Shown piece by piece: positions 1-64,000 of a DNA stretch of 64,000 nt. The notes under the pieces are model-generated. The model had not been told where the DNA came from. It was given only the letters and a program-made list of their open reading frames with translations, and made no database searches. Position 1 is the stretch's first letter. Every line of letters begins with the position of its first letter. The stretch spans positions 928,003 through 992,002 of the forward strand of contig NC_012438.1 in assembly GCF_000021545.1 (NCBI RefSeq). Direction: 5' to 3'. Source of the DNA: Sulfurihydrogenibium azorense Az-Fu1. Lineage in GTDB: Bacteria; Aquificota; Aquificia; Aquificales; Hydrogenothermaceae. The position numbers were made by a program, and so were the translations under genes.

Positions 1-292
1 CACAGGTTATAGTCCCAGAAATATTTATTTGAAGGCTACTGTTTGGAACTATGGTATTTTGACAATTTTTTAATGTAGATACATCTATTGTCGTAGTTGA
101 ATTTATATTTCTCTCTTGACATTCACCTGCTGCATCGTAAGCACAGGCCTTTACAATAGGCAAAGCATAGGAGGTTACTTTAGATTTATTTTTATACTTC
201 ATATAGCTAGGTAGTGCAATACTTGCAAGTATTGAGATTATCACTATCACAATTATTAGTTCTATCAAACTGAAGCCTTCTTCTGCTTTCAT
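1..292 (-). CDS. Type IV major-type pilin, 3' end outside window
   Basis: About 97 codons are visible from the ATG at 292-290. The protein opens MKAEEG then FSLIELIIVIVIISILASIA, a class III prepilin leader: cleavage after Gly6 by prepilin peptidase, Phe1 and Glu5 of the mature chain, then a hydrophobic assembly helix. The visible part of the globular domain contains Cys residues. It is the second of two tandem pilins: its helix and the following YMKYKNKSKV stretch closely parallel the upstream gene (YMKYQQKAKV). A hairpin with a short T run separates the two genes and a GAGG ribosome site follows it. It probably forms the pilus fibre or a minor variant of it. The C-terminus is cut by the window edge. 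Confidence 0.9.
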   Translation of the reverse strand, partial: MKAEEGFSLIELIIVIVIISILASIALPSYMKYKNKSKVTSYALPIVKACAYDAAGECQERNINSTTTIDVSTLKNCQNTIVPNSSLQINISGTITC

Positions 293-307
293 TTTGATTA
301 CCTCAAA

Positions 308-328
308 AGGCAGGCCAAGAGCCTGCCT
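308..328 (-). terminator. Intercistronic hairpin between tandem pilins
   Basis: AGGCAGGC and GCCTGCCT form a perfect 8-bp GC-rich stem with a 5-nt loop. On the minus strand the stem is followed by only four T residues and then the GAGG ribosome site of the downstream pilin. It looks like a partial (leaky) terminator or an mRNA-stabilising 3' hairpin that would make the first pilin more abundant than the second. Confidence 0.6.
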
Positions 329-343
329 AAGATACTTAGATTA

Positions 344-769
344 TTATTGAACCGTACACTTAAATCCTTCAGGTTTAGCAGTACATACAGCTTTATAATC
401 TGAAACGCCTGATAAAGCTGCAGTAACAGTTCCGCCAGTTAAAGATCCACTATCCTGACAGTTTATATTTGCTACACTTATAGTAACCTGCCCCCCAGGT
501 GTATTTACTGGAGATGCACAATTTTTACCATTAGTTTGATCGATGGTTATCTGGCCTGTATCTGTTGGTGGGTTTTCTACACAGTATGCAGCTAAGTCCA
601 TCAAGCAAGCTCGTGCTAAAGGTTCTGCATAGGAAGAAACCTTTGCCTTTTGCTGATACTTCATGTACTGGGGAATGGCAATGGATGCAAGAATTGCGAT
701 GATTGCGATAACGATGAGGAGCTCAATGAGGGTGAAACCCTTGTTGTTACTTCTGACTGTGTTTAACAT
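344..769 (-). CDS. pilA: Type IV major pilin (PilA-like)
   Basis: The 141-aa prepilin has leader MLNTVRSNNKG, prepilin-peptidase cleavage after Gly11, then FTLIELLIVIAIIAILASIA with the conserved Glu5 of the mature chain (Glu16) and a hydrophobic N-terminal helix. The C-terminal globular part has several Cys residues, as is common in thermophile pilins. A strong AGGAGGTAG ribosome site precedes the ATG. It lies downstream of the minor-pilin genes pilV/W/X but is now separated from them by an IS, so it probably depends on its own promoter or on read-through from the element. Gene name is by family similarity and position. Confidence 0.9.
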   Translation of the reverse strand: MLNTVRSNNKGFTLIELLIVIAIIAILASIAIPQYMKYQQKAKVSSYAEPLARACLMDLAAYCVENPPTDTGQITIDQTNGKNCASPVNTPGGQVTISVANINCQDSGSLTGGTVTAALSGVSDYKAVCTAKPEGFKCTVQ

Positions 770-830
770 ATCTACTACCTCCTAAAAAATTAATTTACAT
801 TAAATAATATACAGTGAATTTTTTTATTTG

Positions 831-1931
831 TGTATGAGTTCTATACATCGTGAACACCTTCACCTAAAAATTTTATCATACTCCATAAACAATGTCTGCT
901 GGTCTTTTGTATCCTAAAGAATGATGTGGCCTTATAAAATTGTACTTCCTTACATACTTCCTTAACTTCTTATTCATCTCCTCTAATGTGTAATCTAATC
1001 CCTCTATCAACCATAACTCCTCTTCTATTGTCCTTATCAATCTTTCTACAACACCATTAGTCTTTGGACTCCTTGGATAGCTAAAGTAATGCTCCACTCC
1101 TATATCCGTTAAATACTTGTTAAACTCCCCTAAAAACTCACTCCCGTTATCTGTTTGTACCCTCTTTATCTCAAATTCAAAATACTCATTTAACTCAATA
1201 TAAAATTCTTTTGTTTTCTTTGAATTTTTACTTTCATATACCCGTGCAAAACAAAATCTGCTATACTTATCTATAGCTGTGAATTGGTAATATGTTGCAC
1301 CTGCGATGTTCAGGTGTTTTACGTCTATTTGTACTACATCCCCTGGGGCTTGTGCTTGCAAGCCTCTTTTTGTCCTTTTCTTCTTTATACTCTTTTTTCT
1401 TTTGTTTTGTATTTTAATTGATTTTGTTCTCTCTATTAATCCTTCTTCTTTTAATACTTTATACACTGTAGATGGTGATACTTTTATGTTTTTTTCTTCT
1501 TGTAGATATGCCGATATTTTTTCTTTGCTCCAAGTTGGGTTTTGTTTCCTGACTTTTATTATTTGTTCTCTGTACTGATTTCTTATAGTTGGTTTTCTTG
1601 TGTTTTTTGGTGTTTTAGGTCTATCAAGAAGTCCTTCAAGTCCGTCTTTTTTGTATCTTTCAAACCATTTATAGAAGGTAGTTCTTGATATTCCGAAGTA
1701 TCTGCAGGTTTTGGATATATTTTTTGTATCTTGGTAGTGCTGTATCCATTTTAGTCTTTTTTTGGCTTCTTTTGTTAAAGGAATGTCTTTAATCTTGTTT
1801 GATAGTTTTTTAGGAAAGAGTGTTGTCATATACATAGGGGTTCCTATAATACCTTTCATATAACCTACCTCCTGTTTTTGTTGAAATTATTTTAAAGGGG
1901 TAGGTGTTCACTGTGTATTGAAACTTATACA
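831..1931 (-). mobile_element. IS481-like insertion sequence, copy 1 (1101 bp)
   Basis: The element has imperfect terminal inverted repeats of about 30 bp (outer ends TGTATGAGTT at 831 and, on the opposite strand, TGTATAAGTT ending at 1931). It is flanked by a 5-bp target duplication, ATTTG, at 826-830 and 1932-1936. It carries one transposase gene and sits between pilX and pilA. An identical-length copy with the same transposase lies at 39632-40732 in the opposite orientation. TGT ends, length, single ORF and DDE signature fit the IS481 family. Confidence 0.9.
876..1859 (-). CDS. IS481-like DDE transposase
   Basis: The 327-aa protein has an N-terminal helix-turn-helix (about residues 45-70, ISKTCRYFGISRTTFYKWF), a basic linker (145-166) and an rve-type integrase core with the catalytic triad Asp179 (QIDVKH), Asp237 (QTDNGSEF) and Glu272 (NGVVERL). 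The last two are separated by 34 residues, the classical D(34)E spacing. AGGAGGTAGG precedes the ATG. The gene is complete, with no frameshift, and the deduced protein is identical to the copy at 39704-40687, so it is probably recently active. Confidence 0.93.
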   Translation of the reverse strand: MKGIIGTPMYMTTLFPKKLSNKIKDIPLTKEAKKRLKWIQHYQDTKNISKTCRYFGISRTTFYKWFERYKKDGLEGLLDRPKTPKNTRKPTIRNQYREQIIKVRKQNPTWSKEKISAYLQEEKNIKVSPSTVYKVLKEEGLIERTKSIKIQNKRKKSIKKKRTKRGLQAQAPGDVVQIDVKHLNIAGATYYQFTAIDKYSRFCFARVYESKNSKKTKEFYIELNEYFEFEIKRVQTDNGSEFLGEFNKYLTDIGVEHYFSYPRSPKTNGVVERLIRTIEEELWLIEGLDYTLEEMNKKLRKYVRKYNFIRPHHSLGYKRPADIVYGV

Positions 1932-1965
1932 ATTTGTCAATATGTATTCACAATTTTTTCACGAA

Positions 1966-2460
1966 CTATTTTTTATAGGAAGCTTCAATGATTGATTTTG
2001 TGTTGTTTGGTCCTGTAGATATAGCTGTAATTGAGTAAACTTCCCCCTTACCTCCTGAAATAGGTTTAGTATAGGCTACACCTGTAACTTCATATCCAGG
2101 TGGTATTTCGTATCCTATAAAACATACTGATACAACTGTTTCATACAAATTTGGATCGTTAGAGAGTTTAAACTTTATTTTTATAGGATTTTGAGCACAA
2201 CTCCCTAATTGAAGATTAAATTTATTTTGATTTATAAGTGTAGCTGCATAATTTACTCCAGATGCAGTAGCTTCTCTTGTACTTTTATATACTTTTATAT
2301 CTTCAGATATTCTAAATACTTTTGTCATCATATAATAAATTCCACCTAAAACTATTAAAACAACAATAGCAGTAGCAAGGGCAAATATTAACGTTGCACC
2401 TTTCTCTCTCTTTTTTAATGTATATTTTTTAATGGAATTATTTGTTCTATAATAACCCAT
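1966..2460 (-). CDS. pilX: PilX-like minor pilin-assembly protein
   Basis: About 164 aa. The chosen ATG at 2460 has GGAGG eight bases upstream; a longer reading to 2475 lacks a better site. After a basic N-terminus comes KGATLIFALATAIVVLIVLGGIYYM, which resembles the N-terminal helix of PilX proteins and lacks the Glu5 of classical pilins. The start overlaps the end of pilW. By family, PilX works with PilV/W/FimT to prime pilus assembly and position PilY1. The IS at 831-1931 lies just downstream, so co-transcription with pilA may be broken. Assignment rests on position and helix type. Confidence 0.7.
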   Translation of the reverse strand: MGYYRTNNSIKKYTLKKREKGATLIFALATAIVVLIVLGGIYYMMTKVFRISEDIKVYKSTREATASGVNYAATLINQNKFNLQLGSCAQNPIKIKFKLSNDPNLYETVVSVCFIGYEIPPGYEVTGVAYTKPISGGKGEVYSITAISTGPNNTKSIIEASYKK

Positions 2461-3353
2461 CTGTAATACCTCCAATTTGGATTAGTTGAAAAATCAAAAG
2501 GTGTACATCCTTGATTAGATGTGTAATTTCTTGGATTTTCAGGAGTAGACTGTCTGCCGCCAACTTGAACAATCATACATAGTTTTAATCCCTGTAATTT
2601 TTTTAAATTTTGATAAGGATCAGTATCTAAAGTAAATGTGTCATAAAAGTTATTATCTATACCTATATATTTAACCTGAAAATTTAATACACAAGAAATT
2701 ATAGGAGAGGTTGTTGTGGAACTTTTCTGTAAATTGTAAGTCCCTGGTGCACATTCTTTTAGCAAATTTAAACTATCTAAATAATATTTTACTTTAAATC
2801 CATCTGGGTAACTACTATTTCCAACATAAAATGCATAACTGTTTTTATAATTAGTATTGGGATTGTTTGGGTCATAGTTATAAGATGAGTTAATCAATTT
2901 TTTTGATATACTTAATATTAAGTAATTTCCAGCTACGCTTGAACAAAGTCTTCCTAAAGTATCATAAGAATTATATATCTTAATTATTCCATTTATATCT
3001 ATAAACCCCCAACATCCAGAATTAACTTGATCTGTTGATGTCAAAGATAAAAAAGAAATTGTATCATTATTATTGTTACTGCATTTACTTAGGACAGGAT
3101 TGTCAGCTGATAAATCACAGCCCACACCATTCTTTATCTTTAATCTGTCATAATCTACTCCAAAACCTATGGATTGGAAATCTTTTATAATTTGATCTGC
3201 AAAAATAAAAACATCTTGCTCTTTTTTTGCTAATGAACTTTTAGTTATGTTTTCCCTTACAACAGTTGTATAAAATGTATAAAAACCTGCTCCAATAATC
3301 AGAGATAAAGCGATAACCACCAAAAGCTCGATTATTGTATAACCTTTTTTCAT
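2415..3353 (-). CDS. pilW: PilW-like minor prepilin
   Basis: The 312-aa protein begins MKKGYTIIELLVVIALSLIIGAGFY, a prepilin leader with cleavage after Gly4 and Glu5 of the mature chain. The long C-terminal domain is Asn/Ser/Tyr-rich with several Cys residues, as in PilW/PilJ minor pilins. AAGGAG precedes the ATG, which overlaps the pilV stop as ATGA. It lies between pilV and pilX in the order typical of pilus tip-complex operons. The family is inferred from size, leader and order; the globular domain is divergent. Confidence 0.78.
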   Translation of the reverse strand: MKKGYTIIELLVVIALSLIIGAGFYTFYTTVVRENITKSSLAKKEQDVFIFADQIIKDFQSIGFGVDYDRLKIKNGVGCDLSADNPVLSKCSNNNNDTISFLSLTSTDQVNSGCWGFIDINGIIKIYNSYDTLGRLCSSVAGNYLILSISKKLINSSYNYDPNNPNTNYKNSYAFYVGNSSYPDGFKVKYYLDSLNLLKECAPGTYNLQKSSTTTSPIISCVLNFQVKYIGIDNNFYDTFTLDTDPYQNLKKLQGLKLCMIVQVGGRQSTPENPRNYTSNQGCTPFDFSTNPNWRYYRWVIIEQIIPLKNIH

Positions 3354-4006
3354 TGGTTATTCTCCTTAAAAAGTACAGTTTGTATGGATTTATATTTTTT
3401 TGTAATAGGGTCAAAGTACCACGTTATCACTCCTATTGCTTTCCCGGATTCTAATGATGTTGTCGCAACTCTTGCAATAGTAACAGCTGTATATATTCTA
3501 AAATTTGCTATAGATATATCATTTTTAAATGAGACTATACAATTAGGAATATTTGGTAAAGGTTGATTTAGCTTTGACATATTGCAACTTCCATCAGAAT
3601 TTGGGTAAATAGTTAACCAACTGCCTAAATTTGACAAAGGGTTTGAAAATTTTTCATTAGACCCGTTATAAGGATCATAAAAATCTGGAATTGAATCACC
3701 ATCAGAATCTTCGTTTGTGAAAGTGCAGTTTTCTGTAATACTTCCAGAAGGATTATATACATCACAAGATGAAAAACCCCAGTTATCATAATAACTTGTG
3801 GGTTGTATCAAATTATAAGGTAAAGAATCAAAATATTTAACAAAATTACTGTTAGTTTGTGAAGCCATATCTTTCATTTTTTGAGATGTTGAATACTGAA
3901 TGTAAAATAGTATTCCTCTTAAAAAACCAATAGAAACTAATAAAATAATAATAGATGCTATTAAAAGTTCTATTATAGTAAAACCTTTAACACTTCTTAA
4001 TTGCAT
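3350..4006 (-). CDS. pilV: PilV-like minor prepilin
   Basis: The 218-aa protein begins MQLRSVKGFTIIELLIASIIILLV. The prepilin peptidase site is after Gly8, Glu5 of the mature chain is present, and a hydrophobic helix follows. The globular region contains an Asp-rich stretch (EDSDGDSIPDFYDPYNGS, around residues 98-115) that looks like a calcium-binding loop. It overlaps fimT upstream and pilW downstream, so the genes are translationally coupled. It is probably a minor pilin of the PilY1-capped tip complex. The name follows gene order. Confidence 0.75.
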   Translation of the reverse strand: MQLRSVKGFTIIELLIASIIILLVSIGFLRGILFYIQYSTSQKMKDMASQTNSNFVKYFDSLPYNLIQPTSYYDNWGFSSCDVYNPSGSITENCTFTNEDSDGDSIPDFYDPYNGSNEKFSNPLSNLGSWLTIYPNSDGSCNMSKLNQPLPNIPNCIVSFKNDISIANFRIYTAVTIARVATTSLESGKAIGVITWYFDPITKKYKSIQTVLFKENNQ

Positions 4007-4488
4007 GTTATACTCCCATTTTCAACTCTTACTCTACCAAATCTGTCTACACAAATTGTTTTGTATATGTCAAAGTTATTTTTTAAAACTATAGAACCCA
4101 TACCAAGGCCACAGCTTGCATTTCTTGGATAACCTTTTCTATCAAAGAGAAAGAAAAAATCTGCACTAATAGTTATCCCTGATGGTAAAGTTACAGTCCT
4201 TATAACTTGATCCGTTCCTTGGTTAAAGCTGCAATTATTATCTATATTTATAAATAAATTGTAGGTACTTCCATTTGCATCTCCAAAGATACCTGCTGGA
4301 TTTGATTTTGATAAAGAATAAACTTTGGCAGTATTTATATCAGAGACAATCATATTAACAGCCTGATTTAATCTTTGATTTGCAACAAATACTAATATAG
4401 GTCTTATAACTACAGCCATTAGAATACCTATTATTACCAATACAACTAAAATTTCAAAAATATTATATCCTCTTACTTTTCTATCCAT
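3997..4488 (-). CDS. FimT/GspH-like minor prepilin
   Basis: The 163-aa protein begins MDRKVRGYNIFEILVVLVIIGILMAVVI. A prepilin leader is cleaved after Gly7 and the mature chain starts Tyr-Asn-Ile-Phe-Glu, keeping Glu5. The following IVSDINTAKVYSLSKSN helix is typical of the GspH/FimT family, whose members include DNA-binding tip pilins used in natural transformation. The start lies inside the pilY1 end (16-nt overlap). It is the first of four minor-pilin genes after pilY1. DNA uptake is possible but cannot be shown here. Confidence 0.8.
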   Translation of the reverse strand: MDRKVRGYNIFEILVVLVIIGILMAVVIRPILVFVANQRLNQAVNMIVSDINTAKVYSLSKSNPAGIFGDANGSTYNLFINIDNNCSFNQGTDQVIRTVTLPSGITISADFFFLFDRKGYPRNASCGLGMGSIVLKNNFDIYKTICVDRFGRVRVENGSITCN

Positions 4489-7400
4489 AGTATAAACCCT
4501 GGTTTGCTGGTAATAGGTTGTTGTGATTGTCTAACAACCACTCCGGAGGATATTTGGATAAACTTTTTGTATGTGTTTGGAGAATTTTGACTTACTGATA
4601 CTTGGAACGGATTTCCTCTGGGTGGAATACCAACACCTAAATTTATAGAAGGATTTACAGTAACTGTTTGACCTACAGATATTGTTCCTGTTACGGCATT
4701 TGGTGATAGTATTGCTGGGTTAGGATAAGCAGTTCCGGATTTATAGTATAGTGCGTAAAGTTTGGAATTTCCTTCGTAAGCACAAATATCATTTGGCGGT
4801 ATAAATGTCATGAAGTCTATTATACTTCCAAATACTAAACTTTGTGATATAACTCCTTCATTAGTTAATTCCTTATACCATCCTTTATCAACTTCCGCTG
4901 GAGTGTTTCCTTTAGCAGAGTAAACTACATCTCTATTACTACACCCTGATGAATCACATATACAAACTTTTTTAACTTCTACTATAGTAGCTTGAATGTT
5001 CTCATTTGTAGTATCTGTAAAATCTGACTTAGTAAAGGTTGTGCTACAACTTCCATTCCAGCAGGGATCTTTAAAACCTATAAAGTAATTTTTATAACTT
5101 AACGTTTTATCATCTTCTGTTAGATATCTTCCTGTGCCAAAGAATACCCAGAGATTTCCATTTTCATCTTTTGTAAAGTTGGGTGCAGCTGTGATAGGTG
5201 GTGTTTGGTTATTATTATTAAATGTTTCCATATTTACAGCGTTAGAAAGTGATGCTGATGAAAGACCGTTTTTTATAACTAATCTGTAAAATTGTCCCCA
5301 ATTATTCCACACATTTCCTTGATTCTTTAATCCATAGAGTCCAAAGTATATAGTGTCATCTGAATAGTCATTATCAACGTCAACTGGAAAAGTATCACCA
5401 ACTGCTGCTACAGTGTTATTTGGTAAAGGTATACTGATTTCATTAACCTTATTTCCAGTTTTTAAATCAAAAAAGTATATTTTAGGATTATTAACAAATT
5501 TTGAATTTGAGTCAGGTTTTGGATTATTGGGTCCTGTTCCTACCACTACATACCAGTTTCCGTTTTTGTTAGCATCACCTAATCTTATTATAGATGGATA
5601 AGATAATACTAGAGTATTATCAGGAAGGGTTATTTCCCATAAAACTGTTGGTACCGAAGCTGAAGGATTTTTTAGCCAGTCTGTAATATCAAGAGCAAAT
5701 ATAGATGAACTATATGTTGTGTTACCTGCGGTTAAGGCTTTTCCTCCAAATCCCATTGTACCAATTACAATAGTTCTCCAAGAATTAAAAGTTTTATAGT
5801 CATTAGGATTTCCATTTATTGAAGCATCAAAAACTATTACTCTACTGTCTAAGGTAGGAATATGGCAGTAGTCTTTTCTTCCATACCACAATAAGTAAGG
5901 TACAGCATTTTTAGGTATAAAAGCAAATTCTTCCTTAGCAATTAAGTTAGTGCCGGAATCAGTTGGAGAGTTTTGAAGTTTAACAGGATTATCTGGATCT
6001 GTTGTAGATTGGTCTATGATAGTTCCCATTCTAAAGAAGTGGAGCATTCCATCATTTGCACCTTGAATAAGAATACTTGGTCTATTTTTATAATCGTCCG
6101 AGTTTACATAACTGTAGTAAGTTGAATCTTGATATCTATAGTCGTAATTATTTAATTTTTCGTTTGATACAACAGCTGGTGTTGAAGTGATGGTATCTCC
6201 TAATTTCCAAATTTTATCTCCCGTCAATCCAGGACATATATCAGAAATTTTTATTTTCATGTTTCTTTTTACGTAATCATTAGATGAACAGGTTGAATCG
6301 GAAGACAAATCTTCACCTCTTAAAAATCTTATGATACATTGTGTGGTTGAATCGTTTATTGAGCTGTTAGAAGAATTATCATCGACTAAATCCCAAATAT
6401 TTTTAAGATCGGGATAGTTTGAAGTAGTGAAATCCTTTAACTGTGATCCTGTATAATAATAAATTCTTCTGTCAGATGGATTACAGTTTCCAAGCCAACA
6501 GCCACTATCAAATACTGGAATTAAATTTACTAAATCTTTTGTTCCTGTTGAAGTACATGTAGAGGTATCTGTAAGAATTGCAGCTTTAGTCTGGTTATTG
6601 TTTGTATCAAAATATATTTGGAAAATTTTGTCAAAATCAAGGTTTAAAACTTTGTTTGAGTTTGTATCCTCTCTGTTATCGTTTTTAGGGTCTACCCAAT
6701 AGGATCTTGAAAAACCAATCCAGTTTATATCTCTTCCTGCAGAGTCTGTATAAGAAGAAAAGAAGAAAGGTTGAATCATTAAGGAAGAAATGGAAGTTTT
6801 TGTTGATAATGTAGCAACAGTTGAACCGGAGGAAGCACGCTTAAGTATTTCTGTAAATGCTTTTTCTAACTCTCTTTCCAGTTTAAGAGGATTTACGACA
6901 TAAAAATATGTATCCGGCTTTCCATCCCCGTCTTTGTCCCATTCTTGAGGAAGATCTGGTATTTCGTTGCCGTTTATATCATTAAAACCTCCCCATTTGG
7001 CAGCATACCACAGAGGTGGTTTAAGCTGTCCAGCTGTAGAACCTGTAACTGTAAAGGTTCTTTCCCATGTTAAAGGCATTCCACCTACTACAGCTGGAGT
7101 GTCTCCATCAGTGTTGGCATCTTTATCTTTTACCACTAGCCATGTGCCATCCTCAGTGGTTCCAGAAATGTTAAAACCTAATACCTGGTCTATACATCCT
7201 GCAGCATAAGAAGAGGTTAATTTTACTTTTATTTGATTTGCCCCTACAGGTTGAATTTCATACTCTACGATTGCATCCATATCATGGTCTCCACCCTGTT
7301 CCACATCCTCAAAGTTGATTCTAAACTTGGCGTATGTTAAATTACCATCAGAGTCATAGTTTACTGTATCTACGTAAAAATCAACAATTTGATTGGTTGG

Positions 7401-9290
7401 ACAGTATGCGTTAGATTGGCAATTTGTTATATTTAATTTGCCTCCAGAGTAGGTTAATGAACATTTTTGCGCGCAAGAAGAATACACATTTAAACAACCA
7501 CTTACAGATTTTCCAAGAGGGTTAATTCTGACTAATTTACCCCCTATTTTTACCGCTATATCTGGAATAGGTGAAGCTAAGGCTACAGAAAAAGTTTTTA
7601 TAGGAGAAGGTTTTGCGCCCGAGAAGTTATCTCTCCATCCTCCGCTCTTTTTGTTTCCATAGTAAGCAAGAGATGCTACATAGAAACTACCTTGCTTGGT
7701 GGGTTCTTCTGGACACAGACCTCTAATAGTTGCAAGGGAAGACATGCTCTTAGCGGAGCATATAAAATCATAGAAAGATGAGGATTGTCCAATAAAGTAA
7801 TTTCCTGAAATACCTTCAACTGAGGAGATGGTATCTGCAAGAGCAGAGACATTGAGCATAGAAAGGTCACCACTAAATGAGTTAAAAGATGAACCGGGAA
7901 CGCTATCCGAGTCGTAGCTGTTGTTAATGTCGCTAAGAGTTATAACAAATGGCTTTGCGCATATGGGAAAGATATCGTAAAGTTTGTAAGAATTACCACC
8001 TGCGGTAAACTTTCCCCAGTTGGGCTTAGGTAAGTTAATACCTCCATCTTGATTTCCTGAATATGTAAAACTTGAGGTAGGACTGGTTTTTCCAGCAAAA
8101 TATCTAAGTGCTTCATAAAGCATTTCTCCAACAGGATTTCCCCAGTTTTTGAATTCTCCTTCAATCATAGGACGGGTTGTAACCCAACCACCTGCGTAGG
8201 AATAATTATTATAGTTAAAATCAACAATCTTCAGTCTATCAAATGTAAGTATAATATTTCCGGGTGTATTTTCCGAGGATTGAAAAATTCCGGTATTAGC
8301 GTTTGTTTCATCAACAATCGACCATATATTCTTTCTAAGAACACCTCCGCTCATGTTCTTTTCATAAGAACCTGTTATAAGTCCAAAGTACATCTGCCCT
8401 TTGTCTACACACAATCCTTCATTTGATCCACAATCATTGTTAGTTTGACAGGGTTTTAAGGTTTTGGAACACCATTTTGAGCCATCACCCTCCCCATACT
8501 TCTGAAGTAGACCGATAGGTTTATAGGTTCCCCCACCACCAGGGTATCTCTTACAATTTGGCTCAAGACCTACCGATGGGTCGCAAACTTTTACCCTTAT
8601 ATAGTATTCAGAAGGAGTTCCCAAACTGTTATCACAGACAGGTCTCTCTTTAGATGCCCACTCCCAAATACGATTTGACTTATTTTGTAACACTCTTATT
8701 TTTCTGGTGTCTCCATTAGAGGTACTTGTTATACAGAAAAGGTGGCGATTGTTCGAAGAGGGTGGATTAAAGGGGGTTAATAGATTTGTATCTGTTCCGC
8801 TGTATTCCTTTCCCCAGCTGTGAGCATCCTGCGGAATAAAGGTGGCTTCTAATACCGTTTCTGAAGCAGAGTCTGTTAATCTGTAGCCACCATAAAGGAC
8901 TTTTCTTAAAACATCTATCCTTGCCATAGTTAACCAGTTTAAGAAATTACCGCTCCATTCACCACTCCCACCACAGTACTTGTTATTTGTTTTTCTAATA
9001 GGCTCAAATCTTGAATTTTGGTATTTATAACATTTATAAGGATCAAAATATCCGTAGTAGTCTATGGAGTGTTTATATCCTACATCAAGTTTTCCATCTT
9101 CATCCAAGTCAGAAGCATCATTATAAGCTTCATAATACAATTTGTGGTCTTTTCCAGATACAAGCATAACAAGTGGTGGTATACTCGAAGCTAAGAAAGG
9201 TGGAACGTAGCAGTAATCTGACATATTAGCACTTCTTACATTTAAGTTGTATAATAGGAGTAAAATTAATAAAAATTTCAATTTTCTCAT
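4473..9290 (-). CDS. pilY1: PilY1-like pilus tip adhesin/assembly protein
   Basis: The very large 1605-aa protein has an N-terminal signal peptide (about residues 1-21) followed by a Cys-containing exported domain. An EF-hand-like Asp loop lies near residues 59-68 (SDLDEDGKLD). The C-terminal third has the PilY1 beta-propeller signature: the stretch FPVDVDNDYSDDTIYFGLYG with a calcium-type Asp/Asn cluster and a nearby LWVFFGTGRYL. PilY1 caps the pilus, promotes extension and often acts as an adhesin or surface sensor. Its position at the head of the minor-pilin operon supports the call. An AGAGG ribosome site precedes the ATG. The long central region is not assigned. Confidence 0.88.
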   Translation of the reverse strand: MRKLKFLLILLLLYNLNVRSANMSDYCYVPPFLASSIPPLVMLVSGKDHKLYYEAYNDASDLDEDGKLDVGYKHSIDYYGYFDPYKCYKYQNSRFEPIRKTNNKYCGGSGEWSGNFLNWLTMARIDVLRKVLYGGYRLTDSASETVLEATFIPQDAHSWGKEYSGTDTNLLTPFNPPSSNNRHLFCITSTSNGDTRKIRVLQNKSNRIWEWASKERPVCDNSLGTPSEYYIRVKVCDPSVGLEPNCKRYPGGGGTYKPIGLLQKYGEGDGSKWCSKTLKPCQTNNDCGSNEGLCVDKGQMYFGLITGSYEKNMSGGVLRKNIWSIVDETNANTGIFQSSENTPGNIILTFDRLKIVDFNYNNYSYAGGWVTTRPMIEGEFKNWGNPVGEMLYEALRYFAGKTSPTSSFTYSGNQDGGINLPKPNWGKFTAGGNSYKLYDIFPICAKPFVITLSDINNSYDSDSVPGSSFNSFSGDLSMLNVSALADTISSVEGISGNYFIGQSSSFYDFICSAKSMSSLATIRGLCPEEPTKQGSFYVASLAYYGNKKSGGWRDNFSGAKPSPIKTFSVALASPIPDIAVKIGGKLVRINPLGKSVSGCLNVYSSCAQKCSLTYSGGKLNITNCQSNAYCPTNQIVDFYVDTVNYDSDGNLTYAKFRINFEDVEQGGDHDMDAIVEYEIQPVGANQIKVKLTSSYAAGCIDQVLGFNISGTTEDGTWLVVKDKDANTDGDTPAVVGGMPLTWERTFTVTGSTAGQLKPPLWYAAKWGGFNDINGNEIPDLPQEWDKDGDGKPDTYFYVVNPLKLERELEKAFTEILKRASSGSTVATLSTKTSISSLMIQPFFFSSYTDSAGRDINWIGFSRSYWVDPKNDNREDTNSNKVLNLDFDKIFQIYFDTNNNQTKAAILTDTSTCTSTGTKDLVNLIPVFDSGCWLGNCNPSDRRIYYYTGSQLKDFTTSNYPDLKNIWDLVDDNSSNSSINDSTTQCIIRFLRGEDLSSDSTCSSNDYVKRNMKIKISDICPGLTGDKIWKLGDTITSTPAVVSNEKLNNYDYRYQDSTYYSYVNSDDYKNRPSILIQGANDGMLHFFRMGTIIDQSTTDPDNPVKLQNSPTDSGTNLIAKEEFAFIPKNAVPYLLWYGRKDYCHIPTLDSRVIVFDASINGNPNDYKTFNSWRTIVIGTMGFGGKALTAGNTTYSSSIFALDITDWLKNPSASVPTVLWEITLPDNTLVLSYPSIIRLGDANKNGNWYVVVGTGPNNPKPDSNSKFVNNPKIYFFDLKTGNKVNEISIPLPNNTVAAVGDTFPVDVDNDYSDDTIYFGLYGLKNQGNVWNNWGQFYRLVIKNGLSSASLSNAVNMETFNNNNQTPPITAAPNFTKDENGNLWVFFGTGRYLTEDDKTLSYKNYFIGFKDPCWNGSCSTTFTKSDFTDTTNENIQATIVEVKKVCICDSSGCSNRDVVYSAKGNTPAEVDKGWYKELTNEGVISQSLVFGSIIDFMTFIPPNDICAYEGNSKLYALYYKSGTAYPNPAILSPNAVTGTISVGQTVTVNPSINLGVGIPPRGNPFQVSVSQNSPNTYKKFIQISSGVVVRQSQQPITSKPGFILWIEK

Positions 9291-9364
9291 TTTTAAACAA
9301 CCTCTTGGTATATTTGATTTTTAATACTAATTTAAACCTTTTTTGTATAAAAATCGTGAAAAGT

Positions 9365-10087
9365 TTAAATTAGTTGACAGAATCTCTCGTAGTCTTCTTT
9401 TGTGTCTATACCGAGGGTGTCTTTTGATGCTTGGATTACTTTGATTTTGTAGCCGTTATAAAGTAGTCTGAGCTGTTCTAACTTTTCTACCTCTTCTATA
9501 GTTGAAGGGCTGAGTTTAAATGAAAAGTCCAACAAAACTTCTTTTCTATAGCCGTATATACCTATATGTTTTTGAGGTTTTAGTATGTTTAGCATTTTTG
9601 AAAAGTCTATATCTCTGTAAAATGGAATAGGACTTCTTGAGAAGTAAAGGGCGTAATTGTCTTTGTCTATCACGACTTTAACTATGTTTGGGTTTATGTA
9701 GTCTTCTTCTTTTTCTATAGGGTAGGATAAGGTAGCAACTTTGTCTTTTTCAAGTGCTTGGAATATTTTTTTTATATCTTGTGGGTCTACTGTAGGTTCA
9801 TCTCCTTGTAGGTTTACAACAGTGTCATAGTCTAAATCTTTTAACGCAAAGGCTACTCTGTCTGAGCCACTTTTTAAGTCTGAAGGTGTTAGTATCACTT
9901 CTACTGGATAGTCTTTTAAGACATTTTTAAACTCTAAATCATCACACACAACTACAACAGGATAACCAACCTTTAAAGCATTTTCCACAGTCCAAGCTAT
10001 AACAGGTTTGTCTTTTACGGGTAAAAGTAGCTTATCTTTTAACCTTGTAGAGCCTCTACGAGCCGGAATAAATATAGCTTTTTTCAT
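9365..10087 (-). CDS. kdsB: CMP-KDO synthetase
   Basis: The 240-aa protein has nucleotidyltransferase motifs IPARRGSTRLKDKLLLP near the N-terminus, NLQGDEP (metal and nucleotide binding) and the C-terminal TLGIDTKEDYERF typical of KdsB. It activates 3-deoxy-manno-octulosonate with CTP for lipid A core synthesis, so the cell has an LPS-type outer membrane. Its ATG overlaps the upstream GH57 gene stop (ATGA), so the two are translationally coupled. Length matches the family. The downstream 3' spacer before pilY1 is short and carries no clear terminator. Confidence 0.95.
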   Translation of the reverse strand: MKKAIFIPARRGSTRLKDKLLLPVKDKPVIAWTVENALKVGYPVVVVCDDLEFKNVLKDYPVEVILTPSDLKSGSDRVAFALKDLDYDTVVNLQGDEPTVDPQDIKKIFQALEKDKVATLSYPIEKEEDYINPNIVKVVIDKDNYALYFSRSPIPFYRDIDFSKMLNILKPQKHIGIYGYRKEVLLDFSFKLSPSTIEEVEKLEQLRLLYNGYKIKVIQASKDTLGIDTKEDYERFCQLI

Positions 10088-12105
10088 AGGTCTACTATCT
10101 CTAAAGTTATTTTTAGGTTTAACTCTTCTTGAAAATCTGTTAAAAATCCTATACTTAAGCCTTGATTTGTGATGTCTACAGATTTTTCTGACTGGCTAAC
10201 GGTGTTTATAGGGTAGGTAAATATGTCTAACTCTTTATTAAAGTTAAAAATTATTGTTTTTTGAGTGTAGTTATCTTTTAGTTTAAAGGTTATAGATTTG
10301 CCGTGGTATATAGGCTGGGTTAGATGGTGTGGAAGGTTTGCAAAGTGAAAGTTAAACTCACAAACATATTTTAAAATGTCTTTGTAGTCTGTCTGGAGCT
10401 GCAGGAGAGCTGTTATTTTGCTTTCTTCTACTTTGTAGGTTTTTATGAGGATTGTGTTGTACTTTTTATCTTTGTACACTCCTCCTTTTCTTTTAAAGAC
10501 TATCTCATCTTTTGCATACTCAAGGTTAAATGGCTGGTTTGTAAAGTCTGAGTACTCTCTAAAACTACATCTATAAAAAGTTTCTAAGTTGAAGCTGTCA
10601 TCTGTGATGTGGTCTATAAATGAGTTTTTTGTGTACCAGTCGTATATTAGAAGGTCTTTTATGTGCTGTGGGTCTATTTCTAACTGGGCGTTGTGTATGG
10701 TTGTTATTCCTTCTTCGGAAGGTGTGTCTTGTTTTGGGGTTAGCAGGTTTTTGTGGTAGCCTTCTTTTCTTCTTGTTAGTGTGTTTTGGAAGTTAAACTC
10801 TTTGTCTTTTAAGGATAGTTCTGTAAGCTGTCCGGACTCTTTTGAGTCAAAGATTAGTATCATTTTTTGAGTTGTTATTTTTACTTCTTCATAACCGTCA
10901 AGGTCTAAGTCCTTTACTTGGATTTTTGGGGGTTTTGATAGCTTTTCAAGTTCTTTATCGGCTTTTATTATGTATTTGTATGTGTTGTTTCTAAGGTTTG
11001 GTAGGTATAAACCACCAAATATCCCATGCCATAAAACGTCATTACATTGAGATTTTAAAAGGTTTTCTAAAAATTCTTTGTTTTTCTTGTATGGTCTTCC
11101 AGTTGTAGAAAGGTCTAATACTCTTTTGTGGATACGGTTGCTCTCTGGGTACTTGACTAAAAAGTTGTGCCAAATATTGCCTTTTACAAACTTTTCAAAG
11201 TGGTTCTGTAGTCCATTTTTTTCTAAAAACTCTTTTAACTCTTCAAACTCTTGGAAATCTTCTGGGAATAGGCTCCACTCTCCCATCTCGTGGTAAGATG
11301 TAATTGGAAGATATGCAAAACCTATAGGTTTTTCTTCCTTTAGGTAATCTCTGTAGTGATAAGGTTTTACATCTTTTTGAGATGTGATAACTTCTAAAAA
11401 CTGGTTTAACCATCTTTCTTGATAAACCCACCAGTAAGTTTTAGGCCATACACCAAACTTTTCTCCATCGTCAAATATTATACCTGCCGGGTTTACACCG
11501 TATTTTGAGATTGAGTTTAAGTACTCTAAAATCTTTTCTACAGGCTTAAAAGGTATTAAGTATCTTAGGTTTTTATCTATTGGAAATAGGTTTATTTTGT
11601 AGCCATTACTCTCTGTTGTGTAGTATCCGTAGAGAGCTTCTTTTTTAAATCCTGTTGATAAAAAGTGGTAATCATCAACTATTACATACTCTATTCCACA
11701 CTCTACTAAGTCAGTAACTATACTACTGTCCCAAACCCTCTCTGTAAGCCACAGTCCTTTTGGAGTTTGTCCAAAGTTTTCTTTTATAAAGTTGTTTAGT
11801 TTTTCTATCTGGTATTTTCTGTCATCTGACGGTATTACTGCAAGGATAGGCTCGTAAAAACCACCACTAAAAAACTCTATCTGGCCGTTGTAAGATAGGT
11901 CCTGCATAAGTTTAAAAAGGCTTTTATCGTTGTTTTTTATGTACTCAAGAAGCCATCCTGAGTAATGAACTGAGAATTTAAAGTCTGGGTAGTCCTTTAC
12001 CACTTCTAAAAATGGTTTGTAGGCTTTGTTAATGGCATCATCAACCACTTCATAAAAGTTATCTATCGGTTGATGGCAGTGGATACCAAACAAAAGTTTA
12101 ACCAT
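10084..12105 (-). CDS. GH57 4-alpha-glucanotransferase / alpha-amylase
   Basis: The 673-aa cytoplasmic protein has no signal peptide. GH57 motifs appear in order: HCHQP (9-13), GGFYEPI (81-87), GLWLTERVWD with probable nucleophile Glu122, and FDDGEKFG with probable acid Asp213. Spacing and length match the Thermococcus litoralis-type 4-alpha-glucanotransferase. The C-terminal half resembles the beta-sandwich domain of that family. It probably remodels glycogen or maltodextrin chains. It follows a second GH57 gene and precedes kdsB with a coupled ATGA. Start ATG has GGAGAGAGGAG upstream. Glucanotransferase against amylase activity cannot be separated by sequence alone. Confidence 0.88.
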   Translation of the reverse strand: MVKLLFGIHCHQPIDNFYEVVDDAINKAYKPFLEVVKDYPDFKFSVHYSGWLLEYIKNNDKSLFKLMQDLSYNGQIEFFSGGFYEPILAVIPSDDRKYQIEKLNNFIKENFGQTPKGLWLTERVWDSSIVTDLVECGIEYVIVDDYHFLSTGFKKEALYGYYTTESNGYKINLFPIDKNLRYLIPFKPVEKILEYLNSISKYGVNPAGIIFDDGEKFGVWPKTYWWVYQERWLNQFLEVITSQKDVKPYHYRDYLKEEKPIGFAYLPITSYHEMGEWSLFPEDFQEFEELKEFLEKNGLQNHFEKFVKGNIWHNFLVKYPESNRIHKRVLDLSTTGRPYKKNKEFLENLLKSQCNDVLWHGIFGGLYLPNLRNNTYKYIIKADKELEKLSKPPKIQVKDLDLDGYEEVKITTQKMILIFDSKESGQLTELSLKDKEFNFQNTLTRRKEGYHKNLLTPKQDTPSEEGITTIHNAQLEIDPQHIKDLLIYDWYTKNSFIDHITDDSFNLETFYRCSFREYSDFTNQPFNLEYAKDEIVFKRKGGVYKDKKYNTILIKTYKVEESKITALLQLQTDYKDILKYVCEFNFHFANLPHHLTQPIYHGKSITFKLKDNYTQKTIIFNFNKELDIFTYPINTVSQSEKSVDITNQGLSIGFLTDFQEELNLKITLEIVDL

Positions 12106-12118
12106 CTCCTCTCTCCTT

Positions 12119-14158
12119 CTACACTATCCAGTCATAAGTAAAATCTTGGGATATATCAATGTTTAAAACACTGTAAACTGGTAGTTTTTCTATTATTTTA
12201 TCATTTTCTAAAACTGTAAAAGACAGGTCAAAGTTTCTACAGCTGAAAAGTTTTAAAGGAATTGCTATCTCGATAACTTTCTTACTACAGGCTTTTAAGC
12301 CATTGTTTTCATACAGTGTTGATTGAAGTGGGAATGTAAAGTCCATTTCACATGTTGCTAAAATAGATACTTTTAACTTATAACCTTTGTCTGTTATACT
12401 TTCAACTTTCCCATCTAACCTTAGGTAAAGGTTTTCTTCATCGTATCCATAGTAAAGTTTTTCTAAGATAGTATCAAAGGTCATTGATGAAAGGTCAAAC
12501 TTCAAGTCTACCTCTCCACTGTGGAGCCATTCGTAATAGTTCGATACATAGCCATCAATAACTGGTTTTATATAACCTGTAGGTTGTCTTAAAATAAGCT
12601 GTTTATACAGTTTTTTTATAGGTTTTAAAAGGTTTGTAGGGATATCTTTTCCAAGTTTTTCGTAGACTTTTTGTAAGTTTAATCTAAACAAAAGGTCAAA
12701 CCTGTCTGCGTAATGGTTAAAGTGGTCATCTCCGTACCACCAAAACCAATCACTTCCTTGGGCGATAAGAAGGTATTCTTTTGCTTTTTTGTAGTTTTCA
12801 TTTTCTTTTTCAGACTCTAAAACTTGTTTTGCCTGAGATAAATACTCCCAAGCTGTGTTTTTCTCAGGGTGGCCTATCCATGTGGAAAAGTTTCCGTATA
12901 TCCAGCTTCCTGCTTTTACACTGTTTAGATTTTCAACTACTATATCTTTCTTTAAAACTTGTGAAAAAGTGATAACTTCAATCCAGTCTTGATTTGATAA
13001 CTCTGTGTAAAGGCTATCAAAAAAGTCTTTTCCATTGTTCTTATAAAACTCCCAAGCATTCTCTCCATCAAGAATAACACTAACAACCGGATTAAAATCT
13101 ACTTTTTCGTGTATGTACTTTAACCTTGTTATAAAATCTTTTACAGCCTGCTTTTCATCTAAGTTTTGGTATCTAAAACCTATTGCATCAGAAAGATACT
13201 TATCTCTAAAAAATAGATAGACTCCTTCGTATTTATAAACTTTGTATAAGTTCTCTAAGTTTTTATTTCCTAAACTGTTAAATAGTATATCTTCATCAGA
13301 AGCTGTCCATTTAATATTATACTGGCTAAAAAGTTTTAATGTATCATTACTTATACTACTTTCTGACGGCCAAAAACCAGATGGTTTACTTTCAAAAATC
13401 TCTTGGTAAAAGGATATAGCATTTTTGACTTGTAATTCTGCATCATCTTTAAAGTTTACTTTTACTTTAGGTAGTATAATATTTGGTAGAGATTCTTTTG
13501 CAGAAGTTAAGTCTATTAAAAGAGGAATAATAGGATGGTAGTATGGGGTTGTTGATACTTCTATTTTTCTATCACTTTGTAGTTTTTGATAAAAAGGTAT
13601 GATCTCTTTTAAAAATTGTGTAAGCTGGTTTATTAAATCTACTTTATCTTGATGGGTAAAACCTGCTTTCTTATTTGACAAGTTTTTTACAAATTCGTTG
13701 TTTTCTCTTAAGTAATTACCAGTCCAAGACAGTAGAAACAGAACTTGTAAGTCTGCAAGCTCTTGATGGGTAAATTTTGCTGTAGAGGAGTGTTTTTTTA
13801 GGTAGAGTTGATAGTATCTTTCAAAAGGTTTTATCATAGTGTTTAGGTTTGCGTTGAATGATATATCTAAAACGTAGTTTTTTTCTTCTTCTGTTAGAGA
13901 TTCTACAGCTTTTTTAAAAGTTTTTATTAAATAGCAAGAGTCAGGGTCTTGAATGTACTCTTTTAACTGCTTTATCAAAGATGGAACAAGGTTAAAAGTA
14001 GTCTTAATTTTTTCGTATCTACTAACATGCCAAGGCATTTCGTAGTAATCTTTGATAGCGTGTAGAAAAACCCAAGGCATTTCAAAGGTTTGAGTGTAAG
14101 GATTTTTGTAGTAAGGCTGGTGCATATGCCACAAAAAGCAAAGGTATAACTTCTTCAT
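12119..14158 (-). CDS. GH57 alpha-amylase/amylopullulanase-like enzyme
   Basis: About 679 aa from the ATG at 14158, chosen because it forms an ATGA overlap with the upstream stop; an ATG 15 bases earlier is possible. GH57 motifs are HMHQP (11-15), TTPYYHPI (about 203-210), FWPSES with probable nucleophile Glu266, WTASDEDIL (about 284-292) and ILDGENAWE with probable acid Asp364. This pattern is that of amylopullulanase and alpha-amylase GH57 subfamilies and differs from its neighbour, so the two enzymes probably act in sequence on storage glucan. A C-terminal domain after about residue 540 looks like the beta-sandwich of the family. No signal peptide. Confidence 0.85.
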   Translation of the reverse strand: MKKLYLCFLWHMHQPYYKNPYTQTFEMPWVFLHAIKDYYEMPWHVSRYEKIKTTFNLVPSLIKQLKEYIQDPDSCYLIKTFKKAVESLTEEEKNYVLDISFNANLNTMIKPFERYYQLYLKKHSSTAKFTHQELADLQVLFLLSWTGNYLRENNEFVKNLSNKKAGFTHQDKVDLINQLTQFLKEIIPFYQKLQSDRKIEVSTTPYYHPIIPLLIDLTSAKESLPNIILPKVKVNFKDDAELQVKNAISFYQEIFESKPSGFWPSESSISNDTLKLFSQYNIKWTASDEDILFNSLGNKNLENLYKVYKYEGVYLFFRDKYLSDAIGFRYQNLDEKQAVKDFITRLKYIHEKVDFNPVVSVILDGENAWEFYKNNGKDFFDSLYTELSNQDWIEVITFSQVLKKDIVVENLNSVKAGSWIYGNFSTWIGHPEKNTAWEYLSQAKQVLESEKENENYKKAKEYLLIAQGSDWFWWYGDDHFNHYADRFDLLFRLNLQKVYEKLGKDIPTNLLKPIKKLYKQLILRQPTGYIKPVIDGYVSNYYEWLHSGEVDLKFDLSSMTFDTILEKLYYGYDEENLYLRLDGKVESITDKGYKLKVSILATCEMDFTFPLQSTLYENNGLKACSKKVIEIAIPLKLFSCRNFDLSFTVLENDKIIEKLPVYSVLNIDISQDFTYDWIV

Positions 14159-14535
14159 AGGTTGTAAGGCCATTTTGCTACATCTTCTTTTTTAGGGTTA
14201 AAACTCATTATCTCATCAAAACTATAAGGACTTTTTAAAGGTAGGTCTTCTAAATCTTTGTCTGTTTCTTGGGCTATCCAGCCGGTAGCATCTTTCCAAG
14301 CGTCTTCTAAACATTTTTCTATTTTAGATTTTAAAGATGGATTTTCTTCAAGGAGTCTTTTTATCTTATCTTGAGAGGTTATGATGCTTATCCTCCAAAT
14401 TTTTGACCTAAGGTTTGGATAGTTTTCCCATTTGTAAACAAAGTCCTTCTCTTTTAAAAGTTTTATATTCTCTATCAGCCAGTTGTAGTAATCTTTTTCA
14501 TAGAGTTTTTTTAAATCTTGTTTTATTTCTACCAT
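14155..14535 (-). CDS. DUF29 family protein
   Basis: The 126-aa protein opens with LYEKDYYNWLIENIKLLKEKDF, matching the start of DUF29 proteins, followed by a helical region ending in a WKDATGWIAQE stretch. The function of DUF29 is unknown. It sits between the nucleotidyltransferase fusion gene and the GH57 pair and overlaps the latter by ATGA, so it is co-transcribed and probably co-translated with glucan metabolism genes. AGAGGA precedes the ATG. No catalytic motif is apparent. Confidence 0.7.
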   Translation of the reverse strand: MVEIKQDLKKLYEKDYYNWLIENIKLLKEKDFVYKWENYPNLRSKIWRISIITSQDKIKRLLEENPSLKSKIEKCLEDAWKDATGWIAQETDKDLEDLPLKSPYSFDEIMSFNPKKEDVAKWPYNL

Positions 14536-14577
14536 CTCATTTTCCTCTAAAGAACTTAATAAGTTTAAATCTATGCT

Positions 14578-17070
14578 TTAATTTTCTTCTATCCACTTTC
14601 CTATCTTTTCTATGTACTGATTTAGTAAGTCTTGGGCTTTTTCTTCTACATCTGAGTTTACGTAAAGGTGAAGGTTGTCAGAGTACTGGTCTGGAATCAT
14701 CAGTATCCACGTTCTTTTATCGATGAATATTTTTACTCCGTCAATAAAGGAAGCTTCTTTTCCTATGGCTTCTTCTGTAAACTTTCTCATCATCTTACCT
14801 TTTAGGTTAGAAGGGCAGGCAACTACTTTATGGATAAACGTGTGTGGTGGAATGAGTTTTTGAATTTGGGAGAGTCTTAGTTTGGTTTTTCCCATCATCT
14901 CAAGAAGTTTTACAGAGGTAAACATTCCATCGTAGCTAAAGGACATATCTGTAAAGGCGTAGTTTCCTTCAAGGTTTGCAAAGAAGTAGTAATCTTTTAA
15001 GAAGTTTGACTTTAGACCTATAAACTTTCCTCTTTCTATAATGATGTTTTCAAACATCTCATCCATAACCTCTGGAATGTAAACAGGTAGGTATACTTTT
15101 ACTTGTCTACTTACCGTCCTATCTATAAGGTACAGAATAGAAAGTAGAGCTGTCTCGTGGGATAGAATTTCTCCTTCATCAGACACGATTACAACTCTCT
15201 GACCGTTTGGATACATTATAAAACCACAGTCAATAGATAGGACTTTTACTATCTTTGATATCTCTTGAGCTGATTTTTCGTGGAGGGTTGATATTTGAGA
15301 TATTTTCTTTTCATCAAAGTATGCGTTTAGTATTACATTCTCTATTGAAAAGGTGTTTATAATATCTGGGTAGACTATGGAAGTAGAACCGTTTAAAAGG
15401 TCAACTATTATCTTGAATCTACTACTTTGGATAATCTCTTTATCTATTAAAGATAAGAACTTTTCTTTGTAAGACTTTATAGCCATAGGGTCATCTTTTA
15501 TCTCTCCAATCTGGTTGTAGTTTACCCTTCTAAAGTTTTCTCTAAAGAATATCCTTTCTACAGATTTTTCTGTGTTTGTATCTATGGCAAGTCCTTCACT
15601 GTCAAAAAACAGTATCTCTGTGATGGCAGGGTTATCAGGAGACTGTCTAAAGTGAACTCCTGCAACTGCATCACTTTTTGAAAGTAAGTACCTCATAACA
15701 GGAAGAGGCATAAGTTTTAAGTCAACTACATCTAAACCAGCTCCAAGAAGGCCTCCTAAGAAAGACCTTTTAAGCATTCTTGAAGCTCTGTGGTAATCCC
15801 TTGACATTAGTATAGTTTTACCTGCTGGTAAGATAGACCCAAAACTTGCTGCAAGCTTTGCTGCCATTTCGTTGGAAAGCTCTATATTAGTCCTTCCTGA
15901 AACTTTTCCTCCTTCAAATATAGAAGCTCTCCACTTATCTCCCCATATTAAGTTGCTGCTTATAATTGCACTTTCTTCTATAAGTTTGTTTGGCCAGACT
16001 ATCACATCTTTCTCAAAATGTACGTTATCTTTTACCTCTGTTCCTTCTGCTATAATTACTCCATGTTCAGCTCTTACGTTTTTACCTATCTCTACGTTAT
16101 TACAGATAACTGCGTTGTTTAACTTTGTGTTATCTCCAATCTTACAGTCCCACCATATAACACAGTCTTTTAGATAAACGTTGTCTCCTATGTGGGTATT
16201 TTTACCTATAACTACGTTCTCTAAGTAGCAGTTATTACCTATCTTTACATTTTCATCTAAGACTACTTTACCGTTTACCGTTAAGTCTTTAGGAATGTCT
16301 TTAGTTTTTGTGTATAAAACTCCACCGTTTACTTTTATCCTTTCTCCTTCTACATCTAACTTAACTTTATCTAATAAGATATCTTTGTTTACTTCTCTAT
16401 AACTTTCAGGGTTTCCTACGTCTCTCCAGTAGCCCTTTGCATTGTATCCGTAGAGAGTTATACCTTCTTTCATCAATTTAGGGAAAAGGTCCTTACTAAA
16501 GTCAAAAGGAAGGTTGTCAGGTATATAGTTTAGTATCTCTGGTTCTATTACGTATATACCTGTGTTTATAGTATCACTAAAGACTTCTCCCCATCCCGGC
16601 TTTTCTAAAAATCTAAGTATCTTTCCATCTTTGTCTGTTATAACAACTCCAAACTGAAGTGGATCTTCTACCGATGTTAAAGTGATGGTTAACTTTGAAC
16701 CGACAGCTTGGTGAAATCCTATAATCTCTTTTAAATCAAAATCTGTCACCAAGTCTCCACTTATAACTATAAATCTTTCGTCAAGATATTTAGCTGCTTT
16801 CTTTACAGCTCCGGCTGTTCCGTAATCATCATCTGGAAGTACATAATTTATTTTTATTCCAAAGTCTGAGCCGTCTTTAAAGTAGTTTTGAATAACTTCT
16901 GGTTTAAAGTAAAGAAGAATTACTATTTCTGTAATGCCAACAGCTTTTACTTTTTTTATTATATGTTCCATCATAGGTTTGTTTAATACTGGAAGCATTG
17001 GTTTGGGTATGCTGTTAGTTAGAGGTTGGATTCTTGTTCCAAATCCTCCTGCCATTATAACTGCTTTCAT
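14578..17070 (-). CDS. Sugar nucleotidyltransferase - phosphohexomutase fusion
   Basis: About 830 aa. The start is the ATG at 17070, which has AGGGGGA seven bases upstream; 13 upstream in-frame codons are probably untranslated. Residues 1-235 are a Rossmann nucleotidyltransferase (VIMAGGFGTRIQPLTNSIPKPMLPV). Residues about 245-360 are hexapeptide left-handed beta-helix repeats (IGNNCYLENVVIGKNTHIGDN). Residues about 380-830 are an alpha-D-phosphohexomutase domain. Fusions of this type are annotated as mannose-1-phosphate guanylyltransferase/phosphomannomutase. The phosphoserine loop is unusual: SRDYHRASRM instead of the usual GRDxRxSS. It probably feeds GDP-mannose or another activated sugar to the neighbouring glucan/envelope genes; the sugar is not certain. 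Confidence 0.85.
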   Translation of the reverse strand: MKAVIMAGGFGTRIQPLTNSIPKPMLPVLNKPMMEHIIKKVKAVGITEIVILLYFKPEVIQNYFKDGSDFGIKINYVLPDDDYGTAGAVKKAAKYLDERFIVISGDLVTDFDLKEIIGFHQAVGSKLTITLTSVEDPLQFGVVITDKDGKILRFLEKPGWGEVFSDTINTGIYVIEPEILNYIPDNLPFDFSKDLFPKLMKEGITLYGYNAKGYWRDVGNPESYREVNKDILLDKVKLDVEGERIKVNGGVLYTKTKDIPKDLTVNGKVVLDENVKIGNNCYLENVVIGKNTHIGDNVYLKDCVIWWDCKIGDNTKLNNAVICNNVEIGKNVRAEHGVIIAEGTEVKDNVHFEKDVIVWPNKLIEESAIISSNLIWGDKWRASIFEGGKVSGRTNIELSNEMAAKLAASFGSILPAGKTILMSRDYHRASRMLKRSFLGGLLGAGLDVVDLKLMPLPVMRYLLSKSDAVAGVHFRQSPDNPAITEILFFDSEGLAIDTNTEKSVERIFFRENFRRVNYNQIGEIKDDPMAIKSYKEKFLSLIDKEIIQSSRFKIIVDLLNGSTSIVYPDIINTFSIENVILNAYFDEKKISQISTLHEKSAQEISKIVKVLSIDCGFIMYPNGQRVVIVSDEGEILSHETALLSILYLIDRTVSRQVKVYLPVYIPEVMDEMFENIIIERGKFIGLKSNFLKDYYFFANLEGNYAFTDMSFSYDGMFTSVKLLEMMGKTKLRLSQIQKLIPPHTFIHKVVACPSNLKGKMMRKFTEEAIGKEASFIDGVKIFIDKRTWILMIPDQYSDNLHLYVNSDVEEKAQDLLNQYIEKIGKWIEEN

Positions 17071-17188
17071 CTTATTCCCCCTGTATGTACTCACAATAAT
17101 TATAACCAAAATAGATGAGATTTTTCATACTTTGTTTTTTATAAAAGTATTAGAATATTTTAATAATTTTAAAAAATTTGGAGGAATT

Positions 17189-17539
17189 ATGTTTTTAGAT
17201 AAAGAGACTTACAAAAAGATACATATATCGGTAAAGGAGCTGAAAGAAAAAATAGATAAAGGAGAGGATTTTATACTTTTAGATGTTAGAGAGCCTCAAG
17301 AGTATAACTTTTCCAGAATAAAAGAAAAAGAGGCTATGCTTGTTCCTCTTATGAGTCTACCTCGTGTTATAAACAGTCTTCCAAAAGATAAAGATATATA
17401 CGTTCTTTGCAGAAGTGGGAACAGAAGTCTCCAAGTGACTTTATGGCTTTTACAAAACGGTTTTACAAAGGTAAAAAACGTAGAAGGGGGAATCCTTGCT
17501 TGGTCTGACGAGATAGACCCAACGGTACCAAAATATTAA
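17189..17539 (+). CDS. Rhodanese-domain protein
   Basis: The 116-aa single-domain cytoplasmic rhodanese has VREPQEY (about 33-39) and the active loop CRSGNRS with catalytic Cys74. It moves sulfane sulfur between carriers, a likely need in a sulfur-oxidising or sulfur-rich thermophile, but its partner is not known. The ATG at 17189 has GGAGG four bases upstream; in-frame sequence before it is intergenic. It is divergent from the nucleotidyltransferase fusion gene and convergent with the AbiEii-like gene. Confidence 0.9.
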   Translation: MFLDKETYKKIHISVKELKEKIDKGEDFILLDVREPQEYNFSRIKEKEAMLVPLMSLPRVINSLPKDKDIYVLCRSGNRSLQVTLWLLQNGFTKVKNVEGGILAWSDEIDPTVPKY

Positions 17540-17547
17540 TTTTTAAA

Positions 17548-18195
17548 TCAGTTAGAATGTTTTTGATAGCTGTCTTTGTTTAATAAACTTTCAAATATAT
17601 CAAAAACTTCTTTAATGTTTATAGGTTTTTCTAACTGTAAATCTGACAGGTTTAAATCTTTTTCTTTCTTCTTTAGATATTCAAATCTTTTCTTTATAAT
17701 TTCTTCATTTAACAATTTATTTTTCTTTAGTATATCCATAAGATTAGGAGAATTTTTGAAAACTTCTACAGTGTCAATTATATCTCTAATTTTTAAGCTT
17801 TCAGGCCTATAAAATAGCTTCTTTGCTACTATTTCTTCTGGTTGTTCAATAAAAATTTCTTTTGAATTAATTTTTACTTTTTTAGGTTTTAAACCTGTTA
17901 AATTAGGTGCAACTATAAAATCTATTTCTTGATTGTTTAATTTTAACTTTATAAAGTTTGCTTGTTCTACATACTCTTTACTTATTTCTTCTGCTTTTTC
18001 GTTTAATCTTGGAGAAAGCCTTGTAAGTAGCTGTGAATTTTCTAAAAAAATATCTACATCTTTGCTTTTCCTATGATGAAAATAAAACATAAGGGCAGTT
18101 CCACCACCAAAAGTCCAATCATTAATGTTTAAATTCGCTTCTTCTAACACATCTATTGCCAGATTTAACAGGTATGTCCAGTCTTTCTCTTTCAT
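17548..18195 (-). CDS. AbiEii/AbiGii-like nucleotidyltransferase toxin
   Basis: The 215-aa protein has the nucleotidyltransferase signature FGGGTALM (residues 29-36) followed by KSKDVDIF with Asp46 and Asp48 as probable metal ligands, then a C-terminal helical region. These match the AbiEii/AbiGii toxin family (type IV toxin-antitoxin, phage abortive infection; related MenA toxins modify tRNA). It overlaps the small upstream gene by ATGA, as expected for a coupled antitoxin-toxin pair. A housekeeping role cannot be excluded. Confidence 0.78.
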   Translation of the reverse strand: MKEKDWTYLLNLAIDVLEEANLNINDWTFGGGTALMFYFHHRKSKDVDIFLENSQLLTRLSPRLNEKAEEISKEYVEQANFIKLKLNNQEIDFIVAPNLTGLKPKKVKINSKEIFIEQPEEIVAKKLFYRPESLKIRDIIDTVEVFKNSPNLMDILKKNKLLNEEIIKKRFEYLKKKEKDLNLSDLQLEKPINIKEVFDIFESLLNKDSYQKHSN

Positions 18196-18446
18196 ATTTC
18201 AAAAAAATCCTCTAACTGTTGATTTTTTAAACCTCTTGGTTTTATATACTTTTCATAATACTCTTTTAAATTTTCTATTGATATATCATTAGCTATCATC
18301 CATTTAAAAAGTTCTTTAGTTGGTATCTCTGTAAATAAAATCTCTATTCTTTCATCTTGGATATCTGTCATCTCTTTAATAGCTTTTGCAAAAATTTTAT
18401 CATCTATTTCTGTTTTGTAAGCGTTGTTAATTGTGCTTAATTTCAT
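18192..18446 (-). CDS. Putative antitoxin partner of AbiEii-like toxin
   Basis: The 84-aa acidic helical protein shows no recognised DNA-binding domain and is shorter than classical AbiEi antitoxins. It lies directly between hisD (4-bp gap) and the AbiEii-like gene, whose ATG overlaps its stop. Position, size and coupling suggest an antitoxin; the sequence alone does not prove it. Confidence 0.55.
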   Translation of the reverse strand: MKLSTINNAYKTEIDDKIFAKAIKEMTDIQDERIEILFTEIPTKELFKWMIANDISIENLKEYYEKYIKPRGLKNQQLEDFFEI

Positions 18447-18450
18447 ATTA

Positions 18451-19737
18451 TTAAATATCTTCTTTTCTGACTTTTACGCTTAAAGCGTGGGCTTCTAAGC
18501 CTTCTGATTTTGCCATGTTTATTGCGTGGTTTGCAACTCTCTCAAAACCTTCTTTTGATACGTATATCACTGAGCTTCTTTTTACAAAGTCGTAAACTCC
18601 AAGAGGAGAAGAAAACCTTGCAGACCTTGATGTTGGTAAAACGTGGTTAGGTCCAAGGATGTAATCTCCAAGGGGTTCAGTTGAGTAATGTCCTAAGAAT
18701 ATTGCTCCTGCATGTTTTATCTTATTTATTAAATCAAATGGATTGTTTGTGACTACCTCTAAATGTTCTGGAGCAAGGTAGTTAGCAAGCTCACAAGCCG
18801 TTTCTAAATCTTCAACTATAAAAGCATGTCCGTAGTTATTTAAAGATTTTTCTGCTATCTCTTTTCTTGAAAAATCTTTTAAGATTTCGTTGTATAAGTA
18901 ATTTTTAACATTTTTTGCAAGGTCTTCTGAGGTTGTTATAAGGATAGATGCAGCAAGTTCATCGTGTTCTGCTTGAGATAAAAGGTCTGCTGCAACCCAT
19001 TTATAGTTAGCAGTTTCATCAGCTATCACAAGTATTTCAGAAGGTCCTGCAATCATGTCTATATCTACCACTCCAAAAACGTTTTTCTTTGCCAGTGCAA
19101 CGTATATATTCCCCGGTCCAACTATCTTGTCTACCTTCTTAACAGTCTCAGTTCCATAGGCCATCGCTGCAACAGCTTGAGCACCTCCTACTCTATAGAC
19201 TGTATCTATTCCACATATAAATGCAGCTGCCAACGTATACTTGTTAGGATTTGGTGAACACATTACAATCTCTTCTACTCCTGCCACTCTTGCAGGTACT
19301 GCATTCATCAAAACACTTGAAGGATAGGCAGCTTTACCACCCGGAACGTAAAGACCTACTTTTTCAAGGGGAACAACTTTCTGTCCCAAAATTATTCCAT
19401 CTTCTTCTTTAAAAAAAGATTTTTCCTTTTGAAGTTCATGAAACTCGTAAAGTCTCTCGTAAGCTACTTCAAAAGCCCATCTAACTTCTTCTTCAATCTC
19501 ATCGTAGGCCTTTTCTAACTCTTCAAACGGTATTATTAAATCCTCTGGATTTATCTTTATCTTATCAAACTTTTCTGTATACTCAACAAGAGCTTCATCT
19601 CCTCTTTCTTTAACATTTTTTATTATTTCTTTAACAGCAGCTTCGTATAAATCCGTTTCAACATCAGACCTTTTTATTAGATACTGTACTTCTTCAACCT
19701 CTTTATAGTATCTTCCTCTTAAATCAACTATTTTCAT
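18451..19737 (-). CDS. hisD: Histidinol dehydrogenase
   Basis: The 428-aa enzyme starts at the ATG at 19737 with AAGGAGAG upstream; an upstream ATG at 19773 is in frame but inside the previous gene. Family blocks include [56 protein letters not shown] and the C-terminal GPNHVLPTS. It oxidises L-histidinol to L-histidine in two NAD-dependent steps with zinc. Oddly it lies inside a run of accessory genes (nuclease and methylase upstream, toxin pair downstream) and shares 14 bases with the nuclease gene, so they appear to be one transcript. Confidence 0.96.
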
Positions 19738-20191
19738 ATCTCTCTCCTTTTTTATTGAAAATATCCATATCAAACCAATCTATGCCAAGTTCTATGGCTA
19801 TTCTTTGTAATAAAACTGGAAAACCTTTTTCTTTAACTAATCCATCTTCATATAAAACTTCTATTCCGTAGCCAGATGTGATCAATTTTGACTTTACATC
19901 TTCCTTAATTCCATTTCCAGCAAAAACTATTATAGTTGGTATAGGTGTAGTTTTGCAATCTTCTAACGTGTAAATTAGTTTTTGATAAGCAGTTCCAGAA
20001 ACACCTTGATATTTACATTCAATACCTAAGAATCTGTTATTTCTGTATAATAGTATATCTATAATTCTTAAATTGTTTAAAAATCTATAACCTAAAGGTT
20101 GCTCAAGCTTTATCTTTATACCTAAATTGTAATTTCTATTCCAATTTTCTATATATTCTTTTACGGCATTTCTAAATTTATTTCCACTCAT
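19724..20191 (-). CDS. PD-(D/E)XK nuclease-like protein (restriction enzyme candidate)
   Basis: The 155-aa protein shows a PD-(D/E)XK pattern: Asp45 in RIIDILLYRNN, then Glu58-Cys-Lys60 in GIECKYQGVSGTA, followed by a strand/helix region (IPTIIVFAGNG). It overlaps the upstream Dam-type methylase gene by ATGA and the downstream hisD by 14 bases. The pairing suggests a small type II restriction endonuclease for the methylase's site. It could instead be a solitary nuclease. No close family name is recognised. Confidence 0.65.
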   Translation of the reverse strand: MSGNKFRNAVKEYIENWNRNYNLGIKIKLEQPLGYRFLNNLRIIDILLYRNNRFLGIECKYQGVSGTAYQKLIYTLEDCKTTPIPTIIVFAGNGIKEDVKSKLITSGYGIEVLYEDGLVKEKGFPVLLQRIAIELGIDWFDMDIFNKKGERYENS

Positions 20192-20985
20192 TTGAACACC
20201 GCAATTAATTCGTCAACCTTTTTCCTATCTTTACAGCTTATATTTCTCCTAACTTTCAAAGGTATTATTAAGGTATTATAAATTTCTATTAAATCTTCAT
20301 TGTAATGATTACTAATTATAACAGGAATACCTTTATTAGAGTAGTATCTTGCCAAGCTTCCTAATATTCTTTGATCTTCCATGTTAAAGCCTTCCTTTGA
20401 GTATGAAGTAAAGTTGGCTGTATCAGAAAGAGGAATGTATGGTGGGTCGCAGTATACTACATCTCCTTTCTTTACTTGTTTAAAGGTTTCTCTAAAATCT
20501 TGACACTTAAATTCTACCTCTGATCTTTCACACTTTTCTATAAAAAATCTCATCTCTTTTTCAGGGAAATAAGGTTTATCGTACCTACCAAAAGGAGTAT
20601 TAAACTCTCCCTTAGAGTTATATCTAACTAAGCCATTATAACAGTGTCGGTTTAAATATACAAATAATGCAGATTTTAAAACCTTATCATCTGTTTTGTT
20701 AAACAAATCTCTAAGTTGATAATATTTGTCTTTAGTGTTATTTTCTTTGCTGAAGAAACTTTTACAATAGTCTATAAATTCATATTTATAAGTTTTAACT
20801 GTTTGATAGAGATTTATTAAATCAGGATTTATATCGCATAACAGATAAGATTTATAATCCGTATTCAGGAATACAGAACCTGACCCAACAAAAGGCTCTA
20901 CTAATCTTTTACCAGCTGGTAAAACTTTTTTTATATGCTTAACTATCCTATATTTATTTCCGGGCCATTTTAGAAAAGGTTTCAT
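20188..20985 (-). CDS. Dam-type DNA adenine-N6 methyltransferase (D12 class)
   Basis: The 265-aa protein has motif X FLKWPGNK (residues 4-11), motif I VEPFVGSGSVFLNT and motif IV YCDPPYIPLS, in the order of the D12/Dam family, which usually methylates GATC. TTATAAT lies only about eight bases before the ATG, so the transcript may be nearly leaderless. It is divergent from the DNA glycosylase gene and coupled to a nuclease-like gene. It may be the methylase of a small restriction-modification system or a regulatory Dam. Confidence 0.88.
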   Translation of the reverse strand: MKPFLKWPGNKYRIVKHIKKVLPAGKRLVEPFVGSGSVFLNTDYKSYLLCDINPDLINLYQTVKTYKYEFIDYCKSFFSKENNTKDKYYQLRDLFNKTDDKVLKSALFVYLNRHCYNGLVRYNSKGEFNTPFGRYDKPYFPEKEMRFFIEKCERSEVEFKCQDFRETFKQVKKGDVVYCDPPYIPLSDTANFTSYSKEGFNMEDQRILGSLARYYSNKGIPVIISNHYNEDLIEIYNTLIIPLKVRRNISCKDRKKVDELIAVFK

Positions 20986-21027
20986 AGTAGCATATATTAT
21001 AATACAACTAATTTCTAAGGTAATAGT

Positions 21028-21654
21028 ATGGAAGTTTTTAATCTTTATAAGGTTTTACTGGATTATTATGGCTTTCAAAATTGGTGGCCAGTTTACGGTA
21101 ATCAGGATAAGGTAGCAGAAATTAGTATAGGCGCTATTTTAACTCAAAACACTTCTTGGAATAATGTAGAAAAATCTATAAAAAATCTTATAAAAGAAAA
21201 TTGTTTAAGTTTTGAGTGTATAGATAAGATAGATATAGAAAAGCTAAAAAACCTTATAAAACCATCTGGATTTTACAATCAAAAATCAAGAACTTTAAAG
21301 GATTTGGCTAAATTATTTTTATCTAAAAAAGATATTGGTAGGGAAGATTTACTTTCAATAAAAGGTATAGGTCAAGAAACTGCAGAAAGTATCCTCCTTT
21401 ATGCTTTAGATAAACCTTACTTTGTTGTAGATAACTACACAAAAAGGCTCTTTTATCGCCTTGGGTTTACAGCTGAAAATATATCTTATTCTGATTTACA
21501 AAAATTCATAACTGGCAGACTACCTGTAGATTTAGAAATCTATAAAGAGTTTCACGCTCTTATAGTTAAACACTGTAAAGAGTTTTGTCAAAAAAAGCCA
21601 AAGTGTGAAAACTGCTTCCTATCACATAAATGTATTTTTAAAAAGGTAGTCTAA
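21028..21654 (+). CDS. Fe-S HhH DNA glycosylase, MagIII/endonuclease III-like
   Basis: The 208-aa protein has the HhH-GPD fold: SIKGIGQETAESIL (110-123), catalytic Asp135 (VVDNYTKRL), and a C-terminal iron-sulfur cluster motif Cys187-x5-Cys193-x2-Cys196-x5-Cys202. The Lys that makes endonuclease III a lyase is Glu117 here, and the GFYNQKSRTL block resembles 3-methyladenine glycosylases of the MagIII type. It probably excises alkylated bases as a monofunctional glycosylase. Its 3' end overlaps the convergent ffh gene. Confidence 0.82.
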   Translation: MEVFNLYKVLLDYYGFQNWWPVYGNQDKVAEISIGAILTQNTSWNNVEKSIKNLIKENCLSFECIDKIDIEKLKNLIKPSGFYNQKSRTLKDLAKLFLSKKDIGREDLLSIKGIGQETAESILLYALDKPYFVVDNYTKRLFYRLGFTAENISYSDLQKFITGRLPVDLEIYKEFHALIVKHCKEFCQKKPKCENCFLSHKCIFKKVV

Positions 21655-22966
21655 ATGGAAATCCTCCGCTTTTTGTCATTTTTTTCATCTTTTTCATCAT
21701 CTTTTTCATCTCTTCGTACTGTTTTAAAACTTTGTTTACATCTAAAATAGTTGTTCCACTACCTTTGGCTATTCTTCTTTTTCTGCTACCATTTATTATG
21801 TGTGGTTTCATTCTTTCTTCCGGAGTCATTGAGTTTATTATGGCTTCTATCTTTATAAACTGTTTTTCATCTACTTTTATATTTTTTAACTGACTACCTA
21901 TTCCCGGAATCATCTTTAGTATCTGTTCCATTGGTCCAAGATTTCTAATCATTCTTATCTGTTCCCTCAAGTCCTCTAAGGTAAACTCTGCGTTCATAAC
22001 TTTTTCTGCCATCTGTTTTGCTTTGTCTTCATCTATAGCAGCTTGCATTTTTTCTATAAGTGTTTGAATATCTCCAAGTCCAAGTATTCTTTGGGCTATT
22101 CTATCTGGATAAAATAGGTCTAAGTCCTCTATCTTCTCACCAGTTCCTACAAACTTTATAGGTATACCAAGGACTTGTCTTACAGAGAGGGCAATACCAC
22201 CTTTTGCATCACCATCAAGTTTAGTAAGTATCACTCCTGTTAAGCCAACTGCTTTGTGAAACTCTTCTGCCGTTGTAATTGCCTCTTGACCTTGCATAGC
22301 ATCTGCAACGTAAAGGACTTCTGCAGGTTTAACTTTTTCTTTAATCTGTTTTAGCTCTTCCATTAACTCTTGGTCTATGTGTAATCTTCCAGCTGTATCT
22401 AAGATTATGTAAGAGAAACCTTGCTTTTTTGCATCTTCTATAACTTTTTCTGTAAGTTTTAAAGCATCTTTTTCTTGTTCGTCAACAAAACAAGGTACAT
22501 CTATAGACTGGGCTAAAGTGCAGAGTTGTTTTGCAGCTGCCGGTCTTCTTACGTCTGTAGATGCTACACCTACTCTGTAGCCTTTTGATTTTAGGTATTT
22601 TGCAAGTTTACCAGCTGTTGTTGTTTTACCTGTACCTTGAAGACCTACAAGCATTATTATTGCAGGTGGTTTATCTGGCTTGGCTAAGGTAGGTGGTTCT
22701 TCTCCACCTAATATGTTTATCGTTTCATCGTAGATTAGTTTTATTACTGTTTCTCCAGCTGATAGACCTTTTATAAGTTCTTGACCTAAGACTTTCTGTT
22801 TTATATCTGCTATAAACTTTTTTACAACGTCAACGTTTACGTCTGCTTCCAGTAATGCTGTCCTTATATCTTTAAGTGCTTCATCTAAAGTTTTTTCATC
22901 TATCTTCTTAGCCTTTCTTAATTTATCAATAACAGAAGAAAACTTTTCTGTTAAAAGCTCAAACAT
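21638..22966 (-). CDS. ffh: Signal recognition particle protein Ffh (SRP54)
   Basis: The 442-aa GTPase has an N-terminal four-helix bundle, a G domain with [15 protein letters not shown] (P loop), [16 protein letters not shown] and [10 protein letters not shown], and a Met-rich M domain ([10 protein letters not shown]) at the C-terminus that binds 4.5S RNA and signal sequences. GGAGG precedes the ATG. The length is slightly shorter than E. coli Ffh. It targets membrane proteins to the translocon together with FtsY. Confidence 0.97.
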
Positions 22967-23015
22967 AAGCTACCTCCGTATATTGTTATCAAAACATTAT
23001 AACATTGTCCAATTT

Positions 23016-24356
23016 TTAAAGATTACAAGCCTGAGTATCTATTTTTACCTCTTCTTCATCTTTTGGTATGCCTACGTTTTCTCGTAGTTGTCCATTTCCA
23101 AAGACTATGAATTTTGGTATAGTTAGTTCTTTTAATGCCATTGGTCCTCTTGCATGGATTTTATCAGTTGATATTCCCATCTCAGCTCCAAGTCCAAACT
23201 CGTTTCCGTCTGTAAACCTTGTAGATGCGTTTATATAGACAGCAGCACTATCAACCTGCTGGATAAACTTCATTCCTTTTGTGTAGTTTTCTGTAACGAT
23301 GGCATCAGAGTGATGAGAGCCGTACTTTTCTATAAAGTCTATAGCTTCGTCTAAATCTTCAACAACTTTAACAGCTATTATAAGGTCTAAAAACTCTTCG
23401 TAGTAATCTTCTTCTTTTGCTGGAACTATCTCTGTGTCTTTTGCTTTTGGGTGGTTTATAAGTAGGTTGTAGCTGTACTCATCACACCTCATCTCTACTC
23501 CAGCTTTTCCATAGTAGTAAGCTATCTCAGGTAGGAACTTATCAGCTATCTTTTTGTTTACGACTAAATTCTCTATTGCATTACACACAGAAGGTCTTTG
23601 AACTTTTGCGTTGTATGCTATATTTAGTGCTTTCTCCATGTCAGCTTCATCATCTATATAAAGATTACATACACCTTTGTAATGTTTTATAACTGGAATC
23701 CTTGAATTTTCCGCAACAGCTCTAATAAGACTTTCTCCACCTCTGGGTATAGCAACGTCTATAAGACCTTCTAACTTTAGTAGTTCATTTACTACAGACC
23801 TGTCTGTTGTATCAACAAACATTACAGCATCTTCAGGGAAACAGGTTTCTCTACAAGCTTGTTTTATAATGTCTACCAGTATTCTGTTTGAGTTTATTGT
23901 TTCGCTTCCACCTTTGAGTATTACAGCGTTTGAGGATTTCATACATAAAGATGCAGCTTCTATTGTTACATTTGGTCTTGCTTCGTATATTATAAGTATA
24001 ACTCCAAGAGGAACTCTCATTTGTCCAACTTTTAAGCCGTTTGGACGAGTCCACATATTTATTATCTCTCCAACTGGGTCAGGAAGAGATGCCACATCTT
24101 CTAAGACTTGTATCATTTGGTCTATTCTTTTATCGTTTAAGGCTAACCTGTCTAAAAGAGCTTTTGAGTATCCTTTTTTTTCTGCGTTTTCTAAATCTTT
24201 TTGGTTTTCTTGTAAAATAAGTTGTCTGTTCTTGTCTAAAAGCTGGGCTGTTTTTAAAAGTGCTTTATTTTTTATGTCTGTAGTTAAACTTGATAACTGT
24301 CTTGTAGTTTTTTTTGCTTTTTTTGCTATACTTTCAGCATACTGTTTTACGTCCAT
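23016..24356 (-). CDS. proA: Gamma-glutamyl phosphate reductase
   Basis: The 446-aa aldehyde-dehydrogenase-superfamily enzyme has ARPNVTIEAASLC, LKGGSETINSN and the active-site region QRPSVCNAIENLVV. It reduces gamma-glutamyl phosphate with NADPH in proline synthesis. The C-terminus is extended by an acidic tail (EDEEEVKIDTQ type) beyond the usual 415-420 aa. GGAGG precedes the ATG. proB is not in the window. It is divergent from the Rrf2 cluster. Confidence 0.96.
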   Translation of the reverse strand: MDVKQYAESIAKKAKKTTRQLSSLTTDIKNKALLKTAQLLDKNRQLILQENQKDLENAEKKGYSKALLDRLALNDKRIDQMIQVLEDVASLPDPVGEIINMWTRPNGLKVGQMRVPLGVILIIYEARPNVTIEAASLCMKSSNAVILKGGSETINSNRILVDIIKQACRETCFPEDAVMFVDTTDRSVVNELLKLEGLIDVAIPRGGESLIRAVAENSRIPVIKHYKGVCNLYIDDEADMEKALNIAYNAKVQRPSVCNAIENLVVNKKIADKFLPEIAYYYGKAGVEMRCDEYSYNLLINHPKAKDTEIVPAKEEDYYEEFLDLIIAVKVVEDLDEAIDFIEKYGSHHSDAIVTENYTKGMKFIQQVDSAAVYINASTRFTDGNEFGLGAEMGISTDKIHARGPMALKELTIPKFIVFGNGQLRENVGIPKDEEEVKIDTQACNL

Positions 24357-24412
24357 TTTAAACCTCCAAGTTTAGTATCTAATATTATAAAACTTTTAAC
24401 TTTACTCTTGTG

Positions 24413-24452
24413 TTGCAATTTTTGAAAATTTAAGATAAAATTATCTTAAATT
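24413..24452 (+). promoter_or_regulatory. Promoter with overlapping perfect palindromic operator
   Basis: A -35 box TTGCAA (24413-24418) and a -10 box TAAAAT (24436-24441) are separated by exactly 17 bp. A perfect inverted repeat, AATTTAAGATAA and TTATCTTAAATT with a 2-bp centre (24427-24452), covers the -10 box and stops just before the ribosome site GAGGTAGG of the first gene. This is the geometry of a repressor operator, most plausibly bound by the Rrf2-type regulator encoded at 24915-25343. Confidence 0.65.
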
Positions 24453-24463
24453 GAGGTAGGAAA

Positions 24464-24913
24464 ATGAAAGAGATAATTTTAACGATACACATTCTTTTAG
24501 CAACGTTATGGATAGGTGGAATGCTTTTTATGATGTTTGTTTTATCTCCTTATGTAAGGTCTCTTCCAAACAGTGTAGAGGCTTTTCAAAGAGTGGGAAA
24601 AAGGTTTTCTATTATTGGGACTTTTATTGGTCTGCCAGCTTTATTGATAACTGGAATAGGTAATATGCATAACCTTGGAATAACTTTTTCAGATTTGTTT
24701 CACAGAACTTCTCCTTACGCATCTACTTTACACGATAAAGTACATCTATTTTTATTGACTTTTATTTTGGCATTAATTCACGATCTATATTTAGGTCCAA
24801 GGTCTCACTTAAATGAAAAGTTTAGAATCTTAACAAGAGCTATAGGTGTTATTAACCTTATAGTAGGAATTTTAATTGTATTTTTAGCTGCAAAACTCAG
24901 ATTTGGAGGTTAG
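24464..24913 (+). CDS. CopD-like four-TM membrane protein
   Basis: The 149-aa protein has about four membrane helices and conserved His residues: IHILLATLWIGGMLF (7-21), LHDKVHLFLLTF (about 89-100) and IHDLYLGPRSHL. This pattern resembles the CopD/DUF4149-type membrane domains, which often bind haem or copper. It is the first gene behind the palindromic operator and its stop is two bases from the regulator's ATG. The role is unknown; context suggests a redox or nitrosative-stress function. Confidence 0.6.
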   Translation: MKEIILTIHILLATLWIGGMLFMMFVLSPYVRSLPNSVEAFQRVGKRFSIIGTFIGLPALLITGIGNMHNLGITFSDLFHRTSPYASTLHDKVHLFLLTFILALIHDLYLGPRSHLNEKFRILTRAIGVINLIVGILIVFLAAKLRFGG

Positions 24914-24914
24914 T

Positions 24915-25343
24915 ATGTTATCTGAATCGGTAAAAGACTGTATAAGAGCGTTGATATACTTAGCTTTAAATCAAGATAAAGAGTATATATCTGTAAAAGA
25001 AATATCAGAAGCTCTAAATCTTCCCTTTTTCTTCCTTGCAAAAAACATTCAAAAATTGGTAAAAGAAGGTATCCTTGAATCTTACAGAGGACCTAAAGGT
25101 GGTATCAGTTTTAAAAAACCTATAAACGAGATAAAAATAATAGACATTATCGTAGCTATAGATGGAGACAATCTTTTTAAAAAGTGTGTTTTAGGATTTG
25201 AAGAATGCTCTGATTTAAATCCGTGTGCTATACATCATAAATGGGTTCCTGAAAGAGAACATTTAAAAGGAATATTTAATGCTACGCTTTACGAGATTGT
25301 AAACGATATAAAGCAAGGAAAAATAAAAAATATAAAACTTTAG
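24915..25343 (+). CDS. Rrf2-family Fe-S transcription regulator (NsrR/IscR-like)
   Basis: About 142 aa from the ATG at 24915, with GGAGG five bases upstream; a TTG at 24903 is in frame but would place the ribosome site inside the gene. A winged helix-turn-helix (EISEALNLPFFFLAKNIQKLVKEGIL), the RGPKGGISF wing and three Cys spaced C-x6-C-x5-C (CVLGFEECSDLNPC) match the cluster-binding triad of NsrR/IscR proteins. It probably senses NO or Fe-S status and represses the palindrome-overlapped promoter of its own operon. Confidence 0.85.
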   Translation: MLSESVKDCIRALIYLALNQDKEYISVKEISEALNLPFFFLAKNIQKLVKEGILESYRGPKGGISFKKPINEIKIIDIIVAIDGDNLFKKCVLGFEECSDLNPCAIHHKWVPEREHLKGIFNATLYEIVNDIKQGKIKNIKL

Positions 25344-25355
25344 TGAGGTAATAAA

Positions 25356-25679
25356 ATGGCTTTAGAGATTAAAATTGAAGAATCAAAATTTGCTGATAAA
25401 CCAGTTGTAGAGAAGATATACGAAAATGAAACAGTTAGGGTTGTTTTATTTTATTTAAAATCTGGTAGCATAATAGACTTACATACATCTATATCTACTG
25501 TTATAACAACTGTTTTAAAAGGAAGTGGAAAATTTTATATCGGAAGTAGAGAAAACATAAAAATTTTAACAGAAGGAGAGACACTGATATATGACCCAAA
25601 CGAACCTCATGGTTTTGAAGCTGTAGAAGATATGATAGTTCAAGCCATAATAACACCATTACCTATAAAAAGGCTGTAG
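25356..25679 (+). CDS. Small cupin-domain protein
   Basis: The 107-aa single-domain cupin has strand pattern VRVVLFYLKSGSIIDLHTSISTVITTVLKGSGKFYIG and GETLIYDPNEPHGFEAVED. His42 or nearby and His in PNEPHGF could bind a metal, although the first motif lacks the usual second His. It lies between the Rrf2 regulator and a multi-TM protein with short gaps. Cupins recur in NO/oxygen-response operons, but the substrate is unknown. Confidence 0.75.
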   Translation: MALEIKIEESKFADKPVVEKIYENETVRVVLFYLKSGSIIDLHTSISTVITTVLKGSGKFYIGSRENIKILTEGETLIYDPNEPHGFEAVEDMIVQAIITPLPIKRL

Positions 25680-25680
25680 A

Positions 25681-26814
25681 ATGTTCCACATATCAAAAAT
25701 ATCTCCTTTCTTTTTTATTCTTGCTTATTTAGACCTTGTTCTGTCTACTTTTTATAAAAATGATATTCAAAATTTAGCTTTTATTTTAGTTTTTGGTTTT
25801 ATTTTTAATACAGTTTTAGGTGGACTTTATCAGATTGTTCCTAACTCTCAATCTCAAAAATTAAGATATCCTTGGGTTAGTTATATAGTTTTTTTATTAT
25901 CTCTTTTTGGAAATATTTTCTTTTTAGTAGATAACTTAAAAGCTTTTTCTGGTTTTATACTTTTAGCATTTTTAATTTTTATCTTTCACATAATCAGCTG
26001 TGTAAAAATGGTAAAACCACTTACAATAAGATTTATTCTTACAGGAATTTTTTATATGTTTTTATCAGTGATTTTTTTAAATTTAAGCATTTTTCAAGGA
26101 ATTGTACCTTATCAGCTCTCTGTTCATACGTTTACTTTAGGGGTTATGACAAACCTTATAATTGGTGTTTTATTTACTTGGATTCCGATGCTAACTATGC
26201 AAGTTTTAAATCTAAAGTTAGCAGATAAATTTTACTATGTTTATCAAGTAGCTGTTTTTCTATTTTTAAGCTCGTTTTTTGTTTTAAATTACAATTTTAT
26301 TCTACTGTCTGGAGTTATTTTACTTCTTTGTGTTTTGTTTTATCTTTACATTATTTATGACTCTGTATTTAAAGGTAAAAAAGTTATTGTTTTGCCTTTG
26401 GTAGTTAAATATTTCTTATCAGGATGGTTTTTGTTTTTACTTGGAACATTGACTATGTTAGGAATAATCTTTTTCAATAGATTTGATTTAATTGTTTTAC
26501 ATGTAGATTTAATGGTTTACGGTTTTGGATTTTTGGTTTTATCAGGAGCAATTATTCATCTTCTTCCAAGAATATTATGGAACTGGTTTTATCAAGAAAA
26601 AGCAAAACAAGGAAAAGAAGTTCCTCCTATTCATAAACTTATTAATGAAAAGCTTGTATTAGTAAATCTATACTTTTATATACCTTTATTGATTTTTATT
26701 ATTGGACTTGATTACTTTAAACTTTTTGATATTTCTTCATCTATTCTCGGAATCTTTTATATCTGGTTTACAGTAGGAACTTTTTACAAGCTGGTTAAGT
26801 TTGTTTTTTCTTAA
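25681..26814 (+). CDS. Multi-TM protein, NnrS / haem-copper oxidase subunit I-like
   Basis: The 377-aa, very hydrophobic protein has roughly eleven to twelve membrane helices. His residues lie at helix positions typical of haem ligands: SVHTFTLGVMTNL, LHVDLMVYGFGF and IHLLPRILWNWF. The pattern resembles NnrS and stand-alone relatives of cbb3 oxidase subunit I. It starts one base after the cupin stop, so it belongs to the Rrf2-controlled operon. A role in NO handling is inferred from this context. Confidence 0.55.
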   Translation: MFHISKISPFFFILAYLDLVLSTFYKNDIQNLAFILVFGFIFNTVLGGLYQIVPNSQSQKLRYPWVSYIVFLLSLFGNIFFLVDNLKAFSGFILLAFLIFIFHIISCVKMVKPLTIRFILTGIFYMFLSVIFLNLSIFQGIVPYQLSVHTFTLGVMTNLIIGVLFTWIPMLTMQVLNLKLADKFYYVYQVAVFLFLSSFFVLNYNFILLSGVILLLCVLFYLYIIYDSVFKGKKVIVLPLVVKYFLSGWFLFLLGTLTMLGIIFFNRFDLIVLHVDLMVYGFGFLVLSGAIIHLLPRILWNWFYQEKAKQGKEVPPIHKLINEKLVLVNLYFYIPLLIFIIGLDYFKLFDISSSILGIFYIWFTVGTFYKLVKFVFS

Positions 26815-27983
26815 ATCTTCTGTGCTAAAAAGCCTTTTAAGTAAAAAGTGTTTGGAATGTTTATTATATAAGGATGGTCTATATCTTGCATTAAAAACTC
26901 TTTAAACTCTAAAACTGAACCTGTATCTTTACAGGCTTGAATAGTAGTATCAATTAAATCTTGTAGGCTAATATGGTGAGAACAGCTAAATACAGCTAAA
27001 TACCCGTTTTCATTTAAAAGTTTTAAACTGTTTAGTATAAGGTATTTAAAACCTCTTAGAGCTCCTTCTACTTCGTTTTTTGTTTTTGCAAAAGGTGGAG
27101 GGTCTAAGATAACAATGTCGTATTTATCTCCTGATTTTACCTCTTGTTTTAAAAAGTCAAAAACATCTTCTTTGATGATTTCATAATTTTTCAAGTTGTT
27201 TATTTTTAAATTCTTTTCTATTTGGTTTACAGCTGCTGAAGATATATCAACAAACTTTACAAAATCTGCCTTTTTTATACCACAGTGAATACCAAACCCA
27301 CCAGAGTTAGAGAACAAATCTAAAACTTTAAATCCTTCTTGGCAGTAATCGTAAATTACCTTTCTGTTTTTTCTTTGGTCTAAATAAAAACCTGTTTTCT
27401 GGCTCTCTGTAAGGTTTACTAAAAACTTTGCATCATACTCAAATATCTCTATCTCATTTGGGATGTTCCCGTAGATTAATTTTTCTACAGTTTCCAGTCC
27501 TTCTTTTTCCCTTGACTTTTCATCTGACTTTTCGTATATACCTTTTGGATTTAATACTTCTATCAATGTAGAGACAATTAAATCTCTCAATCTTTCCATT
27601 CCTGCAGTATTTATCTGAAGAGAAAGATACCCATCGTAGTAATCTACAATTAAACCAGACAGTCCATCGGCTTCTGAGTGAATAACTCTGTATGCGTTTG
27701 TAATATTTTGTAGCTGTTTTCTTTTTTCTAAGGCTTTGTTTACCTTTTCTACAAAGAAGTTTTTATCTATAGGTCTATCTTCAAATGAAAGTATCCTTAC
27801 GGTAATCTTACTCCTAAGATTTGCATATCCTATACCTAAAAACTTTTTGTCAGGTGAGTAAATACGGACTAAGTCTCCTTCTTTTACATCAGATGGAATA
27901 GACTTTAGCTCTTTGTTGTATATCCAAGGATTTTTTAGTTTAATTTTTTCTAAACCAGCTTTATTTACTGTTATGCTTTTCAT
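26811..27983 (-). CDS. RlmI-like rRNA (cytosine-5) methyltransferase
   Basis: About 390 aa from the ATG at 27983; a TTG six codons upstream is in frame. The N-terminus is a PUA domain (LKNPWIYNKEL, VKEGDLVRIYSPDKKFLGIGYAN), followed by an EEHEE-like region (TESQKTGFYLDQRKNR) and a Rossmann methyltransferase with VLDLFSNSGGFGIHC and ILDPPPFAK. The order matches RlmI/YccW, which modifies 23S rRNA; the target in this organism is not certain. It follows rpoD, from which it is separated by a G/C hairpin. Confidence 0.85.
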   Translation of the reverse strand: MKSITVNKAGLEKIKLKNPWIYNKELKSIPSDVKEGDLVRIYSPDKKFLGIGYANLRSKITVRILSFEDRPIDKNFFVEKVNKALEKRKQLQNITNAYRVIHSEADGLSGLIVDYYDGYLSLQINTAGMERLRDLIVSTLIEVLNPKGIYEKSDEKSREKEGLETVEKLIYGNIPNEIEIFEYDAKFLVNLTESQKTGFYLDQRKNRKVIYDYCQEGFKVLDLFSNSGGFGIHCGIKKADFVKFVDISSAAVNQIEKNLKINNLKNYEIIKEDVFDFLKQEVKSGDKYDIVILDPPPFAKTKNEVEGALRGFKYLILNSLKLLNENGYLAVFSCSHHISLQDLIDTTIQACKDTGSVLEFKEFLMQDIDHPYIINIPNTFYLKGFLAQKI

Positions 27984-27994
27984 TGTTATATAAC

Positions 27995-28011
27995 CCCCCA
28001 AAAACTGGGGG
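27995..28011 (-). terminator. Short C5/G5 hairpin between rpoD and the methyltransferase
   Basis: CCCCC and GGGGG flank a 7-nt loop. On the minus strand the hairpin follows the rpoD stop by seven bases but is not followed by a T run, so it is a weak terminator at best. Its G run ends about 11 bases from the next ATG and may overlap the ribosome site of that gene. Confidence 0.35.
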
Positions 28012-28018
28012 ATATTTA

Positions 28019-29779
28019 TTAATCTCCTTCTATAAATGGTTTTAAGTATTTTGCTCTGTGTGGGTGTCTTAGTTTTCTAAGTGCTTTTGCTTCTATCTGT
28101 CTTATTCTTTCCCTTGTTACTCCAAATCTTTTACCAACTTGCTCTAAAGTATGCTCTGTATCGTCTTCAAGTCCAAATCTGTATCTTAAAACTTGTTCTT
28201 CTCTTTCTGAGAGTGTAGATAAAACTTCGTCAAGTTGCATTCTAAGGGCATTTTTAAGCATATGGGCTTCTGGGGACAAGACAGATTTGTCTTCTATAAA
28301 GTCTCCAAGGTGTGTTTCCTCATCTGTTCCGATAGGTGTTTCTAAAGATATAGGCTCTTGTGATGTCCTTAGTATTTTCTTAACTTTTTCTGCAGGCATT
28401 CCTACTTTTTTTGCTATTTCTTCAGGGGTAGGCTCTCTACCAAGCTCTTGTACCATTGACCTTGCTACTCTTATTAGTTTGTTTATCGTTTCTATCATGT
28501 GTACTGGAATTCTGATTGTTCTTGCTTGGTCTGCTATTGCTCTTGTGATGGCTTGTCTAATCCACCATGTTGCGTAAGTAGAAAATTTAAATCCTCTTTT
28601 GTAATCGTACTTATCAACTGCTTTCATAAGTCCTATATTTCCTTCTTGAATAAGGTCTAAAAACTGTAATCCTCTGTTTGTGTACTTTTTAGCGATAGAT
28701 ACAACAAGTCTTAAGTTAGCTTTAACAAGTATCTGTTTTACGTTGTTTATTTCATTTCTTCCCTGCTGTATTATATCTAGTACATGGTCAAACTCTTCTG
28801 GGATTGTTCCTATTTTTGCTTTTATATCTTCTATCTCGTTTTTAAGTCTTAATGTTTCTGTTCTTAGTATTTCGTATCTACCGTAAGAAAATCCATTACT
28901 TTCAAGTTTTTTTAGGATTTCTGGGTATTTTTCATACTCAGTTGATAGCATTAAGTCTAAATCTGGATGAATTTTTGAGATTATCTTTATTCTCTTTTCG
29001 TAATCTTTCTCATTTTTTCTTAACTTTGTGTATAACTCTTTTAGCTCATCTGCTATTTTGTCTAACTTAGTAAACTTTATGTTTAAACTTTTTATAAACT
29101 TGTTTAACTTGGCATGTTGCCATACAAACTCTCTTTTTGCTTCTAATGTTTTTGTTTCAAGGTAAATTTTCTCTTTTTCAAGTAAATCTCTGTAGAGTTT
29201 AGCAAGTTCTAAACCTTTTTTGATAAAGTCAGAAGTTATTTTGTCGTAGTTTTCATTATTTTCAAGCTCTAAACTTTCTCCATCTGATAGCTCATCTACC
29301 TTTTCTTCCGTTTCTTCTACGTTTAATAAATCTTGTACCCTTAACTTTCCATCTACAACTTTTGCCCACTCATCTAACAATCTCTCTGTAAGGAAGGATG
29401 TTCTGAGTAAACCTCTAAATACTTTTTTTCTTCCCCTTTCAATCTCCATTGCATACTTAATCTCTTCTTCTCTCTTTAACAATGGAATTTTTCCCATCTC
29501 TCTTAAGTATAACTTAACTGGGTCATCTGCTTTTGACCAAACATCATCATCAAAATCTATTCCAAGATAGATATCATCGTCTTCTTCTTTAATTTTTTCA
29601 TCGTCTCTTACGTCTATGTTTAACTCGTTTAGGTACTCAATGAGGCTTTCTATGTGTTCATCTGATGAGAAAAACTCCTCATCTACATAGGTGCTTATCT
29701 CGGAGTAGGTGACGTACCCTTTCTCCCTTGCGAGGTTGATAAGAGTTCTTACGTCATCTCTTTCTTGAAGGTTAATCAT
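28019..29779 (-). CDS. rpoD: Primary sigma factor RpoD (sigma-70)
   Basis: The 586-aa sigma factor has region 1.1 at the N-terminus, region 1.2 [20 protein letters not shown], a charged non-conserved region, region 2 ([34 protein letters not shown], for core binding and -10 recognition), region 3, and region 4.2 [19 protein letters not shown] for -35 recognition. AAGGAGG overlaps the dnaG stop, so dnaG-rpoD form an operon as in many bacteria. It is the housekeeping sigma with which the accessory sigma at 41975 would compete. Confidence 0.97.
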
Positions 29780-29782
29780 ATA

Positions 29783-31462
29783 TCATCGCCTCCTTTTAAG
29801 AGTTTTTATCTCGTTGAAAATATCTATAAAATCTCTTTCTGACAAGTTTGATATAGCAAGGGATTTTTGTTTTTTTATCCACTCCTGTCTAAAATCTTCT
29901 AGTATTTTCAAAACAGTTTCTTCCGTAGCTGAGATGTTGTGCTGATTTAAAATTTGAGATAATTCTTGAATAACTTGCGTATTCCCACTGTTAATAAGTT
30001 GTACATAATAACCTAAATTTTCAGAAACACTTATTATATCATAAAAGTCATATTTTTGCAAAAAATCTGGATTCTCGAGTATATACTTTAAAACTATCTC
30101 TTCTTTCATATTGAGTTTAGGTTTAATAGATGTACTTTCGTCATCTGTATAATTGTAATTAAAACTTCCTCTCTCTCTTTTGGTTAGTATTCTAACTTTT
30201 TCTATATCTAACTCAACATTTGCAAAACTTCTTCCTGTATACTTTGCTACAATCTCTATATAACTGTTTCTAAGAGAAGGGTCTTCTATATAAGCCAGTA
30301 TCTTTGTTATATAGTCGTAAATTGTTTGATAACTTTTAAGTTGTGTTTTTATATCTGAGTCTTGAATACTTTTTAGTCTCTCTAAAAGGAAAATTATTAT
30401 ATCCTTTGAGTTTTCAATAACTTGTTTAACCTTGGATAGACCTTGTTTAGATAGTTCATCAGGGTCCTTTGCTTCTTTGTAGTATGCATACCTTACAGTT
30501 ATTCCTTCTGAAAGTAGTATCTTTGCAGCTTCTATTGCTGCCTTCTTTCCAGCTTCATCAGAGTCGAACATAACCACAGCTTCTTTTACATACTTTTTTA
30601 GTAGTTTTGCTTGATTTTTTGTAAATGCTGTTCCTAGCGTTGCTACAACATTTTTTATTCCTATTTGATATAGTGAAATTAAGTCCATGTAGCCTTCTAC
30701 TATCACTACACTTTGTTTTTCTTTTAAGTGTTCAAGGGATTGGTATATACCGTATAAAGTGTTTCCTTTTTTATAGATAACAGTTTCTGGAGAGTTTAAG
30801 TACTTAGGTTGTCTTGTGTTATCTAAAGATCTTCCTCCAAAGGCTACTATGTTTCCTTTTACATCTTTTATTGGGAAAATAAGCCTTCCTGAAAATTTGT
30901 CTTTAAATAAACTGTCTGTTTTTGTTATTAAACCTATTTTCTCTAAATCTTCTAAAGGTACATTTTTCTCTTGGATGTACTTTTGCAAAATAGAATTGTC
31001 TTCAGGTGAATAACCAAGTTCAAACTCTTCAATTGTTCTTGATAGTATTCCTCTATTTTTTAGGTAGTCTTTACATACTTGTGATTTTTTAAGGTTTTCT
31101 TTGTAAAACTCTGTGATAATTCTTGTTGTAAGATAAAGTCCTTTGTTTAGCTTTTCTTTTTCACTGTCTAAGTATTTAATAGGAATGTTATACTTTTGGG
31201 CTAGTTTGACAACTGCATCAAAGTAAGAGATTTTTTCATACTCCATTACAAACTTTATAGCGTTTCCACTGATACCACATCCAAAACATTTAAAGATGTT
31301 CTTTGTAGGAGATACTACAAATGATGGCGTTTTTTCGTTGTGAAAAGGACAGAGTGCTACGTAAACTGAACCTTGTCTTTTTAAATTTAAATAATCTGAT
31401 ATTACATCGTAAACGTTTGCTACTCTGTTTACCTCTTCTACCGTATCTGGGGATATAGCCAT
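29783..31462 (-). CDS. dnaG: DNA primase
   Basis: The 559-aa primase has an N-terminal CHC2 zinc finger (CPFHNEKTPSF ... FKCFGCG), a catalytic core with FGGRSLDN, and a TOPRIM domain with VIVEGYMD and FDSDEAGKKAA. The C-terminal region (about 440-559) is the helicase-interaction domain and is divergent. It makes RNA primers at the replication fork. Located directly upstream of rpoD. Confidence 0.97.
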   Translation of the reverse strand: MAISPDTVEEVNRVANVYDVISDYLNLKRQGSVYVALCPFHNEKTPSFVVSPTKNIFKCFGCGISGNAIKFVMEYEKISYFDAVVKLAQKYNIPIKYLDSEKEKLNKGLYLTTRIITEFYKENLKKSQVCKDYLKNRGILSRTIEEFELGYSPEDNSILQKYIQEKNVPLEDLEKIGLITKTDSLFKDKFSGRLIFPIKDVKGNIVAFGGRSLDNTRQPKYLNSPETVIYKKGNTLYGIYQSLEHLKEKQSVVIVEGYMDLISLYQIGIKNVVATLGTAFTKNQAKLLKKYVKEAVVMFDSDEAGKKAAIEAAKILLSEGITVRYAYYKEAKDPDELSKQGLSKVKQVIENSKDIIIFLLERLKSIQDSDIKTQLKSYQTIYDYITKILAYIEDPSLRNSYIEIVAKYTGRSFANVELDIEKVRILTKRERGSFNYNYTDDESTSIKPKLNMKEEIVLKYILENPDFLQKYDFYDIISVSENLGYYVQLINSGNTQVIQELSQILNQHNISATEETVLKILEDFRQEWIKKQKSLAISNLSERDFIDIFNEIKTLKRRR

Positions 31463-31517
31463 CTAATCACCTTTTAGTATAAAGCAATTATTAAATTTAG
31501 TGTGAATAAAAAAAATT

Positions 31518-32168
31518 TCAATGATTAATAAAAATCTGTAATAATCCTATAAAAAAGCCTATCACTCCACCTAAGTAAGTTATATGTTTTAACTGTTTCT
31601 CGGAAAATCCTAAGACTATCTCTTCAAGTTGTCTTATATCTATAGAAGAGAGAGTTTCATAGATTACTTTTTCAACATCTAACGATGCAAGAAGCTGGGG
31701 GAGTTCTTCTTCTATATGTTTTTCTAAGTTTTCTTTTATTGAGTGTTGAGATTTTTCTATAATGATTGGTTTTACTTTATCAGATAGAGATTGAAGAATT
31801 TTATCTGTGTAGCCTGACAAAAATGATATTTTTACTTTTGTTTCCACCTCTTCTTTTAGGCTTATAAGTAGTTTATCTACTATCTCTTCAACTACAGTGT
31901 TTAATTTGTTTTCTAAAACTTCTTTGTATGAGCTTTCCATAAAGAGCCTATGGAGGTTCTCAGGGTTTACAAGATGCTGGCGAATAACTTTTGCTATAGA
32001 CTTTGCTATCTCGTCTCTTCTTTTAGGAATTAATCCGGGAGTAAATGGCATTTTTATTCCAAATATTCTTACTTCGTTGTAAGGTTTAAATAACATTTTG
32101 ATAGCAAGCCAGTTGGTTATATAACCTATAAAAGCTCCTGTAAGAGGAGGGATAAGGTATTCTATCAA
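31518..32168 (-). CDS. DUF445 family membrane protein
   Basis: The 216-aa protein starts at a TTG that overlaps the SPOR gene stop (TTGA). An N-terminal membrane helix with LTGAFIGYITNWLAIKMLFKPYNEV and the block MPFTPGLIPKRRDEIAKSIAKVI define DUF445. A long helical middle region and a second C-terminal membrane segment (ITYLGGVIGFFIGLLQIFI) follow. It is shorter than typical DUF445 proteins (about 380-420 aa), so it may be a compact member. Function unknown, probably envelope. Confidence 0.8.
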   Translation of the reverse strand: MIEYLIPPLTGAFIGYITNWLAIKMLFKPYNEVRIFGIKMPFTPGLIPKRRDEIAKSIAKVIRQHLVNPENLHRLFMESSYKEVLENKLNTVVEEIVDKLLISLKEEVETKVKISFLSGYTDKILQSLSDKVKPIIIEKSQHSIKENLEKHIEEELPQLLASLDVEKVIYETLSSIDIRQLEEIVLGFSEKQLKHITYLGGVIGFFIGLLQIFINH

Positions 32169-32971
32169 GACCCTAACCTTTTTATAAACCCTTTTATACC
32201 ACTTTCCTTTTGGTAATCTCTTGCTTCTTTCTCTGTTTGGAATTTACCTACTAAAACTTTATGTAATCCACCTTCTTCTATTATGTAAGCATTTGTATAC
32301 TTTGCTTTTTCTACTTCAGCTTTTTCCCTTGTAGAGAAAGCTCCTACTTGGATTGAGAAATAACCAGATTTTATTTTATCTATTATTTCTTTGGCTGTAG
32401 ATTCTTCTTTTTTAGGAGTTTGTTTTACTTGACTTTCTGATTTTGATGTTGCAACTTGTTTTTCTTCTTTTTTAGGTTGTTTTTCTACATTCTCAGTTGG
32501 TTTGTTAGAAGTTTTTACTTCCTGTTTAACATTTTCTTTATTTTCTTTTTTATTTTCTTTTTCTACTTTTTGGACTGCTTTAATTTGTTCTGTAGGCTCT
32601 TGTTTTAGTTGAGGTGGTTGTTCTTTTTTAGGTGGTGTTTCTACTTGTTTTTTCTCTTGGGTTGGTTGAGTTTGGACTGTTTCAGAAGGTTTATTTTGTT
32701 GTTCTATAGGCTGGGAAGGTTGTTCTACGGGGGGTGTTGTTTGTAGATTTTGAGGTGAGGGTGGAGTGGTTGGTTTTACAGCCTCTGTGGCTACCTTTAC
32801 TTGAGGTTCTGATACGGTTTGGTTTGATTTGGAGTAAAAGTTTAACCCTATGGCTATAAATACTAACGTTATTAGCAGCCCAGATAGGAAGATTATAAGT
32901 CTTTCTAATATTTCTTTTTTCTTTTTCTGTTTTATCTGTTTTACAGCTGATTTTAAATCTCTGTCTTCCAT
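32165..32971 (-). CDS. SPOR-domain envelope protein
   Basis: The 268-aa protein has a basic cytoplasmic start, one membrane helix (about residues 25-45), a long low-complexity Pro/Gln/Lys/Glu-rich periplasmic spacer (about 55-190), and a C-terminal SPOR domain (GYFSIQVGAFSTREKAEVEK ... LHKVLVGKFQTEKEA) that binds denuded septal peptidoglycan. Layout matches FtsN/DedD-type proteins. Its ATG overlaps the argS stop. It probably acts at the division septum. Confidence 0.88.
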   Translation of the reverse strand: MEDRDLKSAVKQIKQKKKKEILERLIIFLSGLLITLVFIAIGLNFYSKSNQTVSEPQVKVATEAVKPTTPPSPQNLQTTPPVEQPSQPIEQQNKPSETVQTQPTQEKKQVETPPKKEQPPQLKQEPTEQIKAVQKVEKENKKENKENVKQEVKTSNKPTENVEKQPKKEEKQVATSKSESQVKQTPKKEESTAKEIIDKIKSGYFSIQVGAFSTREKAEVEKAKYTNAYIIEEGGLHKVLVGKFQTEKEARDYQKESGIKGFIKRLGS

Positions 32972-34629
32972 TACATTCTCTCCACAGGGGTTATTCCCAT
33001 AAGTTTAAATAAAGTTCTTAGTGCATTTCTAATGGCTTTTAAAAGGTATAACCTTGCTTTCATTAACTTTTCGTCAGTTTCTATTAAAAATTTATGTTGA
33101 TAGTAGTACTTGTGCAACTTTGAAGCAAGTTCGTAAGTAAGAGATGTTATCTTGTGAGGTTCTTTTTTTAATGTTGCCTCTTCTATCTCTTGAGGTAGGT
33201 TTGACAAAAACTTCATTATACTTTTTTCTTCTTCTTGAGTAAGTAAAGATAAATCAGCTTCAAAATCTTTTTCAGGGTCAAAGTTAAATCTTTCTTTTGC
33301 CTCTCTAAATACACTTGATATTCTTGCGTGGGCGTACTGAACATAGTAAACGGGGTTTTCGTTGGATTTTGCAAGGGCAACATCTATATCAAAGTTTAGA
33401 TGAGTATTAGGGTCTTTTGATGCAAAAAAGTATATAACAGCATCCTTTCCAACTTCTTCAACTAACTCTCTTAAAGTTATAAAATCTCCAGACCTTTTTG
33501 ACATCTTAACTTCTTCACCGTTTTTAAACAGTTTAACAAGTTGAATAAAAACAACGTTTATCCAGTCTTCTCTTACTCCAAAAGCCATTACTGCAGCTTT
33601 TAATCTTGGGAAGTATCCGTGGTGGTCAGCTCCCCAAACGTTTATAATAAAGTCGTACCCTCTTTCATACTTGTCGTAGTGGTATGCAATATCTGCTGCA
33701 AAATAGGTATAACTTCCATCAGACTTTTTTATAACTCTATCTTTCTCATCTCCGTAAAGTGATGTTTTTAACCATAAAGCTCCATCTTTTTCATAAATCA
33801 TTCCTTTTTCTTCTAAAAATTTTAAGGCTTGGTCTACTTTACCATGTTGATACAGACTTTTTTCACTTGTCCATATATCAAAGTCAACATTTATCAGTTT
33901 TAGGTCTTCTTTTATTTTATCTAAAAGGTAGTTTTTTGCATACTCTGCACAAAACTCTACTGCATCTTCTTCTGATAACATACTTAAAATTTTTTCTCTT
34001 TCGTAGTGATAAATCTCCTTTGCAATATCTTTTATATACTCTCCATGGTAGCCGTCTTCAGGGAATGGGAAGTCTGGTTCTTCTATCTGTCTAAACCTTG
34101 CGTAAACTGATTGACCTAACTTTTTTATCTGGTTGCCTGCATCGTTTATATAAAACTCCCTTTCTACTTTATAACCTATGTAAGAGTACATATTTGACAG
34201 AAGGTTTCCCACTACAGCTCCTCTACCGTGTCCCAAGTGAAGGGGACCTGTTGGATTTGCACTTACATACTCTATGTTTATCTTTCCTCTATTTTTTTCT
34301 TTATTTTCTCCGAAACTATCTCCTTCTTCCACTGCCTTTTTAACAACACTGTGGTAATAACTATCTGATAAAAACAGGTTAATAAAACCGTTTAAAACTT
34401 CCACTTTACTAAATGTTGGGTCTTTTTCAAGTAGTGATTTAATCTTTTCTGCTATGTCTTGGGGTTTTTGTTTTAGATGTTTAGTAAGTAAAAATGCTAC
34501 GTTTGTTGCTAAATCTCCAAAACTCTCTTCTTTTGGAGGTTCAACCTTTATCTTGTCCTCTATCTCAGGGTAAAAAAGTTCTTCTTTTTTTAGGATTTCT
34601 ACTATTTTTTCTCTAACTTCTTTCTTCAA
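32971..34629 (-). CDS. argS: Arginyl-tRNA synthetase
   Basis: The 552-aa class I synthetase starts at TTG (34629) with AAGGAGG five bases upstream. It has an N-terminal additional domain, the HIGH-type motif in NPTGPLHLGHGRGA, the KMSKS-type motif EVKMSKRSGDF, and a DALR anticodon-binding domain ending VERM. Its 3' end overlaps the SPOR gene start. Charges tRNA-Arg. Confidence 0.97.
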   Translation of the reverse strand: MKKEVREKIVEILKKEELFYPEIEDKIKVEPPKEESFGDLATNVAFLLTKHLKQKPQDIAEKIKSLLEKDPTFSKVEVLNGFINLFLSDSYYHSVVKKAVEEGDSFGENKEKNRGKINIEYVSANPTGPLHLGHGRGAVVGNLLSNMYSYIGYKVEREFYINDAGNQIKKLGQSVYARFRQIEEPDFPFPEDGYHGEYIKDIAKEIYHYEREKILSMLSEEDAVEFCAEYAKNYLLDKIKEDLKLINVDFDIWTSEKSLYQHGKVDQALKFLEEKGMIYEKDGALWLKTSLYGDEKDRVIKKSDGSYTYFAADIAYHYDKYERGYDFIINVWGADHHGYFPRLKAAVMAFGVREDWINVVFIQLVKLFKNGEEVKMSKRSGDFITLRELVEEVGKDAVIYFFASKDPNTHLNFDIDVALAKSNENPVYYVQYAHARISSVFREAKERFNFDPEKDFEADLSLLTQEEEKSIMKFLSNLPQEIEEATLKKEPHKITSLTYELASKLHKYYYQHKFLIETDEKLMKARLYLLKAIRNALRTLFKLMGITPVERM

Positions 34630-34954
34630 GTCGCCTCCTTAACCTGCTACACAGAATATAACTGATAAAGTTAATGTAAAGTAAAATTATTAGTAAATTA
34701 ATTATATCAAATTTTATAACTATCATAGGTAGGTACACTAAAAGCCCAATAAAGAAAATCGTTGAAGAACAGTTTTTTATGTAAGAAGGTTTAAAGATAA
34801 AAAAAGGTAAAAAAATCGTAAGTCCAAAAAGCCCAATAAAAGAAAGGTCAAGCTCAGAAGAAGGAAAGTACTTATCTAAAAATAGATAAACAGCTGTAAG
34901 AGAAAGGCTTATTAATATACAAATCAGTGTTATTTTAAAAAATACCTTCTTTCT
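34613..34954 (-). other. Open frame for a small membrane protein without a usual start
   Basis: This roughly 330-base gap between murA and argS is open in one minus-strand frame for 131 codons (35008 to the stop at 34613-34615). The part outside murA encodes about 110 hydrophobic residues in three to four membrane-type segments (for example ITLICILISLSLTAVYLFL, SFIGLFGLTIFLPFFIF, TIFFIGLLVYLPMIVI). No ATG, GTG or TTG occurs near its beginning; an AGAAGG site lies just after the murA stop. It overlaps the argS start. It may use an unusual start codon or be a decayed gene. Confidence 0.4.
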
Positions 34955-34956
34955 TC

Positions 34957-36249
34957 CTATTCTTCTATAACCTCTCTTCTTATTTTTGCACCTATTGATT
35001 TTAGTTTTTCATCTATATGTTCGTATCCCCTGTCTAAGTGGTAGATACTGTGGATAGTTGTCTCTCCTTCTGCAACTAATCCGGCTATTACCATTGCAGC
35101 ACTTGCTCTTAAGTCTGTGGCTTTCACATGGGCTCCACTGAATTTTTTAACAGGTTTTACTATGGCTGTTTTGCCTTTTATATCTATATTAGCTCCAAGT
35201 CTGTTTAACTCTGGTACATGCATAAATCTATTTTCAAAGATATTTTCGGTTATTTCTGATACTCCATCAGCAAAGCAAAGTAAAGTCATAAACTGGGCTT
35301 GTAGGTCTGTAGGGAAAAGTGGATACTCTTTTGTCTCTATATTTACAGGTTTAAGTGTATCTTTCCTTTTTATAACAACTTCGTTATCTGAGATTTTAAC
35401 TACAGATACACCTATTTTTTCTAAAATCTCATCAACATACTCAAGATAGTAGCTTGGATAGTTCTTTATAATTATCTTTCCATCAGTTAAAGCGGATAAA
35501 ACTGCAAAAGTTCCAGCTTCTATTCTATCTGGGATAACAGTGTGGTAAGTTCCTTTTAAGGATTTAACTCCTTCTATCTCTATTCTGTGGGTACCTTCTC
35601 CTTTTATGTTTGCTCCCATCTTTTTTAACATCACTGCCAAATCAACCACTTCTGGCTCTAAAGCAGCATTTTCTATAATGGTCTTTCCTTCTGCTAAAAC
35701 TGCAGCCATCATTATATTTTCTGTTCCTGTAACTGTTATCTTGTCAAAGAATATATGGGCACCTTTTAATCCTCTTGGTGCGTAGGCTTTTATATAACCG
35801 TGCTCTAAGGTAATTTCAGCTCCCATCTTCTCCAAGGCTTTTAAGTGAAGGTCAACTGGGCGAGTTCCTATAGAACATCCTCCGGGAAGGGCAACTTCAG
35901 CATATCCAAACCTTGTAAGCATAGGTCCAAGAATAAGTATAGAAGCTCTCATTTTACTCACAAGGTCGTAAGGAGCTGTTAGGGAGGTTATGTTGTTTGC
36001 TTTAAAACTATAAGTTTTATCTTTTATGTGATTTACTGCAACTCCAATGTTTGTCAGTAATTTTTCCATTGTTTGTATATCTAATAGATTTGGAAGGTTT
36101 TCTATTATAACTTCTTCATCTGTTAGTATCGTTGCAGCCATGTTTGGAAGAGCTGCATTTTTTGCTCCCGATACCTCTAAAACACCTTCTAACCTACATC
36201 CTCCTTCAACTATTAAAGCCTCTTTCAACTTTATCTCTTCCTTTATCAT
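34957..36249 (-). CDS. murA: UDP-GlcNAc 1-carboxyvinyltransferase
   Basis: The 430-aa enzyme has VSGAKNAALP near the N-terminus, the active-site loop LPGGCSIGTRPVDLHL with the catalytic Cys (fosfomycin target) and the C-terminal DLRASAAMVIAGL. It performs the first committed step of peptidoglycan synthesis. GAGGT precedes the ATG. Length matches the family. Confidence 0.97.
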   Translation of the reverse strand: MIKEEIKLKEALIVEGGCRLEGVLEVSGAKNAALPNMAATILTDEEVIIENLPNLLDIQTMEKLLTNIGVAVNHIKDKTYSFKANNITSLTAPYDLVSKMRASILILGPMLTRFGYAEVALPGGCSIGTRPVDLHLKALEKMGAEITLEHGYIKAYAPRGLKGAHIFFDKITVTGTENIMMAAVLAEGKTIIENAALEPEVVDLAVMLKKMGANIKGEGTHRIEIEGVKSLKGTYHTVIPDRIEAGTFAVLSALTDGKIIIKNYPSYYLEYVDEILEKIGVSVVKISDNEVVIKRKDTLKPVNIETKEYPLFPTDLQAQFMTLLCFADGVSEITENIFENRFMHVPELNRLGANIDIKGKTAIVKPVKKFSGAHVKATDLRASAAMVIAGLVAEGETTIHSIYHLDRGYEHIDEKLKSIGAKIRREVIEE

Positions 36250-36266
36250 CTTTCTTACCTCAAATA

Positions 36267-37115
36267 TTATATTTTACTTGCAATTAAAACTCTATCTATT
36301 CCTGCAAGGTCTTTGTAGATTTTTATATTTTTAAAGCCATTTCTTTCTAAGATGCTTTTTACCTTTTCTGCTTGATTTATTCCTATCTCAAAGGCAAAAA
36401 ATCCGTATTCTTTTAAATAATTTTTAAATTTTTCTACTATCTTTTCGTAAAATTCTGTCCCAACTTTACCTGATATTAGAGCTTCTTTTGGTTCTTTTTT
36501 TACCTCTTCTGGAAGACTTTCATACTCATCTTCTGATATGTAAGGAGGGTTTGAAACTACAAAATCAAGTCTGTCTAAGTTTAAGTCTTTTACATCATCT
36601 TTCATAACATCAAATTTTATCAAAGTAAGTCTGTCTAAAAGATCGTACTTTTCTGCGTTTATCTTTGTTATTTTTAAGGCTTTTTCTGATATATCTAAAG
36701 CATACATTTTTAAATCTTTTTTGTTATACAGTAAAGATACAGATATACAACCACTCCCTACTCCTACCTCAAGACCTAATGGATTTTTTAAGTTTTCTAA
36801 CTGGTGCAACACTTTCTCAACTAACACTTCTGTTTCCGGGCGAGGGATTAAAACTCCTTCTTCTATGTAAAACTCAAGTCCAAAAAACTCTTTCTTTTTT
36901 ATTAGATACCCAAGGGGAACTTTTTTTGACCTTTGTAATGCTACATTAATAGCTTCTTGATAATCTTTTATTTCTAAATCTGGGTCTGTGAAGATTTTAT
37001 GTTTTGGAATTTTAAGGATTTCTTGGAGTATTATAAGAGCTTCAAGTTGAGGGTTTTCAATATCTGCTTTTTTTAATATATTAACTACCATCTCAAACAA
37101 AGTTTTTAACTTCAT
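36267..37115 (-). CDS. prmC: Release factor glutamine methyltransferase
   Basis: The 282-aa SAM-dependent methyltransferase has an N-terminal helical domain, LIPRPETEVLVE, motif I GLEVGVGSGCISVSL and the catalytic VVSNPPYISEDEY. It methylates the GGQ glutamine of RF1/RF2. The ATG overlaps the stop of the upstream membrane protein gene (ATGA). Confidence 0.95.
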   Translation of the reverse strand: MKLKTLFEMVVNILKKADIENPQLEALIILQEILKIPKHKIFTDPDLEIKDYQEAINVALQRSKKVPLGYLIKKKEFFGLEFYIEEGVLIPRPETEVLVEKVLHQLENLKNPLGLEVGVGSGCISVSLLYNKKDLKMYALDISEKALKITKINAEKYDLLDRLTLIKFDVMKDDVKDLNLDRLDFVVSNPPYISEDEYESLPEEVKKEPKEALISGKVGTEFYEKIVEKFKNYLKEYGFFAFEIGINQAEKVKSILERNGFKNIKIYKDLAGIDRVLIASKI

Positions 37116-37732
37116 TGAAACTTAGGAAGTCTCCAGTTGTATAGTATAGCTACTATCCTTATCATTAACACCATTAAACTACACACTATTGCAGATACTG
37201 TAAGGTCTTGGGTTAGGGTTATTGTTATATAAAAACCTATTGAGCCAATTATACTACAGCTTGCATAAAAGTCATCTCTTAAAACTGATGGGACTTTTCC
37301 AAGTAGAAGGTCGCTTATTATTCCTCCTCCTACTCCTGTTAAGGTTGCAAGTATAACGATACCAAAAAATGAAACGTCTGCGTTGTAAGCTATGAGAGCT
37401 CCGGTTGTTGTAAAAGCTGACAAACCTATGGCATCTGGTATAAGTATGTAGTATTTATTTCCTATATCTCCTTTTGCTACTTTGTAAATTATTATTGCAA
37501 GCCATACCCCAAGCAGGGCTACACTCATATCTGTTAAAGACTTTAAAGCGTTTGGAACAGTGTTTATAAGTAAATCTCTGGTTATACCACCTCCAAGTGC
37601 AGTCATTACACCTAAAACTGTTATACCAAGTAAGTCTAAGCCTTCCTTTATTGCCTTTAACGACCCTGTCATAGCAAAGGCCACTATACCTATAATATTC
37701 ATTATGTAGAATATCTCTTTAGTTATTTCCAT
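37112..37732 (-). CDS. TRIC/UPF0126 (YicG-like) channel-type membrane protein
   Basis: The 206-aa protein has about seven membrane helices in two similar halves, each with a Gly-rich bend: VMTALGGGITRDLLI and TLTGVGGGIISDLLLGKVP. This internal repeat defines the UPF0126/prokaryotic TRIC family, whose members can form cation-permeable trimers. The ion and role in this cell are unknown. It overlaps both sfsA and prmC. Confidence 0.85.
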   Translation of the reverse strand: MEITKEIFYIMNIIGIVAFAMTGSLKAIKEGLDLLGITVLGVMTALGGGITRDLLINTVPNALKSLTDMSVALLGVWLAIIIYKVAKGDIGNKYYILIPDAIGLSAFTTTGALIAYNADVSFFGIVILATLTGVGGGIISDLLLGKVPSVLRDDFYASCSIIGSIGFYITITLTQDLTVSAIVCSLMVLMIRIVAILYNWRLPKFQ

Positions 37733-38421
37733 AACTGCTTATCAACCTCTAACTCTCCGTTGTAAACTATGTTAAAGTTATTATCAAACTTTACTTTAAA
37801 ACCGTAAAATTTTACACCTTCTTTTAAAGCAGTTTCAAAAATTTTAGAAAAGTTTGGGTCTGTGTTATAGTTAGGAAGGAAAGTATCACACTCCCTTAAA
37901 GATAAAATCATAATGGCAGCTTCAAAACCCTCTTTTTTTATCTCTATAAGATGTTTTAAATGTTTTAAACCTCTTGTTGTAGGAGCATCTGGAAAAAGAC
38001 AACGGTTATCTACCAAAAGATTACATCCTTTTAGCTCTATGTACAATTTATCATCAACTAAAAAATCTAACCTACTATCTTTATAAACTATCTCAGACTT
38101 TATTTTACTTGGTTTAAAGCCAAGTAGTCCCATCTGTATAATTTTTTTACCTATTTTTGAGTGGAGAGAAGTGTTAATTAAAACAAAACCTTCTTCCATC
38201 TTTGCAGCAAGGAGTTTATAGGGAAGTTTATTATGTTGTTTACTTTTTAAAAGTAAAATTTCCCTTCCTTGTGTAAGGATCTCTTTTAATCTTCCTGTAT
38301 CAGATATATGAAAGCTAACTTCTTTACCATCTAACAGACAAACACCAACAAACCTGTTTTTCCTGTATAAAAATGTTCCACTAACTGGTTTGCCAATCTC
38401 TGACGAGTTAAGTATTATCAT
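37723..38421 (-). CDS. sfsA: SfsA family protein
   Basis: The 232-aa protein matches SfsA (sugar fermentation stimulation protein): an N-terminal OB-like part (GTFLYRKNRFVGVCLLDGKEVSFHISDTGRL) and a PD-(D/E)XK-like core (SRLDFLVDDKLYIELKGCNL, FPDAPTTRGLKHL). The original E. coli role is poorly defined; the fold suggests nucleic-acid binding or cleavage. Its ATG lies within the end of ruvB. Confidence 0.92.
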   Translation of the reverse strand: MIILNSSEIGKPVSGTFLYRKNRFVGVCLLDGKEVSFHISDTGRLKEILTQGREILLLKSKQHNKLPYKLLAAKMEEGFVLINTSLHSKIGKKIIQMGLLGFKPSKIKSEIVYKDSRLDFLVDDKLYIELKGCNLLVDNRCLFPDAPTTRGLKHLKHLIEIKKEGFEAAIMILSLRECDTFLPNYNTDPNFSKIFETALKEGVKFYGFKVKFDNNFNIVYNGELEVDKQLWK

Positions 38422-39382
38422 CTAAATTTAAAAACTCAAAGGCTGGTTTTAGTGCTACTCTTCCTTTTGCTGTTCTTTTGATAAAACCTATTTTTAGTAG
38501 GTAGGGCTCTATAACTTCTTCTATTGTTCTTTTATCTTCTGATATGGCAAAAGAGATTGTGTTTAATCCTACAGGTCCACCGTTAAACTGGATAACAAGA
38601 GTTTTTAAATACTTTAGACTTAAACTGTCTATTCCCAGCTCCTGAATTGATAAAAATCTCAAAGCCTGATTTGCAACTTCTTTATCAATAACTTTATTTC
38701 CATGGATAACAGCGTAATCGTAAACTCTGCTTAAAAGTTTATTGGCAATTCTTGGAGTTCCTTTTGAGTGTTTTGCAATCTCTAAAGCTCCTTCTTGTGT
38801 GATTGGGATATTGTTGATAGTGGCAGTTCTTAAGATTATTTTTGATAGAGAGTCTTCATCGTAAAAATCAAGGTTTAAAACTATTCCAAACCTTGACATC
38901 AAAGGAGATGAAAGCATACCAACCCTTGTAGTTGCACCTATAAGTGTAAATTTTGCAAGGTCAAGTCTAATTGCTTTTGCAGACCTTCCTTTCCTTCCAG
39001 ACCCTCCTCCAAGTATAACATCAACCTTAAAATCTTCCATAGCAGAGTAAAGTATCTCTTCCAGACTTGGAGATAGTCTATGAATCTCATCTATAAATAG
39101 AATATCATTATCTTTTAAAGAAGTAAGAAGTCCTATTAAATCGCCTTTTTTCTCTAAAACAGGAGCTGAGGTTATCTTTATATTACTTCCCATCTCATTA
39201 GCTATTACTGATGCAAGGGTTGTTTTACCAAGTCCGGGAGGTCCAGAGAGAATAACATGGTCAAGAGGTTTGTTTTTTAACTTTGCAGCTTCTATAAATA
39301 CTTTAAGTTGTCTTTTTACCTCATCTTGCCCAATAAAATCATCTAAAAATTTTGGTCTTACTGACAACTCAATCTTTTCCAT
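38408..39382 (-). CDS. ruvB: Holliday junction helicase RuvB
   Basis: About 324 aa from the ATG at 39382; a TTG at 39439 is in frame but lacks support. Walker A is GPPGLGKTTLA, Walker B LFIDEIHRL, then sensor 1 TRVGMLSSPL and a C-terminal winged helix. A TATAAT box (minus strand) ends only seven bases before the ATG and no ribosome site is seen, so translation may be leaderless. It drives branch migration with RuvA; ruvC is at 46732. Confidence 0.96.
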   Translation of the reverse strand: MEKIELSVRPKFLDDFIGQDEVKRQLKVFIEAAKLKNKPLDHVILSGPPGLGKTTLASVIANEMGSNIKITSAPVLEKKGDLIGLLTSLKDNDILFIDEIHRLSPSLEEILYSAMEDFKVDVILGGGSGRKGRSAKAIRLDLAKFTLIGATTRVGMLSSPLMSRFGIVLNLDFYDEDSLSKIILRTATINNIPITQEGALEIAKHSKGTPRIANKLLSRVYDYAVIHGNKVIDKEVANQALRFLSIQELGIDSLSLKYLKTLVIQFNGGPVGLNTISFAISEDKRTIEEVIEPYLLKIGFIKRTAKGRVALKPAFEFLNLDDNT

Positions 39383-39572
39383 AAGGAATATTATAACTCT
39401 AATATCACTTAGAAGGAATAATTGAGGTAAAAATCCCAAAGCTTTCTATTCAGATAGTTGTAGAAAATGCAATCGAATTGCAGTCGTCGTCCTATCGAAA
39501 ATGGCAGTTTTTGAGTCTCAATTAGAATAGGTTGATTGAGATTAATCGAGTTAAGTAATTGAAAAATAATCA

Positions 39573-39631
39573 CTGTCGATCTCCAGTGATTTTTGCAGGA
39601 TCAAAGGTCGACAGGAAAAAATACATTCCGG
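39573..39631 (+). promoter_or_regulatory. Leader-distal part of CRISPR leader, cut by IS
   Basis: CTGTCGATCT (39573-39582) and AGGTCGACAG (39605-39614) form a 10-bp inverted repeat with one T-G wobble. Hairpins built on TCGACCTCCAG-like and AGGTCGAC elements occur in leaders of CRISPR arrays with ATTGAAAC-ending repeats; this is from memory of leader sequences. The IS starts 18 bases later, so the leader appears interrupted. The preceding stretch (39383-39572) has no gene; it contains a small palindrome TGCAAT-CGA-ATTGCA at 39468-39482. Confidence 0.45.
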
Positions 39632-40732
39632 TGTATAAGTTTCAATACACAGTGAACACCTACCCCTTTAAAATAATTTCAACAAAAACAGGAGGTAGGT
39701 TATATGAAAGGTATTATAGGAACCCCTATGTATATGACAACACTCTTTCCTAAAAAACTATCAAACAAGATTAAAGACATTCCTTTAACAAAAGAAGCCA
39801 AAAAAAGACTAAAATGGATACAGCACTACCAAGATACAAAAAATATATCCAAAACCTGCAGATACTTCGGAATATCAAGAACTACCTTCTATAAATGGTT
39901 TGAAAGATACAAAAAAGACGGACTTGAAGGACTTCTTGATAGACCTAAAACACCAAAAAACACAAGAAAACCAACTATAAGAAATCAGTACAGAGAACAA
40001 ATAATAAAAGTCAGGAAACAAAACCCAACTTGGAGCAAAGAAAAAATATCGGCATATCTACAAGAAGAAAAAAACATAAAAGTATCACCATCTACAGTGT
40101 ATAAAGTATTAAAAGAAGAAGGATTAATAGAGAGAACAAAATCAATTAAAATACAAAACAAAAGAAAAAAGAGTATAAAGAAGAAAAGGACAAAAAGAGG
40201 CTTGCAAGCACAAGCCCCAGGGGATGTAGTACAAATAGACGTAAAACACCTGAACATCGCAGGTGCAACATATTACCAATTCACAGCTATAGATAAGTAT
40301 AGCAGATTTTGTTTTGCACGGGTATATGAAAGTAAAAATTCAAAGAAAACAAAAGAATTTTATATTGAGTTAAATGAGTATTTTGAATTTGAGATAAAGA
40401 GGGTACAAACAGATAACGGGAGTGAGTTTTTAGGGGAGTTTAACAAGTATTTAACGGATATAGGAGTGGAGCATTACTTTAGCTATCCAAGGAGTCCAAA
40501 GACTAATGGTGTTGTAGAAAGATTGATAAGGACAATAGAAGAGGAGTTATGGTTGATAGAGGGATTAGATTACACATTAGAGGAGATGAATAAGAAGTTA
40601 AGGAAGTATGTAAGGAAGTACAATTTTATAAGGCCACATCATTCTTTAGGATACAAAAGACCAGCAGACATTGTTTATGGAGTATGATAAAATTTTTAGG
40701 TGAAGGTGTTCACGATGTATAGAACTCATACA
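39632..40732 (+). mobile_element. IS481-like insertion sequence, copy 2 (1101 bp)
   Basis: Ends are TGTATAAGTT at 39632 and, on the other strand, TGTATGAGTT at 40732. A 5-bp target duplication TCCGG flanks it (39627-39631 and 40733-40737). Length and transposase are the same as the copy at 831-1931, in opposite orientation. It inserted 92 bp before the first CRISPR repeat, apparently inside the leader region. Confidence 0.93.
39704..40687 (+). CDS. IS481-like DDE transposase (copy 2)
   Basis: The 327-aa protein is identical to the transposase at 876-1859, with helix-turn-helix and DDE triad Asp179/Asp237/Glu272. It is intact, with AGGAGGTAGG upstream. It is transcribed toward the CRISPR array, so read-through from the element could affect array expression. 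Confidence 0.93.
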   Translation: MKGIIGTPMYMTTLFPKKLSNKIKDIPLTKEAKKRLKWIQHYQDTKNISKTCRYFGISRTTFYKWFERYKKDGLEGLLDRPKTPKNTRKPTIRNQYREQIIKVRKQNPTWSKEKISAYLQEEKNIKVSPSTVYKVLKEEGLIERTKSIKIQNKRKKSIKKKRTKRGLQAQAPGDVVQIDVKHLNIAGATYYQFTAIDKYSRFCFARVYESKNSKKTKEFYIELNEYFEFEIKRVQTDNGSEFLGEFNKYLTDIGVEHYFSYPRSPKTNGVVERLIRTIEEELWLIEGLDYTLEEMNKKLRKYVRKYNFIRPHHSLGYKRPADIVYGV

Positions 40733-40737
40733 TCCGG

Positions 40738-40824
40738 TTGCATTTTTTGGAAAAGTGTATTATAATATCTAACAGTTGATAATAAAGGATTTGAACCTTG
40801 ACAACCGAATAGGCTAAAAGAAGG
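40738..40824 (+). promoter_or_regulatory. Leader-proximal region before first CRISPR repeat
   Basis: This is the 87-bp AT-rich stretch between the IS target duplication and repeat 1. It contains TATAAT-like sequence (GTATTATAATATC, around 40758-40770) and TTGACAACC at 40798. It lies on the side opposite the degenerate last repeat, which sets it as the leader end. It probably retains the array promoter, but upstream leader elements are now 1.1 kb away. Confidence 0.5.
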
Positions 40825-41457
40825 GTTTTTCTCCCGACTATGAGGGAATTGAAACCTACATCACTTTTTTAGATTTGTCAAATCTAAAGTGAGTTTTTCT
40901 CCCGACTATGAGGGAATTGAAACCCATAACACACCTCCTATTTAAATTTTTTTTGGGACGTTTTTCTCCCGACTATGAGGGAATTGAAACTACTCTAAAT
41001 AAAGTTTTTCAAGTCCAGAATCAAAAGTTTTTCTCCCGACTATGAGGGAATTGAAACTATTTTTCCCATTTAGCTTTCCTATATACACTCCCGTTTTTCT
41101 CCCGACTATGAGGGAATTGAAACAGGGTTGTAAACGATGAAGTGGGGGAATTGTCCCCCAGTTTTTCTCCCGACTATGAGGGAATTGAAATTTGACAGCA
41201 TCACGCAAAAAGATGAAAGAAAGACCCGGTTTTTCTCCCGACTATGAGGGAATTGAAACTCAGATGCACTATCAGAAGAAAGAGATTTGTCTTCGTTTTT
41301 CTCCCGACTATGAGGGAATTGAAACATTGCTTTTCTGATTGCAATAAGTCCAACCAAAGCACTGTTTTTCTCCCGACTATGAGGGAATTGAAGTGATTTA
41401 AAATCTGTTGTGTGAATAAATCCTTTATTTGGTTTTTCTCCCGATTATGAGGGAATT
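40825..41457 (+). CRISPR. CRISPR array, 10 repeats / 9 spacers, no adjacent cas genes
   Basis: The repeat is 30-31 nt, starting GTTTTTCTCCCGACTATGAG and ending GGGAATTGAAAC, giving the usual ATTGAAAC handle. Repeat starts are 40825, 40893, 40960, 41027, 41093, 41161, 41229, 41295, 41364 and 41432. Spacers are 35-38 nt. Repeats 1-5, 7 and 8 are identical; repeat 6 differs only in its last base, repeat 9 has a changed end (GAAGT), and repeat 10 is degenerate (GATTATG, loses the ATTGAAAC end), marking the leader-distal side. Orientation is plus strand. Spacers 1 and 5 are themselves hairpins. No cas1, cas2, cas6 or interference gene lies in the window. Confidence 0.97.
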
Positions 41458-41470
41458 TTCATCTCTGTTT

Positions 41471-41521
41471 CTCTTTTTTGTCTAAACTGTGCTAAAATCT
41501 TTTAAAGAAAGACAAAAAGAG
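41471..41521 (+). promoter_or_regulatory. Inverted repeat spanning promoter/5' leader of the Calp-like operon
   Basis: CTCTTTTTTGTCT (41471-41483) and AGACAAAAAGAG (41510-41521) are complementary over 12 bp with one extra T. Between them is a possible -10 box TAAAAT (41493-41498), and the right arm runs into the AGAGGA ribosome site of the first gene. It may be an operator or an RNA hairpin controlling the operon. The array's last repeat ends 13 bp upstream. Confidence 0.5.
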
Positions 41522-41528
41522 GAAAAAA

Positions 41529-41978
41529 ATGGGTTTTAATTTGGGTGAAATTTTGGCAGTAGCTTTGCCAGTTCAAGGGGAACAAATCAAAAAAGGTCAA
41601 GTTTACGCAGTAAAAACAAAAGCATTCTACTTAAAAACCAATATCAAGCTTTACAATCAAGACGATTCTGAACGAAAATCAAGACCCATAATAATAATCG
41701 ATAAAAACCAAGATGTAATAAAATTCATCGCACTCTCAACCACTCCTTCTTATAATTTAAAAACAGGAAAATATAGAAAGAGAATAAGCTTAGAAAACTG
41801 TAAGTTTGAAGGAGATGGATTTTGTGCTAACATCAAGATAAAAAAAGAAGCTTATATTTTCGTTAGAGATAATAGAGACAGATTTTATATCAATGAAAAA
41901 ATATTTAAAGATTTAAAAAGTAATCGTGAAGCTAAACTTTGTGGAAAATGTGAAAACTTTGGAGGGAAAACAAATTGA
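41529..41978 (+). CDS. MazF/PemK-like protein, first gene of CRISPR-linked sigma operon
   Basis: The 149-aa protein has the SH3-barrel pattern of MazF/PemK toxins: IKKGQVYAVKTK (20-31), SRPIIIIDKNQDVIKFIALSTTP (51-73) and a basic strand region after it. A C-terminal CxxC (138/141) is extra. MazF-type proteins cut mRNA, but key residues cannot be confirmed by eye, so it could also be a binding or regulatory module. Its stop overlaps the TTG start of the sigma gene, so expression is coupled. AGAGGA lies upstream. The inverted repeat in front suggests autoregulation. Confidence 0.6.
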   Translation: MGFNLGEILAVALPVQGEQIKKGQVYAVKTKAFYLKTNIKLYNQDDSERKSRPIIIIDKNQDVIKFIALSTTPSYNLKTGKYRKRISLENCKFEGDGFCANIKIKKEAYIFVRDNRDRFYINEKIFKDLKSNREAKLCGKCENFGGKTN

Positions 41979-42643
41979 ATTCTGCAGATAAAATATACAA
42001 TTTTTTAATAAACTTTGACGAAGAAGGACTAAATCACATAAAAAAAATGTTTTACACTCAAATATCAAAACAATCTTATCAAATCTTATACCAAGACAAA
42101 GATGATTTACTCAATGACTTCATAACATACAAACTAATACCAAAAAGAAAAGAAATAGCCGAAAAATTTTCACAATCTACAGATGGACTTGTATCTTATA
42201 TATCAATAGCAATAGAAAACTTCTTAAAAACAGAAATAACAAAAAAAATTTACAAGTCAGAAATGTTTCAAAATTCTGTTTATTATAATCAAGAAGAAGA
42301 TGAAAAAGAAGACACATTTGAAAGAGTTTTAGAAACTACTCAAGCTAAGGAATACGACGTGTTAGTAAAAATAGAAGCAGAAGACATATACAATAAGTTA
42401 ATAGAAGAACTAAAAGACACGGAAAAACAACTTTTATGCTACCTAATAAGTGAAGAACAACTACAAAGCTACATAAAAGAAAACTTTTTTAAAGACATAT
42501 CAGAAGATGCTTTTTATAAAAGGATTGAGAGATTAAAAAAGAAGCTTTCTTCTATAGCCCAAGAATACGGTTATTCACAAGAAGGCTTTGAAGAAGCTTT
42601 TAACACTTTTTACACACAGATATGTAAGAACTACAAGGGGTAA
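41975..42643 (+). CDS. calpS: CRISPR-associated sigma-70-type factor (CalpS-like)
   Basis: The 222-aa protein has an ECF-like layout: a sigma-2-like helical region (about 40-95, DLLNDFITYKLIPKRKEI, GLVSYISIAIENFLKTEIT), an acidic linker and a sigma-4-like region (about 125-205, IYNKLIEELKDTEKQLLCYL ... YKRIERLKKKLSSIAQEYGY). The TTG start overlaps the previous stop (TTGA) and has GGAGGG eight bases upstream. In the described Sulfurihydrogenibium system, CalpS is held by CalpT and freed after CalpL cuts CalpT. The gene order and neighbours here match that system. Promoters it controls are unknown. Confidence 0.82.
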   Translation: MNSADKIYNFLINFDEEGLNHIKKMFYTQISKQSYQILYQDKDDLLNDFITYKLIPKRKEIAEKFSQSTDGLVSYISIAIENFLKTEITKKIYKSEMFQNSVYYNQEEDEKEDTFERVLETTQAKEYDVLVKIEAEDIYNKLIEELKDTEKQLLCYLISEEQLQSYIKENFFKDISEDAFYKRIERLKKKLSSIAQEYGYSQEGFEEAFNTFYTQICKNYKG

Positions 42644-42648
42644 TAATA

Positions 42649-43464
42649 ATGAAAAAAGATATTAGAGAGATTATCTACAGATTGTACGAGGAAAGTTTAA
42701 AAGAAGAACCTTTTGAAGAATTCAGAGGAGAAGAAGAACCAATAATCGGGGGAGTTTATCTTGGTTTACTCAATAAAAAACGTGTAATGTTTGTTATTAT
42801 TGATAAGATTACAGATAAATACTTTGAAGTGCTTAAAATCTCGCATTTTTGGGAATTAGGAACTATCAGGGATATCGTTTACAGAAACGAGATAGGAACA
42901 TTTATTATAGAAACAGACTTGAATTTTTACCTTAAAGACGATGAAATAAAAAGGTTTAAAAAAATCGATATAATAGACAATGTTGAAAAAATAAAAGAAT
43001 ATAGAGAATTATCAACAGAGGAAAAATTAAAATCAAACATTGAAAGAGGACTTTTTTATATTTATGAAAATGTGTGGGTAGAAAAGTTTAAAGAAAAAGA
43101 ACTTGAGGTCATAAAACCCTACCATCTTAGAATTTTTAACATAATAGACGAGTTAGAAAAAGAAGAGTACAACATCATTCCTTTATCACCAGAAAGAGAA
43201 GAAAATTACAGATATACAGCCGTAGCTTCTACAGAGAAAAATACAGCACTGGGAGAAAACTTTGTAATCTACAGAGAACCACAGTACATAAACATCATAG
43301 TTTCACAAGAGTTTATAAATAAAAAAGTTTCCGTATTTTTAGAAGGAGAAAAAATTTTTGAAAATGTGTTAGATGATACGGTAATAACTTTAAAATTTGA
43401 AAACCCTAAAAATATAGATTTAGAAAAGTTAGCAAAAAGTATAAAAGTGGTAGTGGAGGAATAA
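42649..43464 (+). CDS. calpT: CalpT-like anti-sigma partner and protease target
   Basis: The 271-aa soluble, highly charged protein matches the roughly 33-kDa CalpT in size and position between the sigma factor and Lon-SAVED genes. It has an N-terminal helical segment, a beta-rich middle (IIGGVYLGLLNKKRVMFVIIDKITDKYFEVLKI, about 32-64), a helical linker and a C-terminal beta domain (YINIIVSQEFINKKVSVFLEGEKIFE). No enzyme motif is seen. By the known system it sequesters CalpS until cleaved. The cleavage site is not predictable here. Its stop overlaps the calpL ATG by one base. Confidence 0.78.
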   Translation: MKKDIREIIYRLYEESLKEEPFEEFRGEEEPIIGGVYLGLLNKKRVMFVIIDKITDKYFEVLKISHFWELGTIRDIVYRNEIGTFIIETDLNFYLKDDEIKRFKKIDIIDNVEKIKEYRELSTEEKLKSNIERGLFYIYENVWVEKFKEKELEVIKPYHLRIFNIIDELEKEEYNIIPLSPEREENYRYTAVASTEKNTALGENFVIYREPQYINIIVSQEFINKKVSVFLEGEKIFENVLDDTVITLKFENPKNIDLEKLAKSIKVVVEE

Positions 43465-44924
43465 TGGTCAAGCAGTTTTTAGAAGATTTAGAAAGATTTT
43501 ATCCGGTTATCCTCAATCTAATTAAAGATGGAAACATTAAAAAAGAATGGTTAGCAGATTTATATAGCATATTTAATATGGAAGACAGCCCTTACATAAC
43601 ACCTTTAAAATTTCATCTTTACAGTCTTTTAGTCCACCACCCAGAGTTTTTAGATTATAAACTTTTATCAGAAAAACTAAACCTATCAGAAGACGAAATT
43701 TATGAAATATTTGTAAAAGGAAAACAAGCTTTTGAAGTATACTTCCCTGTTTATCTTCCTGACGAAGAAGAAGCCCATCTTTACAAAGCCTTAATCGTAG
43801 AAGGAACTTCAAAAACATTCACATTTAATAAATTTGTAGATTTACAAACAATAAAAGCAGTTGCAAATAAAGACTTTTTTGTAATATTTAGCAATTACTT
43901 TACAGGAGATAGTTATCAATTTTCAATAGTAGCAGGCTTAATAGCAAAAGATAAAAATATCTTAAAAAATCTTGCATTTACAGGAAAAGTATCATCTTCA
44001 GGAAAAATACTACCTGTAAACCATGTAAATGAAAAAGAAAAAATAACTAAAGCAAACGAAAAAAACCTCATAACTCCGGATGATATCTCAACTTTAGAAG
44101 AATTAGAATTTTGGCTAAACAGCTCCCAAATACCTGTAATACTCCTAAATAGAAACACAGACAACAACATAAAAGAAAGCTTACACCAAATAGAAACACT
44201 TATAAAACAAGATTGTCCTTACTTTACCATAAAAAACCTTATAAAATTCTATAACCTCTCAGAAGAAGATTTATATATAATCACTCCATCCATAGACTTT
44301 TCAAACAGAGAAGAACTTCTAAACATATTAAAACAATTTGAAGAAAGATTAGAAAAACTATTTTCAGTAAGAAATTCAATTTTATACATATCTTTGTCTG
44401 TGGCATCTTTAGGATTTTTAGTAGGATCTTTGATAGGTGCGAGGAAAAAAGTAGTTATACTGCACTATCAAGGTGAATATCGTAAAGCCATAGATATGTC
44501 AAAAGACCCAAGAGTAATAAAAGAAAATGTTAAAGAGTACAGTATAATACAGCCTGAAAGTTGCAATACAGACCAAGAGATAGCATTAATTTTAAATATA
44601 GCATCTCACAACCCTGTAAATTCTGCCAAATCCTACATTGAGAAAAATCTTCCACACGTTAAATCTACCTGTGTTATAAACACAATTTATGGTGGAAACA
44701 TACCATTAGAAGAGTTTTTAACCATTAGTAGAGAGCTTTATACTTACATAAATACGATTAAAGACAAAATTCACCTTTTTTATTCAATTCCGGTTCCCAT
44801 ATCCCTAAGCTTGGGAATGGCAATAGCACACTTTAAAGATATAACCCTATACCATTACGATAGTAAAAATACAACTTACATAAAAATCCCAATTAACTTA
44901 AATGAGGTAAGAAGTAAATTTTAG
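43464..44924 (+). CDS. calpL: CalpL-like Lon protease-SAVED sensor
   Basis: The 486-aa protein has a helical N-terminus (1-85), a Lon-type protease domain (about 90-235) with probable catalytic Ser150 (FTGDSYQFS) and Lys193 (VNEKEKITKA) 43 residues apart, as in E. coli Lon (Ser679/Lys722), and the AFTGKVSSSGKILPVN block. A hydrophobic stretch (about 305-326) leads to a SAVED domain (328-486) with IHLFYSIPVPISLSLGMAIA and TLYHYDS. There is no AAA+ ATPase. In the described system SAVED binds cyclic tetra-adenylate, the protein oligomerises and cuts CalpT. GTGGAGG precedes the ATG. Confidence 0.9.
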   Translation: MVKQFLEDLERFYPVILNLIKDGNIKKEWLADLYSIFNMEDSPYITPLKFHLYSLLVHHPEFLDYKLLSEKLNLSEDEIYEIFVKGKQAFEVYFPVYLPDEEEAHLYKALIVEGTSKTFTFNKFVDLQTIKAVANKDFFVIFSNYFTGDSYQFSIVAGLIAKDKNILKNLAFTGKVSSSGKILPVNHVNEKEKITKANEKNLITPDDISTLEELEFWLNSSQIPVILLNRNTDNNIKESLHQIETLIKQDCPYFTIKNLIKFYNLSEEDLYIITPSIDFSNREELLNILKQFEERLEKLFSVRNSILYISLSVASLGFLVGSLIGARKKVVILHYQGEYRKAIDMSKDPRVIKENVKEYSIIQPESCNTDQEIALILNIASHNPVNSAKSYIEKNLPHVKSTCVINTIYGGNIPLEEFLTISRELYTYINTIKDKIHLFYSIPVPISLSLGMAIAHFKDITLYHYDSKNTTYIKIPINLNEVRSKF

Positions 44925-44950
44925 AAAGGAATAGGTTATGGTGTGTTAAG

Positions 44951-45877
44951 ATGAAAATAATGAGTAAATACAAAGAAGAAATTTTACTAATTATAGTCTT
45001 CTTTTCTTTTTTACTTAATTTATATTTCGTAGATAGTAATAAGTTAATTTATAACTTTTTAGTTTCTTTAGTAATTTTTATATTTTCTCTCTACTGCTGG
45101 AAAGTATCTAATGTATCCTATAACAAGTCTGTCTTAAAAAATTTGTCTAACATCATAAAAGGAGATGTAGCAACTTTTTTAGGTTTTTCAGCTTTTGTTT
45201 CAGAATTTATTTTGTTTAACTTTCTTTTTGAGTACACAAAAAACTTTATAGAAGAAAATAAGATGCTCGATTTTTGTAAAGCAATAATAAGTTTTATAGG
45301 TATCTTATCTATTGGTCTCTTATTTTTTAGTTTTTATCAAGAAAAAATAAAAGCTTACATAAACAGTAAAAAATCTCTAAAAAGAGAACCTAGAAAAGTT
45401 TTAATATTTGCTTTATCTATACCAGGAAAAAATTTAGAAAGTCTTGAAACTCTTCCCCGCAACTGGCAACCTATAAAAGAACTTCTTGAATTTCATAAAT
45501 CAAGATTAGAAGTAGCTTATGTACTTATCTCGGAAGAAACAGAAAAGTATAAAACCGAGTTTGAAAAATTTTTTACAGAGTTTAAATCAAAAATAAAATA
45601 TATTGAGAAAGTCAATATGAATGATGAAAGTAGTATAGTTAATGCTTTAATAAATGTAGTTAGAGATATAAAAAATAATAAATATGAGGAACAGGATATA
45701 TCGGTGTATTTATCGGGAGGAACATCTTTAGTAACAACTATCTTGTCTTTGTTTGGAGTTAACGATGATATACAAGTTGAGTGCATACTCCAAACAAGTG
45801 GTAATGAAAACGAAAAACCTGAAATAAAAACCATAGACCTACGAAAAGATCTTCTCTCCATCTTTGTAAGTGATTAA
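44951..45877 (+). CDS. Four-TM protein with cytosolic CARF-like domain
   Basis: The 308-aa protein has four membrane helices (about 10-27, 31-50, 73-95, 109-129) and then a cytosolic Rossmann-like domain (148-300): KVLIFALSIPG, LEVAYVLISEE, a helix, DISVYLSGGTSLVTTILSLF and IQVECILQTSG. The SGGTS motif at 255-259 matches the CARF position where Csm6/Csx1 and ring nucleases have GGT(K/S). It starts 27 bases after calpL, so it is probably co-transcribed. It could be a membrane effector activated by cyclic oligoadenylate, or a membrane ring nuclease. No nuclease domain is attached. Confidence 0.7.
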   Translation: MKIMSKYKEEILLIIVFFSFLLNLYFVDSNKLIYNFLVSLVIFIFSLYCWKVSNVSYNKSVLKNLSNIIKGDVATFLGFSAFVSEFILFNFLFEYTKNFIEENKMLDFCKAIISFIGILSIGLLFFSFYQEKIKAYINSKKSLKREPRKVLIFALSIPGKNLESLETLPRNWQPIKELLEFHKSRLEVAYVLISEETEKYKTEFEKFFTEFKSKIKYIEKVNMNDESSIVNALINVVRDIKNNKYEEQDISVYLSGGTSLVTTILSLFGVNDDIQVECILQTSGNENEKPEIKTIDLRKDLLSIFVSD

Positions 45878-45915
45878 GGCAGTATCTCTACACTACATTC
45901 CTATATTATTGCCTT
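45876..45915 (+). terminator. Possible terminator hairpin after the Calp-like operon
   Basis: AAGGCAGTA (45876-45884) and TATTGCCTT (45907-45915) pair over 9 bp with one G-T wobble and a 22-nt loop. It overlaps the stop codon of the TM-CARF gene and is followed by TGATTTTTAT rather than an immediate T run. It is a plausible but weak end of the operon. Confidence 0.35.
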
Positions 45916-45935
45916 GTATTTGATTTTTATATATT

Positions 45936-45950
45936 TTATAATGATTATAA
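45936..45950. promoter_or_regulatory. 7-1-7 palindrome upstream of yebC
   Basis: TTATAAT-G-ATTATAA is a perfect 7-1-7 inverted repeat overlapping TATAAT-type -10 sequence, 23 bases before the yebC ATG. It differs by one base per arm from the Fur/PerR consensus TGATAATnATTATCA. It may be an operator or simply an AT-rich promoter. Confidence 0.3.
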
Positions 45951-45973
45951 TCAAAAACAGCGGAGGTTTTTTT

Positions 45974-46729
45974 ATGGCTGGACACAGTAAATGGCACAAC
46001 ATTAAAAATAAAAAAGCTAAAATGGATGCAATAAGAGGTAAGATATTTACAAAAGTTATCAAAGAGATAACAGTGGCTGCAAGACTTGGTGGAGGAGACC
46101 CTGAAGCAAACCCAAGACTTAGAATGGCTATAGAAAAGGCAAAAGAAGTAAACATGCCTTCTGAAAACATAGAGAGAGCAATAAAAAGAGGAACCGGAGA
46201 GTTAGAAGGAGTTAATTACGAAGAAGTAAGATACGAAGGGTACGGTCCAGAAGGTGTTGCAATTATAGTAGAAGCTACAACAGACAACAGAAATAGAACA
46301 ACTGCAGAAGTAAGACATATTTTTTCCAAGTATGGTGGAAACTTAGGATCATCAGGTTGTGTTTCATTTTTATTTGAAGATAAAGGAGTTATAAACGTTG
46401 AAAAATCAAAGTACTCAGAAGAAGAAATATTAGAAAAAGCCTTAGAAGCTGGAGCTGAAGATGTTATAACAGATGATGAAGATTACTACGAAATAAGAAC
46501 TTCTGTCCAAGACTTTTACAAAGTTAAAGAAAACCTTGAAAAGATGGGAGTAGAAATAGCAAGAGCTGAGCTTACAAAAATACCTACAACTACAGTAAAA
46601 ATAACAAATGAAGAAACAGCTACAAAACTCATGAAACTCTTAGATGCCCTTGAAGATAACGACGACGTGCAAAAAGTATACGCAAACTTTGATATTCCAG
46701 AAGAATTGCTCCAAAAGATAGAAGGATAA
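45974..46729 (+). CDS. yebC: YebC/PmpR family protein
   Basis: The 251-aa protein starts at the ATG at 45974 with CGGAGG upstream. It has the family signature [27 protein letters not shown] in its opening 27 residues and [26 protein letters not shown] and [14 protein letters not shown] later. YebC proteins act on translation of stalling sequences or as transcription regulators, and often neighbour ruvC, as here. Length is usual. Confidence 0.94.
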
Positions 46730-46731
46730 AG

Positions 46732-47193
46732 TTGAAAATCATATCGTTAGACCCATCAACTTCCAAAACTGGGTATGCTGTAGCAGAAGTTTACGAAGAT
46801 AAAATAAGCTTAATAGAGTATGGAAGTATCCTTCTAAAAGGGAAAAAAAACACTTTAAAGCTACTATTTGAAACTCTTCAAGATAAAATAAACCAACATA
46901 GTATAGAAGCTGTAATACTAGAGACACCTTTTTACAGTATTAACGCCCAGACTCTTATAAAGTTAGGAGAAGTAAGAGGAGTAATACTACTTTTAGCACA
47001 GATAAATAACTTAAAAGTTTTTCAGTACACACCAGCAGAAGTAAAGATAGCAGCAACAGGATACGGCAGGTCTTCAAAAGAAGAAGTGATCAACATGGTA
47101 AACAGAATATTTAACTTAGATATTCAAGATAGTGATATAGCAGACTCTCTGGCAATACTTTACTGTCATACATTACAGAAGGTAGAAGTATGA
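46732..47193 (+). CDS. ruvC: Holliday junction resolvase RuvC
   Basis: The 153-aa protein starts at TTG with GAAGGA upstream. The acidic residues of RuvC are placed as expected: Asp7 (SLDPSTSKTGYAV), Glu in VILETPF, and the C-terminal acidic pair in IQDSDIADSLAIL. It resolves four-way junctions after RuvAB branch migration; ruvB is elsewhere in this window. Confidence 0.93.
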   Translation: MKIISLDPSTSKTGYAVAEVYEDKISLIEYGSILLKGKKNTLKLLFETLQDKINQHSIEAVILETPFYSINAQTLIKLGEVRGVILLLAQINNLKVFQYTPAEVKIAATGYGRSSKEEVINMVNRIFNLDIQDSDIADSLAILYCHTLQKVEV

Positions 47194-47486
47194 AGAAATT
47201 TATTCTAACTTTAATCGCTACAGTATCACTCTCTTTTGGTCAAACATGTGATGGAATGTTTGCAGTGTATGACAGCTGCTACGACTCAAACAACTGTGAT
47301 GAAAGTTATAACGCAGTTTACAATCTATCTCTATCAGCAGGACTTTCAACTCAAGTATCTGAAAAAATGGCAAAGATATGTAGATACTCCTGTGAAAATA
47401 AAAAAGCAACAGTAAAGAAGTTATCTAAAGAAGACTTTCAAAGTGCATTTTGTCCACACGTCAAAAAAGAGGAAAAGAAACAATGA
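47190..47486 (+). CDS. Small secreted Cys-rich protein
   Basis: The 98-aa protein overlaps the ruvC stop (ATGA). It has a signal peptide ([17 protein letters not shown], cleavage near residue 18) and a mature part with seven Cys residues (C20, then a CYDSNNC pair, CRYSC and FCPH), ending in a Lys/Glu tail. No family is recognised. The Cys content suggests a periplasmic, disulfide-bonded or metal-binding protein. It is coupled to ruvC and rdgB only by location. Confidence 0.7.
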
Positions 47487-48118
47487 AAATACTTGTAGCT
47501 ACAACAAATGAAGGAAAATTAAGAGAAATCAAGTCAATACTTTCAGACTTGGATGTAGAACTTTTATCTCTTAAGGATATGGATAACATTATAGATGTAG
47601 AAGAGGATAGAAAAACATTTTTAGAAAATGCAATAAAAAAGGCTACCCAGTATGCAAACTTTTACAAACTCCCTGTTATAGCTGAAGATTCAGGGTTAGA
47701 AGTTGATGCTTTAGAGGGTTATCCGGGCGTTTACTCTGCAAGATTTTACAGTATAGATTACGGTGGAAAGGTAGAAGATGAAAGTCTTTCAAAAGATGAG
47801 AAAAATAACTTAAAACTTTTAAAACTACTTGAAGGTAAACAAAACAGAAAAGGAAGGTATAAAACTGTAGTTGTTTACTACGACCCTGAAAAGGCTGTGG
47901 GTATATGGACAGAAGGAGTGTGTGAAGGAGAGATAGGAAAAAAACCAGAAGGGTCAGGAGGATTTGGATACGACCCTATATTTATACCAGAAGGATACGA
48001 CAAAACAATGGCACAGCTTCCACCAGAAGAAAAAAATAAGATAAGTCATAGAGGAAAAGCTTTAAATAAGTTAAAAGAGTTATTAATTAAAATTGGAGTA
48101 GTAAAGGTTGGAAATTAA
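47483..48118 (+). CDS. rdgB: dITP/XTP pyrophosphatase (RdgB/HAM1)
   Basis: The 211-aa protein starts at the ATG at 47483, overlapping the preceding stop, with GAGGAAAAG upstream. Motifs: [47 protein letters not shown] and SHRGKAL. It removes non-canonical purine triphosphates such as dITP and XTP, a hazard increased at high temperature. Confidence 0.95.
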
Positions 48119-48320
48119 AGTTAATTATAGAGGACAAGAAAAAATTTTAAGTTTTGATAAAGACAAAGTTAAAGCCAAGGATGTATTAAAAGCCCTTGGT
48201 TTGTCAAAAGATTTTGCCTTTGTAGTTAAAAATGGTGAGATTGTAGATGAAAACGAAACTATAACTCAAAACGACGAAGTTAGAGTTATAAACGCAATAT
48301 CTGGAGGAAAAAATAATTGA
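48108..48320 (+). CDS. ThiS/MoaD-like sulfur carrier (TtuB candidate)
   Basis: The 70-aa ubiquitin-fold protein starts at TTG within the end of rdg[14 protein letters not shown] and [15 protein letters not shown] match the ThiS/MoaD family. The terminal Gly-Gly is followed by Lys-Asn-Asn, so the thiocarboxylate-forming end would need trimming. It overlaps the TtuA gene, which uses a sulfur carrier called TtuB in Thermus, so it is a good candidate for that partner. Confidence 0.8.
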
Positions 48321-49228
48321 GAAAATGTTTTAAATGTAGTCAAAAAGCCCAAGTTTACCTTCCACAACATAGACTCTCTCTATGTAAAGACCACTATTTA
48401 CAGTGGTTTGACAACAGAGTAGAAAAAACTATCAAAGAATTTAAAATGTTTAAAAAAGAAGATAAAATATTAGTTGCAGTATCAGGAGGTAAAGACAGCC
48501 TTTCCCTATGGAAAGCTTTAACAAACTTAGGTTATCAAGCTGATGGATTTTATATAAACCTTGGAATAGGAGAGTACTCTGAAAAATCAGAAAAGCTTGC
48601 AACTGCATTTTCAGAAAAAATAGGAAGACCACTTTATAAAATATCTTTAAAACAAGAGATAATGCCTATTCCGGAGATAAAAAAACACGACTCAAGACCA
48701 ACCTGTTCTGTGTGTGGAACAGTTAAAAGGTACTATATGAACAAGTTTGCAAAAGATAACGGTTATAAAATAATAGCAACAGGTCATAACCTTGACGATG
48801 AAGCAGCTGTTTTATTTTCAAACACTTTAAACTGGAGCGTAGAATACTTAAAAAGACAGTACCCAGTTTTACCAGAAGAAGATGGGTTTATAAGAAAAGT
48901 AAAGCCACTGTGTAAAATCTCAGAAAAAGAAAGTGCAATGTACGCAATTTTATCAGGTATAGAGTACATAGAAGAAGAGTGTCCATTTTCAGAAGGAGCC
49001 ACTTCCATAGATTACAAAATCTTTTTATCCCAGCTTGAGGAAAAAAGTCCCGGTACAAAACTTCGCTTTTACAGTGAGTTTCTAAGAAAAATGTACCCTA
49101 TACTTCAAAAGTCAGAAGAAAAACCCCAGCTTAGACCTTGTAAAATATGCGGAGAGCCATCAATTAACGAAATATGTTCTGTATGCAGTCTCAAACTCAA
49201 ACTAAAAAAGCAGGAGGAAAAAGCTTGA
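48317..49228 (+). CDS. ttuA: tRNA-5-methyluridine(54) 2-sulfurtransferase (TtuA-like)
   Basis: The 303-aa protein starts at TTG overlapping the previous stop (TTGA). It has an N-terminal zinc finger (Cys4, Cys7, Cys23, His26), the PP-loop VAVSGGKDSLSLWK, a central CSVCG plus EEECPF cluster that would bind an Fe-S centre, and a C-terminal CKICGEPSINEICSVC zinc finger. This is the TtuA layout, which thiolates T54 of tRNA and stabilises it in thermophiles. It is adjacent to a sulfur-carrier gene. Confidence 0.88.
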   Translation: MRKCFKCSQKAQVYLPQHRLSLCKDHYLQWFDNRVEKTIKEFKMFKKEDKILVAVSGGKDSLSLWKALTNLGYQADGFYINLGIGEYSEKSEKLATAFSEKIGRPLYKISLKQEIMPIPEIKKHDSRPTCSVCGTVKRYYMNKFAKDNGYKIIATGHNLDDEAAVLFSNTLNWSVEYLKRQYPVLPEEDGFIRKVKPLCKISEKESAMYAILSGIEYIEEECPFSEGATSIDYKIFLSQLEEKSPGTKLRFYSEFLRKMYPILQKSEEKPQLRPCKICGEPSINEICSVCSLKLKLKKQEEKA

Positions 49229-49887
49229 AATTACTTGCACCTTCTATACTGTCAGCTGACTTTTCAAAGTTAGGACAACAGATAAAAGAAGTTGAAGAGG
49301 CGGGAGCTGATATAATCCACTTAGATATAATGGATGGAAGGTATGTACCAAACATTACCTTTGGAATTCCGGTTGTAGAATCTATCAGACCTATAACAAA
49401 CCTTCCCTTTGATGCCCACCTTATGATAGTAGAGCCTGAAAAGTACGCCCTTGATTTTATAAAAGCTGGTGTTGATATGATTTCTTTCCATATGGATGCC
49501 ACTATACACTCCCACAGACTTGTTGACCTTATAAAGTCTAACGGTGCAAAAGCGGGAGTTGTATTAAACCCTGCCACACCTGTCAACACCCTTGAAGAGA
49601 TTATTCATTACATAGACTATGTCCTTATAATGTCCGTAAACCCGGGATTTGGAGGACAAAAGTTTATACCACAAACAGCAGAAAAAGTAAAAAAACTGAT
49701 ACTTCTTATGGAACAAACAGGAAGAACGGATATACTTATAGAGATAGATGGAGGTGTAAGTAAAGAGAATATTAATTACCTTTCAATGTTAGGAGTTAAC
49801 ATATTTGTAGCAGGAAGTGCAGTATTTAAAGGTGATATAAAAGAAAACGTAAAGATTTTAAAACAAAATATGAGTATATGTATTTAA
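49225..49887 (+). CDS. rpe: Ribulose-phosphate 3-epimerase
   Basis: About 220 aa from the TTG at 49225, which forms TTGA with the ttuA stop and has AGGAGG upstream. TIM-barrel motifs: LAPSILSADFSKLG, HLDIMDGRYVPNITFG, MSVNPGFGGQKF and IEIDGGV. It interconverts ribulose-5-phosphate and xylulose-5-phosphate. Confidence 0.96.
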   Translation: MKLLAPSILSADFSKLGQQIKEVEEAGADIIHLDIMDGRYVPNITFGIPVVESIRPITNLPFDAHLMIVEPEKYALDFIKAGVDMISFHMDATIHSHRLVDLIKSNGAKAGVVLNPATPVNTLEEIIHYIDYVLIMSVNPGFGGQKFIPQTAEKVKKLILLMEQTGRTDILIEIDGGVSKENINYLSMLGVNIFVAGSAVFKGDIKENVKILKQNMSICI

Positions 49888-49898
49888 AGGAGAGAGTT

Positions 49899-50438
49899 AT
49901 GGAGTATAGAATAAGAACGTGGCCAGATAAGATACTAAAAGAGCCAACAAAAGAAATAGATTTTTTTGATGATAGACTAAAAGAGTACATTGACAAGATG
50001 TGGGAGTTTATGTATAAAGAAGAAGGTGTGGGACTTGCAGCAAACCAGATAGGTATTCCCTACCAGATACTTGTTATAGACACATCTATCAGAGAAAAGA
50101 AAAATGAAGAAGAAACAGAGCCACCTGTTAAAATGGTTTTAATCAATCCAAAAATAGTAGAAAAAGAAGGACAAGTAATGTCAACTGAAGGCTGTTTAAG
50201 TTTTCCCGGCGTTCAGATAACTATACCAAGGTATAAGAGAGTTAAAGTAGTAGGAAAAAACGAGAAAGGAGAAGATGTTGTAGTTGAAAGTAGTGAGTTT
50301 TTATCAATAGTACTTCAACACGAGATAGACCACTTAAACGGCATTCCATTTATAAGCTATCTATCACCACTAAAGAGAAAGTTAGTTTTAGATAAGTACC
50401 TTAAATCTTTGAAAGAATCCGAATATCAAACAGGTTAA
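49899..50438 (+). CDS. def: Peptide deformylase
   Basis: About 179 aa from the ATG at 49899 with AAAGGAGAG upstream. It has all three family motifs: GVGLAANQIG, EGCLSFPG and the metal site QHEIDHLNG. It removes the N-formyl group from new proteins. Co-directional with rpe and lgt. Confidence 0.97.
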   Translation: MEYRIRTWPDKILKEPTKEIDFFDDRLKEYIDKMWEFMYKEEGVGLAANQIGIPYQILVIDTSIREKKNEEETEPPVKMVLINPKIVEKEGQVMSTEGCLSFPGVQITIPRYKRVKVVGKNEKGEDVVVESSEFLSIVLQHEIDHLNGIPFISYLSPLKRKLVLDKYLKSLKESEYQTG

Positions 50439-50450
50439 GGAGAGATATTT

Positions 50451-51230
50451 ATGTTTCCAGACTTGATAACGATAGGTGGTTTTACAATACACACGTACGG
50501 TGTTTTAACTGCAATTGGACTTTTAGTTGGTTTTTACGTAGGTCTTTACTTTGCAAGGAAAGAAGGTATTTCAGAAAAAAACTACGAGAATCTATTTATC
50601 CTTACAGTATTAAGTGGAATTTTAGGTGCAAGAATAGCCTACATCATAGAGCATAAAGAAGATTTTAACTCTTTTTTAGACTTTTTTGCTATCTGGAATG
50701 GAGGAATTGACTGGTTTGGTGGCTTTATAGGAGGGTTAGTAGCAGCTGTCGTATACATAAAAATTAAAAAGCTACCACTTCTTAAAGTTGCAGATGTAGC
50801 AGGTGTATCTATTCCTATAGGACACTTTTTTGGAAGACTTGGATGTACATCTGCAGGGTGTTGCCATGGAAAACCTGTTCCACCTGACTCACCTTTTAAA
50901 GATATTGCCATTATATTCCCCAACAACCCCCACTGTTTAGCCCCTCCGGGAGTTCCATTGTATCCTACCCAGCCAGTAGAAGCAATTGGCAATTTAATTA
51001 TATTTTTAATCTTATTTTTCACTTATAGAAAAAAATCCTTTGATGGACAGATAATAGGTATGTATCTTGTACTCTATGGAATAGAAAGGTTTTTACTTGA
51101 GTTTTGGAGAGGTGTTACACCACCACTTCCTTACATAGGACTTACTTGGAACCAAATTATCACATTGATGATGGTATTATTAGGAATAATGCTGATACTT
51201 TACTTAAGGTCAAGGCGTGAACCTGTTTGA
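50451..51230 (+). CDS. lgt: Prolipoprotein diacylglyceryl transferase
   Basis: The 259-aa inner-membrane protein has about seven helices, IHTYGVLTAIGLLVG at the N-terminus, and the signature GHFFGRLGCTSAGCCHGKP. A second conserved GIERFLLEFWRG lies near the C-terminus. It transfers diacylglycerol to the lipobox Cys of lipoproteins such as the one at 60464-60880. GGAGAG precedes the ATG. Confidence 0.96.
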   Translation: MFPDLITIGGFTIHTYGVLTAIGLLVGFYVGLYFARKEGISEKNYENLFILTVLSGILGARIAYIIEHKEDFNSFLDFFAIWNGGIDWFGGFIGGLVAAVVYIKIKKLPLLKVADVAGVSIPIGHFFGRLGCTSAGCCHGKPVPPDSPFKDIAIIFPNNPHCLAPPGVPLYPTQPVEAIGNLIIFLILFFTYRKKSFDGQIIGMYLVLYGIERFLLEFWRGVTPPLPYIGLTWNQIITLMMVLLGIMLILYLRSRREPV

Positions 51231-52452
51231 TTTTTTCAAGAAAAAAGTTTTTAACATAGAACCGGGGTTAGAAAGAATAAAAGCAGCTTTAGAAGATGTA
51301 TCTAATCCTCACAAAAACTTTAAATCAATACTGGTAGCAGGTACAAACGGAAAAGGATCCACATGTGCTTACTTAGAAAGTCTTTTTAGACATCATGGCT
51401 ATAAAACAGGACTTTTTACATCTCCTCACCTTATCCAAGAAAACGAAAGGTGGCAGATAAACCGTAAAAACATTCCTCAAGATAGATTAGAGTCCTACAT
51501 AAAAGATTTACTACCTATCATTCAAAAATATAACCTTACTTACTTTGAAGCCTGTACTTTACTTGCTTTTAAGTATTTTTCCGATGAAAGTATAGATATA
51601 GCAGTTGTAGAAGTTGGACTTGGTGGAAGGTGGGACTCTACAAACGTTTTAGACCCTTGTGTTTCTGTTATAACAAACGTATCTTTTGATCATATGCATC
51701 TATTAGGAGATACGCTAGATAAGATAGCCTTTGAAAAAACAGGTATAACAAGAAAAAACAAGCCAGCAGTAGTTGGAAGAAACCAAAAAGAGATTATAGA
51801 CTGGCTTAAAAAAAGGAAAATAAAAGAGTTTTACATTCAAGGGTTAGATTTTAGATCTACTGTAAGAGAAAGTCTTTTATGGGACTTTGAGTTTAAAGAC
51901 TTTTACTTAAAAGATATAAAACTGTCTATGATAGGAACAAGACAGATAGAAAACGTTTCAACATCTTTAGCATCTTTTTTAGTGTTTTGTGAGAAAAATA
52001 ATATTAAAGTAGATAAAGAAACAATTAAACGAGCTTTAAAAAATACATTCTGGCAAGGGAGAATGCAGATACTTTCTGAAGAGCCTTTAATCATACTAGA
52101 TGGAGGACACAACGAAGAAGGACTTTTAAAAAGTTTCCAAGAGTTAAAAGAGTTGTTTAAAAGTAAAAAAGTTATCACAGTGTACTCATTTATGAAAGAC
52201 AAAGAGACAGAAAAAATGTTTAAAATAATAAAAGAAAACTCATTTAAAACTGTAGCAACTAAAATAAATGTATCAAGAGGAATGGAAAAAGAAGATTTTT
52301 ACAAACTTGGAGAAGAAAACTTTATAGAAAATCTTTTAGAAGCTGTAGAGCTTGCTAAAAAGTATGTAGATGATAACAGTCTTATCTTTATAACAGGGTC
52401 GTTGTACTTAGTAGGAGAGGTGCTAAATGGATGGAATACTGCTGGTAAATAA
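51217..52452 (+). CDS. folC: Folylpolyglutamate/dihydrofolate synthase
   Basis: The 411-aa Mur-ligase-type ATPase starts at GTG inside the lgt end. Motifs: VAGTNGKGSTCAYLESLF (P loop), GLFTSPHLIQENER, VEVGLGGRWDSTNV and a C-terminal ligase domain with ILDGGHNEEGL. It adds glutamate to folates and may also make dihydrofolate. Confidence 0.94.
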   Translation: MNLFDFFKKKVFNIEPGLERIKAALEDVSNPHKNFKSILVAGTNGKGSTCAYLESLFRHHGYKTGLFTSPHLIQENERWQINRKNIPQDRLESYIKDLLPIIQKYNLTYFEACTLLAFKYFSDESIDIAVVEVGLGGRWDSTNVLDPCVSVITNVSFDHMHLLGDTLDKIAFEKTGITRKNKPAVVGRNQKEIIDWLKKRKIKEFYIQGLDFRSTVRESLLWDFEFKDFYLKDIKLSMIGTRQIENVSTSLASFLVFCEKNNIKVDKETIKRALKNTFWQGRMQILSEEPLIILDGGHNEEGLLKSFQELKELFKSKKVITVYSFMKDKETEKMFKIIKENSFKTVATKINVSRGMEKEDFYKLGEENFIENLLEAVELAKKYVDDNSLIFITGSLYLVGEVLNGWNTAGK

Positions 52453-53275
52453 ACCTAAGTATATAACTTCTAACGATTTAGTTGTAAAAGTAAAAAAACA
52501 TTTAAATGAAAAAGTAGGACACACAGGAATATTAGATTATGCAGCTTCTGGACTTATGGTTTTAACTGTAGGAAAGGCAACAAGATTTACTCAATTTTTT
52601 CAAGGACTTGATAAACAGTACATAGCCGAAGGAAAGTTAGGAGAGATAACTGACACCTACGACTCTCAAGGTAAAGTAATCCAGTCAAACCCAGTTAATA
52701 TTAACCAGGACCAACTAATACAAGTAATAAACTCTTTTATTGGAGAGTACGACCAGCTACCACCACCATACAGTGCAAAAAAAATTCAAGGAAGAAGAGC
52801 TTACCAACTTGCAAAAAAAGGAATAAACCCAGACCTAAAACCAGTTAGGGTTAAAATATACAACATAGAGATATTAGAGATAAACCTTCCCTACTTTAAA
52901 ATTAAGGTAGACTGCTCATCAGGTACCTACATCAGGTCTCTAATAAAAGATATAGGAGATAAACTATCTACAGGAGCCTATATGAGTGATTTAATAAGGA
53001 CAAAGATAGGAGAGTTTAAATTAGAGGATGCTTTGGAACTTCAAGATATTTTAGATAAAAAAGAAGTTAAACTAATCCCTATAAAAGAAGCTCTGTACTT
53101 TTTTCAAGAGTTAGAACTACCATCAACATTAGAAAGAGCATTTAAATACGGTCAAAAAGTAAAATTAGATAGTGAATTAAAAGGACTGTTTAAAGTAGTA
53201 AATCAAGAAGGACAGCTCCTTGGACTTGGAAAAATGGAAGATGGAATACTAAAACCTGAGATTGTGTTGAGTTAG
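52427..53275 (+). CDS. truB: tRNA pseudouridine-55 synthase
   Basis: The 282-aa protein overlaps the folC end. MDGILLVNKPKYITSNDLV, the catalytic region KVGHTGILDYAASGLMVL with the nucleophile Asp, and CSSGTYIRSLIKDIG are TruB motifs. The catalytic loop reads GILDYAASG rather than the common GTLDPLATG. A C-terminal PUA-like region follows. It modifies U55 of tRNA, near the T54 thiolated by TtuA. Confidence 0.94.
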   Translation: MDGILLVNKPKYITSNDLVVKVKKHLNEKVGHTGILDYAASGLMVLTVGKATRFTQFFQGLDKQYIAEGKLGEITDTYDSQGKVIQSNPVNINQDQLIQVINSFIGEYDQLPPPYSAKKIQGRRAYQLAKKGINPDLKPVRVKIYNIEILEINLPYFKIKVDCSSGTYIRSLIKDIGDKLSTGAYMSDLIRTKIGEFKLEDALELQDILDKKEVKLIPIKEALYFFQELELPSTLERAFKYGQKVKLDSELKGLFKVVNQEGQLLGLGKMEDGILKPEIVLS

Positions 53276-53343
53276 CATTTTCTAACTAACTTTATAACTG
53301 ATATAATAATTGCAATATTTATATTTAAGAGGTTTTACTTTTA

Positions 53344-54294
53344 ATGTGGATACTGGGACAGCATGATGAAAGTTATAGAAAAACAAGAAAATCGGTTTTA
53401 GAGCTTGTAGGAAATACTCCTTTAGTTGAGTTAAACCGTAGCCTTCCTGAAGATATAAAGAAAAAAAATATTAAGATATACGCAAAACTTGAAAGTTATA
53501 ACCCCGGAGGGTCTGTTAAAGATAGACCTGCAACAAGAATGATTTTAGAAGCTATAAACAGTGGAAAACTAACAAAAGATAAAGTAATAATAGACGCAAC
53601 ATCTGGAAACACAGGAATAGCCCTTGCAATGGTAGGAACAGCTCTGGGATACCAGGTAGAACTTGCAATGCCTGCAAATGTAAGTGAAGAAAGAAAAAGA
53701 ATAATAAAAGCCTTCGGAGCAAAGATACACTTTACAAATCCACTTGAAAGTACAGATGGAGCAATTATCTATGTTAGAAAACTTGTAGAAAAGTACCCAG
53801 ATAAATACTACTACATAGACCAGTATAACAACGATGCAAACTGGAAAGCCCACTTTGACTCAACAGCAGTTGAGATATGGAATCAAACAGAGGGAAAGAT
53901 AACCCACTTTGTAGCCGGAATAGGAACAGGTGGAACTGTAATGGGAACAGGTAGAAGGTTAAAGATATTTAACCCTAACATTCAGGTAATAGGAGTTCAG
54001 CCAGACAGTCCTTTCCATGGTATAGAAGGGTTAAAGTACATAGAAACCTCTATAAAACCGGGTATATTTGACGAAAACAGATTAGACAGAACTATGTTTA
54101 TAGGAACAGATATTGCATACCAGAGGGCAAGGGAGCTGTCAAGGTTAGAAGGAATTTTTGTAGGACAGTCTTCTGGAGCTGCCTTTGAAGCTGCTATAAG
54201 GATTGCAAGGGAGATAGAAGAAGGAGTTATAGTCTTTATATGTCCAGATGGTGGTGAAAAATACTTAACAACGGCACTTTACGACTATGAGTAA
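53344..54294 (+). CDS. Cysteine synthase (CysK/CysM type)
   Basis: The 316-aa PLP enzyme has NPGGSVKDRPA with the PLP-binding Lys59, TSGNTGIALAM and GIGTGGTVMGTGRRL. It makes cysteine from an activated serine and sulfide. A TATAAT box at 53302-53307 may start a new transcript. Sequence alone does not separate CysK from CysM. Confidence 0.93.
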   Translation: MWILGQHDESYRKTRKSVLELVGNTPLVELNRSLPEDIKKKNIKIYAKLESYNPGGSVKDRPATRMILEAINSGKLTKDKVIIDATSGNTGIALAMVGTALGYQVELAMPANVSEERKRIIKAFGAKIHFTNPLESTDGAIIYVRKLVEKYPDKYYYIDQYNNDANWKAHFDSTAVEIWNQTEGKITHFVAGIGTGGTVMGTGRRLKIFNPNIQVIGVQPDSPFHGIEGLKYIETSIKPGIFDENRLDRTMFIGTDIAYQRARELSRLEGIFVGQSSGAAFEAAIRIAREIEEGVIVFICPDGGEKYLTTALYDYE

Positions 54295-54892
54295 AAAGTT
54301 ATCTTGTGTAGTCTTGGCTGGTGGTCAAAGTAAACGAATGGGAACAGACAAAGCTTTTTTAACCTATAAAGATAAAACATTTTTACAGACTATAGTAGAA
54401 AAACTATCTAAAAAGTGTGATGAGATAATATTAAGTGTAAACAAGGACCCTCAAATCTACCAAAAGCACCTAAAACCTTACAAAGTTAAAATAGTCAAAG
54501 ACTTATACCCTTACGAAGGACCACTAAACGCAATACTATCTGTGTCAAAACATGTAAAAAACCCTTACGTTTTTATAGCAACCTGTGATACACCTTTACT
54601 TAATGAAAATCTAATAGACCTTTACATAGAGTTAATAAACGGATTTGATGTGGTTGTTCCAGAAATAGATGGTAAGTTTCAGCCACTTAACGCCCTCTAC
54701 ACCAAAAAAAGCCTGTTAAAGGTTAAAAATTTATACCCTGAAGTAAAGTCTCTTAATCAGTGGATAAGGAACTTAAAAAAAGTTTTAGTTGTCGACCAAG
54801 AAGTTATTCAAAACTTTGACCCATTCTTACTTACCTACAAAAGTATAAACACACCTCAAGACTACGAGCGTTTAATTAAGTATGGCTTTTAA
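54287..54892 (+). CDS. mobA: Molybdenum cofactor guanylyltransferase
   Basis: The 201-aa protein overlaps the end of the cysteine synthase gene. It has the nucleotidyltransferase signature VVLAGGQSKRMGTDKAFL and YPYEGPLNAILS, and CDTPLLNENL as metal site. It attaches GMP to molybdopterin, so a Mo/W-bis-MGD enzyme is expected in the cell. Confidence 0.93.
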   Translation: MSKKLSCVVLAGGQSKRMGTDKAFLTYKDKTFLQTIVEKLSKKCDEIILSVNKDPQIYQKHLKPYKVKIVKDLYPYEGPLNAILSVSKHVKNPYVFIATCDTPLLNENLIDLYIELINGFDVVVPEIDGKFQPLNALYTKKSLLKVKNLYPEVKSLNQWIRNLKKVLVVDQEVIQNFDPFLLTYKSINTPQDYERLIKYGF

Positions 54893-54916
54893 AAGCTTCC
54901 TCCCTTATATTTATGT

Positions 54917-54922
54917 TATAAT
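54917..54922 (+). promoter_or_regulatory. -10 box before encapsulin gene
   Basis: A perfect TATAAT lies 23 bases before the encapsulin ATG, with a GGAGGT ribosome site between. No convincing -35 box is present 17 bp upstream. It suggests that the shell gene has its own transcript. Confidence 0.4.
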
Positions 54923-54945
54923 CTATTGAGTTTGGAGGTAAAAAT

Positions 54946-55782
54946 ATGGAATTCTTAAAGAGAGAAGAAGCACCTTTAACTGCGGCCGACTGGGAAAGGC
55001 TTGATAAGATTGTTATAGAAACAGTAAAGAAAAATCTTGTTGGAAGAAGATTTATTGAGTTATCTGGACCCTATGATGCAGGTGTTCAGTTTGTACCTCA
55101 AGATACAATCGAATCAGGAAACAATGGAGCATGTGGTTTATTTGGAGAGAGTGATTGTGGAGTTGTAAAAGTAAAAGAAAGAAAATTTTTACCTATACCT
55201 ATAATATACAAAGATTTTAAAATCCATTGGAGAGATATAGAAACAGCAAAAAAATTAGGAGTACCAGTAGATTTTAGCGTTGCAGCTGTAGCAGCCTCTG
55301 ATGTTGCGTTGGCAGAAGATAAACTGATATTCCACGGTGATAAAGAGACAGGTTTTGAAGGTCTTTTAAATGTAAAAGGAAGAAATATATGTAAAATAAA
55401 AGATTGGAGTAAGGAAGGAGAGGCATTTTCTAACATATTGGAGGCAGTTGTAAAACTGAATGAATCAGGATTTTACTCTAACTTTGCCTTAGTTTTAAAT
55501 CCAAAAGATTATGCAAGTTTACACAGACTGTATGGAAACAGCGGAGTTTTAGAGATAGAACACATAAAAAAATTGTTTGATGTAGGTGTGTTTACAACCC
55601 CTGTTGTTCCACAGAACAAAGCAGTTTTAGTTGCAACTGGAATAGAGAATATGGATATTTTTGTGTCTCAAGACGTTATAACAGCTTATGTTAACTATGA
55701 AAGTATGGACCACTATTTTAGAGTTTTTGAGATAGTTGCACTTCGTATAAAAAGACCAGAAAGTGTATGTACAATTGAGTAA
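54946..55782 (+). CDS. Family 1 encapsulin shell protein
   Basis: The 278-aa HK97-fold protein begins MEFLKREEAPLTAADWERLD and continues NLVGRRFIELSGPYDAG, closely matching the Thermotoga maritima-type encapsulin start. Later blocks GDKETGFEGLLNVKGR, VTTPVV-type FTTPVVPQN and DIFVSQDVITAYVNYES also match. It should self-assemble into an icosahedral nanocompartment. The E-loop region carries two Cys (63 and 71, ACGLFGESDCG), which is unusual. No ferritin-like or peroxidase cargo gene is adjacent, so its cargo is unknown. Confidence 0.92.
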   Translation: MEFLKREEAPLTAADWERLDKIVIETVKKNLVGRRFIELSGPYDAGVQFVPQDTIESGNNGACGLFGESDCGVVKVKERKFLPIPIIYKDFKIHWRDIETAKKLGVPVDFSVAAVAASDVALAEDKLIFHGDKETGFEGLLNVKGRNICKIKDWSKEGEAFSNILEAVVKLNESGFYSNFALVLNPKDYASLHRLYGNSGVLEIEHIKKLFDVGVFTTPVVPQNKAVLVATGIENMDIFVSQDVITAYVNYESMDHYFRVFEIVALRIKRPESVCTIE

Positions 55783-55806
55783 AAATCTTACTTTATAGGA
55801 GGATGT

Positions 55807-56262
55807 ATGAAAAAGTTTGTAGCAGTACTATCGGTTTTTCTTTTGATGGCTTTATCTATGATTGTAAAGGCAGCTGACATTGTGTTTATCGATGTTCAAG
55901 CTGTGGTAAACAACTCTAAAGCTGGTAAAGATGCTCAGGCTCTTTTAGAAGAGGCAGGAAAAAAAGCTCAAGCCGAAGTTGAGGCAAAACAAAAAACACT
56001 AAAACAGGACCAAAAATCTCAAGAAGAGTTTCAAGCCTTTGCCATTCAAAAGCAGCAAGAAGTTTTAAAAAGAAGAGATGAGCTTCTTGGACAGTTTATG
56101 AAGTTGGTTCAAGATAACTTAGAAAGTTTTGCAAAAGAAAAGAACTACTCTCTGATTGTAGGTAAGCAAGCAGTTTTATACGGAAAGCCAGAACTTGACA
56201 AAACAAAAGAGTTTTTAAACTACTTTGACTCTAAGTACGAAAAAGGTCCAAAAATAAAGTAA
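55807..56262 (+). CDS. OmpH/Skp-like periplasmic chaperone
   Basis: The 151-aa protein has a signal peptide (about 1-23, ending VKAAD), then DIVFIDVQAVVNNSKAGKDA and a long coiled coil (about 45-110), then KNYSLIVGKQAVLYGKPELD. This is the OmpH/Skp layout. It probably holds outer-membrane proteins in the periplasm. Given its export it is an unlikely encapsulin cargo. Confidence 0.88.
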   Translation: MKKFVAVLSVFLLMALSMIVKAADIVFIDVQAVVNNSKAGKDAQALLEEAGKKAQAEVEAKQKTLKQDQKSQEEFQAFAIQKQQEVLKRRDELLGQFMKLVQDNLESFAKEKNYSLIVGKQAVLYGKPELDKTKEFLNYFDSKYEKGPKIK

Positions 56263-56290
56263 AATTAACCAAACATTCATAAAATATTAA

Positions 56291-56330
56291 CACCTCCGCA
56301 GTAGAATTAATACAAATACTGTAGGAGGTG
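56291..56330 (+). promoter_or_regulatory. Hairpin that buries the ribosome site of the zinc-ribbon gene
   Basis: CACCTCC (56291-56297) pairs with GGAGGTG (56324-56330) and CAGTA (56299-56303) pairs with TACTG (56317-56321), giving 12 pairs around a small internal loop. The right arm contains the whole Shine-Dalgarno sequence of the gene starting at 56337. Such a structure would block translation until melted or bound. Confidence 0.6.
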
Positions 56331-56336
56331 CTTATT

Positions 56337-56525
56337 ATGAAAATCTTAGAAGACCTAAAAGTTCAGTTCAAGGAAGTAGAGTTTATCTGTAAGTGTGGTA
56401 AAACTCAGAAAGTTGTCATTCTCGTAGGTGATGATTACGGATTTGAAACTACCACTTGTGAAACCTGTAAAAAAAGAAACTTTATAGAGTACGACAATGG
56501 TCTTGTAAAGGTCAAATCTTTTTAA
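56337..56525 (+). CDS. Small zinc-ribbon-like protein
   Basis: The 62-aa protein starts at ATG 56337, six bases after GGAGGTG; a GTG at 56328 is less likely. It has CxC (FICKCGKTQK) and CxxC (TTCETCKKRN) about 29 residues apart, a probable zinc ribbon. No family is recognised. Its ribosome site is in a strong hairpin. It ends convergent with the symporter gene. Confidence 0.65.
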   Translation: MKILEDLKVQFKEVEFICKCGKTQKVVILVGDDYGFETTTCETCKKRNFIEYDNGLVKVKSF

Positions 56526-57891
56526 AGATAGTTGAAAAAAAGACCATACTTAAAACATTTAATACAAATCCAAGTAAGACAGCTTCGTACTCTAAACCAA
56601 CAATAAAATTTACCACAAACCAAGATACAAAACCTATTACGATTGAAGCAGCAGCTCCAACTTTGTTTGATTTACTCCAGTATATTCCAAGGATAAACGG
56701 AGAAAACAGAGAAACAAGGGTAATAATTGAAGAAGTAGCAACAAGCTGATAAATACTCTCTCCCGAGAAAGCCAGTATAAGTGATATTACACTTATAATT
56801 AAAACAGAAAACCTACTGAAAGTTAGTAATGTACTTTCAGAAAACGTTTTAAAAATTTTTGGAAGAATATTATTACTTAAAAGAGCAGATGGAGCTAAAA
56901 TAGCAGCTGAAGCTGTACTTAAAACAGCTGACATTAACCCTGCAAAAAATACTGTTTTAACGTAATCGTTTGTATGTAAAGAGATATAATCAATCAAAGT
57001 GTTTTGAGTTTCAAACTCTAAAGCAAACTTTATAATTAAAACTGTAAAAAGAGGTATTAAAGCTACTGTAAGATACATAAAACCAGCTAAAATAGAAGAC
57101 TTAAAGGCAACATCTTCACTTTTAGAAGACATATACCTTTGAAAAAGTTCTTGTCCCGGAATAGACCCAAGACTTATTGTAATCAATCCTGCTAAGTACA
57201 TTACAATGTCTTTATAGTTAAAGTCTGGAATTAGACTGTAATAAGAAGGAGGTATTTTTTCAAAGGCAACAAAGCCACCTGCTAAAAGTAAAACTTCGAA
57301 AAATATAAATAAGATACTAAAGATTATCACAATCGTTTGAATAAAATCAGTTAAAGCTATAGCCCACATTCCACCCAAGTAAGTTAAAATCAAGACTACA
57401 AAAAATCCTATCAAAATACTTACTTCAAAAGAAAAATTTGTAATTGTCTTAAAAATAAGTCCAAAAGCAACATACTGAGCAGCTATCCATCCAAAGTAGG
57501 ATATTATAAGCATTAAGGTAGCCAAAATTTCAACCTTCTCTCCGTACTTTACCCTGAAAAAATCCCCAAAAGTAACAAGTCCCATTCTGTAGATAGGTTT
57601 AACAATAAGAAAACCAGCTAATATAAGACATAAAGCAGCTCCAAAAGGTTCTTCTATGACCTTAACGAATCCACCTTTTAAAACCTCATCTGTGGCACCT
57701 AAGATTGTTTCAGACCCAAACCAAGTGGCAAAAAGGGCAAAAGTAGATAGAGAAAGAGGTAAAGACTGTCCTGCAAGTAAATAGTCCCTACCTGATTTTA
57801 TAAGTTTCTTTGAAAATACACCAATTCCTATAAGGAAAAGTAAGTATACAAATATAAACCAGATCAACTTTCCGTTAGTCTCCTTTTCCAA
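56512..57891 (-). CDS. Sodium:solute symporter family protein
   Basis: The 459-aa protein has about thirteen membrane helices. It includes LATWFGSETILGATDEVLKGG-like sequence near the start, GGMWAIALTDFIQT and GQELFQRYMSSKSEDVAFKSS, all typical of the SSS family. The substrate is unknown. The start overlaps argH; the annotated TTG at 57891 has a weak ribosome site, and a TTG at 57867 is an alternative. Confidence 0.88.
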   Translation of the reverse strand: MEKETNGKLIWFIFVYLLFLIGIGVFSKKLIKSGRDYLLAGQSLPLSLSTFALFATWFGSETILGATDEVLKGGFVKVIEEPFGAALCLILAGFLIVKPIYRMGLVTFGDFFRVKYGEKVEILATLMLIISYFGWIAAQYVAFGLIFKTITNFSFEVSILIGFFVVLILTYLGGMWAIALTDFIQTIVIIFSILFIFFEVLLLAGGFVAFEKIPPSYYSLIPDFNYKDIVMYLAGLITISLGSIPGQELFQRYMSSKSEDVAFKSSILAGFMYLTVALIPLFTVLIIKFALEFETQNTLIDYISLHTNDYVKTVFFAGLMSAVLSTASAAILAPSALLSNNILPKIFKTFSESTLLTFSRFSVLIISVISLILAFSGESIYQLVATSSIITLVSLFSPFILGIYWSKSNKVGAAASIVIGFVSWFVVNFIVGLEYEAVLLGFVLNVLSMVFFSTIFKKI

Positions 57892-59246
57892 AATTCTATC
57901 TGATTTAAAACTTGTTCTTTTGCCGTTCCTCCAAAAGACTTTCTCCTATCTGCTACCGTGTAAGGTGATAGTAGGTTCAATACATCTTCTTCAAAACTAC
58001 TACTAAAGTTTTTAAGTTCTTGCAATGTTATACTTTCAAGGTCTCTCCCCTGATTTACAAGGTAAGCTACTATACTACCAACTATGTGGTGGGCTTGCCT
58101 AAAAGGTATTCCTTTTTCTACAAGGTAGTTGGCTAAATCTGTAGCTAAAGCAAACCCCCCAGCCGAAGATTCTACTTTCTCTTTATTTATCTTAAGACCT
58201 TCTACTATCTTTGTTATACCGATTATCGATCCTTTTAGAGTTTTAACAGTATCAAATACTGGTTCTTTGTCTTCTTGTAAGTCTCTGTTGTATGCCAAAG
58301 GAAGACCTTTCACAATAGTTAAAAGAGCTACCAAATTACCGTAAACTCTTCCTGTTTTACCACGGATAAGCTCTAAAACATCAGGGTTTTTCTTTTGAGG
58401 CATTATTGAAGAACCTGTCGTTAGTTTATCTGGAAGTTCTGCAAAAGAAAACTCTGAAGAAGAGTATATTATCATATCTTCACAGAATCTTGACATGTTA
58501 GCCATACATATAGATGCGTTAGATAAAAACTCTATGGCAAAATCTCTACTACTTGTTGCATCTATCGAGTTTCTCATTATTTGAGAAAATCCAAGCTCTT
58601 TTGCAACAAACTCTCTGTCTATAGGAAAGTCTACGCCCGCTACAGCTCCACTACCAAGAGGGAGCATATCTATCCTTTTTAGATTATCTTCAAATCTTTC
58701 TTTGTCTCTCTGGAACATTTCTAAGTAAGCTAAAAAGTAGTGGGCGACCCTTATAGGCTGGGCTCTTTGTAGGTGAGTATAGGCTGGCATTACTATATCT
58801 ACATACTGCTGTGCTTTTTCTAACAGAGCCTTTTGAAGTTCTGTAAGAAGGTTAATAATATCACTTACCTGCTGTTTTAGGTAAAGTCTAAACGCTGTAA
58901 CTACTTGATCATTTCTTGACCTACCTGTATGAAGTTTTCCCCCTACATCTCCAATTTTTTCAATAAGTGCTTTTTCTATGTTCATATGAACATCTTCAAG
59001 CTCTTTCTTCCATGTAAACTTATTCTCTTTAATCTCTTTTTCTATTTGAGTTAAACCTTCAACTATTTTTTCTGCGTCTTGTTTTGGTATTATTCCTTGT
59101 CTTCCAAGCATTTTTGCGTGGGCTATACTACCTTTTATGTCGTAAAGTGCAAGCTCTTTGTCAAAAGAAACACTTTCTGTAAACTCTTCAACAAAAGCAT
59201 CAGTACTTTCTGAAAATCTTCCACCCCAGAGTTTTTTCTCAGCCAT
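57864..59246 (-). CDS. argH: Argininosuccinate lyase
   Basis: The 460-aa enzyme has the fumarase-superfamily signature GSSIMPQKKNPDV, the N-terminal LWGGRFSESTDAFVEEF and TGRSRNDQVVTAFRLY. It makes arginine and fumarate. AAGGAGT precedes the ATG, which overlaps the cinA end. Confidence 0.97.
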   Translation of the reverse strand: MAEKKLWGGRFSESTDAFVEEFTESVSFDKELALYDIKGSIAHAKMLGRQGIIPKQDAEKIVEGLTQIEKEIKENKFTWKKELEDVHMNIEKALIEKIGDVGGKLHTGRSRNDQVVTAFRLYLKQQVSDIINLLTELQKALLEKAQQYVDIVMPAYTHLQRAQPIRVAHYFLAYLEMFQRDKERFEDNLKRIDMLPLGSGAVAGVDFPIDREFVAKELGFSQIMRNSIDATSSRDFAIEFLSNASICMANMSRFCEDMIIYSSSEFSFAELPDKLTTGSSIMPQKKNPDVLELIRGKTGRVYGNLVALLTIVKGLPLAYNRDLQEDKEPVFDTVKTLKGSIIGITKIVEGLKINKEKVESSAGGFALATDLANYLVEKGIPFRQAHHIVGSIVAYLVNQGRDLESITLQELKNFSSSFEEDVLNLLSPYTVADRRKSFGGTAKEQVLNQIEFWKRRLTES

Positions 59247-60459
59247 TATTGAAACTCCTTTCTTTATCAGTTAAGTAAAGTCTTATAAGATTTAAAGCAA
59301 ACTGGGATATATACAATCTAACGTCGTTTCTACTGCCCTTGTAAATCTCTTTATAGACCTTTGTTTCTTTTCCATCAGTAAAGCCTATGTAGTGAAGTCC
59401 TAGTGGTTTGTCTGGTGTTTCTCCTGTGGGACCGGCTATTCCCGTATCACTTACAGCAATATCACTACCAAAAATACCTCTTACATTTTCAACCATTTGT
59501 TTTGCAACTGTTTCACTTACAGCTCCGTATTTTTCTATATCTTCCTTTTTAACTTTTAAGATGTTTATCTTTGCTTCGTTTGAGTAAGAGACTAATCCTC
59601 CTAAAACGTACTGAGAGCTTCCAGGAACATTTACAAGCCTTGATACTATAAGACCACCTGTTGAAGACTCAGCAGTTGCAACTGTAAGCCCTTTTTCTTT
59701 AAGTAGTTTTCCTACTACTTCTTCCATTTCAGTGTTGTCTTCTGCATATATCATACTTCCAAGTCTTTCTTTTACTTTCTGTTTTACTTGTAAAAATTCT
59801 TTTTCATTATCTTCCCACAAAAATATGTCTACACCTTTAGGAGAAAAGTTGTAAGATATATTTTTAACATCTTCAAGTAAATAATTTAAATCCAGCTCTT
59901 TTATTCCAAAGACTCTATATAGTTGGGTAAATTTCTTTTTCTCTTTTAATCCTAACTTGTCTAACGCATTGTAAAACATAGGTTCCATTTCTGAAGGAAC
60001 ACCGGGAAGTGCAACTATAGCCTTTTTTACGTCGTCTAAAACTTTTATAAATCCGCAGGCTCTACCAACAGGATTTTCAAGTATAGCTGCCCCATAAGGA
60101 ATTTTAGCCATACTTTTTCTCTCTTGAGTAATCTCTACACCAGCTTTTTTATACTCTGTTTTTAGCTTTGATAACCACTCTTCGTGGTATATAAGTGCAA
60201 CACCTATGGCGTTCGCTACAGCTTGCCTTGTAATATCATCAGAAGTTGGTCCAAGTCCTCCTGATATAAATACCAAATCTGACCTGTCTAATGCATACTT
60301 TATGTAATTAGTAAGACTGTATAGGTCATCAGGGGAAATAATAATACCTATTACGTCAACTCCTCTTTCAAAAAGATTTTTAGCTATAAAAAGACCGTTT
60401 TTATCCTGTTTTCTTCCTTGAACAAACTCTGACCCTGTTATTATTACTATTGCTTTCAT
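59239..60459 (-). CDS. cinA: CinA-like protein
   Basis: The 406-aa protein has an N-terminal MoaB/CinA-type domain (ITGSEFVQGRKQDKNG, FISGGLGPTSDDITRQAV) and a C-terminal NMN-deamidase domain (ATAESSTGGLIVSRLVNVPG, ISDTGIAGPTG-like VSDTGIAGPTG). CinA proteins act in NAD repair/ADP-ribose pyrophosphatase and sometimes competence. Competence would fit the pilus genes but is not shown. Confidence 0.93.
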   Translation of the reverse strand: MKAIVIITGSEFVQGRKQDKNGLFIAKNLFERGVDVIGIIISPDDLYSLTNYIKYALDRSDLVFISGGLGPTSDDITRQAVANAIGVALIYHEEWLSKLKTEYKKAGVEITQERKSMAKIPYGAAILENPVGRACGFIKVLDDVKKAIVALPGVPSEMEPMFYNALDKLGLKEKKKFTQLYRVFGIKELDLNYLLEDVKNISYNFSPKGVDIFLWEDNEKEFLQVKQKVKERLGSMIYAEDNTEMEEVVGKLLKEKGLTVATAESSTGGLIVSRLVNVPGSSQYVLGGLVSYSNEAKINILKVKKEDIEKYGAVSETVAKQMVENVRGIFGSDIAVSDTGIAGPTGETPDKPLGLHYIGFTDGKETKVYKEIYKGSRNDVRLYISQFALNLIRLYLTDKERSFNNG

Positions 60460-60463
60460 CTTT

Positions 60464-60880
60464 TCACTCTGTATACTTTGTTATTTTTATAACTACGTTT
60501 TGAGTTCCTGTTTTTACGACGATTGGATCACTTTCACAGCTCTTTGAACTTTCCATAGGATTCCCCGATTGGGATATTTTAGCGTATAAGATAACTTCAT
60601 CTTTAAACTCTTTAAACATATCCTCAAATAAAACATCTGCAGGGGTAATCTTAAAGTTGTAAGGAAAGTCAGGATTTTTAACTTTCTTTACTGCCAAGGG
60701 TTGAGGAGATATACCTTTTCTAACGATGATAAACATATCTCCTTTACATTTATCTTTTAGATTTTCATCAATCAGTATCTTACCTGTAATTTTATTTTGG
60801 TCTATAAAGTGTGCCTCTGGTGGCAAAGATTGACAGCTGAAAAGTAGAAAAGATAAAAACATTACAGCCAAATATCTCAT
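60464..60880 (-). CDS. Putative lipoprotein
   Basis: The 138-aa protein begins MRYLAVMFLSFLLFSCQS, a lipoprotein signal with lipobox LLFSC and lipidation at Cys16. The mature part is a single small beta-rich domain (ITGKILIDENLKDKCKGDMFIIVRK ... VVIKITKY) that resembles periplasmic c-type-cytochrome-biogenesis-like (CcmI C-terminal) beta domains, an uncertain match. Co-directional with cinA, 4 bp apart. Confidence 0.75.
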   Translation of the reverse strand: MRYLAVMFLSFLLFSCQSLPPEAHFIDQNKITGKILIDENLKDKCKGDMFIIVRKGISPQPLAVKKVKNPDFPYNFKITPADVLFEDMFKEFKDEVILYAKISQSGNPMESSKSCESDPIVVKTGTQNVVIKITKYTE

Positions 60881-60969
60881 AAAAACCCTCTACTACGTTT
60901 TGTTAAACCCATTATACCACAACTGTGTTATGCTAAAATAAAACGGTAAAATAGTTTTTAGAGGTGCAG

Positions 60970-61641
60970 ATGAGTATCAATATCACTGATGTTATATTTA
61001 TGATACCGGCATTACTTATGGCTGTGATATTCCATGAGGTAGCCCACGGACTTGTTGCATATAAACTTGGAGATGATACAGCAAAAAGAGAAGGACGGTT
61101 GACATTAAACCCTATTCCTCATATAGATCCTCTAGGTTCTTTACTTATCCCGGGAATACTTATACTCCTTAACTCTCCTATACTTTTTGGTTATGCAAAA
61201 CCTGTTCCTATAAACCCTCTTAACTTTAAGATAGATATGAGAAAAGGAATTATAATCACGTCTTTTGCAGGACCTGGAGCTAACTTCTTATTAGCTTTTT
61301 TGTTTGCTGGGCTGTATCATCTTGTAAGAAATGAGACTTTTTTAACTTACTTTGCTTCTATTTTTGGAGTTGGGGCTTTAGAAAGTGTGATTGTTCCTCT
61401 GGCTATATTTTTCAAGTATGCTGTATCTATAAACCTTATTTTAGGTATATTTAACCTTCTGCCTATACCTCCTTTAGATGGTGGCAATATCCTCCTTAAT
61501 CTTCTACCAAGAGAATTACAGGCAAAAGTGGAACCTTACGAACATTTTGGATTTTTCTTGATTATTTTACTTCTTATGACAGGTGTTATTGGGTTTATAA
61601 TACTACCTATATACAGATTCTTTATGTCTATTTTAATGTAA
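60970..61641 (+). CDS. Site-2 protease family (M50) membrane metallopeptidase
   Basis: About 223 aa from the ATG at 60970 with GAGG five bases upstream (a GTG two codons earlier is inside the ribosome site). Zinc motif HEVAHG (22-27) lies in the first helix and NLLPIPPLDGGNI supplies the third ligand. About six membrane helices. These small M50 proteins are widespread and their substrates are mostly unknown. There is no PDZ domain. Confidence 0.92.
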   Translation: MSINITDVIFMIPALLMAVIFHEVAHGLVAYKLGDDTAKREGRLTLNPIPHIDPLGSLLIPGILILLNSPILFGYAKPVPINPLNFKIDMRKGIIITSFAGPGANFLLAFLFAGLYHLVRNETFLTYFASIFGVGALESVIVPLAIFFKYAVSINLILGIFNLLPIPPLDGGNILLNLLPRELQAKVEPYEHFGFFLIILLLMTGVIGFIILPIYRFFMSILM

Positions 61642-61707
61642 AAATCATAGATTTTTCTTCGTTTTGGTTATAATATAAATTGAGATTTAATTTTAATTGG
61701 AGCTTTG

Positions 61708-61938
61708 ATGAAGACTTTAAAAGATGTAAAACCCGGTCATATAGGTAAGGTAGTAGATATAAAAGGATGTGATGATATAAAACATAAATTGTACGACCTT
61801 GGTATTATTCCAGGTGTAAGGGTTGAGGTTATTCAAGATGCACCCTTTGGAGGCCCTATTAAAGTAAAAGTACACGATTACTGTCTTGCTTTAAGAAGAA
61901 AAGAAGCTTCTTGTATTCTTGTAGAGGAAGAGAGATGA
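61708..61938 (+). CDS. feoA: Ferrous iron transport protein FeoA
   Basis: About 76 aa from the ATG at 61708 (TTGGAG ribosome site). An SH3-like domain with KLYDLGIIPGVRVEVI and APFGGPIKVKVHDYCLALRRKEA matches FeoA. It overlaps feoB by four bases and probably modulates it. TATAAT at about 61670 may be the promoter; no clear Fur box is seen. Confidence 0.95.
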   Translation: MKTLKDVKPGHIGKVVDIKGCDDIKHKLYDLGIIPGVRVEVIQDAPFGGPIKVKVHDYCLALRRKEASCILVEEER

Positions 61939-64000
61939 AAGAGATTACTGTAGCTCTTGTGGGTAATCCAAACGTAGGAAAATCTGCACTTCTTAATGCA
62001 ATATCAGGTTCTGATATAAAGGTAGGAAACTGGCCTGGTGTTACAGTTGAAAAGTTAGAAGCTACTTTTATATACAACGATTACAAAATCAGATTTATAG
62101 ACCTTCCAGGTGTATACAGTTTAAGAAACCAAACTGCAGAAGAAAAAATAACTATAGAATTTTTATTAAAAGAAAGGCCAGACGTTATACTCAACGTTGT
62201 AGATGCTACAAACCTAAGAAGAAACCTATACCTTACTTTTCAGCTATTAGAGTTGGAAATTCCTATGGTAGTTGCTTTAAATATCTGGGATGAAGCAGTT
62301 GAAAAAGGAATAATCATAGATTATGAAAAGATGAGTAAACTGCTGTGCTGTCCTGTAATTCCAACTTCTGCAAAAAATAAAACAGGTATAGACCAACTTT
62401 TAGAAAAAATAGTAGAGACTTATGAAAATAAAAAGTTTGTGCAGTGTGAACATTTTGAGTCGCAGATAGAAGAGTATTTAAAGAAAGTAATAAACCTTGT
62501 TAAAGAGTATAATCCAGTTCTTTTAGATATCTACCCTAAAAGATACTTAGCAATATCTTTACTTGAAGGGTCTTTTAAAGACTCTATTTCTCCAGATTTA
62601 GAAGAAAATATTGAAAAAATTAGAAATGAGATTAAGTCTTTGTACAAAAAAGACGTAAAAACATTTATTGTAGAAGAAAGGTATGGAAACGTTTTAAGTG
62701 TGTATCATCAAACAGTTAAAAAACAGCAGGAAGACGTAGTAGATAGTTCTATAACCTTGGATAAAATTTTTCTTCATAAATATGTTGGACTGCCTATCTT
62801 CCTTCTTTTAGTCTGGATAGTTTTTGAGATTACTTTTAAAGTATCTTCTCCTTACGTTGAGTGGCTTGATAAAGTTTTAAGTGTTGTATCTGGATGGACT
62901 TTGTCTGTTTTAAACAGTGTTAATGCAAACGATGTTTTAAAATCTTTTGTCAGTGAAGGTGTACTTGGTGGTGTTGGGTTTGTTTTAACGTTTATTCCTG
63001 TTTTGTTTACTCTTTATGTTATGATAGCAATATTAGAAGGTAGTGGTTATATCGCCAGAGCTGCCTTTTTGATGGACAGATTCTTTAGTAGTATAGGACT
63101 TAGTGGAAAGTCTTTTATACCTCTTCTACTTGGCTTTGGTTGTAATGTTCCTGCGGTGTATGCTACTAAAACTATAGAAAATACAAGGGAAAAAATTCTA
63201 ACTACGTTAATGATTCCATTTATGTCCTGTGGTGCAAGGCTTACAGTCTTTGCATTTTTTGTCTCCGTGTTTTTTAAAAATCATGGTGGACTTGTTATAT
63301 TTTCCCTTTACTTGATAGGCATTTTAACCGCTATTATAGTTGCCTTACTGCTAAATAAATTTCACTTTAAAACTCAGTCTGAATTTTTTATTATGGAACT
63401 TCCTCCTTACAGACTTCCTACATTAAGGTACATTTTAAACAATGCTTGGGTTAGAGTTAAAAGTTTTATAGTAGAGGCTGGAAAATTTATATTTGCTATG
63501 TCTGTTTTAGTATGGTTTTTAACTAACATTCCTTACGGTGCAAAGAAAGATAAAACGATACTTGCAAAAGTGTCTCAAAAGGTAGCTGTTATCTTTGAAC
63601 CACTTGGTTTTGGAACGTGGGAAGCAACTGCCTCCTTGTTTTCTGGATTTGTTGCTAAGGAAGTTGTACTGTCAACGATGGGTAACATATATGTAGGAGA
63701 AAAAATTGAGGAAGAAACTAAAGAGCTATCTTTTCAAGAAGGAGTAAAAGAGATAGTGGTTGGATTTGTAGATGCGAACATAAATCTTGTAAAAAACTTT
63801 ATGGCTGTCTTTGGTTTTGTAAAGGTAGAGAGTGAAGAAGAGTTTAATAAAAGTCTTGCTGATAGTATAAGAAGTGCCTTTACTCCTGCATCTGCCTACT
63901 CATTTTTGGTATTTTTACTTTTATACACTCCTTGTCTTGCAACTGTATTTGCGATAAAGCAGGAGCTTAACAGTTATAAATGGATGTTTATATCTATCGC
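61935..64000 (+). CDS. feoB: Ferrous iron transporter FeoB, 3' end outside window
   Basis: The visible 688 residues start at ATG 61935. The N-terminal G protein has G1 GNPNVGKS (10-17), then DLPGVYSL and NVVDATNLRRN, followed by a helical GDI-like spacer. The membrane part has the two gate motifs (SGYIARAAFLMDRFF, LGFGCNVPAVYATKTIEN and MSCGARLTVFA) and FSGFVAKEVVLSTMGN. No stop is reached before the window ends, so the last one or two helices are missing. It imports Fe2+ in a GTP-dependent manner. Confidence 0.97.
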   Translation, partial: MKEITVALVGNPNVGKSALLNAISGSDIKVGNWPGVTVEKLEATFIYNDYKIRFIDLPGVYSLRNQTAEEKITIEFLLKERPDVILNVVDATNLRRNLYLTFQLLELEIPMVVALNIWDEAVEKGIIIDYEKMSKLLCCPVIPTSAKNKTGIDQLLEKIVETYENKKFVQCEHFESQIEEYLKKVINLVKEYNPVLLDIYPKRYLAISLLEGSFKDSISPDLEENIEKIRNEIKSLYKKDVKTFIVEERYGNVLSVYHQTVKKQQEDVVDSSITLDKIFLHKYVGLPIFLLLVWIVFEITFKVSSPYVEWLDKVLSVVSGWTLSVLNSVNANDVLKSFVSEGVLGGVGFVLTFIPVLFTLYVMIAILEGSGYIARAAFLMDRFFSSIGLSGKSFIPLLLGFGCNVPAVYATKTIENTREKILTTLMIPFMSCGARLTVFAFFVSVFFKNHGGLVIFSLYLIGILTAIIVALLLNKFHFKTQSEFFIMELPPYRLPTLRYILNNAWVRVKSFIVEAGKFIFAMSVLVWFLTNIPYGAKKDKTILAKVSQKVAVIFEPLGFGTWEATASLFSGFVAKEVVLSTMGNIYVGEKIEEETKELSFQEGVKEIVVGFVDANINLVKNFMAVFGFVKVESEEEFNKSLADSIRSAFTPASAYSFLVFLLLYTPCLATVFAIKQELNSYKWMFISI

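Follow-up and report, generated by a model that had tools for sequence, protein, structure and literature searches.

The region between positions 41,529 and 45,877 of the window (the 64,000-nucleotide stretch of Sulfurihydrogenibium azorense Az-Fu1 DNA analyzed here) probably encodes a CalpL/CalpT/CalpS-type signaling operon responsive to cyclic tetra-adenylate (cA4), accompanied by a further first gene (gene1) and a gene for a TM-CARF protein, and reduced to an effector-only cassette by the deletion of its type III-B complex. This reading comes from comparative sequence analysis. The balance also tips, if only slightly, toward a more specific proposal: that Calp is a four-component system with gene1 as its dedicated partner, and that the cassette has been uncoupled from its own type III-B sensor and now answers to an unlinked type III-A Cas10. 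The Calp cascade has already been published for the same genus, and the core assignment is not new; the features that specialists may find less expected are that the sensor complex was lost with a scar left behind and that gene1 is a nearly obligate partner.

Genomic context and organization of the operon

The genome, from the genus Sulfurihydrogenibium, is a single contig of 1.64 Mb. Four tightly packed genes, encoding proteins of 149, 222, 271, and 486 aa, occupy positions 41529-44924 on the 3′ side of a CRISPR array. The first-pass annotation had described four coupled genes following such an array, and all of these open reading frames were recovered at the positions it gave, with overlapping starts and stops and with the array ending at 41462. 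Gene1 and the sigma-like gene overlap by 4 nt, the sigma-like gene and calpT are separated by 5 nt, and calpT and calpL overlap by 1 nt. A fifth co-directional gene at 44951-45877, encoding the membrane (TM) and CARF domains, had been overlooked. All five reading frames are intact, including those of both effectors, CalpL and the TM-CARF protein. The features of the locus are as follows.

40825..41462, + strand: CRISPR array, 10 repeats of GTTTTTCTCCCGACTATGAGGGAATTGAAAC and 9 spacers of 35-38 nt
41471..41521, no strand assigned: inverted repeat CTCTTTTTTGTCT ... AGACAAAAAGAG around TAAAAT, just 5′ of gene1 (direct reading)
41529..41978, + strand: gene1, 149 aa, ATG start, PADLOC C3a162 family
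41975..42643, + strand: calpS-like sigma candidate, 222 aa, TTG start, two helical domains with a loose linker
42649..43464, + strand: calpT, 271 aa, anti-sigma homologue, PADLOC CRISPR-T and Unk_02
43225..43230, + strand: predicted CalpL cut site in CalpT, codons A193/S194 (alignment to SsCalpT A195)
43464..44924, + strand: calpL, 486 aa, Lon-SAVED
43911-43913 and 44034-44036, + strand: calpL catalytic codons S150 and K191 (alignment of homologues)
44463-44465, 44511-44513 and 44607-44609, + strand: calpL ring-nuclease codons H334, R350 and H382 (alignment of homologues)
44925..44950, + strand: scar of the type III-B block, AAAGGAATAGGTTATGGTGTGTTAAG, last cmr6 codons, encoding KGIGYGVL
44951..45877, + strand: TM-CARF protein, 308 aa, about four hydrophobic segments (hydropathy) followed by CARF (family alignment)

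The last repeat of the array, at 41432, is a degenerate copy. About eight arrays with a nearly identical repeat are distributed between 235.7 kb and 1580.3 kb of this genome, and the adjacency of the operon to one of them is therefore not special by itself. All 107 repeat matches genome-wide lie on the + strand, a uniformity that would be unlikely if arrays were oriented at random. Spacers 1 (40856-40892) and 5 (41124-41160) hold inverted repeats, TTTAGATTTGTCAAATCTAAA and TGGGGGAATTGTCCCCCA, respectively (two of nine spacers, by direct reading). On its other side, the array is separated from ruvB by a transposase gene (39704-40687) with HTH and rve domains and an IS481-like match.

The inverted repeat immediately upstream of gene1 is a possible operator or 5′-UTR hairpin. 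Its arms do not recur jointly elsewhere in the window or in L022, a locus whose type III-A array (8345-9660) contains a perfect 232-nt duplicated spacer/repeat block (9090-9321 and 9417-9648). Promoter-like sites upstream of the operon were not found above the level of shuffled sequences, and no shared CalpS promoter was obvious by eye upstream of the operons of relatives; neither the scan nor this inspection identified a CalpS target promoter.

The Lon-SAVED protease, its predicted substrate, and the sigma-like protein

CalpL matches the crystallized CalpL (PDB 7qda) across residues 2-482 (E=5e-108, ~45% identity) and is 45% identical to the orthologue in the related locus L025; it also matches the PDB 9eyi entries (E=5e-28), which we take to be CcaCalpL. 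The SAVED domain was detected above the curated cut-off in Pfam (PF18145, E=9e-16) and likewise in NCBIfam, while the Lon models gave only weak matches. The first-pass assignment of a Lon protease fused to a SAVED domain is borne out by the nearly full-length match to 7qda and the SAVED score.

Alignment of 19 CalpL proteins shows S150 and K191 to be invariant and to correspond to S152 and K193 of SsCalpL. Of the Ser150/Lys193 dyad named earlier, the serine therefore stands, but the wrong lysine had been chosen, because residue 193 of the window protein is either K or E among homologues and it is K191 that is equivalent to SsCalpL K193. Also invariant in the 19 homologues are H334, R350, and H382, equivalent to SsCalpL H345, R361, and H392, for which mutants slow cA4 cleavage or were assayed for it (PMC11417357). 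CalpL thus combines a Lon-type domain carrying a Ser-Lys dyad with a C-terminal SAVED domain that retains the ring-nuclease residues. A scan of genome contigs for CalpL retrieved matches in Aquificota only, with a narrow alignment query that does not measure spread beyond the phylum.

The CalpT profile retrieves the solved CalpT10 fragment (8b0u_D, a 76-residue chain; E=5e-20). Since CalpT10 comprises 76 residues of the 271-residue SsCalpT, the cut in that protein follows A195, which aligns with A193 of the window CalpT. A gene for an anti-sigma substrate, with an alignable, predicted site for cleavage into 23- and 10-kDa parts, therefore lies next to calpL.

The 222-aa protein shares 36% identity with the protein in the same position in L025, which, by that position, is CalpS, termed an ECF sigma factor (PMC11417357). 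None of the 17 members of its family has a sigma match in Pfam, and a PDB profile search with the protein gave no matches. Its predicted structure is helical, with two domains joined by a loose linker; four of 25 Foldseek matches to the model were sigma or sigma-like proteins, none of them significant. In a local profile match, residues 127-195 align to sigma region 4 (P=1.5e-4, probability 51%), and the same comparison gave no such match for the gene1, CalpT, and TM-CARF families. Orthology makes it likely that this protein is a sigma factor. The order gene1-sigma-CalpT-CalpL is kept in relatives, and the original assignment to a Calp-type operon is upheld by the presence of CalpL, CalpT, and a CalpS orthologue in this conserved arrangement.

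Gene1 as a candidate fourth component

Gene1 matches the PADLOC family PDLC01080 (C3a162, "unknown function") with E=3.2e-13, and its L025 orthologue does so with E=8.6e-59. All aligned members of the family have R52, P53, C91, C138, and C141, and 16 of 17 also have C99; the resulting four-cysteine pattern may form a zinc site.

The first gene had been called MazF/PemK-like, which raises the alternative that gene1 is an active MazF-type RNase toxin and the real effector of the operon. The protein does keep an RP followed by hydrophobic residues, often with a later S/T-T, and is in this respect superficially MazF-like; however, there was no PemK Pfam match among the 17 members, comparison of the gene1 profile with one for 20 PemK proteins of the class gave a probability of 2% (positive control, 100%), and Foldseek returned no match for a model with pLDDT 80 and pTM 0.73. 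A toxin of this kind is accordingly very improbable, and the MazF label is not supported. The published link to MazF concerns CalpT rather than gene1, since it is the CalpT23 fragment that a review describes as resembling MazF (PMC9704534). A PDB profile search with gene1 likewise gave no matches.

In 136 genomes from the class, the gene1 family gave 58 matches, of which 52 lie ≤4 kb upstream of a CalpL-type Lon gene on the same strand; of the remaining six, at least one (L093) is truncated by a contig end. Four CalpL loci that the gene1 search had missed (L094, L095, L102, and L105) proved on inspection to have a weaker gene1 match; in four others (L087, L088, L090, and L091) no gene1 was recognized in the list of open reading frames, with a contig end or an overlapping frame sometimes a possible reason. 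Because it is so closely tied to CalpL, gene1 is very likely part of the Calp system, probably as a fourth, possibly zinc-binding, partner or regulator. In L098, a tandem pair of gene1-family genes (903-1349 and 1373-1840) precedes the sigma-like gene, a pattern also seen in other genomes.

Loss of a type III-B complex between calpL and the TM-CARF gene

In L024, L025, and L026, and in the more divergent L027, calpL is followed first by a cluster whose gene sizes and order fit type III-B, and next by the TM-CARF gene. The block reads cmr1-cas10-cmr3-6, and the CARF protein encoded beyond it has about four TM segments; the first two genes after calpL in L025 were identified by profile as Cmr1 and a III-B Cas10, and those in L023 likewise. 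In the window, the TM-CARF gene begins 26 nt after the calpL stop, and the intervening nucleotides encode KGIGYGVL. This peptide matches the C-terminal end (KTGIGYGVLDG) specified in L025 by the gene that precedes the TM-CARF gene and is read from its place as Cmr6. The DNA of this remnant matches the cmr6 ends of L024, L025, and L026 at 19 of 23 positions, while 2000 random stretches of the window gave ≤17 matches apart from one self-overlap; L027 has the same peptide motif, with a DNA match not above chance. Since the remnant resembles cmr6 ends more closely than random sequence does, we conclude that a deletion removed the type III-B block from the calpL stop to the end of cmr6.

The TM-CARF protein is recognized in PADLOC by CARF_2M (E=4e-16) and TM+CARF (E=3e-14), and no second member of its family was found in the genome. 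It is probably a second cyclic oligoadenylate (cOA) effector, different from Cam1.

A distant type III-A Cas10 as the probable source of the signal

A type III cas10 with GGDD had been expected elsewhere in the genome, and one was found: a type III-A Cas10 with both HD and GGDD, about 525 kb from the Calp operon, in a cas6-cas10-csm2-csm5 cluster without csm6. No second Cas10 was found in the genome. Since the only Cas10 found is this unlinked enzyme, the operon is best explained as being activated in trans by cA4. Calp does occur with type III-A, since in L094 calpL directly precedes a Csm1-type Cas10; the nearest relative with Calp, a genome of the same genus (G001), has both III-A and III-B.

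Two other fates or inputs have to be weighed here. Effectors could decay once separated from the complex that served them, although both reading frames are intact here; it is conceivable, if unlikely, that the loss of III-B has deprived the Calp operon and the TM-CARF gene of sufficient input and that they now persist as drifting relics. The Cmr block has gone, leaving a scar, and no cas10 lies nearby, which would fit such a relic, but all five reading frames are intact, with their invariant catalytic and ligand residues retained. Moreover, an intact III-A Cas10 whose operon lacks csm6 requires an effector, and a search of the genome for the Csx1 HEPN family found no member. The operon might instead answer the nucleotide signal of a non-CRISPR, CBASS-like cyclase, as CBASS also employs SAVED domains and the operon has no linked cas10; with the closest homologues residing in type III loci and binding cA4, and with a Cmr6 scar at the locus itself, this is exceedingly improbable. 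An effector cassette served by the distant III-A enzyme remains the preferred reading.

Under this reading, the crRNA-guided III-A Csm complex, ~525 kb away, would sense foreign RNA, and its Cas10, in which the cyclase motif is present, would make cOA including cA4. Binding of cA4 to the SAVED domain would cause CalpL to oligomerize and turn on the S150/K191 Lon site, so that CalpT would be cleaved after A193; H334, R350, and H382 of SAVED would hydrolyze cA4 and end the signal, and the TM-CARF protein may act in parallel at the membrane. In the SsCalp orthologue, cA4 binding, oligomerization, CalpT cleavage, and cA4 hydrolysis were established by experiment, and degradation of the CalpT fragment is only thought to occur (PMC11417357, PMC12751052). 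For the window proteins, these four activities are predicted from conservation, while sigma release and reprogramming of transcription would follow by homology. The earlier expectation that the cascade works here as in other Sulfurihydrogenibium agrees with the conserved catalytic residues, but it needs amending as to the sensor: with the neighboring type III-B complex deleted, the cascade can run only on the distant III-A signal.

A Lon-SAVED-DUF1874 variant in relatives

Seven relatives of another family carry a longer CalpL of 560-571 aa in operons with sigma-like and CalpT genes.

L086, 4730-6427: longer CalpL
L087, 4842-6554: longer CalpL
L088, 4252-5961: longer CalpL
L089, 3952-5643: longer CalpL
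L090, 1655-3358: longer CalpL
L091, 3885-5600, - strand: longer CalpL
L092, 2293-3975: longer CalpL

All six of these proteins that were scanned with Pfam have a C-terminal DUF1874 (STIV_B116-like) domain, and the seventh aligns with them. This domain belongs to the Crn2/AcrIII-1 ring-nuclease family, with solved relatives 2x4i, 2j85, and 6scf. The SAVED part of the longer CalpL is degenerate, and the alignment shows no conservation of the stretch containing H334, R350, and H382, suggesting that the off-switch moved from SAVED to the fused ring nuclease. Crn2 has been described as a fusion partner of Csx1 (PMC12409355); a limited search of the literature found no report of a Lon-SAVED-DUF1874 fusion, although one may exist.

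Implications and comparison with known systems

The locus represents a natural gene-loss experiment, in which the effectors were retained, the sensor complex is gone, and the scar is visible, and it offers, within one small genome, a direct test of cross-talk between unlinked type III systems. Moreover, since strong evidence places gene1 in the Calp machinery, reconstitutions without it may be incomplete.

The closest known system is CalpL/CalpT/CalpS of Sulfurihydrogenibium sp. YO3AOP1 (7qda, 8b0u; PMC11417357), which comes from the same genus and shares the protease and ring-nuclease residues, the alignable CalpT cut site, and the same four-gene order, as read in L025; L025 appears to be the studied YO3AOP1 locus, reading as 7qda wherever the two were compared by eye. 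In contrast to that system, the operon in the window has lost its adjacent type III-B complex and would depend on a III-A Cas10 encoded far away in the genome; its proteins share only 32-45% identity with their counterparts. CcaCalpL of Candidatus Cloacimonas acidaminovorans (PMC12751052) belongs to the same Lon-SAVED protease family and is more distant in sequence. The TM-CARF protein resembles the CARF-TM effector Cam1 (PMC10808066) in its N-terminal membrane part, C-terminal CARF domain, and association with type III CRISPR. It is not Cam1 itself, as it lacks a single N-terminal TM helix and matches other CARF-TM profiles: Cam1 is a 206-aa protein with one TM helix, whereas the TM-CARF protein is 308 aa long, with about four hydrophobic segments.
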